A DNA stretch of 64,000 nucleotides from Streptomyces sp. NBC_00483. GTDB lineage: Bacteria > Actinomycetota > Actinomycetes > Streptomycetales > Streptomycetaceae. Location of the stretch: contig NZ_CP107880.1 of assembly GCF_036013745.1 (NCBI RefSeq), positions 6,014,001-6,078,000 of the forward strand, written 5' to 3'. This document shows positions 1 through 64,000 of this stretch, in pieces; the first letter of the stretch is position 1; every line of letters begins with the position of its first letter. The translations under genes and the position numbers were made by a program. The notes under the pieces were generated by a model. That model saw nothing but the letters and a program-made list of their open reading frames with translations, did no database searches and was not told the origin of the DNA.

Positions 1-1927
1 ATTGCGCCAGCTCCTGGATCTCGCCGAGCCGGTAGAGGTCGCCGCGCAGCAGGCAGTAGTCGCACAGAGCGCCGAGCAGGCCGAGCACAGCGTCCTGGTT
101 GACGCCCTCCGCGTGCCGCAGCGCCGCCGTGATGAAGCTCGACTCGTCGTCGAGCCAGCGCAGCGCCGCGTCCAGGGACGTGAAGCCGTGCGGCCCGGTC
201 TGGCCCGCGCGCGTCGACATGTTGCCGTCGACCAGGCGGATCACCGAGTCGGCCAGATCCGCGTAGTTCTGGATCAGGCGCTCCTGCGCGGCCGTGCGCT
301 CCGCGGGCTCCTCCTCGTCGGCGAGGCGGGCCTGGGCGAAGGCGCGGACGAGGTCGTGCAGGCGGTAGCGGCTGCCGCGCACGTGGTCGACGAGCCCGGC
401 GTTCGCGAGCGCCGACAGATGCCGCGTCGCCTCCGCGCTGGTGGTGGCGAGCAGCGCGGCAGCGGCGGCCGCGCCGAGCGAGGCGCGCCCGGCGAGCGCG
501 AGCCGCCGCAGCAGCCGCCTGCCCTGCTCGGACTGGTCGGTGTAGCGCAGCCACAGCACCCGCTCGACCGGGTCCACGGGCCCGTACGCGCCCAGGTCGG
601 CGGCGAGCTGACGCGTCGTACGCGGCCCGATCGCGGAGCCCGCGACGCGCAGCGCCAGCGGCAGGCCGCCGCACAACTCCCGTACGGCATCGGAGGATTC
701 GGCATCATAGGGGCCGCTCGGATCCTCCGCGGCCTCCCGCAGCAGCTCCTCCGCGCCCGCCGCGTCGAGCGCCTGCACCGGCAGGTGGTGCACCCAGGCG
801 GGCGTGTCGTTGCCGAGTTCGAGCGGCTCACGCGCGGTGACGATCACGAGGCTGTCGGACCGCTCGGGAACGAGCGTACGCACCTGCTCCGCGCCCGCCG
901 CGTCGTCGAGCACGATCGTCACCGGCAGCCCGGTCAGATGCTGGTGATACAGCTCGCTGAGCCGCTTGACCTGCTGTTCCTGCGAGGACCGCTCACGGAA
1001 GAGCAGCTGCTCGCGCGGTGCTCCGAGCCGGTTCAGGAGGTGCAGCAGGGCGTCCCGCGTGGGCAGCGGCGGCGCGTCCGGGCGGTCGCCGCGCAGATCC
1101 ACCACGCACGCCCCGCGGAACTGGTCCCGCAGGTCGTGCGCCGCGCGCACCGCGAGCGTCGTACGCCCCGAACCCGGGTCCCCGTGCAGCACGACGACGG
1201 TCGGCCGGGTCTCGGTGCTGGCCCGCGCCGCGTGCACCCACTGCGCGATCTGCGACATGGCGACCCGCCGGCCGGCGAACGGCCCCTCGGGCTCAGGCAG
1301 TTGACCGAAGGACTGCTCAAGCACGCTCCGCCGCCGCGCGGCCGCGCTCTTGTCGGTGCGGCGCAGTTGAGGCGTCGGCTTGTTCGAGCCGCCCGCCCCC
1401 GTCGACGCCGCGAGCACCCGCTGCTGATCGAGGAACGGCCTGATGCCCCGCACTTCCAGCGCGGTCAGCCACTGCAGCCGCAGCTGCTCCGGCCCGCCCG
1501 GTTGATTGCGCGCCCCGGCGCTGCGGCTCGCCGCCGGCACGTGCGAAGCGGTCACCTTCGCGACGGTCGCGGCGGACCCCAGTACGGCGACGGCGACACC
1601 GGCGCCCACGGCCGTCCCGGTCCCCACCCCGAGCACCAGATCCGCCACGCACGCGGTGACGGCACCAACCCCCGCCACCATCAGCGGAGTTGACCCGCCC
1701 TCCTTGGCGAACCGCTGCCCGAACGTCATCCGCCCCGCGTCGGCCTCGTCGAGCGCCCGGGTGAACGCGTCGTACTCGTCCGCCGCGCTGCGCTCCATCG
1801 CGTCGAGCGCACCCTTCGCCCTCGACAGCAGCACGGCGCCGTCCGCACGCCCGCCCGAGCGCCTGACCTCTTCCTCGACGGCCCGGGCCAACAGCCGTTC
1901 GGCTTCCGCCCGATGGCTGTCCCGCAT
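1..1927 (-). CDS. NB-ARC/AAA ATPase regulator-like protein, 3' end cut by window
   Basis: About 642 codons are visible and the frame stays open at the window edge, so the C-terminus is missing. An N-terminal charged helical region (about 1-75) is followed by two small hydrophobic Gly/Ala/Val-rich segments (about 80-125), likely a membrane hairpin. A linker then leads to an NB-ARC type ATPase: P-loop HGDPGSGRTTLA near residue 247, a Walker B VTIVLDD, then a GGLPLALRVAGS motif and a winged-helix segment ending YRLHDLVRAFAQ. The visible end looks like the start of a TPR-like helical repeat. The family resembles the ATPase of AfsR/SARP-type regulators, but no DNA-binding domain is visible at the N-terminus. 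The ATG at 1927 gives the natural N-terminus. Function is unknown; signalling or conflict-type STAND ATPase is inferred. Confidence 0.8.
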   Translation of the reverse strand, partial: MRDSHRAEAERLLARAVEEEVRRSGGRADGAVLLSRAKGALDAMERSAADEYDAFTRALDEADAGRMTFGQRFAKEGGSTPLMVAGVGAVTACVADLVLGVGTGTAVGAGVAVAVLGSAATVAKVTASHVPAASRSAGARNQPGGPEQLRLQWLTALEVRGIRPFLDQQRVLAASTGAGGSNKPTPQLRRTDKSAAARRRSVLEQSFGQLPEPEGPFAGRRVAMSQIAQWVHAARASTETRPTVVVLHGDPGSGRTTLAVRAAHDLRDQFRGACVVDLRGDRPDAPPLPTRDALLHLLNRLGAPREQLLFRERSSQEQQVKRLSELYHQHLTGLPVTIVLDDAAGAEQVRTLVPERSDSLVIVTAREPLELGNDTPAWVHHLPVQALDAAGAEELLREAAEDPSGPYDAESSDAVRELCGGLPLALRVAGSAIGPRTTRQLAADLGAYGPVDPVERVLWLRYTDQSEQGRRLLRRLALAGRASLGAAAAAALLATTSAEATRHLSALANAGLVDHVRGSRYRLHDLVRAFAQARLADEEEPAERTAAQERLIQNYADLADSVIRLVDGNMSTRAGQTGPHGFTSLDAALRWLDDESSFITAALRHAEGVNQDAVLGLLGALCDYCLLRGDLYRLGEIQELAQ

Positions 1928-2045
1928 CTTCGGTCCCCCTCCGGTGGCGACAGTACGGGTCAAGTGTGCTGCGTATGGGGTGTCGGCGCGAGGGTCCCGG
2001 CGATCAGAGACGCGACGCGGATCACCATGAGCGAGGATGGGAGGC

Positions 2046-4076
2046 ATGCCGAACCGACTGGCCCATGAGACGTCCCCCTACCTCCTCCAGCACGCCGACA
2101 ACCCGGTGGACTGGTGGCCCTGGTCGGCCGAGGCCTTCGCGGAGGCGCAGCGGCGCGGGGTGCCGGTGCTGCTCAGCGTCGGGTATTCGAGCTGCCACTG
2201 GTGCCATGTAATGGCTCACGAGTCGTTCGAGGACGGGGCCACCGCCGCCGTCCTGAACGAGAACTTCGTCAACATCAAGGTCGACCGCGAAGAGCGCCCC
2301 GACGTCGACGCCGTCTACATGGAGGCCGTGCAGGCCGCCACCGGGCAGGGCGGCTGGCCCATGACCGTGTTTCTCACGCCGGACGCCGAGCCGTTCTACT
2401 TCGGCACGTACTTCCCGCCCGAGCCGCGCCACGGCATGCCCTCGTTCACCCAGGTCCTGCACGGCGTGCGGGACGCGTGGACCGAGCGGCACGGCGAGGT
2501 CACCGAGGTCGCCGGAAAGATCACCGCCGATCTGGCGGCACGGGAAATGCCGTACGGGAACACGGAGTTGCCGGGCGAGAACGAGCTGGCGCAGGCGCTG
2601 CTCGGGCTCACGCGCGAGTACGACGCGACGTACGGCGGCTTCGGCGGCGCGCCCAAGTTCCCGCCGTCCATGGTGATCGAGTTCCTGCTGCGCCACCACG
2701 CGCGCACCGGCGCGGAGGGCGCGCTGCAGATGGCCGTGGACACCTGCGAGCGGATGGCGCGCGGCGGGATCTACGACCAGCTCGGCGGCGGGTTCGCGCG
2801 GTACTCCGTGGACCGGGAGTTCACGGTGCCGCACTTCGAGAAGATGTTGTACGACAACGCGTTGCTGTGTCGGGCGTACGCGCATCTGTGGCGCTCGACG
2901 GGCAGTGAACTGGCCAAGCGCGTCGCCCTGGAGACCGCCGACTTCATGGTGCGTGAGCTGCGGACGAACGAGGGCGGGTTCGCGTCCGCGCTCGACGCCG
3001 ACAGTGAGGACCCGGCGAGCGGGAAGCACATCGAGGGCGCGTACTACGTGTGGACGCCTCAGCAGCTCACCGAGGTGCTCGGCGAGGCCGACGCGGAGGT
3101 CGCCGCCCGCCGCTTCGGCGTCACGGACGAGGGCACCTTCGAGGAGGGGGCCTCCGTGCTCCAGCTCCCGCAGGAGGACGGGGTGTTCGACGCCGGGCAG
3201 ATCGAGCGGATCCGGGAGCGGCTCCGCGAGGCCCGGTCCAGGCGGCCCGCCCCCGGCCGGGACGACAAGGTCGTCGCCGCGTGGAACGGGCTCGCGATCG
3301 CCGCGCTCGCCGAGACCGGCGCGTACTTCGGCCGGCAGGATCTGGTGGACGCCGCCGTGTGCGCCGGTGATCTGCTCGTACGCCTGCACATGGACCCGCT
3401 GGCCCGGCTCGCCCGGACCAGCAAGGACGGGCACGTCGGCGGCAACGCGGGCGTTCTTGAGGACTACGCCGACGTCGCCGAGGGCTTCCTCGCGCTCGCG
3501 TCCGTGACCGGCGAGGGTGTGTGGCTGGAGTTCGCCGGGTTCCTGCTCGACCACGTCCTCGACCGGTTCACCGACCCGGAGAGCGGCGCGCTGTACGACA
3601 CGGCCGTCGACGCGGAGAAGCTCATCCGCCGGCCCCAGGACCCGACCGACAACGCCGTGCCCTCGGGCTGGACCGCCGCGGCCGGCGCCCTCCTCTCGTA
3701 CGCCGCACACACCGGCTCCGAGCCGCACCGCACCGCCGCCGAGCGGGCCCTCGGCGTCGTCAAGGCGCTCGCCCCGCGGGCGCCGCGGTTCATCGGGAAC
3801 GGGCTCGCGGTCGCGGAGGCGCTGCTCGACGGGCCGCGCGAGATCGCGGTCGTGGGGGAGGTCGGCGGGCGGCTGCACCACGCGGCGCTCACCGGAACCG
3901 CTCCCGGCGCCGTCGTCGCCGCGGGTCCCGAAGGGAGCGACGAGCTTCCGCTGCTCGCCGACCGGCCGCTCGTCGACGGGGGCGAGGCGGCGTATGTGTG
4001 CCGTCACTTCGTGTGTGACGCGCCGGTGACGGAGGTCGAGCAGTTGCAGCGGATGCTGGGGGAGTCGCAGGCGTAG
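2046..4076 (+). CDS. Thioredoxin domain-containing protein, YyaL/SPATA20 (DUF255) family
   Basis: A 676-residue protein of the family normally annotated as thioredoxin domain-containing. The N-terminal thioredoxin-like domain carries the family signature [21 protein letters not shown] and a CHWCHVM active site around residue 50, then DREERPDVD and [11 protein letters not shown]. The remaining two thirds are an (alpha/alpha)6-barrel-like domain with [10 protein letters not shown] and [10 protein letters not shown] motifs. The length matches the family. A second in-frame ATG lies 9 bases upstream (2037); 2046 is preferred because the family starts MPNRL and a GAGG lies about 9 bases upstream. 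Cellular substrate is unknown. It is transcribed away from the NB-ARC gene and ends 10 bases from the convergent TetR gene. Confidence 0.92.
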
Positions 4077-4086
4077 CCGATATCCC

Positions 4087-4707
4087 TCAGAGCCCGTGCT
4101 GCACCGTGTCGAGGGCGCGCAGCACGAGCTCGCGCAGGTCGTCCTCGTGGTCGTGCTCGGCCCAGTACATCGTGGCCTGCATCAGGGCGCCGACCAGGGC
4201 CATGGCGTAGACGCGGACCTCGAGGTCGGCGGCGTCCCGGCCGGTGCGCCCGGCGATGACCCGGCACATCAGCTGCCCGGTGACGGACATCGACTCCATC
4301 ATCCGGGAGCGCACCGCGGGCGTCTCGACCTGGAGCCGCATCCGCAGCCGGATGATCTCCGGCCGTTCGTCCGCGAACGCGAGTTCCAGGCTGTGGTCGA
4401 CGACGTGCCGCACGGACTCGGCGATCGACTCGTCCATGGGCCGCTTGAGCAGCTCCCGCTCCAGGATCGGGTCGAACTCGTCCGTGAGGACGATGTCCTC
4501 CTTGGTCGGGAAGTAGCGGAAGACCGTGGACGGCGACACCTCGGCGGCCTCGGCGATCTGCTCGACCGTCGTCGCGTCGTACCCCTGCTCCTCGATCAGG
4601 CGGTACGTCGCCTCACGGATCGCCGTCCTGGTCTTGATCTTCTTGCGCTCGCGGAGCCCGACCTTGGGCTCCGCGGGCTGCTGTGCTGACGCGGCCATGT
4701 CGCTCAT
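4087..4707 (-). CDS. TetR family transcriptional repressor
   Basis: A 206-residue TetR/AcrR regulator. The N-terminal helix-turn-helix (about 46-65) reads VEQIAEAAEVSPSTVFRYFP, followed by a helical ligand-binding domain typical of the family. The gene starts 2 bases after the stop of the upstream MFS exporter gene on the same strand, so the two form one transcription unit. This order, exporter then repressor, suggests the TetR protein controls the unit from the repeated sites upstream of the exporter (6249-6297) and responds to a compound the pump removes. A second in-frame ATG lies at 4698. The ligand cannot be read from the sequence. Confidence 0.93.
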   Translation of the reverse strand: MSDMAASAQQPAEPKVGLRERKKIKTRTAIREATYRLIEEQGYDATTVEQIAEAAEVSPSTVFRYFPTKEDIVLTDEFDPILERELLKRPMDESIAESVRHVVDHSLELAFADERPEIIRLRMRLQVETPAVRSRMMESMSVTGQLMCRVIAGRTGRDAADLEVRVYAMALVGALMQATMYWAEHDHEDDLRELVLRALDTVQHGL

Positions 4708-4709
4708 TC

Positions 4710-6263
4710 TCAGGCATCGGCGCCGACCGGGGCGACCTCCGGGTCGGCGGCGGGGCCGGTCTTCTCGGGGCCGGGCATCAGCACCGCCGTCAGCAGCGCG
4801 GCGGCGAGGGCGACGATGCCGATGACGACCAGCGCCAGGTTCATGCCGTGGACGAACGCGCCGTCCGCCGAGGCGGCGAGCGCCCGGTCGCCGAGCTTCC
4901 CGGCGACCACGTGCGCGCCGATCACCGAGTCGCGCGCCACGTCCGCCGCCGCGTCGGGCAGCCCCGCCGTGGCGAGCCGGCCCGCGTAGGCGCCGGAGAC
5001 GAGGGCGCCGAGCAGGGCCACGCCGAGCGCGGATCCTGTCTGCCGGACCGTGGACAGGAGGCCCGAGCCGCGGCCCGCCTGGTCCTTGGCGAGCGCGCCC
5101 ATGGCGCCGCCCATCGCGGGGATCATGGCGAAGGCGATGCCGATCCCGGCGATCGACAGCCACAGCGCCGTGAAGCCGTACCCGGAGTCGACGGTGGTGC
5201 GCGCCCCGAGGAACGCGGCGAAGGCGAGGACCACCAGGGCCACGCAGATCACCGCCCGCGCCCCGAACTTCGCGACCAGGGGCTGCGCGAGCCTCGCCGC
5301 GACGAGCATTCCGCCCATCATCGGCACGATGCGCAGTCCGGTGCCGAGCGAGTCGATGCCGAGCACCGCCTGGAGGTACTGCGGCAGCAGGAACAGCATC
5401 CCGGCCATGATGAACATGCCGAGCGTCGCCGCCAGGGTGTTGGTGAGGAAGCCCCGGTGGGACAGGAGCGAGAGGTCGAGCATGGGCCGCGCGCTGCGTC
5501 GCTCGCGCAGCACCAGCGCGCCGATCAGGACGACGGACGCGAGGAATCCGCCGAGCACGACGGGGCTCGACCAGCCCTTCTCGGGGCCCTCGATGATCGC
5601 GTAGATGAGAGTGCCGAGGCCGAGCGCGGTGAGCACGGTGGAGACGAGGTCGACCTTGGGGGCGGCCGGGTCCCGGCTCTCGGGGAGCAGGAACAGGCAG
5701 GCGGTGATGCCGATCGCGACCATCGGCACGTTCAGCACGAACACCGAGCCCCACCAGAAGTGGTCGAGCAGCCAGCCGCCGATGATCGGGCCGAGCGGCA
5801 TCCCGAGCGCGGAGGCCGCCGAGATGGCCCCGATCGCCTTCGTCTGCTCGTCCCGCGCGAACAGCGAGGGGATGACCGACATGGCGAGCGGCATCACGAA
5901 GGCGCCGCCGACGCCCATCAGCGCGCGGGCCGCGATCACCCAGCCCACGTCGCCGGCGAGCGCGCCCACGACGGACGCGGCGAGGAAGACGCCGAGGCCG
6001 CCGATCAGCATCCGGCGCCGCCCGAACCGGTCGCCGAGCAGTCCCGCCGGGAGCATCAAGGCGGCGAACACCACGATGTACGCGTCGGCCATCCACTGCT
6101 GCTGGCCCGTGGTGGCGCCGAGTTCTCCGGCAATCGTCGGGAGCGCGACGTTGAGGATCGTCATGTCGAAACCGAGCACGAGCATGCTCGCGACCAGGGC
6201 CCCGAGGGCCCACCAGCGCCGGGGATCCGGGCGCGGCTCCACCTGCTGAGTGACAGTAACCAT
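4710..6263 (-). CDS. MFS drug exporter, DHA2 (14-TMS, EmrB/QacA) family
   Basis: A 517-residue membrane protein, the right length for a 14-helix proton-driven multidrug exporter. Motif A (GDRFGRRRM) follows TM2 and the DHA2 hallmark LGFDMTILNVALPTIA lies in TM1; motif C-like GMPLGPIIGGWLL is in TM5. It would expel hydrophobic drugs or a native metabolite across the cytoplasmic membrane. It is co-transcribed with the downstream TetR gene. Three related 9-base half-sites overlap its start codon and promoter, and the first one lies inside codons 3-5. Confidence 0.93.
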   Translation of the reverse strand: MVTVTQQVEPRPDPRRWWALGALVASMLVLGFDMTILNVALPTIAGELGATTGQQQWMADAYIVVFAALMLPAGLLGDRFGRRRMLIGGLGVFLAASVVGALAGDVGWVIAARALMGVGGAFVMPLAMSVIPSLFARDEQTKAIGAISAASALGMPLGPIIGGWLLDHFWWGSVFVLNVPMVAIGITACLFLLPESRDPAAPKVDLVSTVLTALGLGTLIYAIIEGPEKGWSSPVVLGGFLASVVLIGALVLRERRSARPMLDLSLLSHRGFLTNTLAATLGMFIMAGMLFLLPQYLQAVLGIDSLGTGLRIVPMMGGMLVAARLAQPLVAKFGARAVICVALVVLAFAAFLGARTTVDSGYGFTALWLSIAGIGIAFAMIPAMGGAMGALAKDQAGRGSGLLSTVRQTGSALGVALLGALVSGAYAGRLATAGLPDAAADVARDSVIGAHVVAGKLGDRALAASADGAFVHGMNLALVVIGIVALAAALLTAVLMPGPEKTGPAADPEVAPVGADA

Positions 6264-6297
6264 GAAATGAGAGAAACTGTCACTTCATAGTGTCTGT
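6249..6297. promoter_or_regulatory. Candidate TetR operator, three half-sites
   Basis: AGTGACAGT at 6249-6257 and its exact reverse complement ACTGTCACT at 6276-6284 form a 9-base inverted repeat. A third, imperfect half AGTGTCTGT follows at 6289-6297, making a tighter inverted repeat (4-base spacer) with the second. The sites span the start codon and upstream region of the MFS exporter, where a TetR repressor would block transcription. Binding by the neighbouring TetR protein is inferred from position only. Confidence 0.6.
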
Positions 6298-6320
6298 CAA
6301 TAAAGAGCCGCCCTCGGAAA

Positions 6321-6354
6321 CGCAAAATGGCCGCGGCTGGTGAGCCGCGGCCAT
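6321..6354 (-). terminator. Intrinsic terminator of hemolysin III gene
   Basis: A perfect 12-base stem (6327-6338 with 6343-6354) and a 4-base loop lie just past the stop of the minus-strand hemolysin III gene. On that strand the stem is followed by TTTTGCG, the usual rho-independent form. Confidence 0.8.
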
Positions 6355-6375
6355 GAAGAAGGGGAGGGGTGGGGG

Positions 6376-7059
6376 TCAGCCGTGCTGGTACGCCACCAGT
6401 GAGATGCCGACGTAGTGCACGATGAACGCCGCGAGCGTCAGCGAGTGGAAGACCTCGTGGAAGCCGAACCAGCGCGGGGACGGGTTCGGGCGCTTGATGC
6501 CGTAGATGACGCCGCCCGCGCTGTAGAGCAGCCCGCCGACGATCACCAGGACGAGCACCGCGATGCCGCCCGTGCGCATGAAGTCCGGCAGGAAGAAGAC
6601 CGCGGCCCAGCCCATCGCGATGTAGCACGGCGTGTACAGCCAGCGCGGGGCGCCGACCCAGAACACGCGGAAGGCGATGCCGGCCGCGGCTGCCACCCAG
6701 ATGCCCCACAGCAGCGCGTCGCCCTTGGCGCCCGGCAGCAGCAGCATCGTCAGCGGCGTGTACGTACCGGCGATGATCAGGAAGATGTTCGCGTGGTCGA
6801 GCCTGCGCAGCACCCCGTCCGCGCGCGGCCCCCAGTTCCCCCGGTGGTAGAGCGCGCTCACCCCGAACAGCAGGCAGGCGCTCAGTACGAAGATGGCGCA
6901 CGCGATCCGGCCGCGCGTGGAGTCCGCGAGTGCCGTGAGGAAGATGCCCGAGATCAGCACGGCGGGGAACATGCCCGCGTGCAGCCAGCCGCGCAGTCTC
7001 GGCTTCAGCACGGAGGGCTGGGCGGCGGGGACTTCGGGCTCGTCGGTGGCGACACTCAT
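6376..7059 (-). CDS. Hemolysin III family (PAQR/TrhA-like) membrane protein
   Basis: A 227-residue seven-helix membrane protein of the hemolysin III / PAQR family. Diagnostic motifs are SALYHRGNW after TM2, LRRLDHANIFLIIAGTYTP, and HEVFHSLTLAAFIVHY near the end. The conserved histidines and aspartate in these motifs form the metal site seen in PAQR proteins. Bacterial relatives are linked to membrane lipid homeostasis; hemolysis is a historical name. The chosen ATG (7059) gives a family-sized protein; the open frame continues upstream but without family similarity. Confidence 0.9.
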   Translation of the reverse strand: MSVATDEPEVPAAQPSVLKPRLRGWLHAGMFPAVLISGIFLTALADSTRGRIACAIFVLSACLLFGVSALYHRGNWGPRADGVLRRLDHANIFLIIAGTYTPLTMLLLPGAKGDALLWGIWVAAAAGIAFRVFWVGAPRWLYTPCYIAMGWAAVFFLPDFMRTGGIAVLVLVIVGGLLYSAGGVIYGIKRPNPSPRWFGFHEVFHSLTLAAFIVHYVGISLVAYQHG

Positions 7060-7069
7060 CCCCGCATGG

Positions 7070-7089
7070 TACCTACGCGACCGTAGGTA
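7070..7089. promoter_or_regulatory. 20-base palindrome upstream of hemolysin III gene
   Basis: TACCTACG and CGTAGGTA, separated by CGAC, lie 10 bases upstream of the hemolysin III start. The arms match perfectly. The position over the promoter suggests an operator; the cognate regulator is unknown. Confidence 0.4.
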
Positions 7090-7198
7090 ACGGACCCGTT
7101 GAGTGGTGATGCTCACTTCGCTCACCTGTGAGGCCCCCTGGACATATGGGCGTTTCGGCCGGATGATCAAATGAGTGCGGTCGGCACCGGATGAGCGC

Positions 7199-7215
7199 CC
7201 ACTGAGCTCCAGTGG
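7199..7215. promoter_or_regulatory. Short palindrome upstream of pckG
   Basis: CCACTG and CAGTGG flank AGCTC, 75 bases upstream of the PEP carboxykinase start. It may be an operator for carbon control of gluconeogenesis, or a leader hairpin. Only the symmetry is seen. Confidence 0.3.
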
Positions 7216-7289
7216 ATTGGGAGGCGCAGCGTCCGGGTCGCAGCCCCCACGGGGCAATCAACCTCAGAACCCCTCATTTAGGAGCGATC

Positions 7290-9128
7290 GTGGCGCGCGA
7301 CATCGCGGCTCCCTCCCTGGACACCCTCCCGACGAACCACCAGGAACTGATCTCGTGGGTCAACGAGATCGCCGAACTGACGCAGCCGGACAGTGTGGTC
7401 TGGTGTGACGGCTCCGAGGCCGAGTACGAGCGCCTCGCCGAGGAGCTCGTCGCGAAGGGGACGTTCAAGAAGCTCGACCCCATCAAGCGCCCCAACTCGT
7501 ACTACGCCGCCTCCGACCCGTCCGATGTCGCGCGCGTCGAGGACCGTACGTTCATCTGCTCCGAGAAGGAGGAGGACGCGGGCCCCACGAACCACTGGAA
7601 GGCCCCCGCGGAGATGCGGGAGATCTTCCGGGGCAACGAGGGGAACGGGGGGATCTTCCGTGGCTCGATGCGCGGACGGACCATGTACGTCGTCCCGTTC
7701 TGCATGGGGCCGCTCGGTTCGCCGCTCTCCGCGATCGGCGTCGAGATCACCGATTCGGCCTACGTGGCCGTCTCCATGCGCACGATGACCCGGATGGGCC
7801 AGCCGGTCCTCGAAGAGTTGGGCGAGGACGGCTTCTTCGTGAAGGCCGTGCACACGCTGGGCGCCCCGCTGGGTCCCGACGAGGCGGACGTGCCGTGGCC
7901 GTGCAACTCCACGAAGTACATCTCGCACTTCCCCGAGGACCGCGAGATCTGGTCGTACGGCTCCGGCTACGGGGGCAACGCCCTGCTCGGCAAGAAGTGC
8001 TACGCCCTGCGCATCGCGTCCGTCATGGCGCGCGACGAGGGCTGGCTCGCCGAGCACATGCTGATCCTCAAACTGACGCCCCCGCAGGGTGAGTCGAAGT
8101 ACGTCGCCGCCGCCTTCCCGAGCGCGTGCGGCAAGACCAACCTCGCGATGCTGGAGCCCACGATCTCCGGCTGGACCGTCGAGACGATCGGTGACGACAT
8201 CGCCTGGATGCGGTTCGGCGAGGACGGCCGGCTCTACGCGATCAACCCCGAGGCCGGCTTCTTCGGCGTCGCGCCCGGCACCGGCGAGCACACCAACGCC
8301 AACGCCATGAAGACCCTCTGGGGCAACTCGGTCTTCACGAACGTCGCGCTGACGGATGACAACGACGTGTGGTGGGAGGGCATGACGGAGGAGACTCCGG
8401 CGCACCTCACGGACTGGAAGGGCAACAGCTGGACGCCCGAGTCCGGCGTCCCGGCCGCGCACCCGAACGCGCGCTTCACCACCCCCGCCTCCCAGTGCCC
8501 GATCATCGCGCCCGAGTGGGAGGACCCGAAGGGCGTGCCGATCTCGGCGATCCTCTTCGGTGGCCGCCGCGCCTCGGCCGTGCCGCTGGTCACCGAGTCC
8601 TTCGACTGGAACCACGGCGTCTTCCTCGGTGCGAACGTGGCCTCCGAGAAGACCGCCGCCGCCGAGGGCAAGGTCGGCGAGCTGCGCCGCGACCCCTTCG
8701 CCATGCTGCCGTTCTGCGGCTACAACATGGGCGACTACATGGCGCACTGGGTGAAGGTCGGCGCCGACAAGGATGCCGCCAAGCTGCCGAAGATCTACTA
8801 CGTCAACTGGTTCCGGAAGAACGCGGACGGCAAGTTCGTGTGGCCCGGTTTCGGTGAGAACGCGCGCGTCCTGAAGTGGATCGTGGGCCGCCTCGACGGC
8901 CGCGCCGAGGGCGTCGAGACGCCGATCGGCATCCTGCCGACCAAGGAGTCCCTGGACACGAAGGGCCTCGGCCTGGCCGACGCCGACCTGGACTTCCTGC
9001 TGACGGTGGACAAGGAAGCGTGGCGCGACGAGGCGTCGCTCGTGCCCGGGCACCTCAACACGTTCGGCGACCACACGCCGACGGAGCTGTGGGACGAGTA
9101 CCGCAAGCTGGTGGACCGGCTCGGCTAG
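7290..9128 (+). CDS. pckG: Phosphoenolpyruvate carboxykinase (GTP)
   Basis: A 612-residue cytosolic enzyme converting oxaloacetate and GTP to phosphoenolpyruvate, GDP and CO2, the entry step of gluconeogenesis. The GTP-class signature [13 protein letters not shown] carries the catalytic Cys280 and P-loop Lys282. Other conserved blocks are [20 protein letters not shown] and [12 protein letters not shown], and the length matches the GTP family, not the ATP family. The GTG start at 7290 has AGGAG 5 bases upstream. A 16-base terminator hairpin follows directly, so it is probably monocistronic. Confidence 0.97.
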
Positions 9129-9142
9129 GGCTGAATGAACGA

Positions 9143-9178
9143 AAGAAGGGGCGCGGCCTTCAGGCCGCGCCCCTTCTT
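9143..9178. terminator. Bidirectional terminator hairpin after pckG
   Basis: A perfect 16-base stem (9143-9158 with 9163-9178) with loop TTCA lies between pckG (+) and the convergent small gene at 9201-9611 (-). Both strands show short pyrimidine-rich tails, so it probably serves both. Confidence 0.8.
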
Positions 9179-9200
9179 CGTCTTCTTCGTTCTCCGTAGG

Positions 9201-9611
9201 TCACACAGCGACGAGGTCCCCCGCGGTCGCGTGCGCCTCCATGCGCTGCGCGGCCAGGATCGCGGCCGCCGTGTCCGCGCGGGACGCCGCGACCACCAGG
9301 GCGCGGCCCGCGAGGGCGTGCGCCCGCTGGTGCAGCGCGGCGACGTGCGGCTCGTGCACCGCGGTCGCCACGGCCGAGCGGAGCGGCGCGTGGCCGCCGC
9401 GGAGGCGGGCGACCTGTGCGGTCAGCGCCTCGGCCGCCTCGTCCAGGTCGGCCGCCGGGCCCAGTGCGCGCAGCTCGTCGGTGATGGCGAGCAGCGCGCT
9501 CAGGTGGCCGGCGAGCTGGATGTCCAGCTCCTCCTCGCGGGAGCGGTGCGGGAATTCGCCGCTGTCGACCCCGGTCGAGTGGACCGACTTGGTGCGGATC
9601 GGCTCGTACAT
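9201..9611 (-). CDS. Small conserved hypothetical protein
   Basis: A 136-residue, Ala- and His-rich helical protein starting MYEPIRTKSVHS. There are no transmembrane segments and no recognised domain. The start at 9611 has GGAGG 6 bases upstream, better than the in-frame ATG at 9650. Two long amphipathic helical stretches (about 25-70 and 80-130) could form a helical bundle. The function is unknown. Its promoter region holds unusual direct and inverted repeats (9659-9692). Confidence 0.7.
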   Translation of the reverse strand: MYEPIRTKSVHSTGVDSGEFPHRSREEELDIQLAGHLSALLAITDELRALGPAADLDEAAEALTAQVARLRGGHAPLRSAVATAVHEPHVAALHQRAHALAGRALVVAASRADTAAAILAAQRMEAHATAGDLVAV

Positions 9612-9658
9612 GGGAGGCCTCCAGGGCATGCGTGTCAGCTTGACCTCCATCGTACCTT

Positions 9659-9692
9659 AGATTCTGTCTAAAGTAGAACCTGTCCAAAGTAG
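9659..9692. promoter_or_regulatory. Tandem/inverted repeat in promoter of small gene
   Basis: CTGTCTAAAGTAG (9664-9676) and CTGTCCAAAGTAG (9680-9692) repeat with a 16-base period. The first overlaps TTAGATTCTGTCTAA (9658-9672), whose outer 5 bases are a perfect inverted repeat with a 5-base spacer, similar in layout to a 7-1-7 Fur-family box. It lies upstream of the minus-strand gene at 9201-9611 and close to the stop of the aminotransferase. Confidence 0.4.
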
Positions 9693-9697
9693 GAGTG

Positions 9698-10909
9698 TCA
9701 CGGCTGGCTGTAGCCGTCCAGGAAGTTCCCGATCCGGGTCACAGCCTCCGTCAGCTGCCGGGTGTCGGGCAGCGTGACGACGCGGAAGTGGTCGGGCTCC
9801 GGCCAGTTGAAGCCGGTGCCGTGCACCACCATGATCTTCTCGGCCCGCAGCAGGTCGAGCACCATCTGCCGGTCGTCCTTGACCTTGAAGACCTTGGGGT
9901 CGAGGCGCGGGAAGAGGTACAGGGCGCCCTTCGGCTTTACGCAGGTCACGCCCGGGATCTGCGTGAGCAGCTCGTACGCGACGTCCCGCTGCTCCTTCAG
10001 CCGCCCGCCGGGCAGCACCAGATCGTTGACCGTCTGGCGTCCGCTGAGTGCCGCGACGACGCCGTGCTGGCCCGGCATGTTCGCGCACAGGCGCATGTTC
10101 GCCAGGATCGTCAGGCCCTCGATGTACGACTCCGCGTGCGCGCGCGGTCCCGAGATCGCCATCCAGCCGACGCGGTAGCCGGCCACGCGGTACGCCTTCG
10201 ACATGCCGTTGAAGGTGAGCGTCATCAGGTCCGGCGCGATCGCGGCGGTCGGGGTGTGCGTGGCGTCGTCGTAGAGGATCTTGTCGTAGATCTCGTCGGA
10301 GCAGACGAGGAGGTTGTGGCGGCGGGCGATGTCGGTGATGCCGCGCAGCATCTCGTCGCTGTAGACGGCGCCGGTGGGGTTGTTGGGGTTGATGATGACG
10401 ATCGCCTTGGTGCGGTCGGTCACCTTGCGCTCGATGTCGGCGAGGTCCGGCATCCAGTCCGCCTGCTCGTCGCAGCGGTAGTGCACGGCGGTGCCGCCGG
10501 AGAGCGAGACGGCGGCGGTCCACAGCGGATAGTCGGGGGCGGGGACGAGCACCTCGTCGCCGTCGTCGAGCAGTCCCTGCATCGCCATCACGATCAGCTC
10601 GGAGACGCCGTTGCCGATGAAGACGTGCTCGACGTCGGTCTCCACGCCGAGGGTCTGGTAGTGCATCATCACGGCGCGGCGGGCGGCGAGCAGGCCCTTG
10701 GCGTCGCCGTAGCCGTGCGCGTCCCCGAGGTTGCGGAGCATGTCCTCGAGGATCTCCGGCGGGCACTCGAAGCCGAACGCCGCAGGGTTGCCGGTGTTGA
10801 GCTTCAGGATGCGGTGCCCTGCCGCCTCCAGCCGCATCGCTTCCTCGAGAACCGGGCCCCGGATCTCGTAGCAGACGTTGGAGAGCTTGGTCGACTGGAT
10901 GAGCTGCAT
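9698..10909 (-). CDS. PLP-dependent aminotransferase, AlaA-like (fold type I)
   Basis: About 403 residues. It is a cytosolic class I/II aminotransferase resembling glutamate-pyruvate aminotransferase AlaA. Recognisable blocks: LNTGNPAAFGF, HGYGDAKGL, NGVSELI, PAPDYPLW, IINPNNPTGAVYS, SDEIYDKILYD, and the PLP lysine in FNGMSKAYRVAGYRVGW. It would transfer amino groups between alanine or related amino acids and 2-oxoglutarate. An alternative start lies 6 bases upstream (10915). The gene is separated from the next gene on its strand by a repeat-rich promoter and appears to be its own unit. Confidence 0.93.
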   Translation of the reverse strand: MQLIQSTKLSNVCYEIRGPVLEEAMRLEAAGHRILKLNTGNPAAFGFECPPEILEDMLRNLGDAHGYGDAKGLLAARRAVMMHYQTLGVETDVEHVFIGNGVSELIVMAMQGLLDDGDEVLVPAPDYPLWTAAVSLSGGTAVHYRCDEQADWMPDLADIERKVTDRTKAIVIINPNNPTGAVYSDEMLRGITDIARRHNLLVCSDEIYDKILYDDATHTPTAAIAPDLMTLTFNGMSKAYRVAGYRVGWMAISGPRAHAESYIEGLTILANMRLCANMPGQHGVVAALSGRQTVNDLVLPGGRLKEQRDVAYELLTQIPGVTCVKPKGALYLFPRLDPKVFKVKDDRQMVLDLLRAEKIMVVHGTGFNWPEPDHFRVVTLPDTRQLTEAVTRIGNFLDGYSQP

Positions 10910-11118
10910 CCCCAAACTTTACGGCCGTGTTTCGCGATGCCGCGCACCGTTTGTCGGCCGGTGGGGCGCCGCGGGCGGCACCGCTTTCGGATGCGGTGGC
11001 ACGCGGTGCCGGATACCTCCGGAACGGCGGGTTCCGGGGTGGGTGCGGCTTTGATGCGGCGGGTCGGCGGGGTGGGTGAGATGGGCCACGTGCCGGGGCG
11101 GCCGGCGGGCGTGTTAAT

Positions 11119-11132
11119 CGAGCGAATGTTCT
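11119..11132 (+). promoter_or_regulatory. Candidate LexA (SOS) box upstream of alkB-like gene
   Basis: CGAGCGAATGTTCT matches the actinobacterial LexA pattern CGAAC-N4-GTTCG at 8 of 10 fixed positions, including GTTC complete. It sits 24 bases upstream of a DNA repair gene, the expected place for a repressor. Confidence 0.45.
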
Positions 11133-11155
11133 AATCCTGCGCTACCTTGGTCGGC

Positions 11156-11782
11156 ATGCTTCAGGGATCGCTCTTCGATCAGGCCGAGGGCGCCGACGAC
11201 ATCTCGCTCGGCGGGCTCGACGGGATGCGCCGCACCGTGCTCGGGGACGGGGCGTGGATCGACGTACTGCCGGGGTGGTTGCGCGGGGCCGACGAGGTGT
11301 ACGAGCGGCTCGCCCGGGACGTGCCCTGGAAGGCCGAGCGGCGGCAGATGTACGAGCGGATGGTCGACGTGCCGCGGCTGCTGAAGTTCTACGGGGCGGG
11401 GGAGCGGCTCCCGGACCCCGTGCTCGACGAGGCGCGCGACGCGTTGTCCGCTTACTACGCCGAGGAGTTGGGGGAGCCGTTCACCACGGCGGGACTCTGC
11501 TATTACCGCGACGGTCGGGACAGCGTCGCCTGGCACGGGGACCGGATCGGGCGTGGGGCCCGCGAGGACACGATGGTCGCCATCGTGTCGGTCGGGACGC
11601 CGCGGGATCTGGTGCTACGGCCGGTCGGCGGCGGGCCCGTCGTGCGCCGCCCGCTCGGGCACGGCGATCTCATCGTCATGGGCGGCTCGTGCCAGCGGAC
11701 CTGGGAGCACGCGATCCCCAAGTCCGCCCGCGCGGCCGGCGGCCGGATCAGTGTTCAGTTCCGGCCGCACGGGGTGCGTTGA
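11156..11782 (+). CDS. AlkB-like 2-oxoglutarate/Fe(II) dioxygenase, DNA dealkylation repair
   Basis: A 208-residue member of the AlkB family, closer in layout to ALKBH2/3 than to E. coli AlkB. The iron facial triad is H127 and D129 (WHGDRIG) plus H185 (TWEHAIPK); the 2-oxoglutarate arginine lies in GGRISVQFRPHG near the end. It would oxidatively remove methyl groups from 1-methyladenine and 3-methylcytosine in DNA. The ATG at 11156 is preferred over a TTG 9 bases upstream; no clear ribosome site is present, so the message may be leaderless. It ends exactly next to the convergent D-aminoacylase stop. Confidence 0.92.
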   Translation: MLQGSLFDQAEGADDISLGGLDGMRRTVLGDGAWIDVLPGWLRGADEVYERLARDVPWKAERRQMYERMVDVPRLLKFYGAGERLPDPVLDEARDALSAYYAEELGEPFTTAGLCYYRDGRDSVAWHGDRIGRGAREDTMVAIVSVGTPRDLVLRPVGGGPVVRRPLGHGDLIVMGGSCQRTWEHAIPKSARAAGGRISVQFRPHGVR

Positions 11783-13381
11783 TCAGAGGGTCCGGCGCAC
11801 GGAGCGGCCCGCGAGGACGTCCGTGCGCTTGCCCTCCTCGATCACGAACTGCCCGTCGACGAGGACGTGCGGGATACCGACCGGCAGCGTGCGCGGCGCA
11901 TCGAAGGTGGAGCCCGCCGCGACCGTCTCCGGGTCGAACAGGACCAGGTCGGCGCGGTAGCCCTCGCGGACCAGGCCGCGGTCCGGCAGACGCAGGCGGG
12001 CGGCCGGGCGCGAGGTGAGGTGTGCGACCGTCTCCTCCAGGGACATGACGCCGAGGTCGCGGGCGTAGTGGCCCAGGTAGTGCGGGAACGTGCCGTACGC
12101 GCGCGGGTGCGGCTTGTAGCCCTGGAGGATGCCGTCGCTGCCGCCCGTGTGCACGGAGTGCTGCATGATCGCCCGGACGTTGTCCTCGTGACCGACGTGC
12201 TGGAGGATCGACGAGCCGAGGTTGTCGTTGATCAGCAGGCGGCGGGCGGTGACCCACGGGGCCTCGCCGCGCTCGGCGGCGGCCTGCGCGACGGTCTTGC
12301 CGACGCACGAGGCCAGGCCCGGGTCGGAGACGCCCGAGATCTCGATCTTGTCCCACTCGATCGGCACGCCGTGGCAGCCGTCCGCGCCGATCACCTCGAC
12401 GTGGTGCCGGATGCGCTCGGCCGTCTCGTCGTCCTTGAGGCGGGCGAGGGTCGCGTCGGGGCCGCCCTCGTTGGCCCAACTCGGCAGCATCGCCACGAGA
12501 GTTGTGGCGCCCGGGGTGTACGGGTACGTGTCCAGGCTGATGTCGGCGCCGTCCGCGATGGCCTCGTCGAGAAGGGCCAGGAGGTCGACTCCCTTGCCCT
12601 TGTTCACGCCGAAGTTCATGGTGGCGTGCGCGAGGTGCAGGGAGCAGCCCGCGGTGCGGGTCAGCTCCACCATCTCCTGGTACGCGTCGAGCGCGCCGGC
12701 GCCGTAACTGCGGTGGTGCGGGCAGTAGTAGCCGTCGTACGAGGCCACCACCCGGCACAGTTCGGTGAGTTCGGCGTCCTTCGCGTACATGCCGGGGGTG
12801 TAGGTCAGTCCGGAGGACATTCCTACGGCGCCCTGCTCCATGCCCTCGGCGACGAGCCGCTTCATGTGGTCGAGTTCGGCCGGGGTCGCGTCCCTGTCGT
12901 CCCAGCCGACCGCGTACATGCGGACCGTGCCCTGCGGGATGAGGTACGCGGCGTTCACCGCGATGCCCTGGCGGTCGATGCGGTCCAGGTACTCGCCGAC
13001 CGTGCGCCAGTCGAAGTCGATGTCCGAGCCGTCGCCGTTCCAGCCGGTGATCGCCTGGCGGACCTGGGCGAGGGTGCGGTCGTCGACGGGGGCGTAGGAC
13101 AGGCCGTCCTGGCCGAGGACTTCGAGGGTGACGCCCTGGGCGGCCTTCGCGCTGTGGTCCGGGTCGCGGAGCACGGCGAGGTCGCTGTGGGCGTGCATGT
13201 CGATGAAGCCGGGGGAGAGGGCGAGGCCGTCGGCCTCGACCGTGCGGGTGGCGGTGGGGCGGGGGCCTGCCCCCTCCGGGGTGATCTCGGAGATCCGGCC
13301 GTCGTTGACGGTCACGTCGGCTCGGTACGAGGCGCTGCCGCTGCCGTCGATGACGCGGGCGTCGCGGATGACCAGGTCCAT
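11783..13381 (-). CDS. N-acyl-D-amino-acid deacylase (D-aminoacylase), amidohydrolase superfamily
   Basis: A 532-residue amidohydrolase that removes an acyl group from N-acyl-D-amino acids. The metal motif SPGFIDMHAHSDLA (about 56-70), later histidines (CPHHRSYG, LHLAHAT) and the C-terminal GYRADLVLFDPETV block identify the subfamily. The usual GNCG cysteine is replaced by GQDG, with a nearby Glu (TLEVLG) as possible metal ligand. From memory, the S. coelicolor relative Sco4986 prefers hydrophobic N-acyl-D-amino acids in vitro. It points the same way as the deaminase gene upstream of it, from which it is separated by 209 bases with a dispersed repeat; the two may belong to one pathway. Confidence 0.9.
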   Translation of the reverse strand: MDLVIRDARVIDGSGSASYRADVTVNDGRISEITPEGAGPRPTATRTVEADGLALSPGFIDMHAHSDLAVLRDPDHSAKAAQGVTLEVLGQDGLSYAPVDDRTLAQVRQAITGWNGDGSDIDFDWRTVGEYLDRIDRQGIAVNAAYLIPQGTVRMYAVGWDDRDATPAELDHMKRLVAEGMEQGAVGMSSGLTYTPGMYAKDAELTELCRVVASYDGYYCPHHRSYGAGALDAYQEMVELTRTAGCSLHLAHATMNFGVNKGKGVDLLALLDEAIADGADISLDTYPYTPGATTLVAMLPSWANEGGPDATLARLKDDETAERIRHHVEVIGADGCHGVPIEWDKIEISGVSDPGLASCVGKTVAQAAAERGEAPWVTARRLLINDNLGSSILQHVGHEDNVRAIMQHSVHTGGSDGILQGYKPHPRAYGTFPHYLGHYARDLGVMSLEETVAHLTSRPAARLRLPDRGLVREGYRADLVLFDPETVAAGSTFDAPRTLPVGIPHVLVDGQFVIEEGKRTDVLAGRSVRRTL

Positions 13382-13483
13382 GGGGGGTGCCTCTCTGGGG
13401 CGGGTGGTGCGGTGCGGGGTGGTCGGTGCGGGTGGGTGGGCGCCTGCGGCGGGCGGAATTCCCCTCCCCGCCCCTTCCCGAAA

Positions 13484-13533
13484 CCGGGGCTCCGCCCCGG
13501 ACCCCGTTTGTCCTCAAACGCCGGACGGGCTGG
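13484..13533 (-). repeat. Dispersed GC-rich repeat, copy A
   Basis: Read on the minus strand it runs TCCAGCCC..CGGCGTTTGAGGA..CGGGGTCCGGGGCGGAGCCCCG. The same element recurs at 44022 and 50026, with a sister form at 24048 and 25750. The second half contains an internal hairpin (CGGGGCTCCGCCCCG type). It lies in the gap between the deacylase and deaminase genes. Confidence 0.8.
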
Positions 13534-13590
13534 AAATACGGGGTGGAGCCCCGAGGCGTGGGCGGCGGCCGGGTGGGCCGTATCGGCTGC

Positions 13591-14901
13591 CTAGAAGTAC
13601 GTGCGGATGTAGTCGACGACCGTGCCGTCGGACTCCACCAGGGGAATCAGCTGCCACTTGTCGAACGACGTGCACGGGTGCGAGAGGCCCATGCCGAGCC
13701 AGTCGCCCACCTCCACGTCCGCCCCCGGCTCCGTACGCACCCAGCCGTGCTGGTCGGAGAGGCCCGTCACCGCGACGCCCGCGGCCTCACGCACCTCGCC
13801 CGTCCGCGCGTCCCGGACGACCTGCGCCTCGGGCAGGTCGATGTCGTACGCGGCGTCCCGCTTGCCGGCGTTGGTGAACGCCTGGCCGTCGTTGGGGCGG
13901 GAGACGAACTGCGCCCACAGCCGGAACGCCGGCTCCAGCGCACCCTCCTCCGGGACCCGGTTGAACGGGGTCAGGTGCCGGTAGTGGCCGTCGTCGTGCG
14001 AGACGTACGCGCCGGAGCGGAGCAACTTGAGGACGGGGACGGTCAGTTCGGGGATTTCCGCGAAGACGTCCGCCACCGCGTCGAACCATGCCGAGCCGCC
14101 CGCGCTCACCACGATCTCGTCGAGGCCCGCGAAGCGCTCCGCCTTGTCGAACTCCGCCGCGAGCGCGACGAGTCGGCGCAGCCAGGCGCGCACCCGCTCG
14201 CCGTCGGCGTCCGGCACCTCGCCCTCGTAGCCCGCGACTCCGACCAGGCGAAGGGCCGAAGCGTCGGCCACCGCGTCCGCGATCGCCGCGCAGTCCGCCT
14301 CGGTGCGGGCTCCGGTGCGCGCGCCGTCGCCCGCGCCCAGCTCCACGACCACGTCGACCGGTCGGCCCGCTCCGGCCTCCGCCAGCGCCGCCTGCATCAG
14401 TTCCACGCCGCGCACGGAGTCGACGTAGCAGATGAAGCGGAAGGACGGGTTCGCGTCCAGCTCCTTCGAGAGCCAGCGCAGCGCTGCCGCGTCGACCAGC
14501 TCGTTCGCCAGGAAGATGCGGTCGATGCCGAACTCCCGCGCCACACGCACCTGGTGGGGCACGGCGAGGGTGATGCCCCACGCGCCGTGCTCGAGCTGCC
14601 GGTGGAAGAGCTGCGGGGCCATCGACGTCTTGCCGTGCGGGGCGAAGGCGAGGCCGTGGCGGGCGGAGTAGGTCTCCATGAGCGCGAGGTTGTGCTCGAG
14701 GCGCTCGGCGGAGAGGGCGAGGACGGGCGTGGTGAAGCCGTCCGTGAAGAGGTTCAGGCGGCGGGCTGCCAGCTCGCCGATCGTCGCGCCGTCGGCCTCG
14801 GGAGGCAGTCCCTTGAAGCGGAAGTCCACCCGCTCCGTCGCCAGCTCCTCAAGACGAGCGATACGGCGCTCGACGGCATTGTCGGCGTTCTGGGCGGTCA
14901 C
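13591..14901 (-). CDS. D-threonine aldolase/D-serine dehydratase-like PLP enzyme (amino acid deaminase)
   Basis: A 436-residue fold-type III PLP enzyme (alanine racemase N-terminal barrel plus DSD1-like C-terminal domain). The PLP lysine is K91 in FAPHGKTSMAPQ. The metal pair of the D-serine dehydratase/D-threonine aldolase group appears as SHPCTSFDKW near the C-terminus. Such enzymes split or dehydrate D-beta-hydroxy amino acids, giving ammonia and a keto acid. It is divergent from a KDG-type kinase, IclR, RidA and GntP unit across a 120-base region with a perfect palindrome. D-glucosaminate or D-serine/D-threonine are plausible substrates; the sequence does not decide. Confidence 0.88.
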   Translation of the reverse strand: MTAQNADNAVERRIARLEELATERVDFRFKGLPPEADGATIGELAARRLNLFTDGFTTPVLALSAERLEHNLALMETYSARHGLAFAPHGKTSMAPQLFHRQLEHGAWGITLAVPHQVRVAREFGIDRIFLANELVDAAALRWLSKELDANPSFRFICYVDSVRGVELMQAALAEAGAGRPVDVVVELGAGDGARTGARTEADCAAIADAVADASALRLVGVAGYEGEVPDADGERVRAWLRRLVALAAEFDKAERFAGLDEIVVSAGGSAWFDAVADVFAEIPELTVPVLKLLRSGAYVSHDDGHYRHLTPFNRVPEEGALEPAFRLWAQFVSRPNDGQAFTNAGKRDAAYDIDLPEAQVVRDARTGEVREAAGVAVTGLSDQHGWVRTEPGADVEVGDWLGMGLSHPCTSFDKWQLIPLVESDGTVVDYIRTYF

Positions 14902-14921
14902 GGCGCCTCCTCCAGGCAGCC

Positions 14922-14940
14922 CGTTGCACTATTTGCAACG
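14922..14940. promoter_or_regulatory. Palindromic operator, probably for the IclR protein
   Basis: CGTTGCA and TGCAACG flank CTATT: two perfect 7-base arms in the divergent promoter region, 21 bases upstream of the deaminase start and 95 bases upstream of the kinase start. Size and placement suit an IclR-family dimer site controlling both directions. The link to the IclR gene at 16090 is inferred. Confidence 0.6.
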
Positions 14941-15034
14941 GTCATTGCGTATGTCGCTTCATGCTGTCTAACATCCGAGCCAACGTCGGGTCAACGAAGC
15001 CCGAAGTCCCCTGCCGCGAGGAGTGCGACCCACC

Positions 15035-16093
15035 GTGACCGCCACCGGACCCGCAGTACCGACCAGCGCCAACGATGTAGTCGCGCTCGGCGAGTCCATG
15101 GTCACGTTCCGGCCCACCGTGCCGGGGCGGCTCGCCGACGTGCCCTCGTTCGATCGCGGGATCGGCGGCGCCGAGTCCAACGTGGCGTGCGTGCTCGCCG
15201 CCGCCGGGCACCGGGCCGTGTGGGTCAGCCGGGTCGGCGCCGACGGGTTCGGCGACCACCTCGTGGAGGCCATCGGCGCGTACGGCGTCGACACCTCCGC
15301 CGTACGCCGCGATCTGCACCGGCCCACCGGCATCTACTTCCGCACCGCGGGCGACCGGGCCACCGCCGCCCACGAGGTCGCCTACTACCGCGCCGGGTCC
15401 GCCGCCTCCGCGATGTCCACCGTCAACCTGGACCTCGACGCGCTGCGCTCCGGCCGGATCCTGCACCTGTCCGGGATCACGGCCGCGCTGTCCGCCGGCT
15501 GCCTCGACCTGCTGCGCGAGCTGACCGCTCCGCGCGCGGGCCGCCCCCTCGTCTCCTTCGACGTCAACTACCGGCCCGGCCTGTGGTCCGGCTCCGCCGA
15601 GGGCCCCGACGTACTCCTGGAGCTCGCGCGCGGCGCCGACATCGTGTTCGTCGGCGACGACGAGGCCGAGGACGCCTGGGGCATCACCGGCGGACCCGAC
15701 GCGATCCGCGATGCGCTGCCCGAGCCCGCGCTGCTCGTCGTCAAGCGGGGCGCCGACGGCGCGATCGCGTACGACGCCGACGGACGCCACGAGGAACCCT
15801 CCCCGCGCGTCGACGTCGTCGCCGCCGTCGGCGCGGGCGATGCCTTCGCCGCCGGATTCCTCTCCGCCACGCTGCGCGAACTGCCCGTCGCCGAACGCCT
15901 TCGGCACGGCCACCTCTGGGCCGCCGTCGCCCTCACCGAGCCCGGCGACCTCGCCGCGCCCCCGAGCCGCGCCCGGGCGGACCGCCTGGTCGGCCTCGAC
16001 GCCGCGCAGTGGGGGACACTGCACCTCGGCCCCGGTTGGGCAGCAGCCGACGCAGCCGACAGCGGGGCCGCCGAGGAGGTACGTACGCCATGA
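15035..16093 (+). CDS. PfkB family carbohydrate kinase, 2-keto-3-deoxygluconate kinase-like
   Basis: A 352-residue ribokinase-fold kinase. The N-terminal block VALGESMVTFRP with GIGGAESNVACVLAAAG and YYRAGSAASAM are typical of 2-dehydro-3-deoxygluconokinase (KdgK); the C-terminal AAVGAGDAFAAGFL contains the catalytic Asp and anion hole. The reaction would be KDG plus ATP to KDPG. The GTG at 15035 is preferred to the in-frame GTG at 15023, which sits too close to the GAGGAG ribosome site. It overlaps the IclR gene by 4 bases (ATGA), so the two are translationally coupled. Confidence 0.88.
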   Translation: MTATGPAVPTSANDVVALGESMVTFRPTVPGRLADVPSFDRGIGGAESNVACVLAAAGHRAVWVSRVGADGFGDHLVEAIGAYGVDTSAVRRDLHRPTGIYFRTAGDRATAAHEVAYYRAGSAASAMSTVNLDLDALRSGRILHLSGITAALSAGCLDLLRELTAPRAGRPLVSFDVNYRPGLWSGSAEGPDVLLELARGADIVFVGDDEAEDAWGITGGPDAIRDALPEPALLVVKRGADGAIAYDADGRHEEPSPRVDVVAAVGAGDAFAAGFLSATLRELPVAERLRHGHLWAAVALTEPGDLAAPPSRARADRLVGLDAAQWGTLHLGPGWAAADAADSGAAEEVRTP

Positions 16094-16839
16094 GCCAGAC
16101 CGTCGACCGCGCGCTCAGCATCCTGCCGCTGCTCGCCGAGGGACCCGCCGACCTGGGCCAGGTCGCCGACCGCCTCGACGTGCACAAGTCCACGGCCATG
16201 CGCCTGCTGCGCACCCTCCACGAGCACGGCCTGGTCTACCGCCAGTCCGACCAGCGCTACCGGCTCGGCGCCCGCCTCTTCGCGCTCGCCCAGGAAGCCG
16301 TCGAGAACCTCGACGTCCGCGAGATCGCCCACCCCCACCTCGTCGAACTCAACGAGAAGGTCGGGCACACCATCCACCTCGCCGTGTACGCGGAGAACGA
16401 GGTCCTCTACATCGACAAGGTCGAGAGCCGCTACCCGGTGCGCATGTACTCGCGCGTCGGCAAGCCGGTCGCCATCACCGTGGCCGCCGTCGCCAAGCTG
16501 CTGCTCGCCGACCTGTCCGAGTCCGAGCGCCGCGCCGTCGCGGAGAAGCTCGACTACCCCATGTACACGTCCCGTTCCACCCCCAACTCCGCGGCTTTCC
16601 TGCGGGAGTTGGAGAAGGTGCGCGAACAGGGCTGGGCCACCGACCTCGGTGGCCACGAGGAGTCCATCAACTGCGTCGGCGCCCCCATCCGCGGCGCGGA
16701 CGGCCGGGTCGTCGCCGCCATGTCGGTCTCCGCGCCGAATGTCGTCGTCACCGCCGAGGAACTCCTCACGCTGCTCCCGCTGGTGCGCCGCACGGCGGAA
16801 GCCATCAGCCGGGACTACTCCGGGACCCCTCCGAAGTAA
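16090..16839 (+). CDS. IclR family transcriptional regulator
   Basis: A 249-residue regulator with an N-terminal winged helix (ADRLDVHKSTAMRLLRTLHEHGLV, about 25-50) and an IclR effector domain with the motif GWATDLGGHEESINCVGAPI. The GGAGG ribosome site is within the end of the upstream kinase gene, and the start overlaps the kinase stop. As a local regulator it probably controls the divergent deaminase and kinase units through the palindrome at 14922-14940. IclR proteins of this sort (for example KdgR) sense small organic acids such as KDG, which fits the kinase next to it. Confidence 0.93.
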   Translation: MSQTVDRALSILPLLAEGPADLGQVADRLDVHKSTAMRLLRTLHEHGLVYRQSDQRYRLGARLFALAQEAVENLDVREIAHPHLVELNEKVGHTIHLAVYAENEVLYIDKVESRYPVRMYSRVGKPVAITVAAVAKLLLADLSESERRAVAEKLDYPMYTSRSTPNSAAFLRELEKVREQGWATDLGGHEESINCVGAPIRGADGRVVAAMSVSAPNVVVTAEELLTLLPLVRRTAEAISRDYSGTPPK

Positions 16840-16893
16840 GCCCCCAAGTAACACACCCCCCAAGTAACACCCCTCAAAGAAGGACCAGTTCAC

Positions 16894-17304
16894 ATGTCTG
16901 AGAAGACCGCGCTCACGCCCGCCACCCACACGACCCCGCCGGCGAAGTTCTCGCACGGCGTCAAGAAGGGCAACATCCTTCAGGTCGCCGGCCAGGTCGG
17001 CTTCCTGCCGGCCGAGGAGGGCAAGGCCCCGACCCCCGCGGGCCCGACCCTCAAGGAGCAGACCCTCCAGACGTTCGCCAACGTCAAGGCGATCCTCGAA
17101 GAGGGCGGCGCGAGCTGGGACGACGTCATGATGATGCGCGTCTACCTGACGGACGTCGACCACTTCGCCGAGATGAACGCCATCTACAACGAGTACTTCG
17201 AGGAGCAGGGCCTCAAGGCCCCGGCCTCCGCCCGTACGACCGTCTACGTCGGTCTGCCCAAGGGCCTGCTCATCGAGATCGACGCGCTCGCCGTCCTGAG
17301 CTGA
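16894..17304 (+). CDS. RidA/YjgF-family protein (enamine/imine deaminase-like)
   Basis: A 136-residue RidA-family protein. The family pattern shows as ILQVAGQVGF, QTLQTFANVKAILEEGGASWDDVMMMRVYLTD and a C-terminal SARTTVYVGLPKGLLIEIDALAV, with the substrate arginine in the SARTTV segment. RidA proteins hydrolyse reactive 2-aminoacrylate-type enamines released by PLP dehydratases. That suits the nearby D-serine dehydratase-like enzyme. The ribosome site GAAGGA lies about 9 bases upstream. It follows the IclR gene by 54 bases containing short CCCCAAGTAACAC direct repeats. Confidence 0.92.
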   Translation: MSEKTALTPATHTTPPAKFSHGVKKGNILQVAGQVGFLPAEEGKAPTPAGPTLKEQTLQTFANVKAILEEGGASWDDVMMMRVYLTDVDHFAEMNAIYNEYFEEQGLKAPASARTTVYVGLPKGLLIEIDALAVLS

Positions 17305-17358
17305 GCCCCCTGAGCCGGGCCTGCCGGGCTCGCGCTCCCGCTCGTTCGCACGTCGTCA

Positions 17359-17390
17359 CGGAGCGGCGCCCCTGTGGGTGCGCCGCTCCG
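17359..17390 (+). terminator. Hairpin between ridA-like and gntP-like genes
   Basis: An 11-base perfect stem (17359-17369 with 17380-17390) with a 10-base loop lies in the 151-base gap. No T-run follows, so it may attenuate transcription or protect the upstream message. Confidence 0.5.
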
Positions 17391-17455
17391 CGATCCCCCC
17401 TGTCTGGAAACACTGAAAACGCCCCGCGCCCCCCCATGTACTTACGAGGTCAACG

Positions 17456-18937
17456 ATGTCCCCGTACGCCCCCCTCGCGTCCGCCGCCGCGGACCAGCCC
17501 GAGCACACCGGTGGTCTGCTCCTCCTGATACCCGGCACGGCCGGCCTGCTGACCGTTGCCGTCCTCGGCATCGTGCTGCTGCTCTTCCTGATCATCAAGG
17601 CCAGGCTGCAGCCCTTCGTGGCCCTCCTGACGGTGTCCATCGCCGTCGGCCTCGCGGCCGGCCTCTCCGTCACCGAACTCTTCGGCACCGTCCAGAAGTC
17701 CGACGTCACGTCCGTCATCGAGGACGGCATGGGCGGCACCCTCGGACATATCGCGATCATCATCGGCCTGGGCACCATGCTCGGCGCGATCCTCGAAGTC
17801 TCGGGCGGCGCCGAAGTGCTGGCGTCCCGCCTGATCCACCTCTTCGGTGAGAAGCGCGCCCCCGTCGCGATGGGCCTCACCGGCCTCATCTTCGGCATCC
17901 CGGTCTTCTTCGACGTCGGCATCTTCGTGCTCGCGCCGATCGTCTACGCGGCCGCCAAGCGCGGCGGCAAGTCGATCCTGCTGTACTGCCTGCCGCTGCT
18001 CGCAGGCCTGTCGATGACCCACGCGTTCCTGCCCCCGCACCCGGGGCCCGTCGCCGCTGCCGGCCTGCTCCACGTCGACCTCGGCTGGGTCATCCTCATG
18101 GGCATCGTCTGCGGCATCCCGGCCGTGCTCGCCGCGTGGGCCTGGGCCGCCTGGATCGGCAAGAAGATCTTCGTGCCGGTGCCGCAGGACATGGTCGAGG
18201 CCGCCGACGAGGCGAAGGCCGCGCTCGCCGATGAGCAGCGCAAGGACGGCATCACGCCCCGCGAGGACCCGGTTCCGCTCGGCATCGTCTTCACGATCAT
18301 CGCCATCCCGCTGGTGCTGATCCTCGCCGCCACCTTCTCCTCGATCGCCATGGACCCGTCCACGGCCCGCTCGGTCATCGAGTTCTTCGGCAGCCCGTTC
18401 GTGGCGCTCACCCTCGCGCTGTTCGCCGCGTACTACCTGCTCGGCCTGCGCCGCGGCTGGTCCCGCAAGTCCCTGGAGACGGTGTCCACCGCGTCCCTGA
18501 AGCCGGTCGCCAACATCCTGCTCGTCGTCGGCGCCGGCGGCGTCTTCGGCGCGGTCCTTCAGGCCAGCGGCATCGCGCAGGCGCTGTCCGACACGTTCAG
18601 CAGCATCGGTCTGCCGATCATGGTCCTGGCGTACCTGATCTCGCTGGTGCTGCGCGTCGCGCAGGGTTCGGCGACGGTCGCCATCGTCACCACGGCCGGC
18701 ATCGTGGGCCCGCTGCTCCAGGCCGGCGACTACTCGCAGCCGTACACGGCCCTCGTCATCATGGCGATCTCGGCGGGCTCCATCTTCGCCTCGCACGTCA
18801 ACGACGGCGGCTTCTGGATGGTCTCCAAGTACTTCGGGATCTCCGAGCGGGACACCCTGCGCTCGTGGACGGTCCTGGAGTCGGTCCTCTCGATCGCCGG
18901 GTTCGTGGTGGCCCTGTTGATCAGCTTCTTCGTCTAG
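17456..18937 (+). CDS. GntP family permease (gluconate/D-serine type)
   Basis: A 493-residue inner-membrane proton symporter with about 12-14 hydrophobic helices. GntP family landmarks include GLGTMLGAILEVSGGAEVLA, FGIPVFFDVGIFVLAPI, SMTHAFLPPHPGPVAAA, and the C-terminal RVAQGSATVAIVTTAG with SHVNDGGFWMVSKYF. Members carry gluconate, 2-keto sugar acids or D-serine (DsdX). Its place after the kinase, IclR and RidA genes suggests that it imports the substrate of this pathway. It begins about 150 bases after the RidA gene and ends at a strong terminator. Confidence 0.92.
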   Translation: MSPYAPLASAAADQPEHTGGLLLLIPGTAGLLTVAVLGIVLLLFLIIKARLQPFVALLTVSIAVGLAAGLSVTELFGTVQKSDVTSVIEDGMGGTLGHIAIIIGLGTMLGAILEVSGGAEVLASRLIHLFGEKRAPVAMGLTGLIFGIPVFFDVGIFVLAPIVYAAAKRGGKSILLYCLPLLAGLSMTHAFLPPHPGPVAAAGLLHVDLGWVILMGIVCGIPAVLAAWAWAAWIGKKIFVPVPQDMVEAADEAKAALADEQRKDGITPREDPVPLGIVFTIIAIPLVLILAATFSSIAMDPSTARSVIEFFGSPFVALTLALFAAYYLLGLRRGWSRKSLETVSTASLKPVANILLVVGAGGVFGAVLQASGIAQALSDTFSSIGLPIMVLAYLISLVLRVAQGSATVAIVTTAGIVGPLLQAGDYSQPYTALVIMAISAGSIFASHVNDGGFWMVSKYFGISERDTLRSWTVLESVLSIAGFVVALLISFFV

Positions 18938-18953
18938 CGTTTCCGTCGTGCAG

Positions 18954-18990
18954 CTGTGCCGCACCCACCCCTGGGGGAGGTGCGGCACAG
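18954..18990 (+). terminator. Terminator after GntP operon
   Basis: A perfect 12-base stem (18954-18965 with 18979-18990) begins 16 bases after the permease stop. The loop is itself C/G-rich. No long T-run follows, usual in this GC range. Confidence 0.7.
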
Positions 18991-19025
18991 GCTTGTCCGC
19001 CATACTTCCGCCCGTGGAGCAGCGT

Positions 19026-19571
19026 ATGGAGAACGAGAAGGTCACGCCCGTCACCGGTGCCGGCTTCGACCCGGCGCACATCCCTGGCCTGACGGCTCCC
19101 GCACGGCAGCCGGACGACGAGGTCACGGATGCCGATCAGACGCCGGAGGAGGTGACGACGACGCAGCCCGAAGCGCGGCCCGAGGAGCCCGAAGAGCCGG
19201 AAGCGGAAGCGGAAACGGAGACGGAAGCGGAAGCCGACGACTCCGCGGAGCCCGACGACACGGCGGATGCCGAAGAGGACGCCGCGGAGCCCGACGCCGA
19301 CGCCCCCGTCATGGACGCCAAGGACCGCCGCGGCTCCATCACCGTCGACGCGACCGGCGTCCGTTTCACGCTCGACGACCAGGAGGCCGACTTCACCTGG
19401 TCCGAGATCAGCGCGGTCGAGTACGGCACCGTCCGCAAGCGCCTCACGGTGACCGTCCACATGGCCAACAGCCGCTGGTTCCCGAACGACGTCGAGGCCC
19501 CCGACAAGACCCGTCTGGCCGAGTGGACGGACCAGCTGGACAAGGCCCTGGACACGTACTTCGAGGACTAG
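19026..19571 (+). CDS. Hypothetical protein, acidic disordered region plus PH-like domain
   Basis: A 181-residue protein. Residues about 30-105 are extremely rich in Glu, Asp, Pro, Thr and Ala and should be disordered. The C-terminal 75 residues (GSITVDATGVRFTLDDQEADFTWSEISAVEY and onward) alternate hydrophobic and polar residues as in a small beta-rich, PH-like domain and end in an amphipathic helix. The ATG at 19026 has GGAG 6 bases upstream; a GTG at 19014 is in frame. No signal peptide is visible. Function is unknown; a protein or lipid interaction role is only a guess. Confidence 0.75.
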   Translation: MENEKVTPVTGAGFDPAHIPGLTAPARQPDDEVTDADQTPEEVTTTQPEARPEEPEEPEAEAETETEAEADDSAEPDDTADAEEDAAEPDADAPVMDAKDRRGSITVDATGVRFTLDDQEADFTWSEISAVEYGTVRKRLTVTVHMANSRWFPNDVEAPDKTRLAEWTDQLDKALDTYFED

Positions 19572-19633
19572 TCGGGCAGTTGGTGGTGACGCCCCTCTTG
19601 CCAGAGCGGTGACTTTGCGCACCCTTGGTGTTC

Positions 19634-20965
19634 ATGGCCGACACCACGGGCACCCCAGGAACCGGCGTCACCACCTCCTCCGACTCGCACCCCCGAAAGT
19701 CCAGCTGGAAATACATCGGCCCCGGCATCGTCGTCGCCGCGACGGGCGTCGGGGCGGGCGACCTCGTCGCCACCCTCATCGCGGGCAGCAACTTCGGCTA
19801 CACCCTGCTCTGGGCCGCGGTCCTCGGCTGCGTCGTCAAGATCAGCCTCGCGGAGGCGGCGGGCCGCTGGCACCTGGCGACGGGCCGCACCCTCTTCGAC
19901 GGCTGGTCGAGCCTCGGCAAGTGGACCACGTACTTCTTCGTGATCTACGTGGTGATCTGGGGCTTCGTGTACGGCGCGGCCGCGATGTCGTCGAGCGGGC
20001 TGCCCCTTCAGGCGCTGTTCCCCGACGTGTTCCCCGCCGACTGGTCGATCAAGCCGTGGGCGATCCTCTCCGGCGTGGTCGGCCTGGTCTTCGTCTGGCT
20101 GAACAAGTACAGCGTCTTCGAGAAGGTCATGACGGTGCTCGTCGGCGTCATGTTCGTCGTCACCGTCTATCTGGCGATCCGCGTCACCCCGCATCTCGGC
20201 GACGCCTTCGCGGGCCTGCTCCCGGTGCTGCCCGACGAGAAGGACTCGATCCTCAACACACTCGGTCTGATCGGCGGCGTCGGCGGCACCATCACCCTTG
20301 CCGCGTACGGCTATTGGGTCAACGCGAAGGGCTGGACGAACAGCTCCTGGATGAAGGTGATGCGCCTCGACAACCGGGTCGCGTACATCACCACCGGCAT
20401 CTTCGTCGTGGCGATGCTGTTCGTCGGCGCGGAGCTTCTGCACGCGTCCCACACGGCGATCGCCGAGGGCGACAAGGGCCTGGTGGACCTCTCCAAGATC
20501 CTTGAGGCCCAGTACGGTGTGGCGACGGCGAAGATGTTCCTCATCGGCTTCTTCGCGACGTCCTTCACCTCGCTGATCGGCGTCTGGCACGGCGTGAGCC
20601 TGATGTTCGCCGACTTCGTCGAGCGCTACCGGCTCTCCCGCGTCGTCACCGGCGAGGAAGTGGCGAGCGGCGACCGCGAGAAGGGCTGGCCGTTCCGCGG
20701 CTTCCTGCTGTGGATGACGTTCCCGCCGATCATCCTGCTCTTCCAGGGCCAGCCGTTCCGCCTGGTCATCATCTACGGAGTCCTCGGCGCGGCCTTCATG
20801 CCGTTCCTGGCGCTGACCCTGGTCTGGCTGCTGAACTCCTCGCGCACGCCCGCCAGTTGGCGCAACGGCTGGCTGAGCAACAGCATGCTGACCATCGCGG
20901 GCCTGCTGTTCGTCGTCCTGTGCGCGAAGCAGATCTGGGACCAGCCGTGGTCGGAGTTCTTCTGA
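19634..20965 (+). CDS. Nramp-like (SLC11 superfamily) transporter lacking the DPGN motif
   Basis: A 443-residue integral membrane protein with about 11 helices and the Nramp pattern GPGIVVAATGVGAGDLVA in TM1. In classic Mn/Fe transporters this position reads DPGN; here it is GVGAGD, and the TM6 MPH triad is replaced by GGTITLAAYGYW. The fold is therefore Nramp-like but the metal site is not the standard one. It might carry magnesium, an organic cation or another solute. The ATG at 19634 is preceded by weak ribosome signals; the gene is alone and ends at a hairpin shared with the chitinase. Confidence 0.85.
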   Translation: MADTTGTPGTGVTTSSDSHPRKSSWKYIGPGIVVAATGVGAGDLVATLIAGSNFGYTLLWAAVLGCVVKISLAEAAGRWHLATGRTLFDGWSSLGKWTTYFFVIYVVIWGFVYGAAAMSSSGLPLQALFPDVFPADWSIKPWAILSGVVGLVFVWLNKYSVFEKVMTVLVGVMFVVTVYLAIRVTPHLGDAFAGLLPVLPDEKDSILNTLGLIGGVGGTITLAAYGYWVNAKGWTNSSWMKVMRLDNRVAYITTGIFVVAMLFVGAELLHASHTAIAEGDKGLVDLSKILEAQYGVATAKMFLIGFFATSFTSLIGVWHGVSLMFADFVERYRLSRVVTGEEVASGDREKGWPFRGFLLWMTFPPIILLFQGQPFRLVIIYGVLGAAFMPFLALTLVWLLNSSRTPASWRNGWLSNSMLTIAGLLFVVLCAKQIWDQPWSEFF

Positions 20966-20994
20966 TCCGTACGGGGCCCGTACGGGCCCGGGTG

Positions 20995-21030
20995 CGGGCA
21001 GCGCCGCCGGGGGAGCGGTGGCGCTGCCCG
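20995..21030. terminator. Bidirectional terminator between Nramp-like and chitinase genes
   Basis: A 15-base stem with one G-U pair (20995-21009 with 21016-21030) and a 6-base loop lies between convergent genes, 29 bases after the transporter stop and 7 bases after the chitinase stop. Confidence 0.75.
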
Positions 21031-21037
21031 TCCGGGG

Positions 21038-22057
21038 TCACATGGCGTCGACGTGCGGACCCACGGTCGAGGACCACGCGTTGCCGGAGGTCGCGTCCCA
21101 GTTGGTGGACCAGGTCATCGCGCCGCGCAGGCCCGGGTAGGTCTTCGAGGGCTTGAACGAACCGCAGTTGGTGCCCTTGGTAAGGCAGTCGAGGGCGTCG
21201 TTCACGACCGAAGGGGCCACGTAGCCGCTGCCCGCCGCGCTCGACGAGGCCGGTGTGCCGATGCCGACCTGCGAGGGGTCGAGCCCGCCCTCGAGCTGGA
21301 TGCAGGCGAGCGCCGTCAGGAAGTCCACCGAACCCTGGCTGTACACCTTGCCGTCGCAGCCCAGCATCGAACCGCTGTTGTAGTACTGCATGTTGACGAC
21401 GGTGAGGATGTCCTTGACCGCGAGCGCCGTCTTGAAGTACTCGGCCGAGGTCGACTGCATGTCGATGGTCTGCGGCGCCATGGTGAGCACGAACCCGCTG
21501 CCCGCCTTGGCGGCCAGCGACTTCAACGCCTGTGACATGTAGGTGGAGTTGAGCCCGTTCTCCAGGTCGATGTCGACCCCGTCGAACCCGTACTCCTGCA
21601 TGAGCGCGTACACGGAGTCGGCGAAGTTGGTCGCGGAGGCCGCGTCGCTGACCTGGATGGTGCCCTTCTCGCCGCCGATCGAGATGACCACGGACTTCCC
21701 GGCCGCCTGCTTGGCCTTGATGTCGGCCTTGAAGGCGTCGTCCGTGTAGCCGCCGAGGCCCGCCGAGTCGAGCGTGAAGTCGACGGCGCCGGGCGTCGTG
21801 GTGGCGTCGGCGAAGGCGACGGCAACGATGTCGTACGCGTCCGGGACGTCGGCGAGTTTCTGCACGGTCGCGCCGTTGTTGAAGTTCTGCCAGTAGCCGG
21901 TGACGGCGTGCGCCGGAACGGCGGCCGTGGAGCTTTCGGTCGTACTGGCCGCATTTGCCGTACTTGTCGTGGCGAGACCGCCCACGGCGAGCGCCGCCGC
22001 CGTGAACGCGCCAAGAAGTACGCCGAGCCGGGACCGTCTGCGATAGGAATGCGCCAT
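21038..22057 (-). CDS. Secreted chitinase, glycoside hydrolase family 18
   Basis: A 339-residue exported enzyme that hydrolyses chitin. The N-terminus has a run of arginines, a hydrophobic core and an ANAA cleavage site (about residue 36); the RRRSRLG pattern could be Tat-type. The GH18 active site DGVDIDLE spans about 159-166 with E166 as proton donor, and QYYN and a late MTWSTNWD block match the barrel. No carbohydrate-binding domain is present, so it is a single-domain form. The promoter contains a near-consensus DasR site, which implies induction by chitin breakdown products. Confidence 0.95.
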   Translation of the reverse strand: MAHSYRRRSRLGVLLGAFTAAALAVGGLATTSTANAASTTESSTAAVPAHAVTGYWQNFNNGATVQKLADVPDAYDIVAVAFADATTTPGAVDFTLDSAGLGGYTDDAFKADIKAKQAAGKSVVISIGGEKGTIQVSDAASATNFADSVYALMQEYGFDGVDIDLENGLNSTYMSQALKSLAAKAGSGFVLTMAPQTIDMQSTSAEYFKTALAVKDILTVVNMQYYNSGSMLGCDGKVYSQGSVDFLTALACIQLEGGLDPSQVGIGTPASSSAAGSGYVAPSVVNDALDCLTKGTNCGSFKPSKTYPGLRGAMTWSTNWDATSGNAWSSTVGPHVDAM

Positions 22058-22143
22058 TTCTTCCTCCAGGTGGGGGGAGGTCTCCCGGCACCGAAGTGGG
22101 GGAGAAGTGAGGGGAGTTGAGGAAGCAGCTGCTGGCCGTACAA

Positions 22144-22170
22144 ACTGGTCCAGACCATTGGACTTGTCAA
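22144..22170 (-). promoter_or_regulatory. DasR-type operator and promoter of the chitinase gene
   Basis: ACTGGTCCAGACCATT at 22144-22159 closely matches the known dre consensus (ACTGGTCTAGACCACT type) of DasR, the GlcNAc-responsive GntR regulator of Streptomyces. On the minus strand TTGACA (22165-22170) lies just upstream and could be the -35 element, so the operator overlaps the core promoter. Confidence 0.8.
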
Positions 22171-22338
22171 GGGTTGTCACCGGCGCTTCTTCGCCAACCC
22201 GCCCCCGACTCACCCCCATCGCCCCGTGAACAGTGCGAAGTGGGGTGTTGCGGGGCGGCTGCGTGGATATGGTGCTCAGGCAGCGGCACCGCGAGGTGCT
22301 GCTGGAGGGACGCAGAGCGACGACCGGGGGGTTCACGC

Positions 22339-23280
22339 GTGCCGACCGCCATAGCCGTGACCGACCCCGACCTGGTCCTCGCCTCGCCGGACCGGCACAC
22401 ACCGACCGCCACCGTGCTGCCCGTGGGCGAACCGCAGCAGAAGTATCCGCTCGACCGCGCCCTGACCGACGTCCACACACTGATCGAACAGCACGGGTAC
22501 GTGATCGTGCTCTGCCCGGAATCGGCGCCGGACGCGACCGTGCACCGGCTGCATTCGATCCGTTCCGTGCTGGAAACCGACCGGATCGCGATCCTGCGCC
22601 CCGCGCTCCCGCCGCTCGGGCTCGCCGTACTGGCGCTGCAATTGCGCCAGTTGTCGATCTGCGACTTCAGCCCGGGCGTGCTCGCGTCGTCGGCGCGCCT
22701 GCTCGCGCATTACGTCTACGCGGGCGCGGTCGTCGGATCGGTGGCGAAACTGGACCGGGTCCCGGTCTCCCTGAAGGCGCACGCGAAGTCCTGGTCCCCG
22801 AACGCCCAGTTCGCGGTGGTCGCCTCGCCGCAACCCCAACTCCTGCGCCTCACGGGCTCGGAGACACCGACGGGCCCCGCTTTCGGGACCCGCATGGTCT
22901 ACGCCGTCGGCCAGAGCACGCCGGACTGGCTCACCGGCGTCCTCGCGCCCGCCTGGCGGGTGCAGGGGGTGACGCGCACGCGGCTGCCGGCCGAGTCACC
23001 GCGATGGTGGGCGACAGGCAAGCAGGCCAGCCCCGGCCGCATCGTCGAATTCGCGGCGGCGATCCCCGACATCTCGGTCCTCTACCAACTCGTCTCCTCG
23101 GTCCGCCGCGAACAGTGCCACTGGTGCGGCCTCGAACTCATCGGTGACCGCTGCGGGTTCTGCTCCGCGCCGCTGGCGGGCGAGGCGCCACCCGAGGGCA
23201 CGGGCGCGCCGACGCGCTCGGCACTCACGCCTGCGGCGGGCTCGACCCGAACAGCACTCCCACGTCCGACCCACTCCTGA
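22339..23280 (+). CDS. Tad locus hypothetical protein with C-terminal zinc ribbon
   Basis: A 313-residue cytoplasmic protein opening the Tad pilus operon. No signal peptide or membrane helix is seen. The mid-part is a mixed alpha/beta domain I cannot assign. Near the C-terminus, CHWCGLELIGDRCGFC is a CxxC-x8-CxxC zinc ribbon, followed by a Pro/Thr-rich tail. The GTG at 22339 follows a G-rich ribosome site. The next gene (CpaB-like) begins 26 bases later, so they share an operon. A role in assembly or regulation of the pilus is inferred from context only. Confidence 0.75.
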   Translation: MPTAIAVTDPDLVLASPDRHTPTATVLPVGEPQQKYPLDRALTDVHTLIEQHGYVIVLCPESAPDATVHRLHSIRSVLETDRIAILRPALPPLGLAVLALQLRQLSICDFSPGVLASSARLLAHYVYAGAVVGSVAKLDRVPVSLKAHAKSWSPNAQFAVVASPQPQLLRLTGSETPTGPAFGTRMVYAVGQSTPDWLTGVLAPAWRVQGVTRTRLPAESPRWWATGKQASPGRIVEFAAAIPDISVLYQLVSSVRREQCHWCGLELIGDRCGFCSAPLAGEAPPEGTGAPTRSALTPAAGSTRTALPRPTHS

Positions 23281-23306
23281 CCCCTACCAACGAGGTTGTT
23301 CGGTCC

Positions 23307-24026
23307 ATGAATTCACGTCAGCGCCGCGGCGTCATACTCCTGGTCGTCTCGGCCCTGTGCGCCATCGGCGCGTTCGCCGGTGTGCTCGCCGTGATCCGTG
23401 ACGTGAACTCGAAGGTGGCGCCGGAGGTGGACGCGTACGAGCTGAAACAGGACGTGTCCCCGTACAAGCAGCTCACGGCGGACCAGTTCGAAAAGGTGGA
23501 AATGCCGAAGCGGTGGCTGTCGGACACGGCCGTCACCGACCTCGGCGACATCCGCGGCAAGATCGCCGTCACGCAGCTCAAGAAGGGCTCCCTGCTCCAG
23601 TCCGACATGATCGTCGACCGCCCGAAGCTGGAGGCGGGACAGCAGGAGATCGCCATCATGATCGACGCGGAGACCGGCGTCGCCGGGAAGATCAACCCCG
23701 GCTCGAAGGTCAACATCTACGCCACCTTCAAGGCCGAGAACGACAAGCAGCGCGACCAGTCCAAGGTCATCGTGGAGAACGCCGGGGTGATCGACGTGGG
23801 CAAGCTGACCCCGATCGACCAGCAGGGCGCCGCGGACAGCGAGAACTCCACCCGCAGACAGGGCGAGGCCGTCCCGATCACCTTCGCCCTCGGCCCCGCG
23901 GACGCCCAACGGGTCGCCTACGCCGAGTCCTTCGCGACCCACGTACGCCTGGCCCTGGTGGCCCCCGGCGACACCGAGAAAATCACCCCGGAGGACCGCT
24001 CGTACACCTTGGAGGGCGACAAGTGA
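23307..24026 (+). CDS. Pilus assembly protein CpaB/RcpC-like, SAF domain
   Basis: A 239-residue protein with one N-terminal membrane helix (about 8-30, GVILLVVSALCAIGAFAGVLAVI) and an extracytoplasmic SAF domain (about 40-105, including YKQLTADQFEKVEMPKRWL and LKKGSLLQSDMI). It continues with the RcpC/CpaB-like region EIAIMIDAETGVAGKINPGSKVNIYATF. In diderms CpaB helps the secretin; in a monoderm it may work in the thick wall or at the platform. It is followed by a 109-base gap that holds dispersed repeat copy B. Confidence 0.85.
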   Translation: MNSRQRRGVILLVVSALCAIGAFAGVLAVIRDVNSKVAPEVDAYELKQDVSPYKQLTADQFEKVEMPKRWLSDTAVTDLGDIRGKIAVTQLKKGSLLQSDMIVDRPKLEAGQQEIAIMIDAETGVAGKINPGSKVNIYATFKAENDKQRDQSKVIVENAGVIDVGKLTPIDQQGAADSENSTRRQGEAVPITFALGPADAQRVAYAESFATHVRLALVAPGDTEKITPEDRSYTLEGDK

Positions 24027-24047
24027 CTTCACTTCACGCCCGGGCAT

Positions 24048-24097
24048 TTCAAGCCCCTGCGGCGATTGAGCAGCGGGGCCCGGGGCAGAGCCCCGAG
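24048..24097 (+). repeat. Dispersed GC-rich repeat, copy B
   Basis: TTCAAGCCCCTGCGGCGATT, GAGCAGCGGGG, then CCGGGGCAGAGCCCCGAG. It is nearly identical to copy C (25750-25799) and lies in the gap between cpaB-like and tadZ-tadE genes, splitting an otherwise tight operon. Confidence 0.85.
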
Positions 24098-24135
24098 ACG
24101 TCAACCACGGCGCCGCGGAACGGAGGTTCCCGCCG

Positions 24136-25722
24136 ATGACCACCCGTATCCTCCCGGCGGTAGCTGACCCGGAAACCGCCAGAGGCCTCGTCACACTCCT
24201 CTCCCAGCTCCCCGACGCCGAACCCGCCCCACCCGTCCCCGACGCCACCGCCCTGCTCGACACCCTCGCCGGCCTCGCCGCCGAGTCCCTGGACGAGCTC
24301 CCCGAAGTCGTCCTGGTCCACGACCGCATCGGCCCCGTCCCCGCCCTCGACCTCATCCGCGACCTGGTGCTCCGCTTCCCGGCGGTGGGCGTCGTCCTGC
24401 TCACCGCCGACGCCGGCCCCGCCCTCCTCACCGCGGCGATGGACAGCGGAGCGCGCGGCATCGTCGCGTTCCCCCTCGGCTACGACGCCCTCGCGGAACG
24501 CGTCCACGCGGCGGCCTCCTGGTCGGCGGGCATGCGCCGCCACCTGGCGGGCGGCACGGGAACCGAACTCGTCCCGGCGGGCGGCGGCGGCCGGGTCATC
24601 GCGGTGGCAGGCGCGAAGGGCGGCGTAGGAACCACGGTCACCGCGGTCCAACTCGCCCTCGCAGCAAGGGCATCGGGCCGCACGGCCGCCCTCCTGGACC
24701 TGGACCTCCAGTCCGGCGACGTGGCCTCCTACCTCGACGTCCAGTTCCGCCGCTCCGTCGCCGACCTCGCCGCGATCCGCGACATCACGCCCCGCGTCCT
24801 CCAGGACGCCGCCTTCGCCCACGAGTCCGGCGTCGACCTGCTCCTGGCCCCCGCCGACGGCGAACGCGGCGAGGACGTCACGGACCGCGTGGCCCGCCAG
24901 GTGATCCACGCCCTGCGCGCCCGCTACGACGTGGTGGTCATCGACTGCGGTACGCAAATGTCCTCGGCGAACACCACGGCCATAGAACTCGCCGACCAGA
25001 CGGCCCTCCTGGTCACCCCGGACGTCGTGGCGGTACGCGCGGCGAAGCGCATGGTCCGCCTCTGGGACCGCCTCCAGATCCGCAAGGCGGAGGAGACCCT
25101 CACGGTCGTCAACCGGCACGCCCGCTCGGCGGAGATCCAGCCGACGCTGGTGGAACGGGTGACCGGCACAAAGACGGCCCGCACCTCCATCCCGGCCGCG
25201 TACAAGGAACTCCAGGCGGCGGTCGACGCGGGCCGCATGCAGGACCTCGACAACCGCTCGTCGGTCAAGCAGGCGATGTGGGCGCTGGCGGCGGAACTCG
25301 ACCTCGTGGCCACGCCCACACCTCCGACGTCGGGCCGCCGGGCCCGCCGCCGCGGCGACAAGGGCGCGGTGACCCTCGAATTCGCGGCGATGTTCCCACT
25401 GATCCTGGTCGTCCTCGCCCTGATGTGGCAGTGCGTCCTGTACGGCTACACGTACTCCCTGGCGGGCAACGCGGCGGACGAGGCGGCGCGGGCGGCGACA
25501 TCGGCGTATGCCTCCGGCGCCGACGGGCAGGGGGCATGCGAAGCGGCGGGCCGTAAGAACCTTCCGGGGGCCTGGCAAGGTGCTGCAATCAGCTGTCCGA
25601 ACAGCGGCGGCGTGGTCACGAAGGCCACGGTCGAAGTCGACGTCCCCCTCTTCTTCCCGGGAGTGAACCCGGGCTGGTCGGTGAAGGGCGAGGCGGGAGC
25701 GGCGACGGAGGCGGTCCGATGA
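24136..25722 (+). CDS. TadZ/CpaE-type ATPase fused to a TadE-like pseudopilin
   Basis: A 528-residue fusion. Residues 1-130 resemble a degenerate receiver domain. About 150-390 is a MinD/ParA-like ATPase with the deviant Walker A AGAKGGVGTT (K161) and VVVIDCGT; this is TadZ/CpaE, which positions the pilus machine. After a basic linker (RRARRRGDKG) comes a TadE-like part: G410, then AVTLEF with Glu at +5 and a hydrophobic helix, a type III prepilin cleavage pattern. Cleavage would release the pseudopilin (about 118 residues) from a 410-residue leader. In-frame GTG 25306 or ATG 25276 could also start TadE alone. No stop separates the parts. Confidence 0.85.
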   Translation: MTTRILPAVADPETARGLVTLLSQLPDAEPAPPVPDATALLDTLAGLAAESLDELPEVVLVHDRIGPVPALDLIRDLVLRFPAVGVVLLTADAGPALLTAAMDSGARGIVAFPLGYDALAERVHAAASWSAGMRRHLAGGTGTELVPAGGGGRVIAVAGAKGGVGTTVTAVQLALAARASGRTAALLDLDLQSGDVASYLDVQFRRSVADLAAIRDITPRVLQDAAFAHESGVDLLLAPADGERGEDVTDRVARQVIHALRARYDVVVIDCGTQMSSANTTAIELADQTALLVTPDVVAVRAAKRMVRLWDRLQIRKAEETLTVVNRHARSAEIQPTLVERVTGTKTARTSIPAAYKELQAAVDAGRMQDLDNRSSVKQAMWALAAELDLVATPTPPTSGRRARRRGDKGAVTLEFAAMFPLILVVLALMWQCVLYGYTYSLAGNAADEAARAATSAYASGADGQGACEAAGRKNLPGAWQGAAISCPNSGGVVTKATVEVDVPLFFPGVNPGWSVKGEAGAATEAVR

Positions 25723-26177
25723 CGCCGCGCACAAGGCCGGTGCGGCCAATTCAAGCCCCTGCGGCGATTGAGCAGCGGGGTCCGGGGCAGAGCCCCGAGT
25801 CCGCAACCCCGCCGCGGCGAAACCCGTCCGGCGACCGCGGAGTCTCGATGCTGGAGTTCGCCGGCTTCCTCCCCTTCCTCCTCGTCATCGGCATGGCCGC
25901 AATCCAACTCGGCCTCGTCGGCTACGCCGCAAACCAGGCCGGATCCGCCGCCCGCGCAGCGGCCCGGTCCGAATCCCTCGCGCCCGGCACCGCCCAGGCG
26001 GCCGCCGACGCCGCGGCGAGCGCCTGGCTGAACCCCGAGGCGGCAGGGGGTGGCGGGGACGCCGTGACGTACACGGTCACCGTCCACGTACCACCGGTCA
26101 TCCCGCTGTTCGGCGACGGCTGGTACCTCCACCGCACCGCAACCATGCCGAACGACCGCACAGACGCAGGAGGTTGA
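25719..26177 (+). CDS. TadE-like minor pseudopilin with repeat-derived N-terminus
   Basis: A 152-residue membrane protein. Mature-type signal GDRG-VSMLEF with Glu at +5 precedes a hydrophobic helix (GFLPFLLVIGMAAIQLGLVGYA) and an Ala-rich helical region, as in TadE. The ATG overlaps the previous stop (ATGA), which supports this start. The sequence between the start and the prepilin signal is encoded by dispersed repeat copy C (residues about 11-27, IQAPAAIEQRGPGQSPE), so the leader was lengthened by a repeat. It would be processed by a prepilin peptidase and act as a minor pilus component. Confidence 0.82.
   Translation: MTPRTRPVRPIQAPAAIEQRGPGQSPESATPPRRNPSGDRGVSMLEFAGFLPFLLVIGMAAIQLGLVGYAANQAGSAARAAARSESLAPGTAQAAADAAASAWLNPEAAGGGGDAVTYTVTVHVPPVIPLFGDGWYLHRTATMPNDRTDAGG
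25750..25799 (+). repeat. Dispersed GC-rich repeat, copy C, inside tadE-like coding region
   Basis: Almost the same 50 bases as copy B (24048-24097). It is translated in frame as part of the TadE-like leader peptide without a stop. Confidence 0.85.
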
Positions 26178-26189
26178 GGTGGCGAGGAG

Positions 26190-27569
26190 ATGAGCCTACG
26201 TTCCCGGGTGGTCGCCACCCGTGACCCGGCCGGAGGCCCCGGCACCGTCACCCCCGCCGACCGCGACGAGGGCCTGGTGGCCGTCTACCGCACCAAGCTC
26301 CTGGAGGAGATCGACCTCGCGGAGATGTCGTCGCTCCAGGCCGCCGAACGCCGGCTCCGCCTGGAGCGCGTACTCGGCCACATCATCAGCCGCGAGGGCC
26401 CGGTCCTCTCCTCGACGGAGCGCACCCAGCTGATCCGCCGCGTCGTGGACGAGGCCCTCGGCCTCGGCATCCTCGAACCCCTCCTCGCGGACGCCTCGAT
26501 CACCGAAATCATGGTGAACGGCCCGGACTCGATCTTCGTGGAACGAGCGGGCCGGGTGGAGCAACTCCCGCTCCGCTTCGCCTCGTCCGAGCAGCTCATG
26601 CAGACGATCGAACGCATCGTCTCCACGGTGAACCGCCGCGTCGACGAGTCCAACCCGATGGTCGACGCCCGCCTCCCCACCGGCGAACGCGTCAACGTGA
26701 TCATCCCGCCGCTCTCGCTCACCGGCGCCACGCTCACCATCCGCCGCTTCCCGCGCGCGTACAGCATGGGCGAACTCCTGGAACTCGGCTCGCTCGACGA
26801 GCACATGCTGATGTTCCTCGCGGCCTGCGTCCGCGCCCGCTTCAACATCATCGTGAGCGGCGGCACGGGCTCCGGGAAAACGACCCTCCTGAACGCCCTC
26901 TCGGCGCTCATCCCGTCCCACGAACGCATCATCACGATCGAGGACTCGGCGGAACTCCAGCTCCAGCAGGAGCACGTGATCCGCCTGGAGTCCCGGCCCG
27001 CGAACGTGGAGGGCAAGGGCCAGATCACCATCCGCGACCTGGTCCGCAACAGCCTGCGCATGCGCCCCGACCGCATCATCGTCGGCGAGGTCCGCGGCGG
27101 CGAGACGCTCGACATGCTCCAGGCGATGTCGACCGGCCACGACGGCTCGCTCGCCACGGTCCACGCGAACACGGCGGAGGACGCCCTCACCCGGCTCCAG
27201 ACCCTCGGCTCCATGTCGGAGGTCGACGTCCCCTTCGAGGCGCTGCGCGACCAGATCAACTCGGCGGTGGACGTCCTCATCCAGCTCACGCGCGCCGCCG
27301 ACGGCTCCCGCCGTATCACCGAGATCGCGCTGCTGATCTCGCACGGCCGCGAACAGTTCCGGATCGCGTCCGCGACCCGCTTCGTCGCGCAGCCCTACGT
27401 CTCCGGGGCCACGGACGACGAGATCCGCCGGGTCCGCGGCTACTACGAGCACCTCCCGCTGCCCCGCCTCCTCGCCGACCGGCTCTACGTGGCGGGGGAG
27501 GCGGTGCCACCCGCGTTCGGCGTCGTGGAGTCGGTGGACGAACGCAACACGAGGGAGGCGACGGGATGA
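26190..27569 (+). CDS. TadA/CpaF pilus assembly ATPase
   Basis: A 459-residue hexameric type II/IV secretion ATPase that powers pilin assembly at the inner face of the membrane. The N-terminal part contains VDEALGLGILEPLLADASITEIMVNGPDSIFVE; the Walker A box GGTGSGKTTLLNAL lies near residue 225-238; then ERIITIEDSAELQL, MRPDRIIVGEVRGGETLDMLQAMSTGHDGSLATVHAN with the Asp and His boxes. The start is 12 bases after the TadE-like stop and the gene overlaps TadB by 4 bases (ATGA), so it is in the same operon. Confidence 0.95.
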   Translation: MSLRSRVVATRDPAGGPGTVTPADRDEGLVAVYRTKLLEEIDLAEMSSLQAAERRLRLERVLGHIISREGPVLSSTERTQLIRRVVDEALGLGILEPLLADASITEIMVNGPDSIFVERAGRVEQLPLRFASSEQLMQTIERIVSTVNRRVDESNPMVDARLPTGERVNVIIPPLSLTGATLTIRRFPRAYSMGELLELGSLDEHMLMFLAACVRARFNIIVSGGTGSGKTTLLNALSALIPSHERIITIEDSAELQLQQEHVIRLESRPANVEGKGQITIRDLVRNSLRMRPDRIIVGEVRGGETLDMLQAMSTGHDGSLATVHANTAEDALTRLQTLGSMSEVDVPFEALRDQINSAVDVLIQLTRAADGSRRITEIALLISHGREQFRIASATRFVAQPYVSGATDDEIRRVRGYYEHLPLPRLLADRLYVAGEAVPPAFGVVESVDERNTREATG

Positions 27570-28522
27570 CAACTGCTGTTCTACTGGCCCTGGTTGCCAC
27601 GGTCTTCGCCTGCGTCGTCGCGATCGCGGGCGTCCACGCGCTGGCCTCGGGGCGGGCCCGGAGCCAGGATCTGGTCGACCGCCTGGACGCGTACCCGGCG
27701 GGCGGTGACCCGGCCGCCGGCGGCGTGGGCGGCCGGGCCCGCCGCTTCACCACCATCGACCGCCGCCTGCGCCGCACGCGCCTGGGCCGCTCGGTGCACC
27801 TGCGCCTGTCGGCGACGGGCCTGGACGTGACGGCGGGCGAGTTCTCGGTCTACGTAGCCGTGGTCGCGGTGGGCCTGTGGCTGCTGGCGGCGTCGACACT
27901 GGCGCCGTTCTTCGGCCCGATCGCGGCACTGGTGACCATCTACAGCGCGCTCATCTTCCTCAACTGGCAACGCCAGAAGCGCATCGAGGCCTTCATCAAC
28001 CAACTCCCGGACGTGGCGCGGCTCCTGGCGAACGCGACGGCCGCGGGCCTGGCGCTGCGCACGTCGCTCGCGATGGCGGCGGACGAACTCGAAGCGCCCG
28101 CGGGCGAAGAACTCTCACGCGTGGCCGACCAGTTGGCACTCGGCCGCTCGGTGGACGATGCCCTGGACGAACTCGCAACCCGCCTCCCCTCCCGCGAACT
28201 GGTCGTCCTCGTCACCACGCTGGTCCTCTCCAACAAGGCGGGCGGCACGGTGGTCTCCTCCCTCCGCAATCTCACAAAAACGCTGGAGGACAGGAAGGAG
28301 ACCCGCCGCGAGATCCGCACGATGCTCTCCGAGGTCAACGCGACGGCCTTCACGGTCCCGCTCCTCGGCCTCGGCTCCCTCCTCCTGATCAACTCCTCGA
28401 ACGACGGGGCGTTGGCGCGCGTGACGGACTCGGGAATGGGCCGGGCCCTGATCCTCATCTCACTCGCCCTCTACGGCATCGGCTTCTTCGTGATCCGCCG
28501 CCTCGGCCGAATCGAGGTGTGA
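27566..28522 (+). CDS. TadB-like pilus platform membrane protein (GspF family)
   Basis: A 318-residue inner-membrane protein with an N-terminal helix, a pair of central helices (about 90-130) and one or two at the C-terminus, framing a cytoplasmic helical GspF domain (IEAFINQLPDVARLLANATAAGLALRTSLAMAADEL, DDALDELATRLPSRELVVLVTTLVLSNKAGG). It couples the TadA motor to pilin insertion together with TadC. It overlaps tadA and is followed after 7 bases by tadC. Confidence 0.92.
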   Translation: MTTAVLLALVATVFACVVAIAGVHALASGRARSQDLVDRLDAYPAGGDPAAGGVGGRARRFTTIDRRLRRTRLGRSVHLRLSATGLDVTAGEFSVYVAVVAVGLWLLAASTLAPFFGPIAALVTIYSALIFLNWQRQKRIEAFINQLPDVARLLANATAAGLALRTSLAMAADELEAPAGEELSRVADQLALGRSVDDALDELATRLPSRELVVLVTTLVLSNKAGGTVVSSLRNLTKTLEDRKETRREIRTMLSEVNATAFTVPLLGLGSLLLINSSNDGALARVTDSGMGRALILISLALYGIGFFVIRRLGRIEV

Positions 28523-28529
28523 GGAGACG

Positions 28530-29432
28530 ATGTCGACAACGATGATGGGCGTACTCCTCGCGGTCCTCGCGGGGGCGGCGACCCTGGGCATCTTCTTCGG
28601 TATCCGCATGTACCGCGCGGATGCCAAGGTCCCCAGCGACCTGGCCCTGGCCCTGGAGGTGGGCGCCAGTCGGGTCTCCACCACCGGCTCCGCGGTCGAC
28701 CGCATCGGCATGCGGTTCGCGCCGCTGGTGCTGCGCCTCATGGGCCCGCGCCGCGTCGACGCCAAGCGCCGGAAGATCGACATGGCGGGCAACCCGGGCG
28801 GCCTGACGATCGACCGCTACGCGGCACGCAGGGCGGTGTACGGGATGTTCGGCCTGATCATGGGCCTGGTCTTCCTCTCCGCCGACAGCCCTCTCTTCGG
28901 GCTCCTGACCCTCGCCTTCGGCGCGCTGGCGGCGGACGCGCTGATCTGGCAGGCGGTCCGCGACCGCAAGGAAGTCATCGACCGCACGCTCCCCGACTTC
29001 CTGGACGTCCTCGCGGTGGTGGTCTCGGCGGGCCTCGGCTTCCGCCAGGCGCTTGACCGGGTCTCGGAGAAGTACGAGGGCCCATGGGCCGACGAACTCC
29101 GCATCACGCTCCGCCAGATGGACATGGGCGTCCCGCGCCGCCAGGCCTTCGACGAACTCCGCCGCCGCAACGCCTCCGAACAGGTCGCCCAGTTCGTCTC
29201 GGCGCTGCAACAGGGCGAGGAACTCGGCTCCCCGATCGCGGACACCCTCATCCAACTCGCCACGGACATGCGCCGCACAGACGCCCAGAACTCCCGCCGC
29301 CGGGCGGCAAAGACGATTCCGAAGGCGACGATGGTGACGTTGGTGTTCATGCTGCCGGCGACGATGATCCTTATCGCCACGGGGATGTTCCTGGGGTCGG
29401 GCACGAACTTCGGCTCGATACTGGGCCGTTGA
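28530..29432 (+). CDS. TadC-like pilus platform membrane protein (GspF family)
   Basis: A 300-residue partner of TadB: N-terminal helix (MMGVLLAVLAGAATLGIFFG), two central helices around 105-140, and a GspF domain with LPDFLDVLAVVVSAGLGFRQAL and GVPRRQAFDELRRRNASEQVAQFVSALQQGEELGSPIADTL, ending in a helix. Together TadB and TadC form the membrane platform. The next gene, the pilin, comes after a 174-base gap of lower GC content that may contain its own promoter, as pilins are needed in excess. Confidence 0.92.
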   Translation: MSTTMMGVLLAVLAGAATLGIFFGIRMYRADAKVPSDLALALEVGASRVSTTGSAVDRIGMRFAPLVLRLMGPRRVDAKRRKIDMAGNPGGLTIDRYAARRAVYGMFGLIMGLVFLSADSPLFGLLTLAFGALAADALIWQAVRDRKEVIDRTLPDFLDVLAVVVSAGLGFRQALDRVSEKYEGPWADELRITLRQMDMGVPRRQAFDELRRRNASEQVAQFVSALQQGEELGSPIADTLIQLATDMRRTDAQNSRRRAAKTIPKATMVTLVFMLPATMILIATGMFLGSGTNFGSILGR

Positions 29433-29606
29433 GAGGCATGGGGCGGAGGGCGGCGATGGCGAACAGGGCAACGCGTCGACAACTTCCGGTCAAGCGGGTC
29501 CCCTTACTTGGCGAATACGGGTGCAGAGGGTTGCGCTTCACGTACGTTGCGTGTGTTGATTTGGTTGCCTTGGCGAAAGTGCCGGAAGTGGTGAAAGGGG
29601 GCTCCC

Positions 29607-29819
29607 GTGATCAGGGACAAGCTGCTCGGGGTGTGGGTGACGTGGACCAATGCGCTGGGGGAGCGGGCTCGGCGGGATTCAGGGGCCGGGTTTGTGGAGT
29701 ATGCGGGGCTGATGATTCTGATCGCGGGAATCTTTTTGGCGATCGACACACTGGGGCTGGACAGCAAGATCTCCCAGGCCATCGGCAACGCGGTGAACCG
29801 CGTCGTCGGAGGGGGCTGA
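29607..29819 (+). CDS. Flp-type major pilin
   Basis: A 70-residue prepilin. The type III processing pattern is visible: a short basic leader, then G, AGFVEY with Glu at +5 and Tyr at +6, then a hydrophobic helix GLMILIAGIFLAI and a short polar tail. A prepilin peptidase would cleave before the A and the product would polymerise into the Flp pilus. The GTG start has AAAGGGGG about 7 bases upstream. Codon use is less GC-biased than its neighbours. The TadG-like gene overlaps its stop. Confidence 0.85.
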   Translation: MIRDKLLGVWVTWTNALGERARRDSGAGFVEYAGLMILIAGIFLAIDTLGLDSKISQAIGNAVNRVVGGG

Positions 29820-30427
29820 GCGCCCGCCTGCCAAGCGGTGACCGTGGATCCACATTGCCGATCTATATCTGGCTGACCGCGATTCTGCTGGTCGCTGCAT
29901 TGGCCTTTTTCGCCTTTGCCCAAGCGGCTTCGGCGCGGAACGGTGCACAGTCCGCTGCCGACGCTGCCGCGTTGGCAGCAGCGCAGTCTGCCCGTGACGA
30001 GCTGATGCTGGGACTGGGTGACGCGCTCGAAGGCGGTGACAACTGGTTGGACTGGCTGGAGGGCATGGACCCAAAGGACGACGGTGCGCCGGGGGCCGCG
30101 GCGGGTCGTCTGGCGGCAGCCAACGATGCCGATGTCACCGACGGCCCGGCTTTCACCAAGGTCAACGGTGACCCGGGCTATCGGGTTGGTGTGGAGACCC
30201 GCCACACGGTGGGCGACACGATCATCCCCGGCACAGAGACCAAGCGGGCCAAGGCGCATGCCACAGCGGTGATACAGCCACGCTGCGACGTCCCTGTGGA
30301 TGCGGACTTCAAAGAGTCCCTGCAACTCACCTGCGACGGTAAGGCGTTGGACTTTGACCCGGAGGACTTCGACCTGGACGACCTGCCGGACGCGTCCGAC
30401 CTGTTCGCCGTCCGCCTTGCCGACTGA
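29816..30427 (+). CDS. TadG-like pilus protein, apparent CTG start
   Basis: A roughly 203-residue protein with an N-terminal SGDRGSTLPIYIWLTAILLVAALAFFAFAQAASARNGAQSAADAAALAAAQ, the TadG/TadE pattern of one membrane helix followed by an Ala-rich coil. The C-terminal half is acidic with a cysteine pair. In this frame no ATG or GTG lies close upstream. The best start is CTG at 29816, which overlaps the pilin stop (CTGA) and has GGAGGGGG immediately before it; relatives often use ATGA here. A longer upstream start would run antiphase through the pilin gene and is unlikely. Confidence 0.7.
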   Translation: MSARLPSGDRGSTLPIYIWLTAILLVAALAFFAFAQAASARNGAQSAADAAALAAAQSARDELMLGLGDALEGGDNWLDWLEGMDPKDDGAPGAAAGRLAAANDADVTDGPAFTKVNGDPGYRVGVETRHTVGDTIIPGTETKRAKAHATAVIQPRCDVPVDADFKESLQLTCDGKALDFDPEDFDLDDLPDASDLFAVRLAD

Positions 30428-30448
30428 CGAGAGAGGGAAGCCGCAGCG

Positions 30449-31036
30449 ATGAACCTTCGGCGAACGACGACCACCCGCCGGGCACTGGCTGCGGCGACGA
30501 TCGCGGCCGGTCTGGTCCTGTCCGTGACTGGTTGTGGAGGCGACGGCGACAAGGGTGAGGGGGACGCAGCGAAGTCCTCGGCACCGGCACAGCAGGGCGG
30601 CGACGACAAGGCGGAGTCCTCGGCGCCTTCGACGGACAAGCCGTTGGCCGAGGTGAAGAGCAACGGCATGACGCTCACGGTCACTTCGGCAACGCGTGAT
30701 CAAGGCGGGTTCCTCAACATCACCGGCACCGTCACCAACGGGACTTCCGGGATTTGGGTCGGCGCCGACTGGAAGAGCGATGAGACCGAGCTGCAGGGGA
30801 GCGTCGGGTCGATGGCCGGGGCCAGCGTCGTCGACCAGGAAGGCAAGAAGAAGTACCTGATCCTGAGGGATACCCAGGGACGGTGCCTGTGCACGAAGTT
30901 CCAGGGCGGGATCGACCAGGGCAAGACCCGCGACTGGTTCGCCCAGTTCCCGTCGCCGCCGGAGGGCACGAAGTCGGTCCAATTCCAGGTCCCCACCATG
31001 CCCCCGGCCCAACTCAACCTCACCGAGGGCGAGTAA
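30449..31036 (+). CDS. Secreted lipoprotein of the Tad locus
   Basis: A 195-residue protein with a lipoprotein signal: RRTTTTRRALAAATIAAGLVLSVTGC, lipobox Cys near residue 29. A Gly/Asp/Lys/Ser-rich linker follows, then a compact beta-rich domain (MTLTVTSATRDQGGFLNITGTVTN) reminiscent of the DUF4352-like folds of exported proteins; that match is tentative. It lies 21 bases after TadG and 2 bases before the OmpA-like gene, so it belongs to the pilus operon and may anchor or guide the pilus in the cell envelope. Confidence 0.8.
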   Translation: MNLRRTTTTRRALAAATIAAGLVLSVTGCGGDGDKGEGDAAKSSAPAQQGGDDKAESSAPSTDKPLAEVKSNGMTLTVTSATRDQGGFLNITGTVTNGTSGIWVGADWKSDETELQGSVGSMAGASVVDQEGKKKYLILRDTQGRCLCTKFQGGIDQGKTRDWFAQFPSPPEGTKSVQFQVPTMPPAQLNLTEGE

Positions 31037-31038
31037 CC

Positions 31039-31665
31039 ATGCCCCGACGTCACCGAACCGCCACCGTCCTCATCGCCGCAACGGCCCTCCTGCTCACCAC
31101 CGGCACCGTGGTGGCCCACGCCGACGACGAGCCCACCGGGGCCCCGCCCGGCAGCACCAGCAGCTCTCCGCCTCCCTCGGTGGACGCCAACAACCCCGGG
31201 CTCAAGCTCGCCGACGGGGCCACCCTCGCCCCCGCCAAGGTCCTGGACATCAAGTCCGTCGTGGAGGACCTCTCCGGCGAGGAGCGCCGTACGGACACCA
31301 ATGAGGACGTGACGTTCGCCCTCCAGGCCGAGGTCCTCTTCCCCAAGGACAGCTCCAAGCTGAACCCCGACGGGAACTCCCGGATCCAGGCGATCGCCGA
31401 CGAGATCAAGAACCAGAAGGCAAGCTCCGTACGCGTCTTCGGGTTCACCGACAACCTCGGCTCGTACGCCCACGGCCTCAAGCTCTCCAAGAACCGCGCG
31501 GAAGCCGTCCACGACGCTCTGACCGCGGCGCTCGGCGCGCAGGGCTCGGACATCACGTTCCAGGTCAGGGGTTACAGCGAGGACTACCCGATCGCGGACA
31601 ACGACTCGGAGCAGGGCCGGAAGAAGAACCGCAGGGTCGAGGTCTCCCTCCCGAAGTCGAGCTGA
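31039..31665 (+). CDS. Exported OmpA-family peptidoglycan-binding protein
   Basis: A 208-residue protein with a Sec signal (TVLIAATALLLTTGTVVAHA), a Pro/Ser linker and a C-terminal OmpA domain from about residue 95: FALQAEVLFPKDSSKLNP, VRVFGFTDNLGSYAHGLKLSKNRAEAVHDAL and a final GRKKNRRVEVSL, which is the peptidoglycan-binding core. It ends the Tad operon, 2 bases after the lipoprotein. In a cell without an outer membrane it may link the pilus to the cell wall. Confidence 0.92.
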   Translation: MPRRHRTATVLIAATALLLTTGTVVAHADDEPTGAPPGSTSSSPPPSVDANNPGLKLADGATLAPAKVLDIKSVVEDLSGEERRTDTNEDVTFALQAEVLFPKDSSKLNPDGNSRIQAIADEIKNQKASSVRVFGFTDNLGSYAHGLKLSKNRAEAVHDALTAALGAQGSDITFQVRGYSEDYPIADNDSEQGRKKNRRVEVSLPKSS

Positions 31666-31680
31666 CGCGGACAGGCCCAC

Positions 31681-31756
31681 GGGAGTACGGGAGTACGGGA
31701 GTACGGAAGTACGGAAGTACGGGGAACACGCGAACACGCGAACACGCGAACACGGG
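31681..31756 (+). repeat. Two adjacent 8-base tandem repeat arrays
   Basis: GGGAGTAC occurs three times followed by GGAAGTAC twice (31681-31720). After GGGG comes AACACGCG three times and AACACGGG once (31725-31756). Both have period 8 and lie in the gap between the OmpA-like and P450 genes. No hairpin or promoter is obvious. Confidence 0.85.
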
Positions 31757-31830
31757 ACTGTGACGGAGAACTACGAAGCGGCCGTAGTTTGCGGTCACAG
31801 CCCCACGCACCGGTGGCAGGGACCGCCGGA

Positions 31831-33141
31831 TCAGTCCACGTACACCGGCAGCCGCTCCACCCCGTACACGATCGACAGCTTCCGGAACTCCAGCTCCGAC
31901 GGCTCCACCGCGAGCCGCAACTCCGGGAAGCGCCGCACCAGTTGGGGGAAGGCCGCGCGCAGTTCCATCTTGCCGAGTTCCGCGCCGATGCAGCGGTGGA
32001 TGCCGTAGCCGAACGCCAGGTGCGAGGAGGAGGGCGGGCGCGCGGGGAGGAAGGCGTCCATGTCGTCGTCGGCCCCGCCGAGCCGGGGATCGCGGTCCGC
32101 CGCGCTCAGCGAGACGATGACTATGTCGCCGGCGGCGAGCGGCACCCCGCCGATCTCGGTGTCCTCGCGCGCGAAGCGCGGGAAGGCGGTCTGGACGACC
32201 GTGAGGTGGCGCAGGAGCTCGTCGACGAAGGGGGCCGCGACCGTCGCCGGGTCCTCCGCGTCGCGCAGCGCCGTGAAGTGCTCGCGGTCCTTGAGCATGA
32301 TCATGGTGCCGAGGGCGATCATGCTCGCCGTCGTCTCCAGGCCACCGGTCAGGACGCCGTCCGCGAGGCCCGTGAGCTCCTCGTCGGTGATGTTGTCGCC
32401 GTGCTCGCGCACCAGCATGCCGAGCAGGCCCTCGCCCGGGTTGCGGCGCTGCTCCGCGACGACGCCGCGGAGGTAGTCGAGCGACTGGGAGACCGCGCCG
32501 AAGGAGGCTCCCGCGCCGCCCAGCACGTCGAAGCGGGCGACCGAGAACTGCTGGAACGCGTCGCGCTCCTCGTACGGGACGCCGAGCAGCTCGCAGATGA
32601 CGAGCGCGGGGACCGGCATCGCGAAATGCTCGACGAAGTCGGCCGTGCCGTCGGGCGACTCCCGGGCCGCCTTCTCCAGATGCGCCAGCTGCTCCTCGAT
32701 GATCGAGTGGATGCGCGGCGTGAGCCGTGAGAGGCGGCGCATCGTGAACTCGGGCGTCAACAGGCGGCGCAGCCGCGTGTGGTCCGGCGGGTCACAGAAG
32801 CCGAGGCCGCCGGGGTGCTGCTCGGCCTCGGCACCGCCCACCCCCACCAGGTTGCGGAAGTCGTTGCTGAACGCCTTCGCGTTGCCGAGGACCTCCTTCG
32901 CCTCGTCGTAGCCGGACACCAGCCACACCGTCATGCCGGGAATCGGCAGTTTGCTGACGGGTTCGCGGTCGCGCAGCGCACCGATCTCAGGGACCGGGTC
33001 GACGCCCTCGCGGCGCAGCGGCAGCAGCGCGGCGTCGGGGAGTTTCGACAGCACGGACAGGTCGAGGCTTCCCCCCTTTCTGCGCAGCCGGGAGAAGTAG
33101 AGGCGGGTCAGCCAGGTCGCTATCGCGGAACGTACGGACAT
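31831..33141 (-). CDS. Cytochrome P450
   Basis: A 436-residue soluble bacterial P450. The I-helix shows GGLETTAS, the K-helix EXXR motif is ELLR, and the heme loop is FGYGIHRCIGAELGKMELR with the cysteine ligand. The N-terminus has no membrane anchor. No ferredoxin, reductase or biosynthetic genes are next to it, so its redox partner must be elsewhere, and the substrate cannot be inferred. The ATG at 33141 gives the usual length; the frame is open further upstream. Confidence 0.95.
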   Translation of the reverse strand: MSVRSAIATWLTRLYFSRLRRKGGSLDLSVLSKLPDAALLPLRREGVDPVPEIGALRDREPVSKLPIPGMTVWLVSGYDEAKEVLGNAKAFSNDFRNLVGVGGAEAEQHPGGLGFCDPPDHTRLRRLLTPEFTMRRLSRLTPRIHSIIEEQLAHLEKAARESPDGTADFVEHFAMPVPALVICELLGVPYEERDAFQQFSVARFDVLGGAGASFGAVSQSLDYLRGVVAEQRRNPGEGLLGMLVREHGDNITDEELTGLADGVLTGGLETTASMIALGTMIMLKDREHFTALRDAEDPATVAAPFVDELLRHLTVVQTAFPRFAREDTEIGGVPLAAGDIVIVSLSAADRDPRLGGADDDMDAFLPARPPSSSHLAFGYGIHRCIGAELGKMELRAAFPQLVRRFPELRLAVEPSELEFRKLSIVYGVERLPVYVD

Positions 33142-33347
33142 GTGCTCGCATTTCTGCGGTGAGGCGGTAGGACGGACGGGCCTGATGGAGGTGTGGGGCT
33201 GGAGAATGCCGGTGGGGAACGCCAAGGGTACGTGCGATCCCCCTGTTCTACGGAAGAGGGCCAACCCCCACCCCCACCCGGGGGCTACCCCCAGTACCGG
33301 CGAAATCGAGATGAATCCGACCGGGTGTGACTGCGATCATGCGCAGC

Positions 33348-34139
33348 ATGACCACTTCCGACAACCTTCGTCCCACTCATGCGGACCGCCCCTACGAAGA
33401 GCTCGTCGCCGAGGCCGTCGCCGCTCCCACCGAGGGCTGGGACTTTTCCTGGTTCGACGGACGGGCCACCGAGGAGCGGCCCTCCTGGGGGTATGCCCGC
33501 CTCATGGGGGAGCGGCTCGCCGGTGCGGAATCCGCCCTCGATCTGCACACCGGTGGGGGTGAGGTGCTGAACCTGGCCCCGAAGCTGCCGTCCCTGATGG
33601 CGGCGACCGAGGGCTGGCCCCCGAACGTCGAGAAGGCCACCCGCCTCCTGGGCCCCCGGGGCGTGGTCGTCGTCGCCTCGCCCGACGACGCCCCGCTGCC
33701 CTTCGCCGACGCGGCCTTCGAGCTGGTCACCGCCCGCCATCCGGTGAAGGCCCACTTCACGGAGATCGCCCGCGTGCTGCGCCCCGGCGGCACGTACTTC
33801 GCCCAACACGTGGGCCCCAGCAGCGTGTTCGAGCTGGTCGAGTACTTCCTTGGGCCGCAGCCGGCCGAGGTGCGCGAGGGGCGTGACCCGTACGCGGAGC
33901 AGCGCGAGGCGGAGGCGGCCGGACTGGACATCGTCGACCTGCGCGCCGAGCGGTTGCGCATCGAGTTTCATGACATCGGGGCCGTTGTCCACTTTCTGCG
34001 CAAGGTCGTATGGATGGTCCCTGGCTTCACAGTTGACGCCTACGATTCCCAACTCCGGGCGCTGCACGAGCAGATCAAGCGGGAAGGGTCGTTCGTGGCC
34101 CACAGCAGCCGCCATCTCATCGAGGCACGCAAGCCGTAA
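33348..34139 (+). CDS. Class I SAM-dependent methyltransferase
   Basis: About 263 residues. The Rossmann-like SAM site appears as ALDLHTGGGEVL (a variant of the usual VLDxGCGxG), followed by PDDAPLPFADAAFELVTARH and an IARVLRPGGTYFAQHVG strand-helix, the typical methyltransferase order. The C-terminal part ends with HFLRKVVWMVPGF. Starts at 33327 (GTG) and 33339 (ATG) are also in frame, and none has a clear ribosome site, so leaderless translation is possible. Substrate unknown. Confidence 0.85.
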   Translation: MTTSDNLRPTHADRPYEELVAEAVAAPTEGWDFSWFDGRATEERPSWGYARLMGERLAGAESALDLHTGGGEVLNLAPKLPSLMAATEGWPPNVEKATRLLGPRGVVVVASPDDAPLPFADAAFELVTARHPVKAHFTEIARVLRPGGTYFAQHVGPSSVFELVEYFLGPQPAEVREGRDPYAEQREAEAAGLDIVDLRAERLRIEFHDIGAVVHFLRKVVWMVPGFTVDAYDSQLRALHEQIKREGSFVAHSSRHLIEARKP

Positions 34140-34203
34140 CTGGCGCCTCTGGCCACCTCCGTAACTCTGGCCTCTACAGCCGTCTCGCGTAAGGTCCCGC
34201 CCC

Positions 34204-34896
34204 ATGAGCCACACGCAATTCAGCCAAGCTTTCCTGTACGAGACCGAGCGGCACGCGGCGTGGGGTGGCGCTCAGCTCGAAGCTCTCATGGGGTTCCTGC
34301 CCGAAGGGGCGTCGTGGACGGCCGACCTGCCGACATGCCGCTACCGGCAGGGCCACGTGGACATACGGGTCGGCGTTCTCGGCACGTATGACGCCGCCCA
34401 GAGGTCGTGGATGTGGGGCTGGGCCAACCCCGAACTGCGCGGCACGCCCGTCGCGGCGCTCTCCGAACAGGTGGGGCGATTCGGCCAGAGCCGGGGGATA
34501 GCCGAGTTCACGACCCAGGTGCTCGACCTGTCCGGCTTCCCCGACCCCCGCCGGGCCGCCGAGACCCTCGCCTTCGCGGGGATGGGCGTGACGGGCGCTC
34601 CCGGCTACATAGGCGTGCCCGCGAACCCGGAGACCCAGGTCTACTTCCTGCCCGAGGACCCGCAGGTGCCGCGTGCCCCTCTCGACCCGGTCACGCTGCC
34701 GCGCACGCTCGTCCAGGCCGAGGGCCTGCTCGGGGTCGACGCCAGGCGCCTGGTCGCGGGCTTCTTCGACCACCACGGGGTGGCGTACCGGGACAACGGC
34801 GGGCAGATCGCCGCGGAGCTGCCCGGTTCCGTCCCGGCCGAGATCGGCTTCGACGAGGCGGGCCGCATCGCCGGCATCCGCCTCGCCTTGCACTGA
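34204..34896 (+). CDS. Conserved hypothetical protein (DUF6882-like)
   Basis: A 230-residue soluble protein. It contains TADLPTCRYRQGHVDIRVGVLGTYDAAQRSWMWGWANPELRG, which looks like the DUF6882 family, an assignment from memory and thus tentative. No catalytic motif, signal peptide or membrane helix is seen. The gene begins 64 bases after the methyltransferase and ends just before a 16-base tandem repeat. Confidence 0.7.
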   Translation: MSHTQFSQAFLYETERHAAWGGAQLEALMGFLPEGASWTADLPTCRYRQGHVDIRVGVLGTYDAAQRSWMWGWANPELRGTPVAALSEQVGRFGQSRGIAEFTTQVLDLSGFPDPRRAAETLAFAGMGVTGAPGYIGVPANPETQVYFLPEDPQVPRAPLDPVTLPRTLVQAEGLLGVDARRLVAGFFDHHGVAYRDNGGQIAAELPGSVPAEIGFDEAGRIAGIRLALH

Positions 34897-34902
34897 AGGC
34901 GG

Positions 34903-34950
34903 CGCGACCGCAGAAAACCGCGACCGCAGGAAACCGCGACCGCAGAAAAC
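34903..34950 (+). repeat. Three tandem copies of a 16-base repeat
   Basis: CGCGACCGCAGAAAAC (34903-34918), CGCGACCGCAGGAAAC (34919-34934) and again CGCGACCGCAGAAAAC (34935-34950). It fills the gap between convergent genes; its last base is the last base of the ArsR stop codon. Confidence 0.9.
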
Positions 34951-35300
34951 TACGCCTCGTCGCGCAGTCCGATGCGCAGGTGCTCCACATGGAAAAGCGC
35001 CTGGTCGAGAAGCTGCGCGACGTGGTCGTCATACAGCGCGTAGACGATCGAGCGCCCCTTGCGCTCACCGCTGACCAGGCCCAGATTGCGCAGCAGCCGC
35101 AGCTGGTGCGAGCACGCGGACTGTTCAAGGCCTGCCGCCTCCGCCAGGTCGCCGACCGCACACGGCCCCTCCTGAAGGCGGGCCAGGATGCGCAGGCGGG
35201 ACGGAGTCGCGAGGGCCTGGAGCGTCGCCGCGACATCGGCCGCGCCCACGACGTCGAGCCGCTCGCGCGTGCTGCTCTTGTGATCGATTCCATGGCCCAT
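34950..35300 (-). CDS. ArsR/SmtB family zinc-sensing repressor
   Basis: A 116-residue winged-helix repressor. The recognition helix region is LEQSACSHQLRLLRNLGLV (about 58-76). The C-terminal helix keeps the full alpha-5 metal set of CzrA/SmtB: D91, H93, H104 and H107 with the right spacing, so it should bind Zn or Co at the dimer interface. It is divergent from a P-type metal ATPase, and a 20-base palindrome sits between the two starts. Metal binding would release the DNA and switch on export. The ATG at 35300 is preferred to an upstream in-frame start at 35342 that would cover the operator. Confidence 0.92.
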   Translation of the reverse strand: MGHGIDHKSSTRERLDVVGAADVAATLQALATPSRLRILARLQEGPCAVGDLAEAAGLEQSACSHQLRLLRNLGLVSGERKGRSIVYALYDDHVAQLLDQALFHVEHLRIGLRDEA

Positions 35301-35340
35301 GGGCTCATCGTATCCAGGTGACGACCGCCTGCCATGGCAC

Positions 35341-35360
35341 ACATGAAGAGGTCTTCATGT
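35341..35360. promoter_or_regulatory. ArsR/SmtB-type operator
   Basis: ACATGAAGA and TCTTCATGT separated by GG, a perfect palindrome with the TGAA..TTCA core typical for SmtB/CzrA sites. It lies between the divergent repressor and ATPase genes, 20 bases upstream of the ATPase start. Confidence 0.8.
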
Positions 35361-35380
35361 ATTCCTGTATCGTGAGCCCC

Positions 35381-37369
35381 ATGCCTGCACCCGTGTCCGC
35401 CTCCGCACCGGCCGAGGTCGCCGCGACCGCCCCCGCCGCGCCACGCGCCACCCACGGCTCCCGCACCCCGCTGCTCGCCCTCCCCGAGGCGCGCTGGGCG
35501 GCGACCGCGACCGCCGCCTTCCTCCTCGCCCTCCCGCTTCAACTCCTGGGCGCCACGGCCTGGTTGTGGGGCCCGCTGTACGCCGTCGCGTACGTGGCCG
35601 GGGGCTGGGAGCCCGGACTCGAAGGCCTCAGGGCGCTGCGCGAGAAGACCCTCGACGTCGACCTGCTCATGGTTGTGGCCGCACTCGGCGCCGCCGCGAT
35701 CGGACAGGTCATGGACGGCGCCCTGCTCGTCGTGATCTTCGCGACCTCCGGCGCCCTGGAGGCCCTCGCCACCGCCCGCACCGAGGACAGCGTGCGCGGA
35801 CTGCTCGACCTGGCCCCCGCGACCGCCACCCGCCTCACCGTCGACGGGACGGAGGAGACCGTCCCCACCTCCGAACTCGCCATCGACGACGTCCTGTTGA
35901 TCCGTCCCGGCGAACGCGTCGGTGCGGACGCCCGCGTCGTCGACGGCGCGAGCGACGCCGACCAGGCCACCATCACCGGCGAACCCCTGCCCGTCCCCAA
36001 GACCGTCGGCGACGAGGTGTTCGCCGGCACCCTCAACGGCACCGGCGCGCTGCGCGTCCGCGTCGCCCGCGACCCCTCCGACACGGTCATCGCCCGCATC
36101 GTCGCCCTGGTCGAGGAGGCCACCCGCACCAAGGCGCCGACCCAGCTGTTCATCGAGCGCATCGAGCAGCGCTACGCGCTCGGCATGGTCGCCGCGACCC
36201 TCGCGGTCTTCCTGGTCCCGCTCGCCTTCGGCGACGCGCTCACCGACGCCCTCCTCCGGGCCATGACCTTCATGATCGTGGCCTCGCCGTGCGCCGTGGT
36301 GCTCGCGACGATGCCGCCCTTGCTTTCGGCGATCGCGAACGCGGGCCGCCACGGCGTGCTCATCAAGTCGGCGGTGGTGATGGAACGCATCGGCCGCACC
36401 GACACGGTCGCCTTCGACAAGACGGGAACACTGACGGAGGGTGCCCCCCAGGTGACGGAACTCCACCCCGAACCCCCGTACACGGAGGCCGAGTTGCTGA
36501 CCCTGGCGGCATCGGTGGAGCAACACAGCGAACACCCGCTGGCCCGCGCGATCGTAACGGCGGCAAGAGATCGATCCCTGCCCCTCCACCCCGTAGAGGC
36601 ATTCGAATCGACTCCCGGAAAGGGCGTTTCCGGCAAGGTCTTCAGGGGCGCGGGGAACTGCGCACCGATCCCCGCCTCCGTCGAACCCGCGAACACGCCC
36701 CTCCAAATCGCCGCGGGCTCCCCGACGCACATGGGGTTGCAGCCCACCACCACCCCGGGCACCGAGGTCGCCGTCCAGGTAAACGGAACCCTGGCCGGCC
36801 GCCTCACCCTGACCGACACACTCCGCCCCACCGCGCCGCAGGCGATCCGCACACTGGCCGCCCGCACGGGCACCGCCCCGATCCTCCTCACCGGCGACCA
36901 CGCCCACGCCGCGGCGGCCGTGGCCCACCAGGTCGGCATCGCCCCCGGCGACGTACGCGCAGGCCTCCTGCCCGACGACAAGGCGCACGCCGTACGTGAA
37001 CTGGCGGACGCCGGCCGCACCGTCCTCCTGGTAGGCGACGGAGTCAACGACGCACCCGCGCTCGCCGCCGCGCACACCGGCGTGGCCATGGGCCGCGGCG
37101 GCTCCGACCTGGCCCTCGAAACCGCGGACGCCGTCCTCGTACGGGACGAGCTGGGCGCCCTGGAGCGCACGGTGGCGCTGTCCAGGCGCGCGCGCCGCCT
37201 GGTCGTCCAGAACCTCGTCATCGCGGGTGTGTTCATCGCCGGGCTCGTGATCTGGGACCTGGCGGGGCATCTGCCGCTGCCGCTCGGCGTCGCGGGGCAC
37301 GAGGGCTCCACCGTCCTGGTCGGTCTCAACGGCCTGCGCCTGCTGCGCGAGCGCGCCTGGACGCGCTGA
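35381..37369 (+). CDS. P1B-type heavy-metal ATPase (Zn/Cd/Co exporter)
   Basis: A 662-residue membrane pump. It has no N-terminal CxxC metal domain, only an Ala/Pro-rich start. Motifs: SPC in the membrane channel (302-304, ASPCAVV), phosphorylated Asp346 in DKTGTLTE, TITGEP in the actuator, HSEHPLARA in the nucleotide domain and GDGVNDAPALAAA at the hinge. SPC with a Zn-type ArsR neighbour points to zinc, cadmium or cobalt. Between PGKGVSGKV and IAAGSP an about 20-residue insert (421-440) is partly coded by a repeat-like sequence. An upstream in-frame GTG (35372) and ATGs are possible but overlap the operator. Confidence 0.93.
   Translation: MPAPVSASAPAEVAATAPAAPRATHGSRTPLLALPEARWAATATAAFLLALPLQLLGATAWLWGPLYAVAYVAGGWEPGLEGLRALREKTLDVDLLMVVAALGAAAIGQVMDGALLVVIFATSGALEALATARTEDSVRGLLDLAPATATRLTVDGTEETVPTSELAIDDVLLIRPGERVGADARVVDGASDADQATITGEPLPVPKTVGDEVFAGTLNGTGALRVRVARDPSDTVIARIVALVEEATRTKAPTQLFIERIEQRYALGMVAATLAVFLVPLAFGDALTDALLRAMTFMIVASPCAVVLATMPPLLSAIANAGRHGVLIKSAVVMERIGRTDTVAFDKTGTLTEGAPQVTELHPEPPYTEAELLTLAASVEQHSEHPLARAIVTAARDRSLPLHPVEAFESTPGKGVSGKVFRGAGNCAPIPASVEPANTPLQIAAGSPTHMGLQPTTTPGTEVAVQVNGTLAGRLTLTDTLRPTAPQAIRTLAARTGTAPILLTGDHAHAAAAVAHQVGIAPGDVRAGLLPDDKAHAVRELADAGRTVLLVGDGVNDAPALAAAHTGVAMGRGGSDLALETADAVLVRDELGALERTVALSRRARRLVVQNLVIAGVFIAGLVIWDLAGHLPLPLGVAGHEGSTVLVGLNGLRLLRERAWTR
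36640..36663 (+). repeat. Repeat-like GC-rich sequence inside the P-type ATPase gene
   Basis: The 24 bases beginning CTTCAGGGGCGCGGGGAACT resemble a dispersed intergenic repeat common in Streptomyces (known to me from other genomes, not found elsewhere in this window). Here it is translated in frame as FRGAGNCA within the nucleotide-binding domain. Confidence 0.5.
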
Positions 37370-37690
37370 GCGAGTGATCCGGATCGTTATCGATACGCGA
37401 TCCAATGCGGCCTAAGAATCACGTAAGTTCAGACCAACGGCAATTCGCGCGAGCAAAGCTGCGCGTCGGTACCGCGCAGTGGAGGGGGCTGCGCGGTGCT
37501 CCGGCCGCAATCACGCCATTCACCCGTGGCGGAGCCCGAAGGGCCGCCCCCGCGTCAACCACGCGTGTGACACGGGAGAGGGACGCCACGCCGGGGGCGG
37601 AGGATCCCCCGAATCGGGGCCGCGAACCCCGTCCAACCTGCTGCGGGGCGGCTTGAAAGCCCCCTCCTGGAGTCGCCGTACGACTTCGGA
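37370..37690. other. Long gap upstream of the 6C RNA
   Basis: No convincing gene. It holds a GC-rich hairpin (ACCGCGCAG 37471-37479 with CTGCGCGGT 37489-37497) and other inverted repeats, but no clear T-tailed terminator for the ATPase. The promoter of the small RNA must be in the last 100 bases. Confidence 0.5.
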
Positions 37691-37699
37691 GCGTAGTTG

Positions 37700-37797
37700 T
37701 GGCACGCCGATGCGAGCGTCCGCACTTACGAAGGGTTATGGTGGAAACCCCCCCTCGGGCCGGTCCGTATCCCCCCCCACGGACCGGCCCGTTTTTT
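37700..37797 (+). ncRNA. 6C RNA (actinobacterial small RNA)
   Basis: The 3' half matches the 6C motif: two hairpins each showing a run of six or more C in its loop region (37748-37754 and 37771-37778). The second is a 13-base perfect stem (37756-37768 with 37779-37791) followed by TTTTTT, an intrinsic terminator. The upstream part CGCACTTACGAAGGGTTATG also looks familiar from Streptomyces copies. 6C RNAs act in trans through the C-rich loops. The 5' end is estimated. Confidence 0.8.
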
Positions 37798-37841
37798 GTC
37801 CCGGACTTCCCCGGGTCAACCCCCACTCCCGTTACGGGAGT

Positions 37842-38879
37842 TCAGCGCCGGCCGTTCCAGATGTTCGTGCCCGCCGTGGTGACGGCGAACGAGTCGATTT
37901 CGGTCAGCTCCTCGTCGGTCAGCTTCGGACCTTCGAGCGCGGCCAGGTTCTCCTCCAGCTGCTTGACGCTGGAGGCGCCGATCAGAGCCGACGTCATCCG
38001 CTCGTCCCGCAGCACCCAGCTCAGCGCCATCTGCGCGAGGGACTGGCCGCGACGCTGCGCGATGTCGTTCAGCCCGTTCAGCCGGCGGACGACGTCCTCG
38101 CTCAGCAGGTCCGGGTCGAGCGACTTGCCCTGCGTCGCCCGCGAACCCTCCGGGATCTCCTTCAGGTACTTGCCGGTCAGCAGCCCCTGCGCGAGCGGCG
38201 CGAAGGAGATGCAGCCCATCCCGGCCGCCTCCAGCGTGTCCAGCAGATTGTCGTCCTCGGTCCACCGGTTGAGCATCGAGTACGAGGGCTGGTGGATGAT
38301 CGCCGGGACGCCCATCTCCCGCAGCAGGCGCGCCGCTTCGGCCGTCTGCTCGCTGGTGTACGAGGACACACCCACGTACAGCGCCTTGCCCTGCTGGACG
38401 GCGGAGGCGAGCGCGCCCATCGTCTCCTCGAGCGGCGTGTCCGGGTCGAAGCGGTGCGAGTAGAAGATGTCCACGTAGTCGACGCCCATCCGCTTCAGGG
38501 ACGCGTCGAGCGACGACATCAGGTACTTGCGGCTGCCCCACTCCCCGTACGGGCCCGGGTGCATGCGGTAGCCCGCCTTGGTCGAGAGGACAAGCTCGTC
38601 CCGGTACGGGGCGAAGTCCTGCGCGAAGATCTTGCCGAAGTTCAGCTCGGCGCTGCCGGGCGGCGGCCCGTAGTTGTTCGCGAGGTCGAAGTGTGTGACG
38701 CCCAGGTCGAAGGCACGGCGCAGGATCGAACGCTGGCTTGCAAGTGTGCGGTCGTCACCGAAGTTGTGCCACAGTCCGAGGGAGACGGCGGGGAGCTTCA
38801 GGCCGCTGCGGCCCGTGCGCCGGTACTCCATGGAACCGTACCGGCCTGCCGAGGCGACGTAAGGAGAGGTGTCGTTCAT
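37842..38879 (-). CDS. Aldo/keto reductase (YghZ/MgrA-like)
   Basis: A 345-residue NADPH-dependent AKR of the KCNAB/YghZ branch. The catalytic tetrad is visible: Asp and Tyr in HFDLANNYGPPPGSAE, Lys in STKAGY and His in YSHRFDPDTPLEETM. The NADPH site near the end reads ALIGASSVKQLEENL. Relatives reduce L-glyceraldehyde 3-phosphate and methylglyoxal. It is transcribed alone, toward the 6C RNA terminator. Confidence 0.95.
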   Translation of the reverse strand: MNDTSPYVASAGRYGSMEYRRTGRSGLKLPAVSLGLWHNFGDDRTLASQRSILRRAFDLGVTHFDLANNYGPPPGSAELNFGKIFAQDFAPYRDELVLSTKAGYRMHPGPYGEWGSRKYLMSSLDASLKRMGVDYVDIFYSHRFDPDTPLEETMGALASAVQQGKALYVGVSSYTSEQTAEAARLLREMGVPAIIHQPSYSMLNRWTEDDNLLDTLEAAGMGCISFAPLAQGLLTGKYLKEIPEGSRATQGKSLDPDLLSEDVVRRLNGLNDIAQRRGQSLAQMALSWVLRDERMTSALIGASSVKQLEENLAALEGPKLTDEELTEIDSFAVTTAGTNIWNGRR

Positions 38880-38987
38880 GGCTACGAAGCTACGTCAGGT
38901 CCCTGACACCCCACAGCCGACACCTAGCTACGCCCGAGTAGGCTTCCGCCTTCGGGGACTCCCATCAGCACGGAGGGCAAAGAGACC

Positions 38988-39761
38988 GTGAACCTGCGCG
39001 AGAGGCTGCGCGGCCTACTGGTCAGGCTGTACGCACGCCGGGTGGAAGGCCACCTTGACCACGATCAGGCGCCCAAGCACATCGGCGTCATCATGGACGG
39101 CAACCGTCGCTGGGCCAAGGCCGCCGGATCCACCACCGCCCAGGGCCACCAGGCGGGCGCGGCGAAGATCGAGGAGTTCCTCGGCTGGTGCAGCGAGACG
39201 GACGTCGAGGTCGTCACGCTCTGGCTGCTCTCGACGGACAACTTCGACCGTCCCCAGGAAGAGCTGGTCCCGCTCCTCGGCATCATCGAGGGCGTCGTGC
39301 GCACGCTCGCGGAGGACGGCCGCTGGCGCGTGCAGCACGTGGGCAACACCGACATCCTCCCGTCGGGCATGCAGGCCGTGCTCAAGGAGGCCGAGGAGTC
39401 CACGGCGGAGCGCGACGGAATAGTGGTCAACGTCGCGATCGGCTACGGCGGCCGCCAGGAGATCGCCGACGCCGTCCGCTCGATGCTGCTCGACGCCTCG
39501 GACAAGGGGCAGTCGCTCGAGGACGTCGCCGACACCGTCACCGTCGACGCCATCGGCAAGCACCTGTACACCAAGGAGCAGCCCGACCCGGATCTGGTCA
39601 TCCGCACCAGCGGCGAGCAGCGGCTGTCCGGTTTCATGCTCTGGCAGACGGCCCACTCCGAGTACTACTTCTGTGAAGTCTTCTGGCCGGCCTTCCGCAA
39701 GGTCGACTTCCTGCGCGCGATGCGCGACTACGCCCTGCGCCACCGGCGTTTCGGGGGCTGA
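38988..39761 (+). CDS. cis-Isoprenyl diphosphate synthase (UppS family)
   Basis: A 257-residue cis-prenyltransferase that condenses isopentenyl diphosphate units with an allylic primer. Landmarks: HIGVIMDGNRRWAK with catalytic D37, TLWLLSTDNFDRP and RTSGEQRLSGFMLWQTAHSEYYF with the C-terminal Arg/Ser/Glu motif. It may make the undecaprenyl carrier or a shorter polyprenyl phosphate; actinomycetes usually have two paralogues, so the chain length is open. GTG start at 38988 with GGAGG about 10 bases upstream. Confidence 0.94.
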   Translation: MNLRERLRGLLVRLYARRVEGHLDHDQAPKHIGVIMDGNRRWAKAAGSTTAQGHQAGAAKIEEFLGWCSETDVEVVTLWLLSTDNFDRPQEELVPLLGIIEGVVRTLAEDGRWRVQHVGNTDILPSGMQAVLKEAEESTAERDGIVVNVAIGYGGRQEIADAVRSMLLDASDKGQSLEDVADTVTVDAIGKHLYTKEQPDPDLVIRTSGEQRLSGFMLWQTAHSEYYFCEVFWPAFRKVDFLRAMRDYALRHRRFGG

Positions 39762-39762
39762 C

Positions 39763-39779
39763 TCCCGGTCACCGGGAGA
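39763..39779 (+). terminator. Short hairpin after UppS-like gene
   Basis: CTCCCGG, loop TCA, CCGGGAG directly after the stop. Only 7 base pairs and no T-run, so a weak terminator or a 3'-end protector. Confidence 0.45.
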
Positions 39780-39799
39780 CGTACGTCATCAGGAGTTAA

Positions 39800-39914
39800 C
39801 GAACGCGCCGTCATGTGCTTTTGCATGGCGGCGCTTGTTCGAGGGAATAAGCCTTCCAAGTCGGTGTCCGAGCCAAGGACACCGCATCTCAGCGGACGGC
39901 ACGGGGCCGTCCGC
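39800..39914 (+). promoter_or_regulatory. Array of three hairpins in the phoH-like leader
   Basis: In a 302-base gap three stems follow one another: 39800-39841 (long stem, CGAAC and GCGCCGTCATG paired with CATGGCGGCGC and GTTCG), 39863-39883 (GGTGTCC/GGACACC) and 39892-39914 (GCGGACGGC/GCCGTCCGC). The layout suggests a structured untranslated leader or tandem terminators before the PIN-PhoH gene. No known riboswitch core is recognised. Confidence 0.45.
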
Positions 39915-40063
39915 CCGGGAGGCCCTTTGCACCAGGACGACCGTACGCAGCTGAGTACGGATGACGACTTGGAGGGCCGGTTCTCGGCCCGCGCACGCGG
40001 CCCACGAACCGGTCCCGAAAACTCCGTCGCTCCCCGACCTCATCCGAGGGGGTACGTCCTTCC

Positions 40064-41389
40064 GTGGTGACCAGTAACAAGCGCCTTCGCAAGCCCGACC
40101 GGCGCACTTATGTTCTCGACACCAGCGTCCTGCTGGCCGATCCGAACTCCATGACCCGTTTCGACGAACACGAAGTGGTCCTTCCTGTCGTCGTGGTCAC
40201 GGAGTTGGAGGCCAAACGGCATCATCCGGAGCTGGGTTACTTCGCCAGGCAGGCACTGCGCCTGCTCGACGACTACCGGATCCGCCACGGACGCCTGGAT
40301 GCGCCGATCCCTACCGGCGAACTGGGCGGCACCCTGCGCGTCGAGCTCAACCACTCCGATCCCAGCGTGCTGCCCTCGGGCTATCGACTGGGTGACAACG
40401 ACAGCCGCATCCTCGCGGTCGCCCGCAATCTGCAGGCCGAGGGATACGACGTCACCGTCGTGTCGAAGGACCTGCCGCTGCGGATCAAGGCGTCCTCCGT
40501 GGGGCTCCTCGCCGAGGAGTACCGCGCCGAACTCGCCATCACGGACTCCGGCTGGACCGGCATGTCCGAACTGACGCTGCCCGCCGAGCAGGTCGACCTC
40601 CTCTTCGAAGAGGACACCCTCTACGTTCCCGAGGCGGCCGACCTTCCCGTACATACGGGTCTGACGATCCAGTCCGAGCGTGGAAAGGCGCTCGGCCGCG
40701 TCACACCCGAGGGCAACGTCCGCCTGGTGCGCGGCGATCGGGAGGCCTTCGGCCTCAAGGGGCGCAGCGCCGAGCAGCGGATCGCCCTCGATCTGCTGCT
40801 CGATCCGGACGTCGGGATCATCTCGATGGGCGGCCGGGCCGGCACCGGCAAGTCCGCGCTCGCGCTGTGCGCGGGCCTGGAGGCCGTCCTGGAGCGGCGC
40901 CAGCACCAGAAGGTGATGGTCTTCCGGCCGCTGTACGCGGTCGGCGGTCAGGAGCTCGGCTATCTGCCGGGCAGCGAGGCCGAGAAGATGGGGCCATGGG
41001 CACAGGCGGTCTTCGACACGCTGTCCGCCGTCACGTCGCGCGAGGTGATCGAAGAGGTCACCGCCCGGGGGATGCTGGAGGTCCTGCCGCTCACCCACAT
41101 CAGGGGCCGCTCGCTGCACGACGCGTTCGTGATCGTGGACGAGGCGCAGTCCCTGGAGCGGAACGTCCTTCTGACGGTCCTTTCACGCATTGGGGCGAAC
41201 TCGCGTGTCGTCCTCACCCATGACGTCGCGCAGCGCGACAACCTCCGTGTCGGCCGGTACGACGGGGTGGTCGCGGTCGTCGAGAAGCTGAAGGGACATC
41301 CGCTCTTCGCGCACGTCACGCTCACCCGATCGGAAAGGTCGCAGATCGCGGCCCTGGTGACCGAAATGCTGGAGGACGGTCAGATCTAG
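40064..41389 (+). CDS. PhoH2-type protein: PIN domain fused to PhoH ATPase
   Basis: A 441-residue protein. The N-terminal PIN RNase domain (about 10-145) starts [17 protein letters not shown] and carries further acidic residues ([23 protein letters not shown]). The C-terminal PhoH helicase-like ATPase (about 230-441) has Walker [14 protein letters not shown] and Walker [12 protein letters not shown]. PhoH2 proteins unwind and cut RNA. Two adjacent GTG codons (40064, 40067) are possible starts behind GAGGGGG. It stands alone between two long structured gaps. Confidence 0.93.
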
Positions 41390-41416
41390 CCCGTACAGGG
41401 CCTGTTCATCCCTTTT

Positions 41417-41458
41417 GGCGCCGTTCGGCAAGGCCCGAGAGCCTAGCCGGGCGGCGCC
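41417..41458 (+). terminator. Hairpin after the phoH-like gene
   Basis: GGCGCCGTTCGGC (41417-41429) pairs with GCCGGGCGGCGCC (41446-41458) over 13 positions including two G-U pairs, with a 4-base inner stem in the loop. It starts 28 bases after the stop. No T-run follows. Confidence 0.55.
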
Positions 41459-41806
41459 GCGGCGTGTGCTCGTTTCCGAAAACCCCGAGGGGCAAACGGG
41501 GTGTGAGCTTTCACACGCGGTGGGGAATTGCCTTGCCATGCTCCGATGCGGCAGAGTCTCGGTCCTGTCAGGCCCCGCATACGACACTTGCGTGCCCCCA
41601 GCGGTACGAAACCACAGCAGCACCCGCTGCACCTGAACTACATAGAGGCCGTCGTATGCCGCCCGAGCACCATGCGGCGCTCCCGTCACGGGAGTTGTCC
41701 ACCGGGCCCGTGTCTCCCGTGACCCCGCAGTTGGGAGACCAGTGCCAGGGGCACGATTGCGTCCGCGACGGTCACGGTCAAGCGGGCGATGCTGGAAGGA
41801 AACCGT
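41459..41806 (+). promoter_or_regulatory. Long leader region of the SLT-domain gene with alternative hairpins
   Basis: About 350 bases before the next start have no gene. CTCCCG-TCA-CGGGAG (41680-41694) and GTCACGGGAG with CTCCCGTGAC (41685-41694 with 41714-41723) use the same bases and exclude each other, as in a switch. The c-di-AMP (ydaO) riboswitch core typical for Streptomyces wall hydrolase genes was looked for and not seen. Confidence 0.4.
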
Positions 41807-42529
41807 GTGAGCCGGATTTCGGTCCGGGGATTCGCAGTGGTCTCGGCCACCGCGGTCACCACAGTCGGCGCCGTCGTGGGTGTTGCCTCGGGCAGCACCG
41901 GTCAGCCCACCCAAGGGGCTGAAGCGGCGGCGAGCGACTCGACCCTCCTCGCTGACATCCCTGCCGGTCAGCAGGCGCAGGTGCAGACCTCGTCGCTGAA
42001 GCAGCAGGCGCAGACCCAGGCCATCGCGGCCGACACGGCTGCGCAGAAGACCGCCGAGGAGTCCGCCCGGAAGCAGGCAGCCGAGGACGCGGTCGCCAAG
42101 CAGCAGGCCGCACAGGACGCCAAGGAAGCCAAGGAGAAGGCCGAGAAGGAGGCCAAGGAGCGGGAGGCAGCCAAGAAGGCGGCCGCCAGCCGCTCGGCCA
42201 CCCGCGACGCCTCCGACTTCAACACCCAGGCTTCGTACAGCACCGCCCAGGTCCAGTCGATGGCACGTCAGATGGTGCCGTCCGGTCAGTTCCAGTGCTT
42301 CAGCAACATCGTGGACCACGAGTCCAGCTGGAACTACAAGGCCACCAACGCCTCGTCCGGTGCCTACGGTCTCTTCCAGGCGCTGCCCGGCACCAAGATG
42401 TCGTCGGCCGGCGCGGACTGGCAGACGAACCCGGCCACGCAGATAAAGTGGGGTCTCGGTTACATGAACGACCGCTATGGCAGCCCCTGCGAGGCCTGGT
42501 CGTTCTGGCAGGCCAACAACTGGTACTGA
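41807..42529 (+). CDS. Secreted lytic transglycosylase-like (SLT domain) protein
   Basis: A 240-residue exported protein. N-terminal hydrophobic segment (FAVVSATAVTTVGAVVGVASG) is followed by a long Ala/Lys/Glu/Gln coiled coil (about 50-140) and a C-terminal lysozyme-like domain: QCFSNIVDHESSWNYKATNASSGAYGLFQALPGTKM with the catalytic Glu in HESSW, ending LGYMNDRYGSPCEAWSFWQANNWY. It should cut peptidoglycan or bind it. The GTG start at 41807 has GGAAGG about 7 bases before it, better than the ATG at 41789. It ends at a strong terminator. Confidence 0.9.
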   Translation: MSRISVRGFAVVSATAVTTVGAVVGVASGSTGQPTQGAEAAASDSTLLADIPAGQQAQVQTSSLKQQAQTQAIAADTAAQKTAEESARKQAAEDAVAKQQAAQDAKEAKEKAEKEAKEREAAKKAAASRSATRDASDFNTQASYSTAQVQSMARQMVPSGQFQCFSNIVDHESSWNYKATNASSGAYGLFQALPGTKMSSAGADWQTNPATQIKWGLGYMNDRYGSPCEAWSFWQANNWY

Positions 42530-42552
42530 GCAACCAGTAGTTCGCAACCTCG

Positions 42553-42588
42553 CGAAGCCCCTCACCGTCCTCACGGTGAGGGGCTTCG
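42553..42588 (+). terminator. Terminator after SLT-domain gene
   Basis: A perfect 16-base stem (42553-42568 with 42573-42588), loop CCTC, starting 24 bases after the stop. Confidence 0.8.
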
Positions 42589-42634
42589 GCGTTGTCACGC
42601 GGTACGGTCGGGGCCACAGGCTCAACGAGGACGG

Positions 42635-44014
42635 ATGATGTCGCGAGTTCCAGGGTGGCTCGGCCGGGTAGGCGCGGGAATCAGCAAAGTGGGCGAGCGC
42701 CTCGACGAGCGCCGCGCAGAGGCCGAGCGGGCCGAGGAGGACGAGCTGCCGCCACGGCCGACGCGGGCACCGGCGGCGGCTCCCGAGCCGGAGCCCGGTG
42801 CGCCGGGCCCGGCCGAAGCACAGCCGGCGCACGACACGGACCACGTGCCCGCGCCGCCCGCGTACGCGCCGGCGGTCTCCCCGCGGCCCGAGCCGGCCGT
42901 CGCCGTGCCGTGGGGCCTTCGGGTCGCGGCAGAGGCCGGCTGGCGGCTCCTGGTGCTCGCCGGGACGCTCTGGGTCCTGATGAAGGTCATCAGCTCGGTG
43001 CAGCTGGTGGTGTTCGCGTTCATCGCGGCGCTGCTCATCACCGCGCTGCTTCAGCCGACGGTGGCGCGCCTGATGCGCAGGGGAGTGCCCCGGGGCCTCG
43101 CGACGGCCCTGACGGCCATCCTCGGCTTCGTCATCATGGGGCTCGTCGGCTGGTTCGTGGTCTGGCAGGTCCAGGAGAACATCGACCAGCTGTCCGAGCA
43201 GGTCCAGGACGGCATCGACGATCTGCGCAGGTGGCTGCTGAACAGCCCCTTCCACGTGACCGACGGTCAGATCAACGACATCGCCAAGTCGCTGCGCGAC
43301 GCGGTCGGCGCGAACACGGACGAGATCACGTCGGCGGGCCTGGAGGGCGTCACCGTCATCGTCGAGGCGCTGACGGGCGTACTCCTGACGATCTTCTCGA
43401 CGCTGTTCCTGCTCTACGACGGCAGGCGCATCTGGGAGTGGACCCTGGGGCTCGTCCCCGCGCAGGCCCGTCCCGGTATCGCGGGCGCGGGTCCGAGGGC
43501 CTGGCGCACGCTCACGGCGTACGTCCGCGGGACGGTGATAGTGGCACTGATCGACGCCATCTTCATCGGCCTCGGGATCTTCTTCCTCGGCGTCCCGATG
43601 GCCGTGCCCCTGGCGGTCTTCATCTTCCTGTTCGCGTTCATCCCGCTGGTGGGCGCCGTCGTCTCCGGCGCGCTCGCCGTGGTCGTCGCGCTGGTGACGC
43701 AGGGCGTGTTCACCGCGGTGATGACGCTGGGCGTGGTGCTCGCGGTGCAGCAGATCGAGGGCCACATCCTGCAGCCCTTCATCCTGGGCCGAGCGGTCCG
43801 GGTGCACCCCCTGGCCGTCGTCCTGGCGGTCGCCGCGGGCGGCATGGTCTCCGGCATCGGCGGCGCGGTGGTGGCGGTGCCACTGGTGGCGGTCACGAAC
43901 ACGGTGGTCGTCTACCTACGGGCGTGGTCCCGCGAGGCCTCCCTCAAATACTCCCCGGAACCCCACGGCGCGACCGCGGTGAGCGCGACCCCGAAATCCA
44001 GTCCGGACGAGTAG
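42635..44014 (+). CDS. AI-2E family (TqsA/PerM-like) membrane protein
   Basis: A 459-residue membrane protein. The first 95 residues are a charged, Pro-rich cytoplasmic tail; then come about eight helices of the AI-2E/PerM family, with a soluble helical insert (QENIDQLSEQVQDGIDDLRRWLL) and the conserved end block FIFLFAFIPLVGAVVSGALAVVVALVTQG and QQIEGHILQPFILGRAVRVHPLAVVLAV. The family includes autoinducer-2 exporters and Na/H antiporters; the solute here is not known. A second ATG at 42638 is possible. Confidence 0.9.
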   Translation: MMSRVPGWLGRVGAGISKVGERLDERRAEAERAEEDELPPRPTRAPAAAPEPEPGAPGPAEAQPAHDTDHVPAPPAYAPAVSPRPEPAVAVPWGLRVAAEAGWRLLVLAGTLWVLMKVISSVQLVVFAFIAALLITALLQPTVARLMRRGVPRGLATALTAILGFVIMGLVGWFVVWQVQENIDQLSEQVQDGIDDLRRWLLNSPFHVTDGQINDIAKSLRDAVGANTDEITSAGLEGVTVIVEALTGVLLTIFSTLFLLYDGRRIWEWTLGLVPAQARPGIAGAGPRAWRTLTAYVRGTVIVALIDAIFIGLGIFFLGVPMAVPLAVFIFLFAFIPLVGAVVSGALAVVVALVTQGVFTAVMTLGVVLAVQQIEGHILQPFILGRAVRVHPLAVVLAVAAGGMVSGIGGAVVAVPLVAVTNTVVVYLRAWSREASLKYSPEPHGATAVSATPKSSPDE

Positions 44015-44021
44015 CGCCCAA

Positions 44022-44073
44022 TTCCAGCCCCGCCGGCGTTTGAGGCGCGGGGTCCGGGGCGGAGCCCCGAGAC
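44022..44073 (+). repeat. Dispersed GC-rich repeat, copy D
   Basis: TTCCAGCCCCGCCGGCGTTT, GAGGCGCGGGG, TCCGGGGCGGAGCCCCG. It is the sister form of copy A and the second half of copy E, placed between the AI-2E gene and a terminator. Confidence 0.85.
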
Positions 44074-44076
44074 GTA

Positions 44077-44112
44077 AGAAACGGGGGCCGGATCAATCCG
44101 GCCCCCGTTTCT
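44077..44112. terminator. Bidirectional terminator between AI-2E and ahpD genes
   Basis: A perfect 16-base stem (44077-44092 with 44097-44112), loop TCAA, with T-rich flank GTTTCT on the plus strand. It serves the two convergent genes. Confidence 0.85.
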
Positions 44113-44122
44113 GGCAAACGAG

Positions 44123-44653
44123 CTACGCCAGCGCCGCTTCCGCGTCGAGCGTGACGCCGACCGCCTGGATCACGGAGGCGATCTTGAAGGCCTCCTGCAC
44201 GACCTCACGGTCGACACCCGCCTTGCGCAGCACCTGCTCGTGCGAGTCGAGGCACATCCCACACCCGTTGATCGCCGAGACCGCGAAGGACCACAGCTCG
44301 AAGTCGACCTTGTCGACCCCCGGGTTGCCGATGACGTTCATCCGCAGACCCGCGCGCATCGTCCCGTACTCGTTGTCCGAGAGCAGGTGACGCGTGCGGT
44401 AGAAGACGTTGTTCATCGCCATGATGGCCGCCGCCGACTTCGCCGCGGTGTACGCCTCGGGCGACAGGTTCGCCTTCGCCTCGGGCTCCAGCTCACGCAG
44501 CACGCGCGGGGAACGGGACGCGATGGCGGTCGCGAGGACCGTGCCCCACAGCTGCTGGGCCGGCAGGTCCGAGTTGCCGATGACCGAGCCCAGGTTGAGC
44601 TTCAGGTCCTTGGCGTAGTCCGGAACGGCGGACTTCAGTTCATCGAGGGCCAT
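44123..44653 (-). CDS. ahpD: Alkyl hydroperoxidase AhpD
   Basis: A 176-residue all-helical peroxidase-reducing partner of AhpC. The active site is C131-x-x-C134 in [18 protein letters not shown] with the proton-relay His. It recharges AhpC with electrons in actinobacteria. The ATG at 44653 matches the family start MALDELK; a GTG at 44659 overlapping the ahpC stop is in frame. It is the second gene of the ahpC-ahpD operon. Confidence 0.97.
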
Positions 44654-44655
44654 GC

Positions 44656-45210
44656 TCACTCACCGGCCAGCAGCGCGACCGGGTCGAGGGTGTCCTCGCC
44701 CGAGGTCCAGTTGCACGGGCACAGCTCGTCCGTCTGGAGAGCGTCGAGGACCCGGAGGACCTCCTTGGGGTTACGGCCGACGGAGCCGGCGGTCACCATC
44801 GTGAACTGGATCTCGTTGTTCTGGTCGACGATGAAGACGGCGCGCTGCGCGAAGCCGTCCTCGCCCTCGATGCCGAGGTCACGCATGAGCTCGTGCTTCG
44901 AGTCGGCCAGCATCGGGAAGGGCAGGTCCGTCAGGTCCGGGTGGTCCTTGCGCCAGGCGTGGTGCACGAACTCGGAGTCACCGGAGAAGCCGAGGATCTG
45001 GGCGTCACGGTCGGCGAACTCCTCGTTCAGCTTGCCGAACGCGGCGATCTCGGTGGGGCACACGAAGGTGAAGTCCTTGGGCCACGCGAAGACGATCTTC
45101 CACTTGCCCTCGTAGGTCTTGTGGTTGATCTGCTCGAACTCAGAGCCCTTCTCCAGCGAGACACAGGCAGTCAGGTCGAACTCGGGGAACTTGTCACCGA
45201 CAGTGAGCAC
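44656..45210 (-). CDS. ahpC: Alkyl hydroperoxide reductase AhpC (peroxiredoxin)
   Basis: A 184-residue typical 2-Cys peroxiredoxin reducing H2O2 and organic hydroperoxides. Peroxidatic C51 lies in [12 protein letters not shown]; the resolving region is CPCNW (C164, C166). The GTG start at 45210 has AAGGAGT 5 bases upstream. It is divergent from oxyR, whose product is expected to control it, and is directly followed by ahpD. Confidence 0.97.
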
Positions 45211-45342
45211 ACGAACTCCTTGCAGTAGGAGACATCCCTTTTGGGGCTGTTTCCATGGGTTGGACTGCTCAAGATCGTGGCACAGGGTGCATTGATTACG
45301 GAAATAGCTAGACTCGGTCATGTTGATCGGAGGTGGCTATCA
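45211..45342. promoter_or_regulatory. Divergent ahpC-oxyR promoter region
   Basis: The 132-base region between the two starts is less GC-rich and should contain both promoters and the OxyR binding site. ATTACGGAAATAGCTAGACT near 45294-45313 is the most AT-rich part with a TAGCTA centre; no exact consensus could be fixed. Confidence 0.5.
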
Positions 45343-46308
45343 GTGGCCGTACGGAACGGAAAGCCCGTGGGGGCGCGGCGCCGGCAGCCCAGCCTGGCGC
45401 AGCTCAGGGCATTCGCCGCGGTCGCGGAGCATCTGCACTTCCGGGACGCCGCGGCCGCGATAGGGATGAGTCAGCCCGCTCTGTCCGGTGCCGTGTCGGC
45501 CCTGGAGGAGGTGCTCGGGGTGACCCTCCTCGAGCGTACGACGAGAAAGGTGCTGCTCTCGCCGGCCGGGGAGCGGATCGCCGTGCGGGCCAAGGCGGTG
45601 CTCGACGAGGTCGGCGCGCTCGTCGAGGAGGCCGAGGCGGTGCGGGCACCGTTCACAGGGGTGCTGCGGCTCGGGGTGATTCCCACGGTGGCGCCGTATC
45701 TGCTGCCGACGGTGCTGCGGCTCGTCCACGACACGTATCCGGACCTGGACCTCCAGGTGCACGAGGAGCAGACGTCGTCGCTCATCGAGGGCCTGGGGGC
45801 GGGGCGGCTCGATCTGCTGCTGCTCGCCGTGCCGCTCGGGGTGCCGGGGGTGACCGAACTTCCGCTGTTCGACGAGGACTTCGTGCTCGTCACGCCGCTC
45901 GACCACTGGCTCGGCGGGCGGGAGGGGATCCCGCGTGAGGCGCTGCGGGAGCTGAACCTGCTGCTCCTGGACGAGGGGCACTGCCTGCGCGACCAGGCCC
46001 TGGACATCTGCCGGGAGGCGGGCCGCGACGACGCTCCCGTCGCCACGACCGCCGCCGGGCTCGCCACGCTGGTCCAGCTCGTCGCGGGCGGCCTCGGGGT
46101 GACGCTGCTGCCGCGCACCGCCGTGTCCGTGGAGACCAGCCGGAGCAGCCAGCTGCTCACCGGGTACTTCGCGGAGCCCGCCCCCGCGCGCCGCGTGGCC
46201 TTCGCCATGCGGACGGGGGCGGCGCGCTCCGCGGAGTACGAGGAGCTGGCCTCGGCCCTGCGAACTGCCTTGCGGGGCATGCCGGTTCGCGTCCTCGGCG
46301 ACCGCTGA
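45343..46308 (+). CDS. oxyR: LysR-family peroxide sensor OxyR
   Basis: A 321-residue LysR regulator. The N-terminal winged helix includes LHFRDAAAAIGMSQPALSGAVSALEEVLGVTLLERT. The effector domain has the OxyR redox cysteines in context: LLDEGHCLRDQALDIC, which form the peroxide-sensing disulfide. The GTG at 45343 follows GGAGGTGG by 7 bases. Divergence from ahpCD supports the name. It ends 3 bases before the convergent permease gene. Confidence 0.95.
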   Translation: MAVRNGKPVGARRRQPSLAQLRAFAAVAEHLHFRDAAAAIGMSQPALSGAVSALEEVLGVTLLERTTRKVLLSPAGERIAVRAKAVLDEVGALVEEAEAVRAPFTGVLRLGVIPTVAPYLLPTVLRLVHDTYPDLDLQVHEEQTSSLIEGLGAGRLDLLLLAVPLGVPGVTELPLFDEDFVLVTPLDHWLGGREGIPREALRELNLLLLDEGHCLRDQALDICREAGRDDAPVATTAAGLATLVQLVAGGLGVTLLPRTAVSVETSRSSQLLTGYFAEPAPARRVAFAMRTGAARSAEYEELASALRTALRGMPVRVLGDR

Positions 46309-46311
46309 GCG

Positions 46312-48708
46312 TCACTCCGTCCGCAGTCCCTCCGCCCGCATCATGCGGTACAGCGGAGGCAGGGACAGGAGGGTCACCGCGGCGATGACGGCGGCCGCCA
46401 CCCCGCTCAGCGGGAGGAACAGCAGCCAGTCGGTCACCGGCTTGCCGAGGAGGCGCAGCATCAGCCAGCCGAGCGTCAGCCCGCCCGTGACCGCCACGGC
46501 CATGCCGAGGACCACCGGGATCGCCGTCTGCCAGAGCACGGACCAGGCGAGCGTCGAGCGCTTCGTGCCGTAGGCGACGAGCACCGACAACAGCCGCTTG
46601 CGCTCGCGGAGTTGCTCGATCTGCGAGACCAGCATCGACGCCGCGATGATCACCATGGTGAGCGCCGCGGCCGTGAAGAGGGCCGTGCGGATGCTCGCGT
46701 ACTCCTTGTCGCGGCTCAACACCTCGTACGTCCACACCTGCATGCCCGGGTCGACCGCGAACGCGGTGTTGCGGACCTGGTCCGCCGCGTCCGGCACGTT
46801 CTCGTCGATCTGGATCTGCGCGTTGGTCGACGCGGTGTGCAGGGTCGCCGGGTCGAGGGCGCCGGGGGTGGCGAGGATGCCGCCGTAGTACTCGCCCGCC
46901 GGGTCCTTGCGGGAGTCGACGGTGCGCACGTCCTCGGGCAGCGACCAGTGCACCGGCTTCAGATCGGTGCGGCCCGCGTCCTCGGGGTTGTCCACGACGA
47001 GCCGCCCGCCGGGCACGGCCACCTTCTCCAACTGCTCGTCGCTGTACGAGTCGTGGGAGCGGGTGACGCGGAAGACGTCGCCGTCCGAGCACGAGGGCAG
47101 GTGGGCCAGCTCGCGCAGCGAGGGGCAGGAGCCGACGGACAGGGAGGTGGACGGGGCGTAGCCGTCCGCGCCGGGCTTGGCGCCCACCCGCTCGGCCGAG
47201 GTGATGACCGTGCCGATGACCTTCTTGACGCCCTTGGTGGTCCGGAACTCCTGGACCATCCGGTCGGCCAGCGTGCCGCTCGGGAAGTCGGTGTTCGCGC
47301 CGATCTGGGCGCGCTGCGGGTCCTGGCCGGTCGAGCTGTTGAAGCTGTCGTTGATGCCGACGGTGAACATCTGGAGGGCGATGCCGCCGGCCACCGCGAT
47401 GGTGATGCCGGAGATCGCGCGGGTGGCGGCGCTGCTGTTCAACTGGAGCCTGCGGGTAGCCAGTTGCCAGGGGACGGAGCCGCCGCGCAGCCGGCTCACG
47501 ACGGCCTCCACCAGCCAGGGCAGCACGAGCACCAGGCCGACGAGGGTCAGCAGGACACCGCCCGCGATCACCACCATGGACAGCTGGGACGCGCCCGCGT
47601 CGAAGCTGGACAGGAACAGGACCAGGAGGCCGGCGAAGGGGACGGGCAGCCGCCACCACAGCCTGCGGCTGCGCACGCGCCCGCCCCGTACGACACCGAG
47701 CGGCTCGATCGAGACGGACCGCAGGGCGAACACCGTGACGGCGATCGCGGACAGCGGCACCGCCAGCAGCACCAGCACGGCGAGGACCGGCACCGGGGTG
47801 AAGTCGTCGGGGAACGCGGACAGGCGCCACACCTCGACGTGGGCGAACACCTGCCTCCCCGCGAAGAAGGCGAGCAGGCCGAACGCGAGGCCGACGAGCG
47901 TGCCGAACAGCGCCTCACCGGCAGCCACCCACCGCGTCATCCGCGCGTCCGCGCCGACGAGTCGCAGCGCGGCGAGCCTGCGGTCGCGTCGCTCGCCACC
48001 GAACCGTACGGCGGTCGCGATGAAGATGGCGATGGGCGCGAGCAGCACCACACAGCCCAGCAGGATCAGCAGCACCAGGGCCGGATCGAGCGGGTTGTCG
48101 TCGCCCGCCTGCCCGAAGTCGTCGACTCGGGTGGCGCCGCGGTCGGTGCTGAGGCCGTCGCTGCCCGCGTACATGTACAGCTCGAAGGGGTCGCTCAGGC
48201 CGGCCTCGTGGATGGTGCCGACGTCGCGGAAGTCGTAGCGCTTCTTGAGGAGTTCGCCCTCGGGGGAGTCGAGGAGGTCGCGCAGCGCGGGCGAGACCAG
48301 CATCTCGCCGGGACCCGGGAGTTTGTCGACGCCGGGCGGCAGGACCGGGTTCTTGCCGTCGGCGTCCACCATGTAGCCGCCGACGGAGAGGTCCCGGTAC
48401 GAGGAGGAGGTGTCGAGCGTGAGCAGCGTGCTGTCGGACGGCTTCACGCTCTCCTCGCCGAAGCCGATCGAGCGGGCGGCGGAGCGGGCGTCGCGCGCGC
48501 TCGTGAAGTTCGGCACGGACGCGGCGCCAAGGAGAACGGCGACGCCGAGGCCGACGCCGAGCGCGGTGAGCAGCGTACGGATCCAGCCCTCGCGGCCGCC
48601 GGAGAAGCCGAAGCGGACACCGAGCGCGAGGTCGCGCAGGCGGCCCGCGAGGCCGGGGTCCGTGGGTGCGGGCGGGGCCTGGGCGGGACGGTCGTCGAGG
48701 AGGGTCAT
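46312..48708 (-). CDS. ABC transporter permease, FtsX/MacB type
   Basis: A 798-residue membrane protein with two FtsX-like halves: an N-terminal helix at about 40-60, a large extracytoplasmic domain, three helices at about 225-330, further helices, a second extracytoplasmic part, and three C-terminal helices ending SLPPLYRMMRAEGLRTE. Such permeases work as mechanotransmitters or export lipids and peptides. The ATG overlaps the stop of the ATPase gene (ATGA). Confidence 0.92.
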   Translation of the reverse strand: MTLLDDRPAQAPPAPTDPGLAGRLRDLALGVRFGFSGGREGWIRTLLTALGVGLGVAVLLGAASVPNFTSARDARSAARSIGFGEESVKPSDSTLLTLDTSSSYRDLSVGGYMVDADGKNPVLPPGVDKLPGPGEMLVSPALRDLLDSPEGELLKKRYDFRDVGTIHEAGLSDPFELYMYAGSDGLSTDRGATRVDDFGQAGDDNPLDPALVLLILLGCVVLLAPIAIFIATAVRFGGERRDRRLAALRLVGADARMTRWVAAGEALFGTLVGLAFGLLAFFAGRQVFAHVEVWRLSAFPDDFTPVPVLAVLVLLAVPLSAIAVTVFALRSVSIEPLGVVRGGRVRSRRLWWRLPVPFAGLLVLFLSSFDAGASQLSMVVIAGGVLLTLVGLVLVLPWLVEAVVSRLRGGSVPWQLATRRLQLNSSAATRAISGITIAVAGGIALQMFTVGINDSFNSSTGQDPQRAQIGANTDFPSGTLADRMVQEFRTTKGVKKVIGTVITSAERVGAKPGADGYAPSTSLSVGSCPSLRELAHLPSCSDGDVFRVTRSHDSYSDEQLEKVAVPGGRLVVDNPEDAGRTDLKPVHWSLPEDVRTVDSRKDPAGEYYGGILATPGALDPATLHTASTNAQIQIDENVPDAADQVRNTAFAVDPGMQVWTYEVLSRDKEYASIRTALFTAAALTMVIIAASMLVSQIEQLRERKRLLSVLVAYGTKRSTLAWSVLWQTAIPVVLGMAVAVTGGLTLGWLMLRLLGKPVTDWLLFLPLSGVAAAVIAAVTLLSLPPLYRMMRAEGLRTE

Positions 48709-49403
48709 CGGGCGAACTCCATGTCCCGGGCCTTGCCGTCCCGTACGACGATCTCGCGGTCGGAGTAGGCGGCGACCCGCGTCTCGTGGGTGACCAGGAC
48801 GACGGCGGCGCCGGTGGTGCGGGCGGCGTCCGTGAGCAGCTCCATGACGCGCTCGCCGTTGAGCGAGTCCAGGGCGCCGGTGGGCTCGTCGGCGAACAGC
48901 ACGCGCGGCCCCGTGACCAGGGAACGGGCGACGGCGACGCGCTGGCCCTGGCCGCCGGAGACCTCTCCCGGGCGCTTGCCCGCGAGGTCGTCGACCTCCA
49001 GGCGCTGGAGCCATTCGACGGCCCGGCGCTCGGCCTCCTTGCGCTTCACGCCGTTCAGCCGCAGCGGGAGCGCGACGTTCTCGACGCACGTCAACTCCGG
49101 GACCAGCTGCCCGAACTGGAAAACGAAGCCGAACTCGCCGCGGCGCAGCGCGCTGCGCTCCGCGTCGGACATGGCGGTCAGCTCGCGGCCGTTGTACGTG
49201 ATGGTGCCGGAGTCCGGCGTGACGATGCCGGCGAGGCAGTGCAGCAGCGTCGACTTGCCGGAGCCGGAGGGGCCCATGACGGCGACGACCTCGCCCGGGT
49301 GGACGGAGAAGGAGGCGTCGTCGAGGGCCGGGGTCGGCCCGTACGTCTTGTGCAGGCCGGTGGCGGCCAGCAGGGAACCGGCGGGAGTGGTGGGGGAACT
49401 CAT
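48705..49403 (-). CDS. ABC transporter ATP-binding protein, MacB/LolD type
   Basis: A 232-residue ATPase: Walker A GPSGSGKSTLLHCLAG (about 43-58), Q-loop FQFGQLVPELT, signature VSGGQGQRVAVARSL, Walker B VLFADEPTGALDS, then a switch His in VTHE. It pairs with the FtsX-type permease downstream. Its start overlaps the PadR stop, so padR, ATPase and permease are one translationally coupled operon. Confidence 0.95.
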   Translation of the reverse strand: MSSPTTPAGSLLAATGLHKTYGPTPALDDASFSVHPGEVVAVMGPSGSGKSTLLHCLAGIVTPDSGTITYNGRELTAMSDAERSALRRGEFGFVFQFGQLVPELTCVENVALPLRLNGVKRKEAERRAVEWLQRLEVDDLAGKRPGEVSGGQGQRVAVARSLVTGPRVLFADEPTGALDSLNGERVMELLTDAARTTGAAVVLVTHETRVAAYSDREIVVRDGKARDMEFAR

Positions 49404-49927
49404 GAAGGACGTACCTCCGCGGCGAGCTTGTCGAGGCGCGCGGCGGTCAGTTCCAGCCAGCGCAGGTCGGCTTCCAGGTGGAACAGGGCGTGGTCGCAGA
49501 TGAGTTGATCGGCGAGGTCGCCCTTGCGCTTGCGGTCCGTGAGGATGCGCATCAGGCGCAGGTGCTCGGCGCGCTGCGCGTCGAGGAGTTCGGTCGCGTC
49601 GCGCCGGGTCAGCAGGGCGAGGACGACCTTGGTGTAGAGGGTCGACTGGAGGTAGGGCTCCGGCTTCTCCGGCGTCGCGAGCCACTGCCGTACGTCGGTG
49701 ACGCCGGCGTCGGTGATCGCGTACCGCTTGCGCTCGGGGCCGCCGCCGGCCTCGATCCCGTCGACCTCGACGAGGCCGTTCTTCAGGAGGCGGGACATGG
49801 TCGAGTAGACCTGCCCGTAGTGCAGCGGCTTGTCGTGCCCGAAGGTCTCGTCGAAGGTGCGCTTGAGGTCGTAACCGTGGCGGGGCCCTGATTCGAGCAG
49901 CCCGAGGAGGGTGTGGCCGATGGACAT
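49400..49927 (-). CDS. PadR family transcriptional regulator
   Basis: A 175-residue PadR (subfamily s1-like) regulator. The winged helix reads HTLLGLLESGPRHGYDLKRTFDETFG and HYGQVYSTMSRLLKNGLVEVDGIE, and the C-terminal coiled-coil (LDAQRAEHLRLMRILTDRKRKGDLADQL) makes the dimer. It is the first gene of an operon with an ABC exporter and sits just behind a clear palindrome (49936-49967), so autorepression with induction by a transported compound is expected. Confidence 0.94.
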   Translation of the reverse strand: MSIGHTLLGLLESGPRHGYDLKRTFDETFGHDKPLHYGQVYSTMSRLLKNGLVEVDGIEAGGGPERKRYAITDAGVTDVRQWLATPEKPEPYLQSTLYTKVVLALLTRRDATELLDAQRAEHLRLMRILTDRKRKGDLADQLICDHALFHLEADLRWLELTAARLDKLAAEVRPS

Positions 49928-49935
49928 GCGAGGGA

Positions 49936-49967
49936 CTATACACACCATGTATACGCGGTGTGTATAG
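49936..49967. promoter_or_regulatory. PadR operator
   Basis: CTATACACACC and GGTGTGTATAG are perfect 11-base arms with a 10-base spacer, starting 9 bases upstream of the padR start. Inside, TATACA and TGTATA (49937-49942, 49948-49953) form a second, interleaved palindrome. It is AT-rich in a GC-rich region and thus stands out. Confidence 0.75.
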
Positions 49968-49980
49968 CCGGACATGAGGA

Positions 49981-50073
49981 CGCCGCAGGGGCTTGATGAT
50001 TCAAGCCCCTGCGGCGATTGAGCAGATCCAGCCCCGCCGGCGTTTGAGGCGCGGGGTCCGGGGCGGAGCCCCG
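49981..50073. repeat. Dispersed repeat, hybrid copy E with inverted half
   Basis: CGCCGCAGGGGCTTGA (49981-49996), TGAT, and its exact reverse complement (50001-50016) make a 16-base stem; the right arm is the first half of the copy B/C form. It runs on through AGCAG into the full copy A/D form (50026-50073). Two repeat types are therefore joined here, with one half inverted. Confidence 0.8.
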
Positions 50074-50079
50074 TGTCGT

Positions 50080-50313
50080 TCAGTCGGTCTCGTCGCCGGC
50101 CGAGGGACGACCTCGCCTCGGTATCGGCTTCGCCGAACCCGGCAGGCGCCCCGCCTCTGCGAGCGCCTTGCGCAACAGGAACTCGATCTGCGCGTTGGCC
50201 GAGCGCAGGTCCTCGCCCGCCCAACGCGCGAGCGCGTCGTACACCGCGGGGTCGAGCCGCAGCAGGACCTGTTTGCGTGCCGGGCGGCGCTCGCGGTCAG
50301 GGGGCGGCGTCAC
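50080..50313 (-). CDS. Small ribbon-helix-helix-like protein
   Basis: A 77-residue basic protein. KQVLLRLDPAVYDALARWAGEDLRSANAQIEFLLRKALAEAG is the ribbon-helix-helix (Arc/MetJ-like) pattern, followed by a basic Pro-rich tail. Its start overlaps the stop of the SPFH gene (ATGA), so it is the second gene of that operon. It could repress the operon through the palindrome at 51307-51322, or be an antitoxin-like protein without a visible toxin. Confidence 0.8.
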   Translation of the reverse strand: MTPPPDRERRPARKQVLLRLDPAVYDALARWAGEDLRSANAQIEFLLRKALAEAGRLPGSAKPIPRRGRPSAGDETD

Positions 50314-51245
50314 TGGTAGAGCGTTCCGGTGTTCAGGACGGGCTGCGCCGCGCGGTCACCGCAGAGGACGACCAGCAGGTTGGAGACCATGGTCGCCTTG
50401 CGCTCCTCGTCCAGCTCCACGAAGTCCTGCTCGGCGATCCGGGCGAGCGCGGCCTCGACCATGCCGACCGCTCCGTCGACGATCTGGCGGCGGGCCGCCA
50501 CGACCGCGCCCGCCTGCTGGCGCTGGAGCATCGCGGACGCGATCTCGGGGGCGTACGCGAGGTGCGTGAAGCGGGACTCGATGATCTGGACGCCGGCCGC
50601 CTCCACGCGCGCGTGGAGCTCGAGGGCGAGCTTCTCCGTGATCTCCTCGGCGTTGCCGCGCAGCGACAGGCCCGCCTCGTCGTGCGCGTCGTAGGGGTAC
50701 TCGATGGCGATGTGCCGGACGGCCGCCTCGGTCTGCGTCGAGACGAACTCCAGGAAGTCGTCGACCTCGAAGCTCGCCTGGGCCGTGTCCTCGACCTTCC
50801 AGACGACGACCGCGGCGAGCTCGATCGGGTTGCCGTACGCGTCGTTGACCTTCAGGACCGCCGTCTCGTGGTTGCGCACGCGGGTCGAGATCTTCGCGCG
50901 CGAGGTGAGCGGGTTGACCCACCGCAGGCCGTCCGTGCGGATCGTGCCCCGGTAGCGGCCGAAGAGCTGGACGACGCGGGCCTCGCCCGGCGCCACCATG
51001 TTCAGGCCCGCCATGGCGAAGACCGAGCCGATCGCGACCACGACGCCGACCGCGATGAGTGCGCCCCTGGTGCCTCCCGAGTCGGTGGAGCCGGCGAGCG
51101 CGATCAGGCCTCCGCCGACGATCAGGCCGACGAGGCCGAGCAGCAGGGCGAGCCCGCCGCCGATGCTGTGGGCCGTGAACTCGCGTACGTGCGCCTTCGG
51201 CATCTGTACGTCGGGAGTGTTCGGTGTGGCGTCCGTCTCGGACAT
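50310..51245 (-). CDS. SPFH/Band 7 domain membrane protein (stomatin-like)
   Basis: A 311-residue protein with two N-terminal helices (about 28-85) and an SPFH domain beginning [32 protein letters not shown] and continuing to [26 protein letters not shown]. It should assemble oligomeric rings or microdomains in the cytoplasmic membrane. The ATG at 51245 is chosen because upstream sequence contains the regulatory palindrome. It forms an operon with a ribbon-helix-helix protein. Confidence 0.92.
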
Positions 51246-51306
51246 GTCCGTCCCCGTATCTCTGAGCTGGTCGTTCGTGGCAGCACTGCCGCGAACGCGG
51301 TCTAGC

Positions 51307-51322
51307 AAAGTGATATCACTTT
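51307..51322. promoter_or_regulatory. Perfect 16-base palindrome upstream of the SPFH gene
   Basis: AAAGTGATATCACTTT reads the same on both strands. It is 62 bases upstream of the SPFH start, in the AT-rich promoter area. A dimeric small regulator such as the co-transcribed ribbon-helix-helix protein is the natural candidate to bind it. Confidence 0.7.
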
Positions 51323-51532
51323 ATCGCGTTCGGCAACCATCCGCACCTCTCGCTCGTCGGTTCCCATGGGGCAGGTGCTGATTGTCACGTCCGATATGGC
51401 CGAATCAACGAAGATTCGACATAAGTGACGGGTTAGGTTCTTGAGCCGATTCAGCACCATCGTGAGAACTGGGTTCGTACCCGTACGCGAGGGCGTACAC
51501 GGACAAGGACAAGAAGCGGAGCGACTGAGGTC

Positions 51533-53773
51533 ATGGGCCGAGCGGATGCGAGGAAGGCGCGCAAGCGCGCGGCGCGGCCGTCGGGCATACGCCGCTTCTT
51601 CACCTGGAAGAAGCTCCTGGGTACGTTCTTCGGACTCGTCCTGCTGTGCATGGGCGCGTTCATCGTGCTGTACCTGGTGATCGACGTACCCGAGGGCAAC
51701 CCCGACGCCCAGGTGCAGAGCAACGTCTACAAGTACAGCGACGGCGCCACGATGGCCCGCACCGGTGAGGTCAACCGCGAGATCGTGGACCTGGCCGAGG
51801 TGCCCGAGGGCGTCCAGCACACCTTCGTCGCCGCCGAGAACAAGACGTTCTACACGGACAAGGGCGTCGACATGAAGGGCACCGCCCGCGGCATGCTCAA
51901 CACCGTCATGGGCAAGGGCAAGCAGGGCGGCTCGACGATCACCCAGCAGTACGTGAAGAACTACTACCTGACGCAGGAACAGACCGTCTCCCGCAAGCTC
52001 AAGGAACTGGTCATCTCGCTGAAGGTGGACCAGAAGCAGTCCAAGGACGACATCCTCGCCGGGTACATCAACACCAGCTACTACGGCCGCGGCGCCTGGG
52101 GCATCCAGGCCGCCGCCCAGGCCTACTACGGCAAGGACGCCTCGAAGCTGAGCGTGGAGCAGGGCGCGTACCTCGCCGCGCTGCTCCAGGCCCCGAACCA
52201 GTACGACTGGGCGATCGCTTCCGACACCGGAAAGCAACTGGCCAAGGCGCGCTGGAACTACGTGCTCGACAACATGGTCGACATGCACTGGCTGAGCGCG
52301 AGCGAGCGGCAGGGCATGACGTTCGACAAGCCGATCCAGCCGAAGGCCGCCTCCGGACTCCAGGGCCAGGAGGGCTACCTCTACGAGGCCGCCAAGGACG
52401 AGGTGATGAAGGAACTGAACCTCACCGACGCGCAGTTCAACGCCGGCGGCTACACGATCACGCTCAACGTCGACCGCAAGAAGCAGAAGCAGCTCGAGAA
52501 GTCGGTCAAGGCGCAGCTCAACGACAAGCTCGACCGCAAGGACAAGAAGGCCGACGCGCGCGTGCAGGCCGGCGCCGTCTCCGTCGACCCGAAGACCGGC
52601 AAGGTCCTCGCGCTGTACGGCGGTGAAGGGCTCAGCGAGCACTACGTCAACAACGCGACCCGCACCGACTACCAGCCCGCCTCCACCTTCAAGCCGCTGA
52701 TCCTCGCGGCCGCCCTGGAGAACGAGGCGACGACGCAGTCCGGCCAGAACATCACCGCGGACACGATCTACGACGGCACCAGCAAGCGCCCGGTCGTCGA
52801 CAACGGCGAGAAGGTCGGCTTCGCCCCGCCGAACGAGGACAAGAAGAGCTACGGCCCGGTCACCGTCCAGACCGCCATGAACAAGTCCATCAACTCCGTC
52901 TTCGCCCAGCTCGGCGTCGACGTCGGCATGGACCAGGTGATGGCCACGGCGAAGAAGCTCGGCATGGACTCGGGCGACCTCAAGCCGTTCCCCGCGCAGA
53001 CCCTCGGCACCATGGGCGCGAGCCCGATGGAGATGGCCGGCGTCTACGCGACCCTCGACAACCACGGCAAGAAGGTCACCCCGCGGATCGTGAAGTCGGT
53101 GTCCAAGCAGGGCGAGCCGGTCCCGCTGGAAGACGCTGTCGGCGAGCAGGTCATCAGCCGCGGCGCCGCCGACTCGGTCACCTCGGTCCTCACCGGCGTG
53201 GTCGACGACGGCACGGCGAAGACCTCCGTGCGCGACAACCCGGTCCGCGAGGGCCAGCAGGTCGCCGGCAAGACCGGTACCTCCGACGACAACAAGTCGG
53301 CCTGGTTCACCGGGTACACGCCGGACCTGGTCACCTCGGTGGGCCTGTTCGGCGAGGGCGCGCTGAAGTCGTCCGAGGCCGGCGCGCACGTGTCCATGGA
53401 GGGCGCGGGCGGCCTGCCGCGTGTCGACGGCGGCAGCTTCCCCGCCCAGATCTGGGCGCAGTACACCTTCAACTCGTCCAGTGCGAACGGGAAGTTCGAC
53501 CTGGACACCGACATGGGCAAGGCCGTCCAGCCCACGACGACCGCCCCGGCCACCCCCACCGAGGAGCCCTCGACCGACCCGACGCCGAGCAAGTCGGAGA
53601 CGACCACCCCGACGCCGACCCAGACGACGCCGAGCGGGACGCCGACGAGCGAGACGCCGACGACGGATCCGACGGAGACGCTCCCGGTCCCGACCGACAC
53701 CCCGACCGAGAGCTGGCCGGAGGACCCGATCGAGCCGGAGAACGGCGGCGGGAACGGGAACGGCAGAGACTGA
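51533..53773 (+). CDS. Class A penicillin-binding protein (transglycosylase/transpeptidase)
   Basis: A 746-residue bifunctional cell-wall synthase. One N-terminal membrane helix (about 28-50) is preceded by a basic tail. The GT51 transglycosylase has AAENKTFYTDKGVD and KGKQGGSTITQQYVKN. The transpeptidase has S384-x-x-K387 in PASTFKP, SIN in MNKSINSVF and KTG in AGKTGTSDDN. The last 75 residues are a Thr/Pro-rich wall-spanning tail. It polymerises and crosslinks peptidoglycan outside the membrane. It appears monocistronic. Confidence 0.96.
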   Translation: MGRADARKARKRAARPSGIRRFFTWKKLLGTFFGLVLLCMGAFIVLYLVIDVPEGNPDAQVQSNVYKYSDGATMARTGEVNREIVDLAEVPEGVQHTFVAAENKTFYTDKGVDMKGTARGMLNTVMGKGKQGGSTITQQYVKNYYLTQEQTVSRKLKELVISLKVDQKQSKDDILAGYINTSYYGRGAWGIQAAAQAYYGKDASKLSVEQGAYLAALLQAPNQYDWAIASDTGKQLAKARWNYVLDNMVDMHWLSASERQGMTFDKPIQPKAASGLQGQEGYLYEAAKDEVMKELNLTDAQFNAGGYTITLNVDRKKQKQLEKSVKAQLNDKLDRKDKKADARVQAGAVSVDPKTGKVLALYGGEGLSEHYVNNATRTDYQPASTFKPLILAAALENEATTQSGQNITADTIYDGTSKRPVVDNGEKVGFAPPNEDKKSYGPVTVQTAMNKSINSVFAQLGVDVGMDQVMATAKKLGMDSGDLKPFPAQTLGTMGASPMEMAGVYATLDNHGKKVTPRIVKSVSKQGEPVPLEDAVGEQVISRGAADSVTSVLTGVVDDGTAKTSVRDNPVREGQQVAGKTGTSDDNKSAWFTGYTPDLVTSVGLFGEGALKSSEAGAHVSMEGAGGLPRVDGGSFPAQIWAQYTFNSSSANGKFDLDTDMGKAVQPTTTAPATPTEEPSTDPTPSKSETTTPTPTQTTPSGTPTSETPTTDPTETLPVPTDTPTESWPEDPIEPENGGGNGNGRD

Positions 53774-53777
53774 CCGG

Positions 53778-55058
53778 CTACTCGGGGGAGCCGAGCCAGG
53801 TGCGGGCCGCCGCAAGGAAGGCCCGCACCCCCAGCTCGATCGTGGGGTCCTGGAGCGGCGCGTACTGCGGCGAGTGGTTCACCGGGATCTCCGCGGGCAG
53901 GCCGCGCGAGGCGAGCGTGCCCGCGTCGTGCCCCGCGAAGGCGGCCGGGTCGGCCCCGCCGAAGTGCCAGAACACCGAGGGCACACCGAGCTCCTTGCCG
54001 AACAGGCCGAAGTCCTCGCTGCCGTTGATCGGCTGCGGAAGCACAAGGACGCCCTGCTCGCCGAGCGCCCCGCGCAGCCCATCGATCGTCGTGGCGGTGG
54101 CGTCGTCCGTGTTCTCGGTGACGGGGAAGGAGCCGAGCGAGGTGAACTCCGGCTCCTTGGGGGAGCCCGAGGCCTCCGCCTCCGCCCGGACGATCCTGCG
54201 CACCGCGGCGAGCACCCGCTCGCGCACCACCGGGTCGACCGAGCGGATGTTGAGCTTCAGCTCGGCCTCGTCCGCGATGATGTTCTCCTTCGTGCCGGCG
54301 TGGATCGAGCCCACCGTCACGACGGCCGTCTGCGAGGCCCCGACCTCCCGCGAGACCACGGTCTGAAGCCGCATCACGACGGCCGCCGCGAGGACCACCG
54401 GGTCGACGGTCGACTCGGGCGTCGACCCGTGCCCGCCCCGCCCGAAGAGGCGTACGCGGTAGCTGTCGGAGGCCGCCATCACGGCTCCGGGCCGGGTCAC
54501 CGCGACACCCGTCGGGAACGGCCCGACGTGCTGCCCGAGGCACACGTCCGGCTTCGGGAAGCGCTCCGCGAACCCGTCGCCCAGCATGTCCCGGGCCCCG
54601 CGGCCGACCTCCTCCGCGGGCTGGAACACGGCGACGACGGTGCCGCGCCACGTGTCCCGCTCCGCCGCGAGGAGCGCCGTCACGCCGAGCAGACACGTGA
54701 CGTGCATGTCGTGGCCGCAGGCGTGCATGACCGGTACGTCGTTGCCGTCGCGGTCGGTGCCGCGCGCCACGGACGCGTAGGGCAGGCCCGTCGCCTCCAG
54801 GACGGGCAGCCCGTCCATGTCGGCGCGCAGCAGCACGGTCGGGCCCTCACCGCTGCGGAGGACCCCGACGACGCCGGTGCCGCCGACGCCCTCGGTCACC
54901 TCCCAGCCGCCCTGTTCGCGCAGCCGGGCGGCGACGATCCCGGCGGTGCGGGTCTCCTGGAGGGAGAGTTCGGGGTGGGCGTGCAGGTCCCGGTAGAGCT
55001 CGCGCAGGGACGGCAGGAGGCTGTCGAGGGTGGTGGCCGTGGCGGGTGTGGCGGTCAT
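53778..55058 (-). CDS. M20 family amidohydrolase/carboxypeptidase
   Basis: A 426-residue metal-dependent hydrolase of the IAA-amino acid hydrolase/hippurate hydrolase group. It shows LYRDLHAHPELSLQETRTA, LLRADMDGLPV, the metal motif MHACGHDMHV, FQPAEEVGRGA and later NGSEDFGLFG. It would cleave N-acyl or N-carbamoyl amino acids or peptides. Its start overlaps the stop of the MFS gene (ATGA); the substrate is probably brought in by that transporter. Confidence 0.93.
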   Translation of the reverse strand: MTATPATATTLDSLLPSLRELYRDLHAHPELSLQETRTAGIVAARLREQGGWEVTEGVGGTGVVGVLRSGEGPTVLLRADMDGLPVLEATGLPYASVARGTDRDGNDVPVMHACGHDMHVTCLLGVTALLAAERDTWRGTVVAVFQPAEEVGRGARDMLGDGFAERFPKPDVCLGQHVGPFPTGVAVTRPGAVMAASDSYRVRLFGRGGHGSTPESTVDPVVLAAAVVMRLQTVVSREVGASQTAVVTVGSIHAGTKENIIADEAELKLNIRSVDPVVRERVLAAVRRIVRAEAEASGSPKEPEFTSLGSFPVTENTDDATATTIDGLRGALGEQGVLVLPQPINGSEDFGLFGKELGVPSVFWHFGGADPAAFAGHDAGTLASRGLPAEIPVNHSPQYAPLQDPTIELGVRAFLAAARTWLGSPE

Positions 55059-56326
55059 CGGGGCTCTCCTTGTACGGGTACGGGGGTGGGCTCGGACTCG
55101 TCGGGCAGCCGCAGCGCCCGGCGGAAGGTGAGCGTGGTCTGCGGGGTGACGCAGGCGAGGATCGCGGCGAGCACGGCGCCGACGACGAGGAAGCCGAACG
55201 CGGCGCCGAATCCGGCCGAGTCCGCGAGCAGCCCCATCGCGGTCGGCGCGACGACGCCACCGGCCTGCCCGCCGAATGTGATCAACCCGGCGGCCGCGCC
55301 GGTCAGTTCGGGCGGCAGGCTGCGCAGCGGCACCGCGAAGATCGGCATGTAGCCCAGCGAGGCGGACGCGATCGCCACCGTCATCCAGCCGATGAACGCG
55401 ACGGTGCCGGAAGACGTCGCCATGAGGATCAGGGCGACCGAGGAGACCGCCATGGCGGGCACCACGATCTTGCGCTGATTGCCTTCGAAGCGGTCCGCGA
55501 GCCGGCCGCCGACGATCACGGCGACGGTCGCGGCGCCCGCGGGCAGGATCGACAGGGCGCCCGCCGAGGTGAGCGCGAGCCCGCGCTCCTGGTTGAGGTA
55601 CGAGGGCACCCAGGTGTTGAGGCCCCACACGATGATGTCGTAGCCGAAGAACATCCCGGCGAACGCCCACATGGTTCCCGAGCGAATCACGGTGCGGGCG
55701 GAGCCGGTAGGCCGTGCGTCGGCCTCCGTCCGCTCCCGCTCGGGCAGCCACAGGCTGACGGCCGCGTACACGAAGACGCCGACGCCGGCGACGGTGAAGA
55801 ACGCCGAGCGCCAGCCGAAGTGGGCGATGAGCGGCGCCGCGATCAGCGGGGCGACGACCGCGGCGACGGCGTTCGACGACTGCACGATGCCGTTGGCGCT
55901 CATCCGCTGGCCGGGCGTCGTCCGCTCGCTCACCGCCTTCATCGAGGCGCCGGGGAAGACACCTTCGGCGATACCGAACAGGAAGCGCACCACCAGAAGG
56001 ATCGCGAACGAGCCTGCGAGTCCGGTGAGCGCCGTGAACGCGGACCAGATGAGCAGCGCCCAGCAGGTGACGCGCTTGGCGCCGAACCGGTCGGCGAGCA
56101 TGCCGCCCGGGATCTGGCAGACGGCGTACGCCACGAAGAACACGGAGACCGCGAGGCCCTGCTGGGTACGGTTGAGGTCGAATTCGTGGCCGATCGAGGG
56201 CAGCGCGAGATTGATGACCAGACGGTCGATGTAGTCGATCAGCCAGGCGGCGAAGAGCAGCGTGACCGTGATCTTGGCGCCCTTGTCGAGACGCTCACGT
56301 GCGGGGCCTTGCGAGGGTGGGACCAC
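55055..56326 (-). CDS. MFS transporter, anion:cation symporter (ACS) type
   Basis: A 423-residue 12-helix transporter. DYIDRLVINLALPSIG in TM1 and GMLADRFGAKRVTCWALLIWSAFTALTG with FGIAEGVFPGASMKAVSERTTPGQR are typical of the ACS family for organic anions such as hexuronates, tartrate or phthalate. The GTG at 56326 has GAAGGAG 5 bases upstream. It leads the M20 hydrolase gene and is divergent from a double-Lrp regulator. Confidence 0.92.
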   Translation of the reverse strand: MVPPSQGPARERLDKGAKITVTLLFAAWLIDYIDRLVINLALPSIGHEFDLNRTQQGLAVSVFFVAYAVCQIPGGMLADRFGAKRVTCWALLIWSAFTALTGLAGSFAILLVVRFLFGIAEGVFPGASMKAVSERTTPGQRMSANGIVQSSNAVAAVVAPLIAAPLIAHFGWRSAFFTVAGVGVFVYAAVSLWLPERERTEADARPTGSARTVIRSGTMWAFAGMFFGYDIIVWGLNTWVPSYLNQERGLALTSAGALSILPAGAATVAVIVGGRLADRFEGNQRKIVVPAMAVSSVALILMATSSGTVAFIGWMTVAIASASLGYMPIFAVPLRSLPPELTGAAAGLITFGGQAGGVVAPTAMGLLADSAGFGAAFGFLVVGAVLAAILACVTPQTTLTFRRALRLPDESEPTPVPVQGEPR

Positions 56327-56415
56327 AGGCACTCCTTCTAGAGTGGGCGTGCTGGTGTGGGGGACGGCTCGGAAGTGGGGACAGAATCCGGCCGCCGTGC
56401 GGGAAGGGGCCTCAA

Positions 56416-57453
56416 ATGCTGGAAAACGGCAACGCGCACGGTCTCGTGCCGGAATCCGCCGCCTTCGAGGAGGCCGATCTCGCCCTGATCGACGCCCTGC
56501 AGACCGATCCGCGCGCCCCGTGGAGCCGGGTGGGACCGGCCGTCGGCATCGACGCGACGACCGCGGCCCGCCGCTGGGCGCGCCTGGAGCGGGCGGGCCT
56601 GGCGTGGGTGACGGCGTACGCGGGGCCGACGACGGCCACCGTCGCCTACGTGGAAGTGACGTGCACACCGGGCGAGTTGGAGGAGCTGAGCGCCCGCCTC
56701 GTCCGGCTTCCGTGGGTGTTCAGCGCGGAGCACGTGGTCGGCGACTACGACCTGCTGCTCTCCGTCGCGGCGCCCGACCTGCCCGCGCTCGGGCGCCGGG
56801 TCAGCGACGACCTGGGCCGCCTGCCGGGTGTGCGTGGCACGCGGACCCGGCTGAGCATGCGGCTCTACCAGGAGGGCAGCGGCTGGAAGGTGCGCGCCCT
56901 CGACCCGGCGGGGCGGGCGCGGCTCACCACGGCGGGACCCGGGCCGGGCGCGCCGTCCCGCCCGTTCCGGCCCCGCGACGAGGTCGACCTGGCGCTCCTT
57001 CGCGAGCTGGGCGCGAACGGGCGTGCAGGGTATGCCGAGTTGGCGTCGGCCGTCGGCGTCGGCGAGTCGACCGTGAGACGCAGGCTCGCGCGCGAACTGC
57101 GCGACCGGGAGATCCTGCTGCGCTGCGATCTGGCCCAGCAGCTGGCGGGCTGGCCGGCCCTCGCCACGTATCGGGCGACCGTCCCGCACGGCACGCTCGA
57201 CCGCACGGGTTCGGCGCTCGCCCGCCTCCCGCAGATGCGCCTGTGCACGTCGGTCACGGGGTCCTGCAACCTGCTCTTCCAGGTCTGGCTCCGCGACCTC
57301 GACGGCATGGCCACCCTGGAGGCCGCCCTGGACGACCGGTTCCCCGCCCTGCGCGTCGAGGACCGCACGGTGACGCTGCGCACGGTGAAGCGGATGGGGC
57401 GGGTGCTCGACGACCGGGGGCGGGCCACGGGGTATGTGCCGGTGGGGTTCTGA
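56416..57453 (+). CDS. Lrp/AsnC regulator with two fused Lrp units
   Basis: A 345-residue protein, about twice the usual Lrp length. Unit one (about 18-165) has a helix-turn-helix WSRVGPAVGIDATTAARRWARLERAGL and an RAM domain; unit two (about 190-335) has YAELASAVGVGESTVRRRLARELRDREI and a second RAM domain (LCTSVTGSCNLLFQVWLRDL). One chain thus acts like a dimer. It is divergent from the MFS-M20 operon by 89 bases and probably controls it in response to an amino acid. Confidence 0.93.
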   Translation: MLENGNAHGLVPESAAFEEADLALIDALQTDPRAPWSRVGPAVGIDATTAARRWARLERAGLAWVTAYAGPTTATVAYVEVTCTPGELEELSARLVRLPWVFSAEHVVGDYDLLLSVAAPDLPALGRRVSDDLGRLPGVRGTRTRLSMRLYQEGSGWKVRALDPAGRARLTTAGPGPGAPSRPFRPRDEVDLALLRELGANGRAGYAELASAVGVGESTVRRRLARELRDREILLRCDLAQQLAGWPALATYRATVPHGTLDRTGSALARLPQMRLCTSVTGSCNLLFQVWLRDLDGMATLEAALDDRFPALRVEDRTVTLRTVKRMGRVLDDRGRATGYVPVGF

Positions 57454-57457
57454 TTGT

Positions 57458-57919
57458 TCAGGCGTTCTGCTGGGGGTGCGCCGCGCGCCACGCCGCCATC
57501 GACGCGTCCCACCCGTCCCCGGACAGCGCCGTCAGCGACGCAGGGAAGAGGCCGTCCTCCTCCTTGGCGATGTGCCGGTGCAGCTCGTCCGTCTCGTCCT
57601 TGAGGCGCTGTACGTCGGCGGGGTCCGTGAGGTCGAGGGTGGGCAGCAGCGCGCCGAGCTCGCGGTGCTCGGCGACCAGGGCGTCGATGTAGTCGGCGTA
57701 CTCCGGGTCGTCACGCATCACCGCGAACAGGCCGTCCTCCTCGCCCTTCCAATGCGAGGCGAGCTCCTGCGCCATCGTGTCGACGAGCGTCCGCGCGGCC
57801 GCCACGTCGCCGCGCTCCAGCGCCCGCAGCGCGTCACCGGCGGCGTCGGTGACGCGCTCGTGCTCGGCGATGAACTCCTTGATCAGCGGGATCTCACGGC
57901 ATCCGCAGTAGTGGCACAT
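57458..57919 (-). CDS. Hemerythrin-like domain protein
   Basis: A 153-residue four-helix protein. It has a CHYCGCRE start and hemerythrin-type histidines and acids in order: FIAEHERV, LASHWKGEEDGLFAV, LVAEHRELG and LHRHIAKEEDGLFPA. These form a diiron site for O2, NO or peroxide sensing. The start could be the GTG 6 bases upstream (57925). It shares the strand with the phosphatase gene next to it and lies 10 bases from its stop. Confidence 0.9.
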   Translation of the reverse strand: MCHYCGCREIPLIKEFIAEHERVTDAAGDALRALERGDVAAARTLVDTMAQELASHWKGEEDGLFAVMRDDPEYADYIDALVAEHRELGALLPTLDLTDPADVQRLKDETDELHRHIAKEEDGLFPASLTALSGDGWDASMAAWRAAHPQQNA

Positions 57920-57929
57920 GGCCACATAT

Positions 57930-59930
57930 TTACGGCACCGGAAGCTCGAACCAGACGACCTTGCCGGTGGACAGGCGCGTCGCGCCCCACCGCCGGGCGA
58001 GCCGGTTCACCAGGTAGAGCCCGCGGCCGCCCTCGTCCGTCGCCCGCGCCTGCCGAAGCCGCGGCAACTGCGGTACGTCGTCGCCCACTTCGCAGCGCAG
58101 CACGTCGGTCCGCAGCAGGCGCAGGGTCACCGGACGCGTGGCGTACCGCACCGCGTTCGTCACGACCTCGCTCACCAGGAGTTCGACCGAGTCCGTGAGG
58201 TCCTCGAGGCCCCAGCGGTCCAGGGCGCTGCGCGCCAGCCTGCGGGCCCGGCCCGGCGCAGCGTCCTCCGGCTCCAGCGTCCAGTACGCGACGTCGCTCG
58301 GCGCGATCCCGTCGAAGCGGGCGGCGAGCAGCGCGATGTCGTCGTCCCGGTCGCCCGGGCCGAGCATGTCGAGGACCTCGTCGCACAGTGCCTCAAGGGG
58401 CGGCGGATGGTCGGGGCCGGTCAACTGCGCGGTCGCGGCGAGCCGTTCGCGCAGCTGCTCTATCCCGGTCCACACGTCCCGCAGCCGGGACTCGACGAGC
58501 CCGTCCGTGTAGAGGAGCAGCGTCGCGCCCGCCGGGGCGTCCAGCTCGACCGCCTCGAAGTCGACCCCGCCGACGCCGATCGGTGCGCCCGGCGGCACCC
58601 GCAGCACCTCGGAGCGCCCGCCGAGGTGCAGCAGGACGGGCGGCGGATGCCCGGCGTTGGCGATGGTGATGCGGTGCGCGACCGGGTCGTACACGGCGTA
58701 CATGCAGGTCGCCATGCGGTCCGTGCCGAGCCGCTGGGCCTGTTCGTCGAGGTGGTGCAGGACCTCCTGCGGGGGCAGGTCGAGTCCGGCGAGGGTCTGC
58801 GCGGTGGTGCGCAGCTGGCCCATGATGGCGGCCGACGTCATCGAGTGGCCCATGACGTCGCCGACGACCAGGGCAACTCGGCTGCCGGGCAAGGGGATCG
58901 CGTCGTACCAGTCGCCGCCGACCCGCGCCGTCTCCGCCGCCGGCAGATAGCGCGATGCCAGCCGCACGCCCGTCGGGTTCGGCAGCGTCTCCGGCAGCAT
59001 CGTGCGCTGCAACTCGTCCGCGATGTACGCCTCGCGGCCGTACAGCACCGCCTTGTCGATGCCGAGCGCGCTGTGCGTCGCCAACTGCCCCGCCACCAGC
59101 AGGTCGTCGGCGTCGAACGCGTGCCGGTCGGGGCGGCGCAGGAACACCGCGGCCCCGATCACCCGGCGGCGACCGCGCAGCGGTGCGAGGATCGCGCGCT
59201 GGCCGCCCGGCAACGCCCGGTCCGAGCCGAGGAGTTCGGGCAGTGCGGCGAGCGCGGCGGGCGAGTCGGCGAACACCGGGCGTACGCCGCGCAGCACCTC
59301 GGCGAGCGCGCCACCGACGCGGACCTCGCACAACTCGGCACTGCCCGCCGTCAGTTCGATCTGCGGGGTGATCGGGACCGTGATTCCCGCGCCCTCGGAG
59401 TCCGAGTCGGCGGTGGTGTCGTTGGAGTCCGGGATCCGGTCGGTGCGGCGCAGGCGCAGCACCATGGGCCCGGTCGGCCGCTCGTCGCCCACCGGCAGCG
59501 GCTCGCGCAGATACACCAGGATCGCGTCGGAGAACGTGGGCACCGTCGCCCGGCACAGGCCCATCACGATCTCGTCGAGGTCCAGGCCGCGGGCGATCCG
59601 CCGGGTCGCGGCGCCGACGAAGCGCAGCCGGTCGCCGTCGCGCCGCATCGCCGTCGGCTGTCCGCTGGGGCGCGGCTGCCCGGTGCGGCGGTCGGCACCC
59701 TCCGGAGGCCCGGGCCGCACGGGCTCGGGGGAGGGCGCCACGGGCTGCGCGTGCTCGGCGTCCGGGGTGGAACCGGAAGCTCGCCGTGGCTGCTCCGGCA
59801 GGCCTCCGGAGCCCGGGGCGGAGGCCTCGCCGGAGGTCTCTGGGGTGTGCCGAAGGGCCCCGCGGGGGTCGGCGGGGCGGGCCGCCGTTCCGTGGTGGCG
59901 GCCTTCGTGGGAGGTGGGATACTCCGTCAC
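57930..59930 (-). CDS. PP2C-type (SpoIIE) phosphatase with GAF and anti-sigma kinase-like ATPase domains
   Basis: A 666-residue signalling protein. After a disordered Pro-rich N-terminus (1-100) comes a GAF domain (about 105-310), then a SpoIIE phosphatase (about 325-530) with GGDWYDAIPLPGSRVALVVGDVMGHS and LLYTDGLVE, and a C-terminal HATPase (about 545-666) with VSEVVTNAVRYA and DEGGRGLYLVNRLA, like RsbW. It would dephosphorylate an anti-anti-sigma factor and sense a small ligand. GTG start; several downstream starts are possible. The hemerythrin-like gene follows. Confidence 0.93.
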   Translation of the reverse strand: MTEYPTSHEGRHHGTAARPADPRGALRHTPETSGEASAPGSGGLPEQPRRASGSTPDAEHAQPVAPSPEPVRPGPPEGADRRTGQPRPSGQPTAMRRDGDRLRFVGAATRRIARGLDLDEIVMGLCRATVPTFSDAILVYLREPLPVGDERPTGPMVLRLRRTDRIPDSNDTTADSDSEGAGITVPITPQIELTAGSAELCEVRVGGALAEVLRGVRPVFADSPAALAALPELLGSDRALPGGQRAILAPLRGRRRVIGAAVFLRRPDRHAFDADDLLVAGQLATHSALGIDKAVLYGREAYIADELQRTMLPETLPNPTGVRLASRYLPAAETARVGGDWYDAIPLPGSRVALVVGDVMGHSMTSAAIMGQLRTTAQTLAGLDLPPQEVLHHLDEQAQRLGTDRMATCMYAVYDPVAHRITIANAGHPPPVLLHLGGRSEVLRVPPGAPIGVGGVDFEAVELDAPAGATLLLYTDGLVESRLRDVWTGIEQLRERLAATAQLTGPDHPPPLEALCDEVLDMLGPGDRDDDIALLAARFDGIAPSDVAYWTLEPEDAAPGRARRLARSALDRWGLEDLTDSVELLVSEVVTNAVRYATRPVTLRLLRTDVLRCEVGDDVPQLPRLRQARATDEGGRGLYLVNRLARRWGATRLSTGKVVWFELPVP

Positions 59931-60348
59931 GCGTGTCGATTCCGTCCGTCCGGGGCTGCGCGCCGCGTCACTGGCCAGTGCGCCGGCAGTTGGGGAACAG
60001 CTGGGGCCAGGGCCTGTCGGGGGTGGCGCCGCTGCCGGTGACCTGCGGCGTGTCCCGTAGGGGACCGGATACCCGGAACCCGCGCTCCGGGAACGGAATC
60101 CCTGCGGCCGGGCACGCCGGGGACCTGCGGACAGCTCTGCTCGCGGTCCCGGCAGCCGTCGTGTCCCGGCCCGCCCACTGCGTCGTCTCGCCCACGTTCA
60201 CGGTCCAGCCGCCCCTCGATGACCTCGTTGACATCGTGTCAGACCAGTTGTGCGTGCCAAGAGTTGTCCCTGGAATCCGCACATCCGGACCGGTGCTCTC
60301 TTGCGGAGGACGATCCTACGTTTACCCCATGGGGGCGCATCAAGGGTC
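59931..60348. other. 418-base gap between phosphatase and DUF402 genes
   Basis: It should carry the phosphatase promoter. Several small open frames exist on both strands, but none shows a ribosome site plus normal codon bias and I call none. On the minus strand GGGGTAAAC (around 60330-60338) resembles the -10 of stress-sigma promoters, weakly. Confidence 0.4.
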
Positions 60349-61026
60349 TCATGAGGACACGTGCGCGGGCGTACGGTCCCAGTCGGCCGGCAGGGCGGGA
60401 ACCGGCCACGCCGGGTCCGGGCGCCAGTGCTGCCAGCCGTCCGGGAACGGCCGCCGCCAGTTCTCGATCGCCTCGACCGCCAGGCGCCCCGCGGACCGCA
60501 CCTCGGACGCCTGTGCGGGGCTCATCAGGCCCACGGCCTGCGCCTGCGCGAACTCGTCCTCGTCGTGCCAGCGCCAGCTGCCGTCCGGGTACACCGACAG
60601 GTCGAGGAAGTGGTCCTCCGAGTCGACGCCCCCGGCCCAACGGGCGCGCGGCGCCTCCAGGTTCACGTACCAATTGCGGAACCTCCAGCCCGGCTCCCAG
60701 AACAGCCACACCGACCAGGGGTCGCCGGGCCGCGCCAGCTTCAGCACGCCCGTGCCGGACCAGCGGTCGCGCTGAAGGGTGCGGGGCTTGGTGTAGCGGG
60801 TGGCGAGCGGCTCGCGGTGAACGGGCGTGCCGTCGGCGATCACCGGCTTCACGCACTCGGTGCCGGGCGCCATCCACACGGCGAGCAGCTCGTCGGTGTC
60901 CTGGACGACCGTGACCGGACGGCAGATGTGGAAGCCGTCGCCCCCGTTGGCGCGGTAGCGCCACAGGATCGGCTCACCGGGCGCCCAGCGCCCTCCACTC
61001 TCGGTCATCCGGTAGTCGTCTGTCAT
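60349..61026 (-). CDS. DUF402 protein (FomD-like nucleotide hydrolase fold)
   Basis: A 225-residue protein. WSVWLFWEPGWRFRNWYVNLEAP and DSEDHFLDLSVYPDGSWRWHDEDEFAQAQ match the DUF402 domain, whose acidic cluster (D, D, E around the last motif) binds divalent metal in FomD-type nucleotide hydrolases. The substrate here is unknown. A second ATG lies at 61008 and would shorten it by six residues. Confidence 0.9.
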   Translation of the reverse strand: MTDDYRMTESGGRWAPGEPILWRYRANGGDGFHICRPVTVVQDTDELLAVWMAPGTECVKPVIADGTPVHREPLATRYTKPRTLQRDRWSGTGVLKLARPGDPWSVWLFWEPGWRFRNWYVNLEAPRARWAGGVDSEDHFLDLSVYPDGSWRWHDEDEFAQAQAVGLMSPAQASEVRSAGRLAVEAIENWRRPFPDGWQHWRPDPAWPVPALPADWDRTPAHVSS

Positions 61027-61099
61027 GCACAGATATTAGGTGCCAACGGCATACGACGCTGCGGTGCGTATCACGAATACGCCAACCGACCACGGGCTG

Positions 61100-62515
61100 T
61101 TACGGCCGCGTCATCCGCAGGACATCGAGTGCCTCGTCGAGTTGTTCGACGGTGAGGTCACCCCGCTCCACATAGCCGCCGTCGAGGACGACTTCACGGA
61201 TGGTGCGCCGCTCGGCGAGCGACGTCTTGGCGACCTTGGCAGCCTCCTCGTAGCCGATGTACTTGTTGAGCGGCGTGACGACGGACGGGGAGGACTCGGC
61301 GTACTCGCGGGCGCGCTCGCGGTTGGCGGTGATGCCGTCGACGGTGCGGTCGGCGAGCAGCCGGGACACGTTGGCGAGCAGCCGGATGGACTCCAGCACG
61401 TTCTTGGCGATCACCGGGAGCATCACGTTCAGCTCGAAGTTGCCCGCGGCGCCGGCCGCGGCGACCGTCGCGTCGTTGCCGGTGACCTGGGCCGCGACCA
61501 TCAGCGTCGCCTCGGGAATGACCGGATTCACCTTGCCCGGCATGATCGACGAACCGGGTTGCAGATCCGGGAGGTTGATCTCCGCGAGTCCCGTACGCGG
61601 TCCGGACGCGGCCCACCGCAGATCGTTGGCGATCTTCGTCAGGCCGACGGCGATCGTCCGCAGCTGGCCGCTCGTCTCCACGATCCCGTCGCGCGCGCCC
61701 TGCGCCTCGAAGTGGTCGCGGGCCTCCGTCAGCGGCAGCCCCGTCGCGCGCGCGACCTCGGCGATGACGGCGGCCGAGAACCCGGGCGGGGTGTTGATGC
61801 CCGTGCCGACCGCGGTGCCGCCCAGGGGGAGTTCGGCGAGGCGGGGGAGCGAGGCGGTCAGCCGCTCGACGCCGTAACGGACCTGCGCCGCGTAGCCGCC
61901 GAACTCCTGGCCGAGAGTCACCGGCGTCGCGTCCATCAGATGCGTACGCCCCGACTTCACGACATCGGCGAACTCGGCGGACTTGCGCTCCAGGGACGCG
62001 GCCAGGTGCTCGAGGGCCGGGATCAGGTCGTGGGTGACGGCGGCGGTGGCGGCGATGTGGATGGAGGAGGGGAAGACATCGTTGGACGACTGCGAGGCGT
62101 TCACGTGGTCGTTCGGGTGCACGTCGCGGCCCAGGCGCTCGGTGGCGAGCGTGGCAAGCACCTCGTTGGTGTTCATGTTCGACGACGTACCGGAGCCGGT
62201 CTGGAACACGTCGATCGGGAACTCGTCGTCCCAGCGGCCCTCGGCCACCTCTGCGGCGGCCGCGGCGACGGCCTCGGCGATGTCCTTGTCGACCACCCCG
62301 AGCTCCGCGTTCACCGTGGCCGCCGCGCCCTTGATGCGGGCGAGGGCCTCGATGTGGGCGCGCTCGATGCGCTGCCCGGAGATGGGGAAGTTCTCCACGG
62401 CGCGCTGCGTCTGGGCCCGCCACTTCGCGGCGGCGGGCACGCGGACCTCGCCCATGGAGTCGTGCTCGATGCGGTACTCGCCGTCGGTCTCGCTCATCCC
62501 GGATACGTCGCTCAT
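61100..62515 (-). CDS. fumC: Fumarate hydratase class II
   Basis: A 471-residue homotetrameric, iron-free fumarase interconverting fumarate and malate in the TCA cycle. Signature [15 protein letters not shown], plus [29 protein letters not shown] and [18 protein letters not shown]. The N-terminus could also be the ATG at 62497. It lies downstream of a class I enzyme on the same strand but behind a terminator, so the two are separate units. Confidence 0.97.
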
Positions 62516-62539
62516 ACCAGGTACAGCGAATACGACGGC

Positions 62540-62569
62540 GGGGTTGTTCCGGAACGCCGGAACAACCCC
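62540..62569 (-). terminator. Terminator after class I fumarase gene
   Basis: A perfect 13-base stem (62540-62552 with 62557-62569), loop AACG, 22 bases after the class I stop and before the fumC start. Confidence 0.8.
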
Positions 62570-62591
62570 ACCATCGTGTGATGCCTACTGG

Positions 62592-64000
<1,409 letters not shown>

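Follow-up and report, generated by a model that had tools for sequence, protein, structure and literature searches.

A predicted N-acetyl-D-glucosaminate catabolic cluster in Streptomyces and its actinobacterial relatives

A six-gene locus and its proposed pathway

What compound would bring together a D-aminoacylase-like hydrolase, a D-serine-deaminase-like enzyme, and a sugar kinase in one Streptomyces locus? The question is raised by a 64,000-nucleotide stretch of Streptomyces sp. NBC_00483 (the window; NZ_CP107880.1, positions 6,014,001 to 6,078,000), in which a first-pass annotation had described six genes on two strands around one palindrome and proposed that they degrade an N-acyl-D-glucosaminate. 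ORF and domain searches bore out this arrangement, finding six intact ORFs between window positions 11783 and 18937 around one perfect palindrome:

11783–13381, minus strand: amidohydrolase of the D-aminoacylase group (PF07969; 532 aa), predicted N-acetyl-D-glucosaminate (GlcNAc1A) deacetylase
13591–14901, minus strand: fold-type III PLP deaminase (PF01168 and PF14031; 436 aa), predicted D-glucosaminate dehydratase/deaminase
14921–14941, no strand: inverted repeat CCGTTGCA-ctatt-TGCAACGG between the divergent deaminase and kinase genes, predicted IclR operator
15023–16093, plus strand: PfkB-family sugar kinase (PF00294), predicted KDG kinase; start codon uncertain
16090–16839, plus strand: IclR-family regulator (PF09339 and PF01614), predicted local repressor with a pathway intermediate as ligand
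16894–17304, plus strand: RidA-family enamine/imine hydrolase (PF01042), predicted deaminase helper
17456–18937, plus strand: GntP-family permease (PF02447 and TIGR00791, both over cut-off), predicted aldonate (GlcNAc1A) importer
21038–22480, minus strand: GH18 chitinase-like neighbor gene (PF00704), context only; ORF start uncertain

The kinase and IclR ORFs overlap by 4 bases, and a PHROGs scan was uninformative.

GlcNAc1A is the C1-oxidized sugar at the chain ends of LPMO-cut chitin, and we put the probability that this actinobacterial cluster serves to catabolize it at about three in four. GntP would import GlcNAc1A, the hydrolase would remove acetate to leave D-glucosaminate, and the PLP- and metal-dependent deaminase would eliminate water from the latter, giving an enamine and then 2-keto-3-deoxygluconate (KDG) and ammonia. 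RidA would help hydrolyze the enamine, the PfkB kinase would convert KDG to KDPG, and a KDPG aldolase, encoded elsewhere in Streptomyces and within the cluster in many relatives, would split KDPG into pyruvate and glyceraldehyde-3-phosphate. We infer every reaction and substrate of this route and the ligand of its regulator; gene content, operator conservation, co-occurrence, a gene fusion, and motifs are direct observations.

Biochemical and genetic work on marine Pseudoalteromonas has proved the same enzyme types, acting in the same order, for GlcNAc1A (Jiang et al. 2022; PMC9537276), which counts in favor of the GlcNAc1A reading and agrees with the sequence of import, deacylation, dehydration/deamination, and phosphorylation to KDPG, with RidA alongside, that had been anticipated. 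There, the deacetylase OngB, the deaminase OngC, and the kinase KdgK are active in vitro, and deletion of any of their genes, or of the RidA gene ongD, abolishes growth on GlcNAc1A. The authors report it from Gammaproteobacteria and from a single Achromobacter; Streptomyces does not appear in their main text.

The palindrome is a candidate operator for this system. A search of the whole genome (10.2 Mb) found GTTGCA-N5-TGCAAC at this one site; its reversed form, used as a control, was absent. Of 49 kinase-bearing Streptomyces loci, 38 have an exact TTGCA-N5-TGCAA upstream of the deaminase gene (48/49 with at most one mismatch), against 2 of 18 kinase-less ones; letter-shuffled copies of the 49 stretches yielded 1/2450 exact matches and 10/2450 with at most one mismatch. 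The arms are kept across loci while the five central positions vary, although A predominates at one of them, as expected of an operator, and IclR would repress both gene arms from this single site. The best NCBIfam model for IclR was KdgR, below cut-off, followed by BhcR, far below; BhcC, the only model matched by the deaminase, was likewise far below cut-off. A beta-hydroxyaspartate-cycle locus was rejected on these scores and because the kinase and aldolase do not fit it.

Co-occurrence of kinase, permease, and aldolase, and the hydrolase active site

The cluster is common to most sampled Streptomyces, whole or in large part, with relatives across many other actinobacteria. The window kinase is a predicted KDG kinase: its best NCBIfam models are bifunctional KDG/KDGal kinases (171 bits, below the cut-off of 400), and its closest solved relative is the KDG kinase 1v19, with YYR..GSA and DVNYR stretches in common. 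Gene co-occurrence, which the first-pass annotation had named as a check, came out in its favor. Of 97 Streptomyces loci, the window's own included, 79 have the kinase next to the deaminase; among the 80 named loci, 72 do, and 76 contain RidA. Within the fetched stretches of 67 Streptomyces loci, GntP accompanied 32 of 49 kinase-bearing and 0 of 18 kinase-less loci, and this tracking of the kinase argues for GlcNAc1A; a GntP gene also accompanies OngB/OngC-type genes in a cluster of Cupriavidus.

Kinase-less loci (18/97; 18/67 among those fetched widely) count against GlcNAc1A. No close kinase was found elsewhere in those 18 genomes, and 11 of the loci still keep hydrolase, deaminase, IclR, and RidA. 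Loci of this kind, without kinase and GntP, would suit simple D-amino acid salvage, in which the hydrolase would act on N-acyl-D-amino acids, the deaminase on D-Ser or D-Thr, RidA would clear enamines, GntP would be DsdX-like, and the kinase would be accidental. Such salvage is favored by the resemblance, at family level, of the two enzymes to D-aminoacylase and D-serine deaminase, and by a related S. coelicolor hydrolase that reportedly prefers hydrophobic N-acetyl-D-amino acids, which also counts against GlcNAc1A (a literature search with locus tags SCO4985–4989 found no paper). OngC, moreover, deaminates D-Ser and D-Thr as well (PMC9537276). However, salvage leaves the kinase unaccounted for, an objection already raised in the annotation, along with its fixed place in the loci counted above, and it offers no account of the in-cluster aldolase or of the GH20 fusion and lactonase-importer-GH20 run described below. 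We regard it as very unlikely.

A KDPG/KHG aldolase lies inside the cluster in 49 of 80 named loci, which counts for an amino-sugar acid as substrate. In this set, its link to the kinase is weak (47/72 with kinase versus 2/8 without, p = 0.05, by Fisher tests that ignore shared ancestry), and the two kinase-less loci that have the aldolase are both at contig ends. Among 33 non-Streptomyces loci hand-picked from stronger deaminase matches, the aldolase occurred in 9/12 with kinase and 0/21 without, Pfam confirming seven of those nine and two plasmid ones; of six loci fetched later, one had both genes and five had neither. The source genome has three KDPG/KHG aldolases and three matches to the LPMO_10 family, candidates for a chitin-type LPMO, as well as a second kinase cluster, all of which were counted for GlcNAc1A.

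The deaminase carries PHGKT (PLP lysine) and SHPC (His-Cys metal pair) motifs, as in fold-type III D-serine dehydratases. According to PMC4401734, the His-Cys pair indicates a dehydratase, and on that basis a role as an aldolase was rejected, since D-threonine aldolase has His-Asp. A protein search with the deaminase named only Streptomyces among the 120 matches listed, and a literature search for D-glucosaminate dehydratase found nothing.

Evidence from the hydrolase points both ways. The metal-ligand Cys of OngB and D-aminoacylases is replaced by Asp (GQDG), with His, His, and the catalytic Asp retained, so the Cys/His/His metal site of subtype V D-aminoacylases is absent. Thr occupies the position of the OngB signature Ser292, and the Gln298 site, whose placement depends on the alignment, is not Gln under either reading. 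Like the metal Cys itself (Cys97), Lys254 (Thr instead) and Ser291 are missing, although Wang et al. (2025; PMC12017989) describe all three as strictly conserved across OngB and the D-aminoacylases. The absence of these residues, two substrate anchors among them, counts against GlcNAc1A. Conversely, F191 and M254, which make the AfDam pocket hydrophobic (PMC12017989), correspond to Thr and Asn in the window hydrolase, and these polar replacements argue for GlcNAc1A and against D-amino acid salvage.

GH20 partners, LPMOs, and the source of the sugar acid

Eleven of the 13 Amycolatopsis loci continue past GntP with genes for a PF10282 lactonase, an ABC importer, and a GH20 hexosaminidase. In Microbacterium, a single 1103-aa protein joins a hydrolase of the window subfamily to a GH20 hexosaminidase, and Pfam recognizes both domains; its hydrolase half is 51% identical to the window hydrolase over 532 aligned positions and falls in the same supported clade. 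Both domains were present in all 120 listed of 872 matches to a search admitting long proteins only, which shows that the fusion recurs and says nothing on the frequency of unfused forms. The fusion would be bifunctional, splitting GlcNAc-GlcNAc1A and deacetylating the product. Together with the Amycolatopsis run, it counts for an amino-sugar acid as substrate. GH20 genes also lie near the cluster in Arthrobacter relatives, where they may form a separate unit with its own IclR. The window cluster holds no GH20; the two GH20 genes of the source genome map beyond the window, one to 4.07 Mb and the other to 5.91 Mb.

GH20 hexosaminidases can release GlcNAc or GalNAc, so these partners also suit N-acetyl-D-galactosaminate, or a different aldonate that has a 2-acylamido group and is D-configured at C2, degraded through KDGal and KDPGal. 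The bifunctional models matched by the kinase fit this alternative too, as does PF01081, which covers KDPG and KHG aldolases and also KDPGal aldolases. The proved pathway of like shape, however, serves chitin-derived GlcNAc1A (PMC9537276), and S. coelicolor has chitin-oxidizing LPMOs according to PMC10067821. This alternative seems quite improbable.

Streptomyces are classic chitin degraders, and LPMO_10 genes were found in 100 of 101 searched Streptomyces genomes. Outside Streptomyces, an enrichment of LPMOs with the kinase-bearing cluster was looked for and not found (4/12 versus 6/21), and LPMO co-occurrence was rejected as support there. Seven of 12 additional genomes that carry this or a related cluster had no LPMO genes, including all three Arthrobacter with nearby GH20. 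Of the 67 Streptomyces stretches fetched, 39 contain a homologue of the GH18 gene; since some of these loci are kinase-less, GH18 synteny was rejected as proof and counted as context only.

Alternatively, glucosaminate could arise independently of chitin oxidation, by enzymatic oxidation of glucosamine or GlcNAc or from other polymers, with LPMOs irrelevant. This alternative involves the same enzymes as the GlcNAc1A reading and differs in where the substrate comes from. Many cluster-bearing genomes do lack LPMO genes (among those searched, for example, one each of Rhodococcus and Kribbella and all four of Arthrobacter), but scavengers need no LPMO of their own, the GH20 fusion and GH20/ABC neighbors point to oligosaccharides, and LPMOs are present in the three searched Amycolatopsis with the lactonase-GH20 run, as they are in nearly all Streptomyces. 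We consider a non-chitin source unlikely.

Overall, N-acyl-glucosaminate degradation, as first proposed, is the best-supported reading, on the strength of the ong precedent, kinase and GntP co-occurrence, the aldolase, the lactonase/ABC/GH20 run, and the GH20 fusion. The cluster is probably an actinobacterial variant of the oxidized-chitin sugar pathway leading from GlcNAc1A to KDPG, with gluco and galacto substrates not separable here. On balance, we also favor the broader view that Actinomycetota have their own, separately assembled pathway for oxidized chitin ends, comprising a distinct Asp-type subfamily of carbohydrate de-N-acetylases and a bifunctional Microbacterium GH20 fusion, and that this pathway would be the missing sink for chitin LPMO products in Streptomyces. 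Open-licence PubMed Central yielded no paper on the actinobacterial version or the fusion, and the papers found held no description of the fate of oxidized chitin ends in Streptomyces. The in-cluster KDPG aldolase, the Amycolatopsis run, and the Microbacterium fusion are new here. If the reading is true, soil actinobacteria join the picture of oxidized-chitin utilization, hydrolases of the window subfamily now named D-aminoacylase need renaming, and a natural hexosaminidase-deacetylase fusion is at hand as a ready test enzyme.

Comparison with known systems

Within its own genome, the window cluster resembles a second sugar-acid cluster (4480500–4494000) with a 47% identical PfkB kinase and an IclR gene, which also holds a KDPG/KHG aldolase; that cluster differs in having an enolase-superfamily (MR_MLE) gene in place of the deacetylase and deaminase, and an MFS transporter. 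The D-serine deaminase 3gwq, the closest solved relative of the window deaminase (residues 41–436 similar, 277 bits), shares the PLP lysine motif and His-Cys metal pair, whereas the window enzyme has sugar-acid kinase and aldolase neighbors and a six-carbon amino-sugar acid as predicted substrate. D-aminoacylase and N-acyl-D-glutamate deacylase (1m7j and 3gip) share with the window hydrolase the fold family, catalytic Asp, His ligands, and equivalents of Arg379 and Tyr285; the window enzyme differs in its Cys-to-Asp and Lys254-to-Thr replacements, polar residues at hydrophobic pocket sites, and about 25 extra residues after the loop-2 site.

Another likeness is to the ong clusters of Pseudoalteromonas and Vibrio (PMC9537276, PMC12017989), which, like the window cluster, group a D-aminoacylase-fold deacetylase, a fold-III PLP deaminase, a PfkB KDG kinase, and RidA. 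Some relatives also have GH20, lactonase, or KDPG aldolase genes in or beside the cluster, and lactonase adjoins GH20 in a Vibrio ong cluster, too. In contrast, the window has IclR rather than the MurR/RpiR regulator OngR, and GntP rather than the SSS symporter OngIT; among the 80 named loci, SSS and RpiR genes each occurred in 0/80. Its hydrolase is 29–35% identical to OngB-type enzymes, differs at the residues given above, and sits in a separate clade, while its deaminase lies outside a 100/99 group formed by the four OngC-type sequences. Membership of the ong group by descent was rejected on these trees and residues. Judged by sequence, the window enzymes are other branches of the families used by the marine pathway.

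The candidate pathway and the window locus

With a probability of about three in four, the cluster in the window is an actinobacterial variant of the pathway for N-acetyl-D-glucosaminate (GlcNAc1A), a reading drawn from gene content and protein sequence. GlcNAc1A is the C1-oxidised end of chitin cut by LPMOs, and Jiang et al. 2022 proved its catabolic route in Pseudoalteromonas (PMC9537276). There, the D-aminoacylase-like enzyme OngB deacetylates GlcNAc1A, the fold-III PLP enzyme OngC deaminates the product to 2-keto-3-deoxygluconate (KDG), and KdgK phosphorylates KDG; the RidA protein OngD is required for growth, in a role described there as unknown (PMC9537276). The first-pass annotation had proposed this same route from sequence alone. 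Its six genes were recovered in place as ORFs with profile matches, and its single palindromic operator-like repeat between the divergent arms was also found:

11783-13381, minus strand, amidohydrolase (the hydrolase)
13591-14901, minus strand, deaminase
14921-14941, between the divergent arms, perfect inverted repeat in the sequence, 8+8 bp with a 5 bp centre
15023-16093, plus strand, PfkB kinase
16090-16839, plus strand, IclR regulator, overlapping the kinase gene by four bases
16894-17304, plus strand, RidA
17456-18937, plus strand, GntP permease

Across the host genome, a single contig of 10.2 Mb, GTTGCA-N5-TGCAAC occurs once and its reversed control pattern not at all. Among 67 Streptomyces loci with flanks of about 8 kb (a few clipped by contig ends, and seven chosen mainly for divergence), the exact core TTGCA-N5-TGCAA was present in 38 of 49 kinase-bearing versus 2 of 18 kinase-less loci; allowing up to one mismatch raised the kinase-bearing count to 48. 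Letter-shuffled copies matched in 1/2450 (exact) and 10/2450 (up to one mismatch) cases. A GH18 chitinase-like gene (PF00704; 21038-22480, minus strand) lies 2.1 kb past the GntP gene and has a homologue in 39 of the 67 stretches, kinase-less loci among them.

Conservation of the cluster and its kinase

The deaminase was matched in 100 of 101 Streptomyces genomes (99 of 100 sampled genus-mates of the window strain), and the organisms named among the deaminase protein matches listed were Streptomyces; in three genomes (G005, G022, and G082) the match falls in two pieces, reflecting a frameshift or an assembly error. Loci were inspected in 96 of these 100 genomes, plus one extra (G446). The kinase adjoins the deaminase in all 30 short-flank loci, a set that covers the highest-scoring loci and that of the window, and the 67 wide-flank loci contain the hydrolase in 66, IclR in 59, RidA in 59, the kinase in 49, GntP in 32, and an in-cluster aldolase in none. 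GntP accompanies the kinase in 32/49 loci versus 0/18 without it (Fisher 5e-7, ignoring shared ancestry). Eleven loci (L058, L063, L108, and L111-L118) lack both genes and keep the hydrolase, deaminase, IclR, and RidA. In nine of the 18 kinase-less genomes the best kinase matches are 31-40% identical, and the other nine have no match at 1e-20. Kinase-less Streptomyces are a point against the GlcNAc1A reading. Since one kinase-less row is nested among kinase-bearing rows in the hydrolase tree (98/86 with the window), as are three, with weaker support, in the deaminase tree, loss of the kinase would be the simpler reading of its absence.

With an Arthrobacter hydrolase as query, the best 80 of at least 559 matches gave organism-labelled loci from Arthrobacter, Rhodococcus, Nocardia, Tsukamurella, Amycolatopsis, Kribbella, Nocardioides, Kitasatospora, and others, including seven labelled Streptomyces and one Sporosarcina. 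By tblastn, these 80 contain the deaminase in 80, RidA in 76, IclR in 74, the kinase in 72, GntP in 64, and a KDPG/KHG aldolase in 49. The aldolase occurs in 47/72 with the kinase versus 2/8 without, a weak contrast (p = 0.05), and both kinase-less, aldolase-bearing loci stand at contig ends. Among 33 further non-Streptomyces loci, hand-picked out of the stronger deaminase matches, the figures are 9/12 versus 0/21; Pfam confirmed the aldolase in seven of those nine and in Tsukamurella and Arthrobacter plasmid loci. Six loci fetched later comprise one with both genes and five with neither. On the Tsukamurella plasmid, RidA-IclR-kinase diverges from deaminase-hydrolase-aldolase-GntP. An aldolase inside the cluster points to a KDPG-like phosphate as the product of the kinase.

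Two Streptomyces-labelled loci (L200 and L216) have an in-cluster aldolase, versus 0/67 above; a wrong label or gene transfer may account for them. A copy of the cluster in Sporosarcina beigongshangi (Bacillota, L165) encodes a hydrolase that shares 69% identity with its Arthrobacter counterpart and groups with Micrococcaceae rows, through horizontal transfer or contamination. The window genome has a second sugar-acid cluster (L148, G000:C1:4480500-4494000) with an MFS transporter, a KDPG/KHG aldolase, an enolase-superfamily (MR_MLE) gene, and a PfkB kinase and IclR 47% and 39% identical to those of the window.

Substrate evidence and links to amino sugars

The window kinase shares YYR..GSA and DVNYR stretches, which we take to be KDG-binding, with the KDG kinase 1v19, and the window deaminase has the His-Cys pair of zinc D-serine dehydratases. 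D-Ser and D-Thr are also OngC substrates (PMC9537276), so the deaminase alone cannot decide the substrate; gluco and galacto forms are not separable by sequence. On plasmids of Pantoea soli (L001) and Pseudomonas silvicola (L004), deaminase relatives are accompanied by genes for RidA, IclR, and amino-acid ABC transport, no kinase was seen in these stretches, and the gene sets look like D-amino acid use.

Wang et al. 2025 solved the OngB structure and named specificity residues (PMC12017989). Numbered as in OngB, the residues retained by the window hydrolase are His68, His70, Tyr194, His222, His252, Tyr285, Asp368, and Arg379, and its substitutions are Cys97->Asp, Lys254->Thr, Glu226->Tyr, Ala193->Thr, Ala256->Asn, Ser291->Ala, and Ser292->Thr; the assignment of site 298 is uncertain owing to an extra stretch that follows. 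Given this mixture, the enzyme is neither an OngB nor a standard D-aminoacylase. Thr and Asn at sites 193 and 256, which are Phe and Met in the D-aminoacylase AfDam (PMC12017989), would make its pocket more polar than that of AfDam. The hydrolase is missing some residues described by Wang et al. as strictly conserved (PMC12017989), a further point against the GlcNAc1A reading.

LPMO genes occur in 100/101 Streptomyces genomes and are thus uninformative there; outside Streptomyces, no enrichment with the kinase-bearing cluster was found (4/12 versus 6/21), which also counts against the GlcNAc1A reading. Of another 12 genomes carrying the cluster or its relatives, five have LPMO genes (3/3 Amycolatopsis and 2/3 Microbacterium) and seven do not (four Arthrobacter, Rhodococcus, Kribbella, and one Microbacterium).

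A GH20 hexosaminidase lies in 14 of the 80 organism-labelled loci (best 80 of at least 559): 11/13 Amycolatopsis and 3/8 Arthrobacter. Past GntP, and on its strand, the Amycolatopsis regifaucium locus continues with genes for a PF10282 lactonase, an ABC solute-binding protein, permeases, and GH20; all of these except the permeases were also found in the remaining ten such Amycolatopsis loci. In Arthrobacter psychrochitiniphilus, IclR, GH20, and ABC importer genes past GntP lie on the opposite strand and so may be a separate unit; in one of the three Arthrobacter genomes, the cluster-adjoining GH20 is the sole match in 5.1 Mb.

In Microbacterium, hydrolase and GH20 are joined in one protein of about 1100 aa. 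All 120 fusion homologues listed (of 872) have both Pfam domains, in a search that admits similar-length proteins only, so that unfused forms cannot appear in the counts; where an organism is named, it is Microbacterium or an unassigned actinomycete. Of those listed, 120/120 contain GQDG and HATxN, motifs of the window hydrolase subfamily, and 119/120 contain GGDE, presumably the GH20 acid pair. The fused domain is 51% identical to the window hydrolase over 532 aligned positions, and both fall in one supported group of 36 rows (100/98). Deaminase and RidA adjoin the fusion, followed by ROK proteins and a GlcN6P-isomerase-family gene. No window-type kinase was found beside it; each of the three Microbacterium genomes searched has, at another site, a gene with 47-49% identity to the window kinase, one copy with an internal stop. 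Plain chitobiase does not digest chitobionic acid (GlcNAc-GlcNAc1A; PMC10067821), so that coupling of hydrolase and GH20 would have a purpose.

Relation to known systems

The ong cluster was reported from Gammaproteobacteria and one Achromobacter, with a genome screen requiring at least four genes of >30% identity, and Streptomyces is absent from the main text of that paper (PMC9537276). The window hydrolase is 29-35% identical to OngB-type enzymes, at the limit of that screen. A Paraglaciecola GH20 gene shares an operon with deaminase, D-aminoacylase, RidA, RpiR, and sodium:solute symporter genes (PMC7014002), and in a Vibrio ong cluster a lactonase adjoins the GH20 gene.

The Cupriavidus metallidurans CH34 megaplasmid (L043) clusters an OngB-signature hydrolase, OngC-clade deaminase, RpiR, RidA, PfkB kinase, and KDPG-aldolase-like gene (the last by tblastn only), with a GntP permease in place of the Pseudoalteromonas SSS symporter. 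A 37 kb Klebsiella pneumoniae plasmid record (L039) has genes for an OngB-signature hydrolase and an OngC-clade deaminase in divergent orientation, adjoining 4-hydroxyphenylacetate genes; the fetched stretch has no kinase.

The window cluster most likely works like ong, as judged from its predicted proteins, but it is not ong, because its regulator and importer differ and its two key enzymes belong to other branches.
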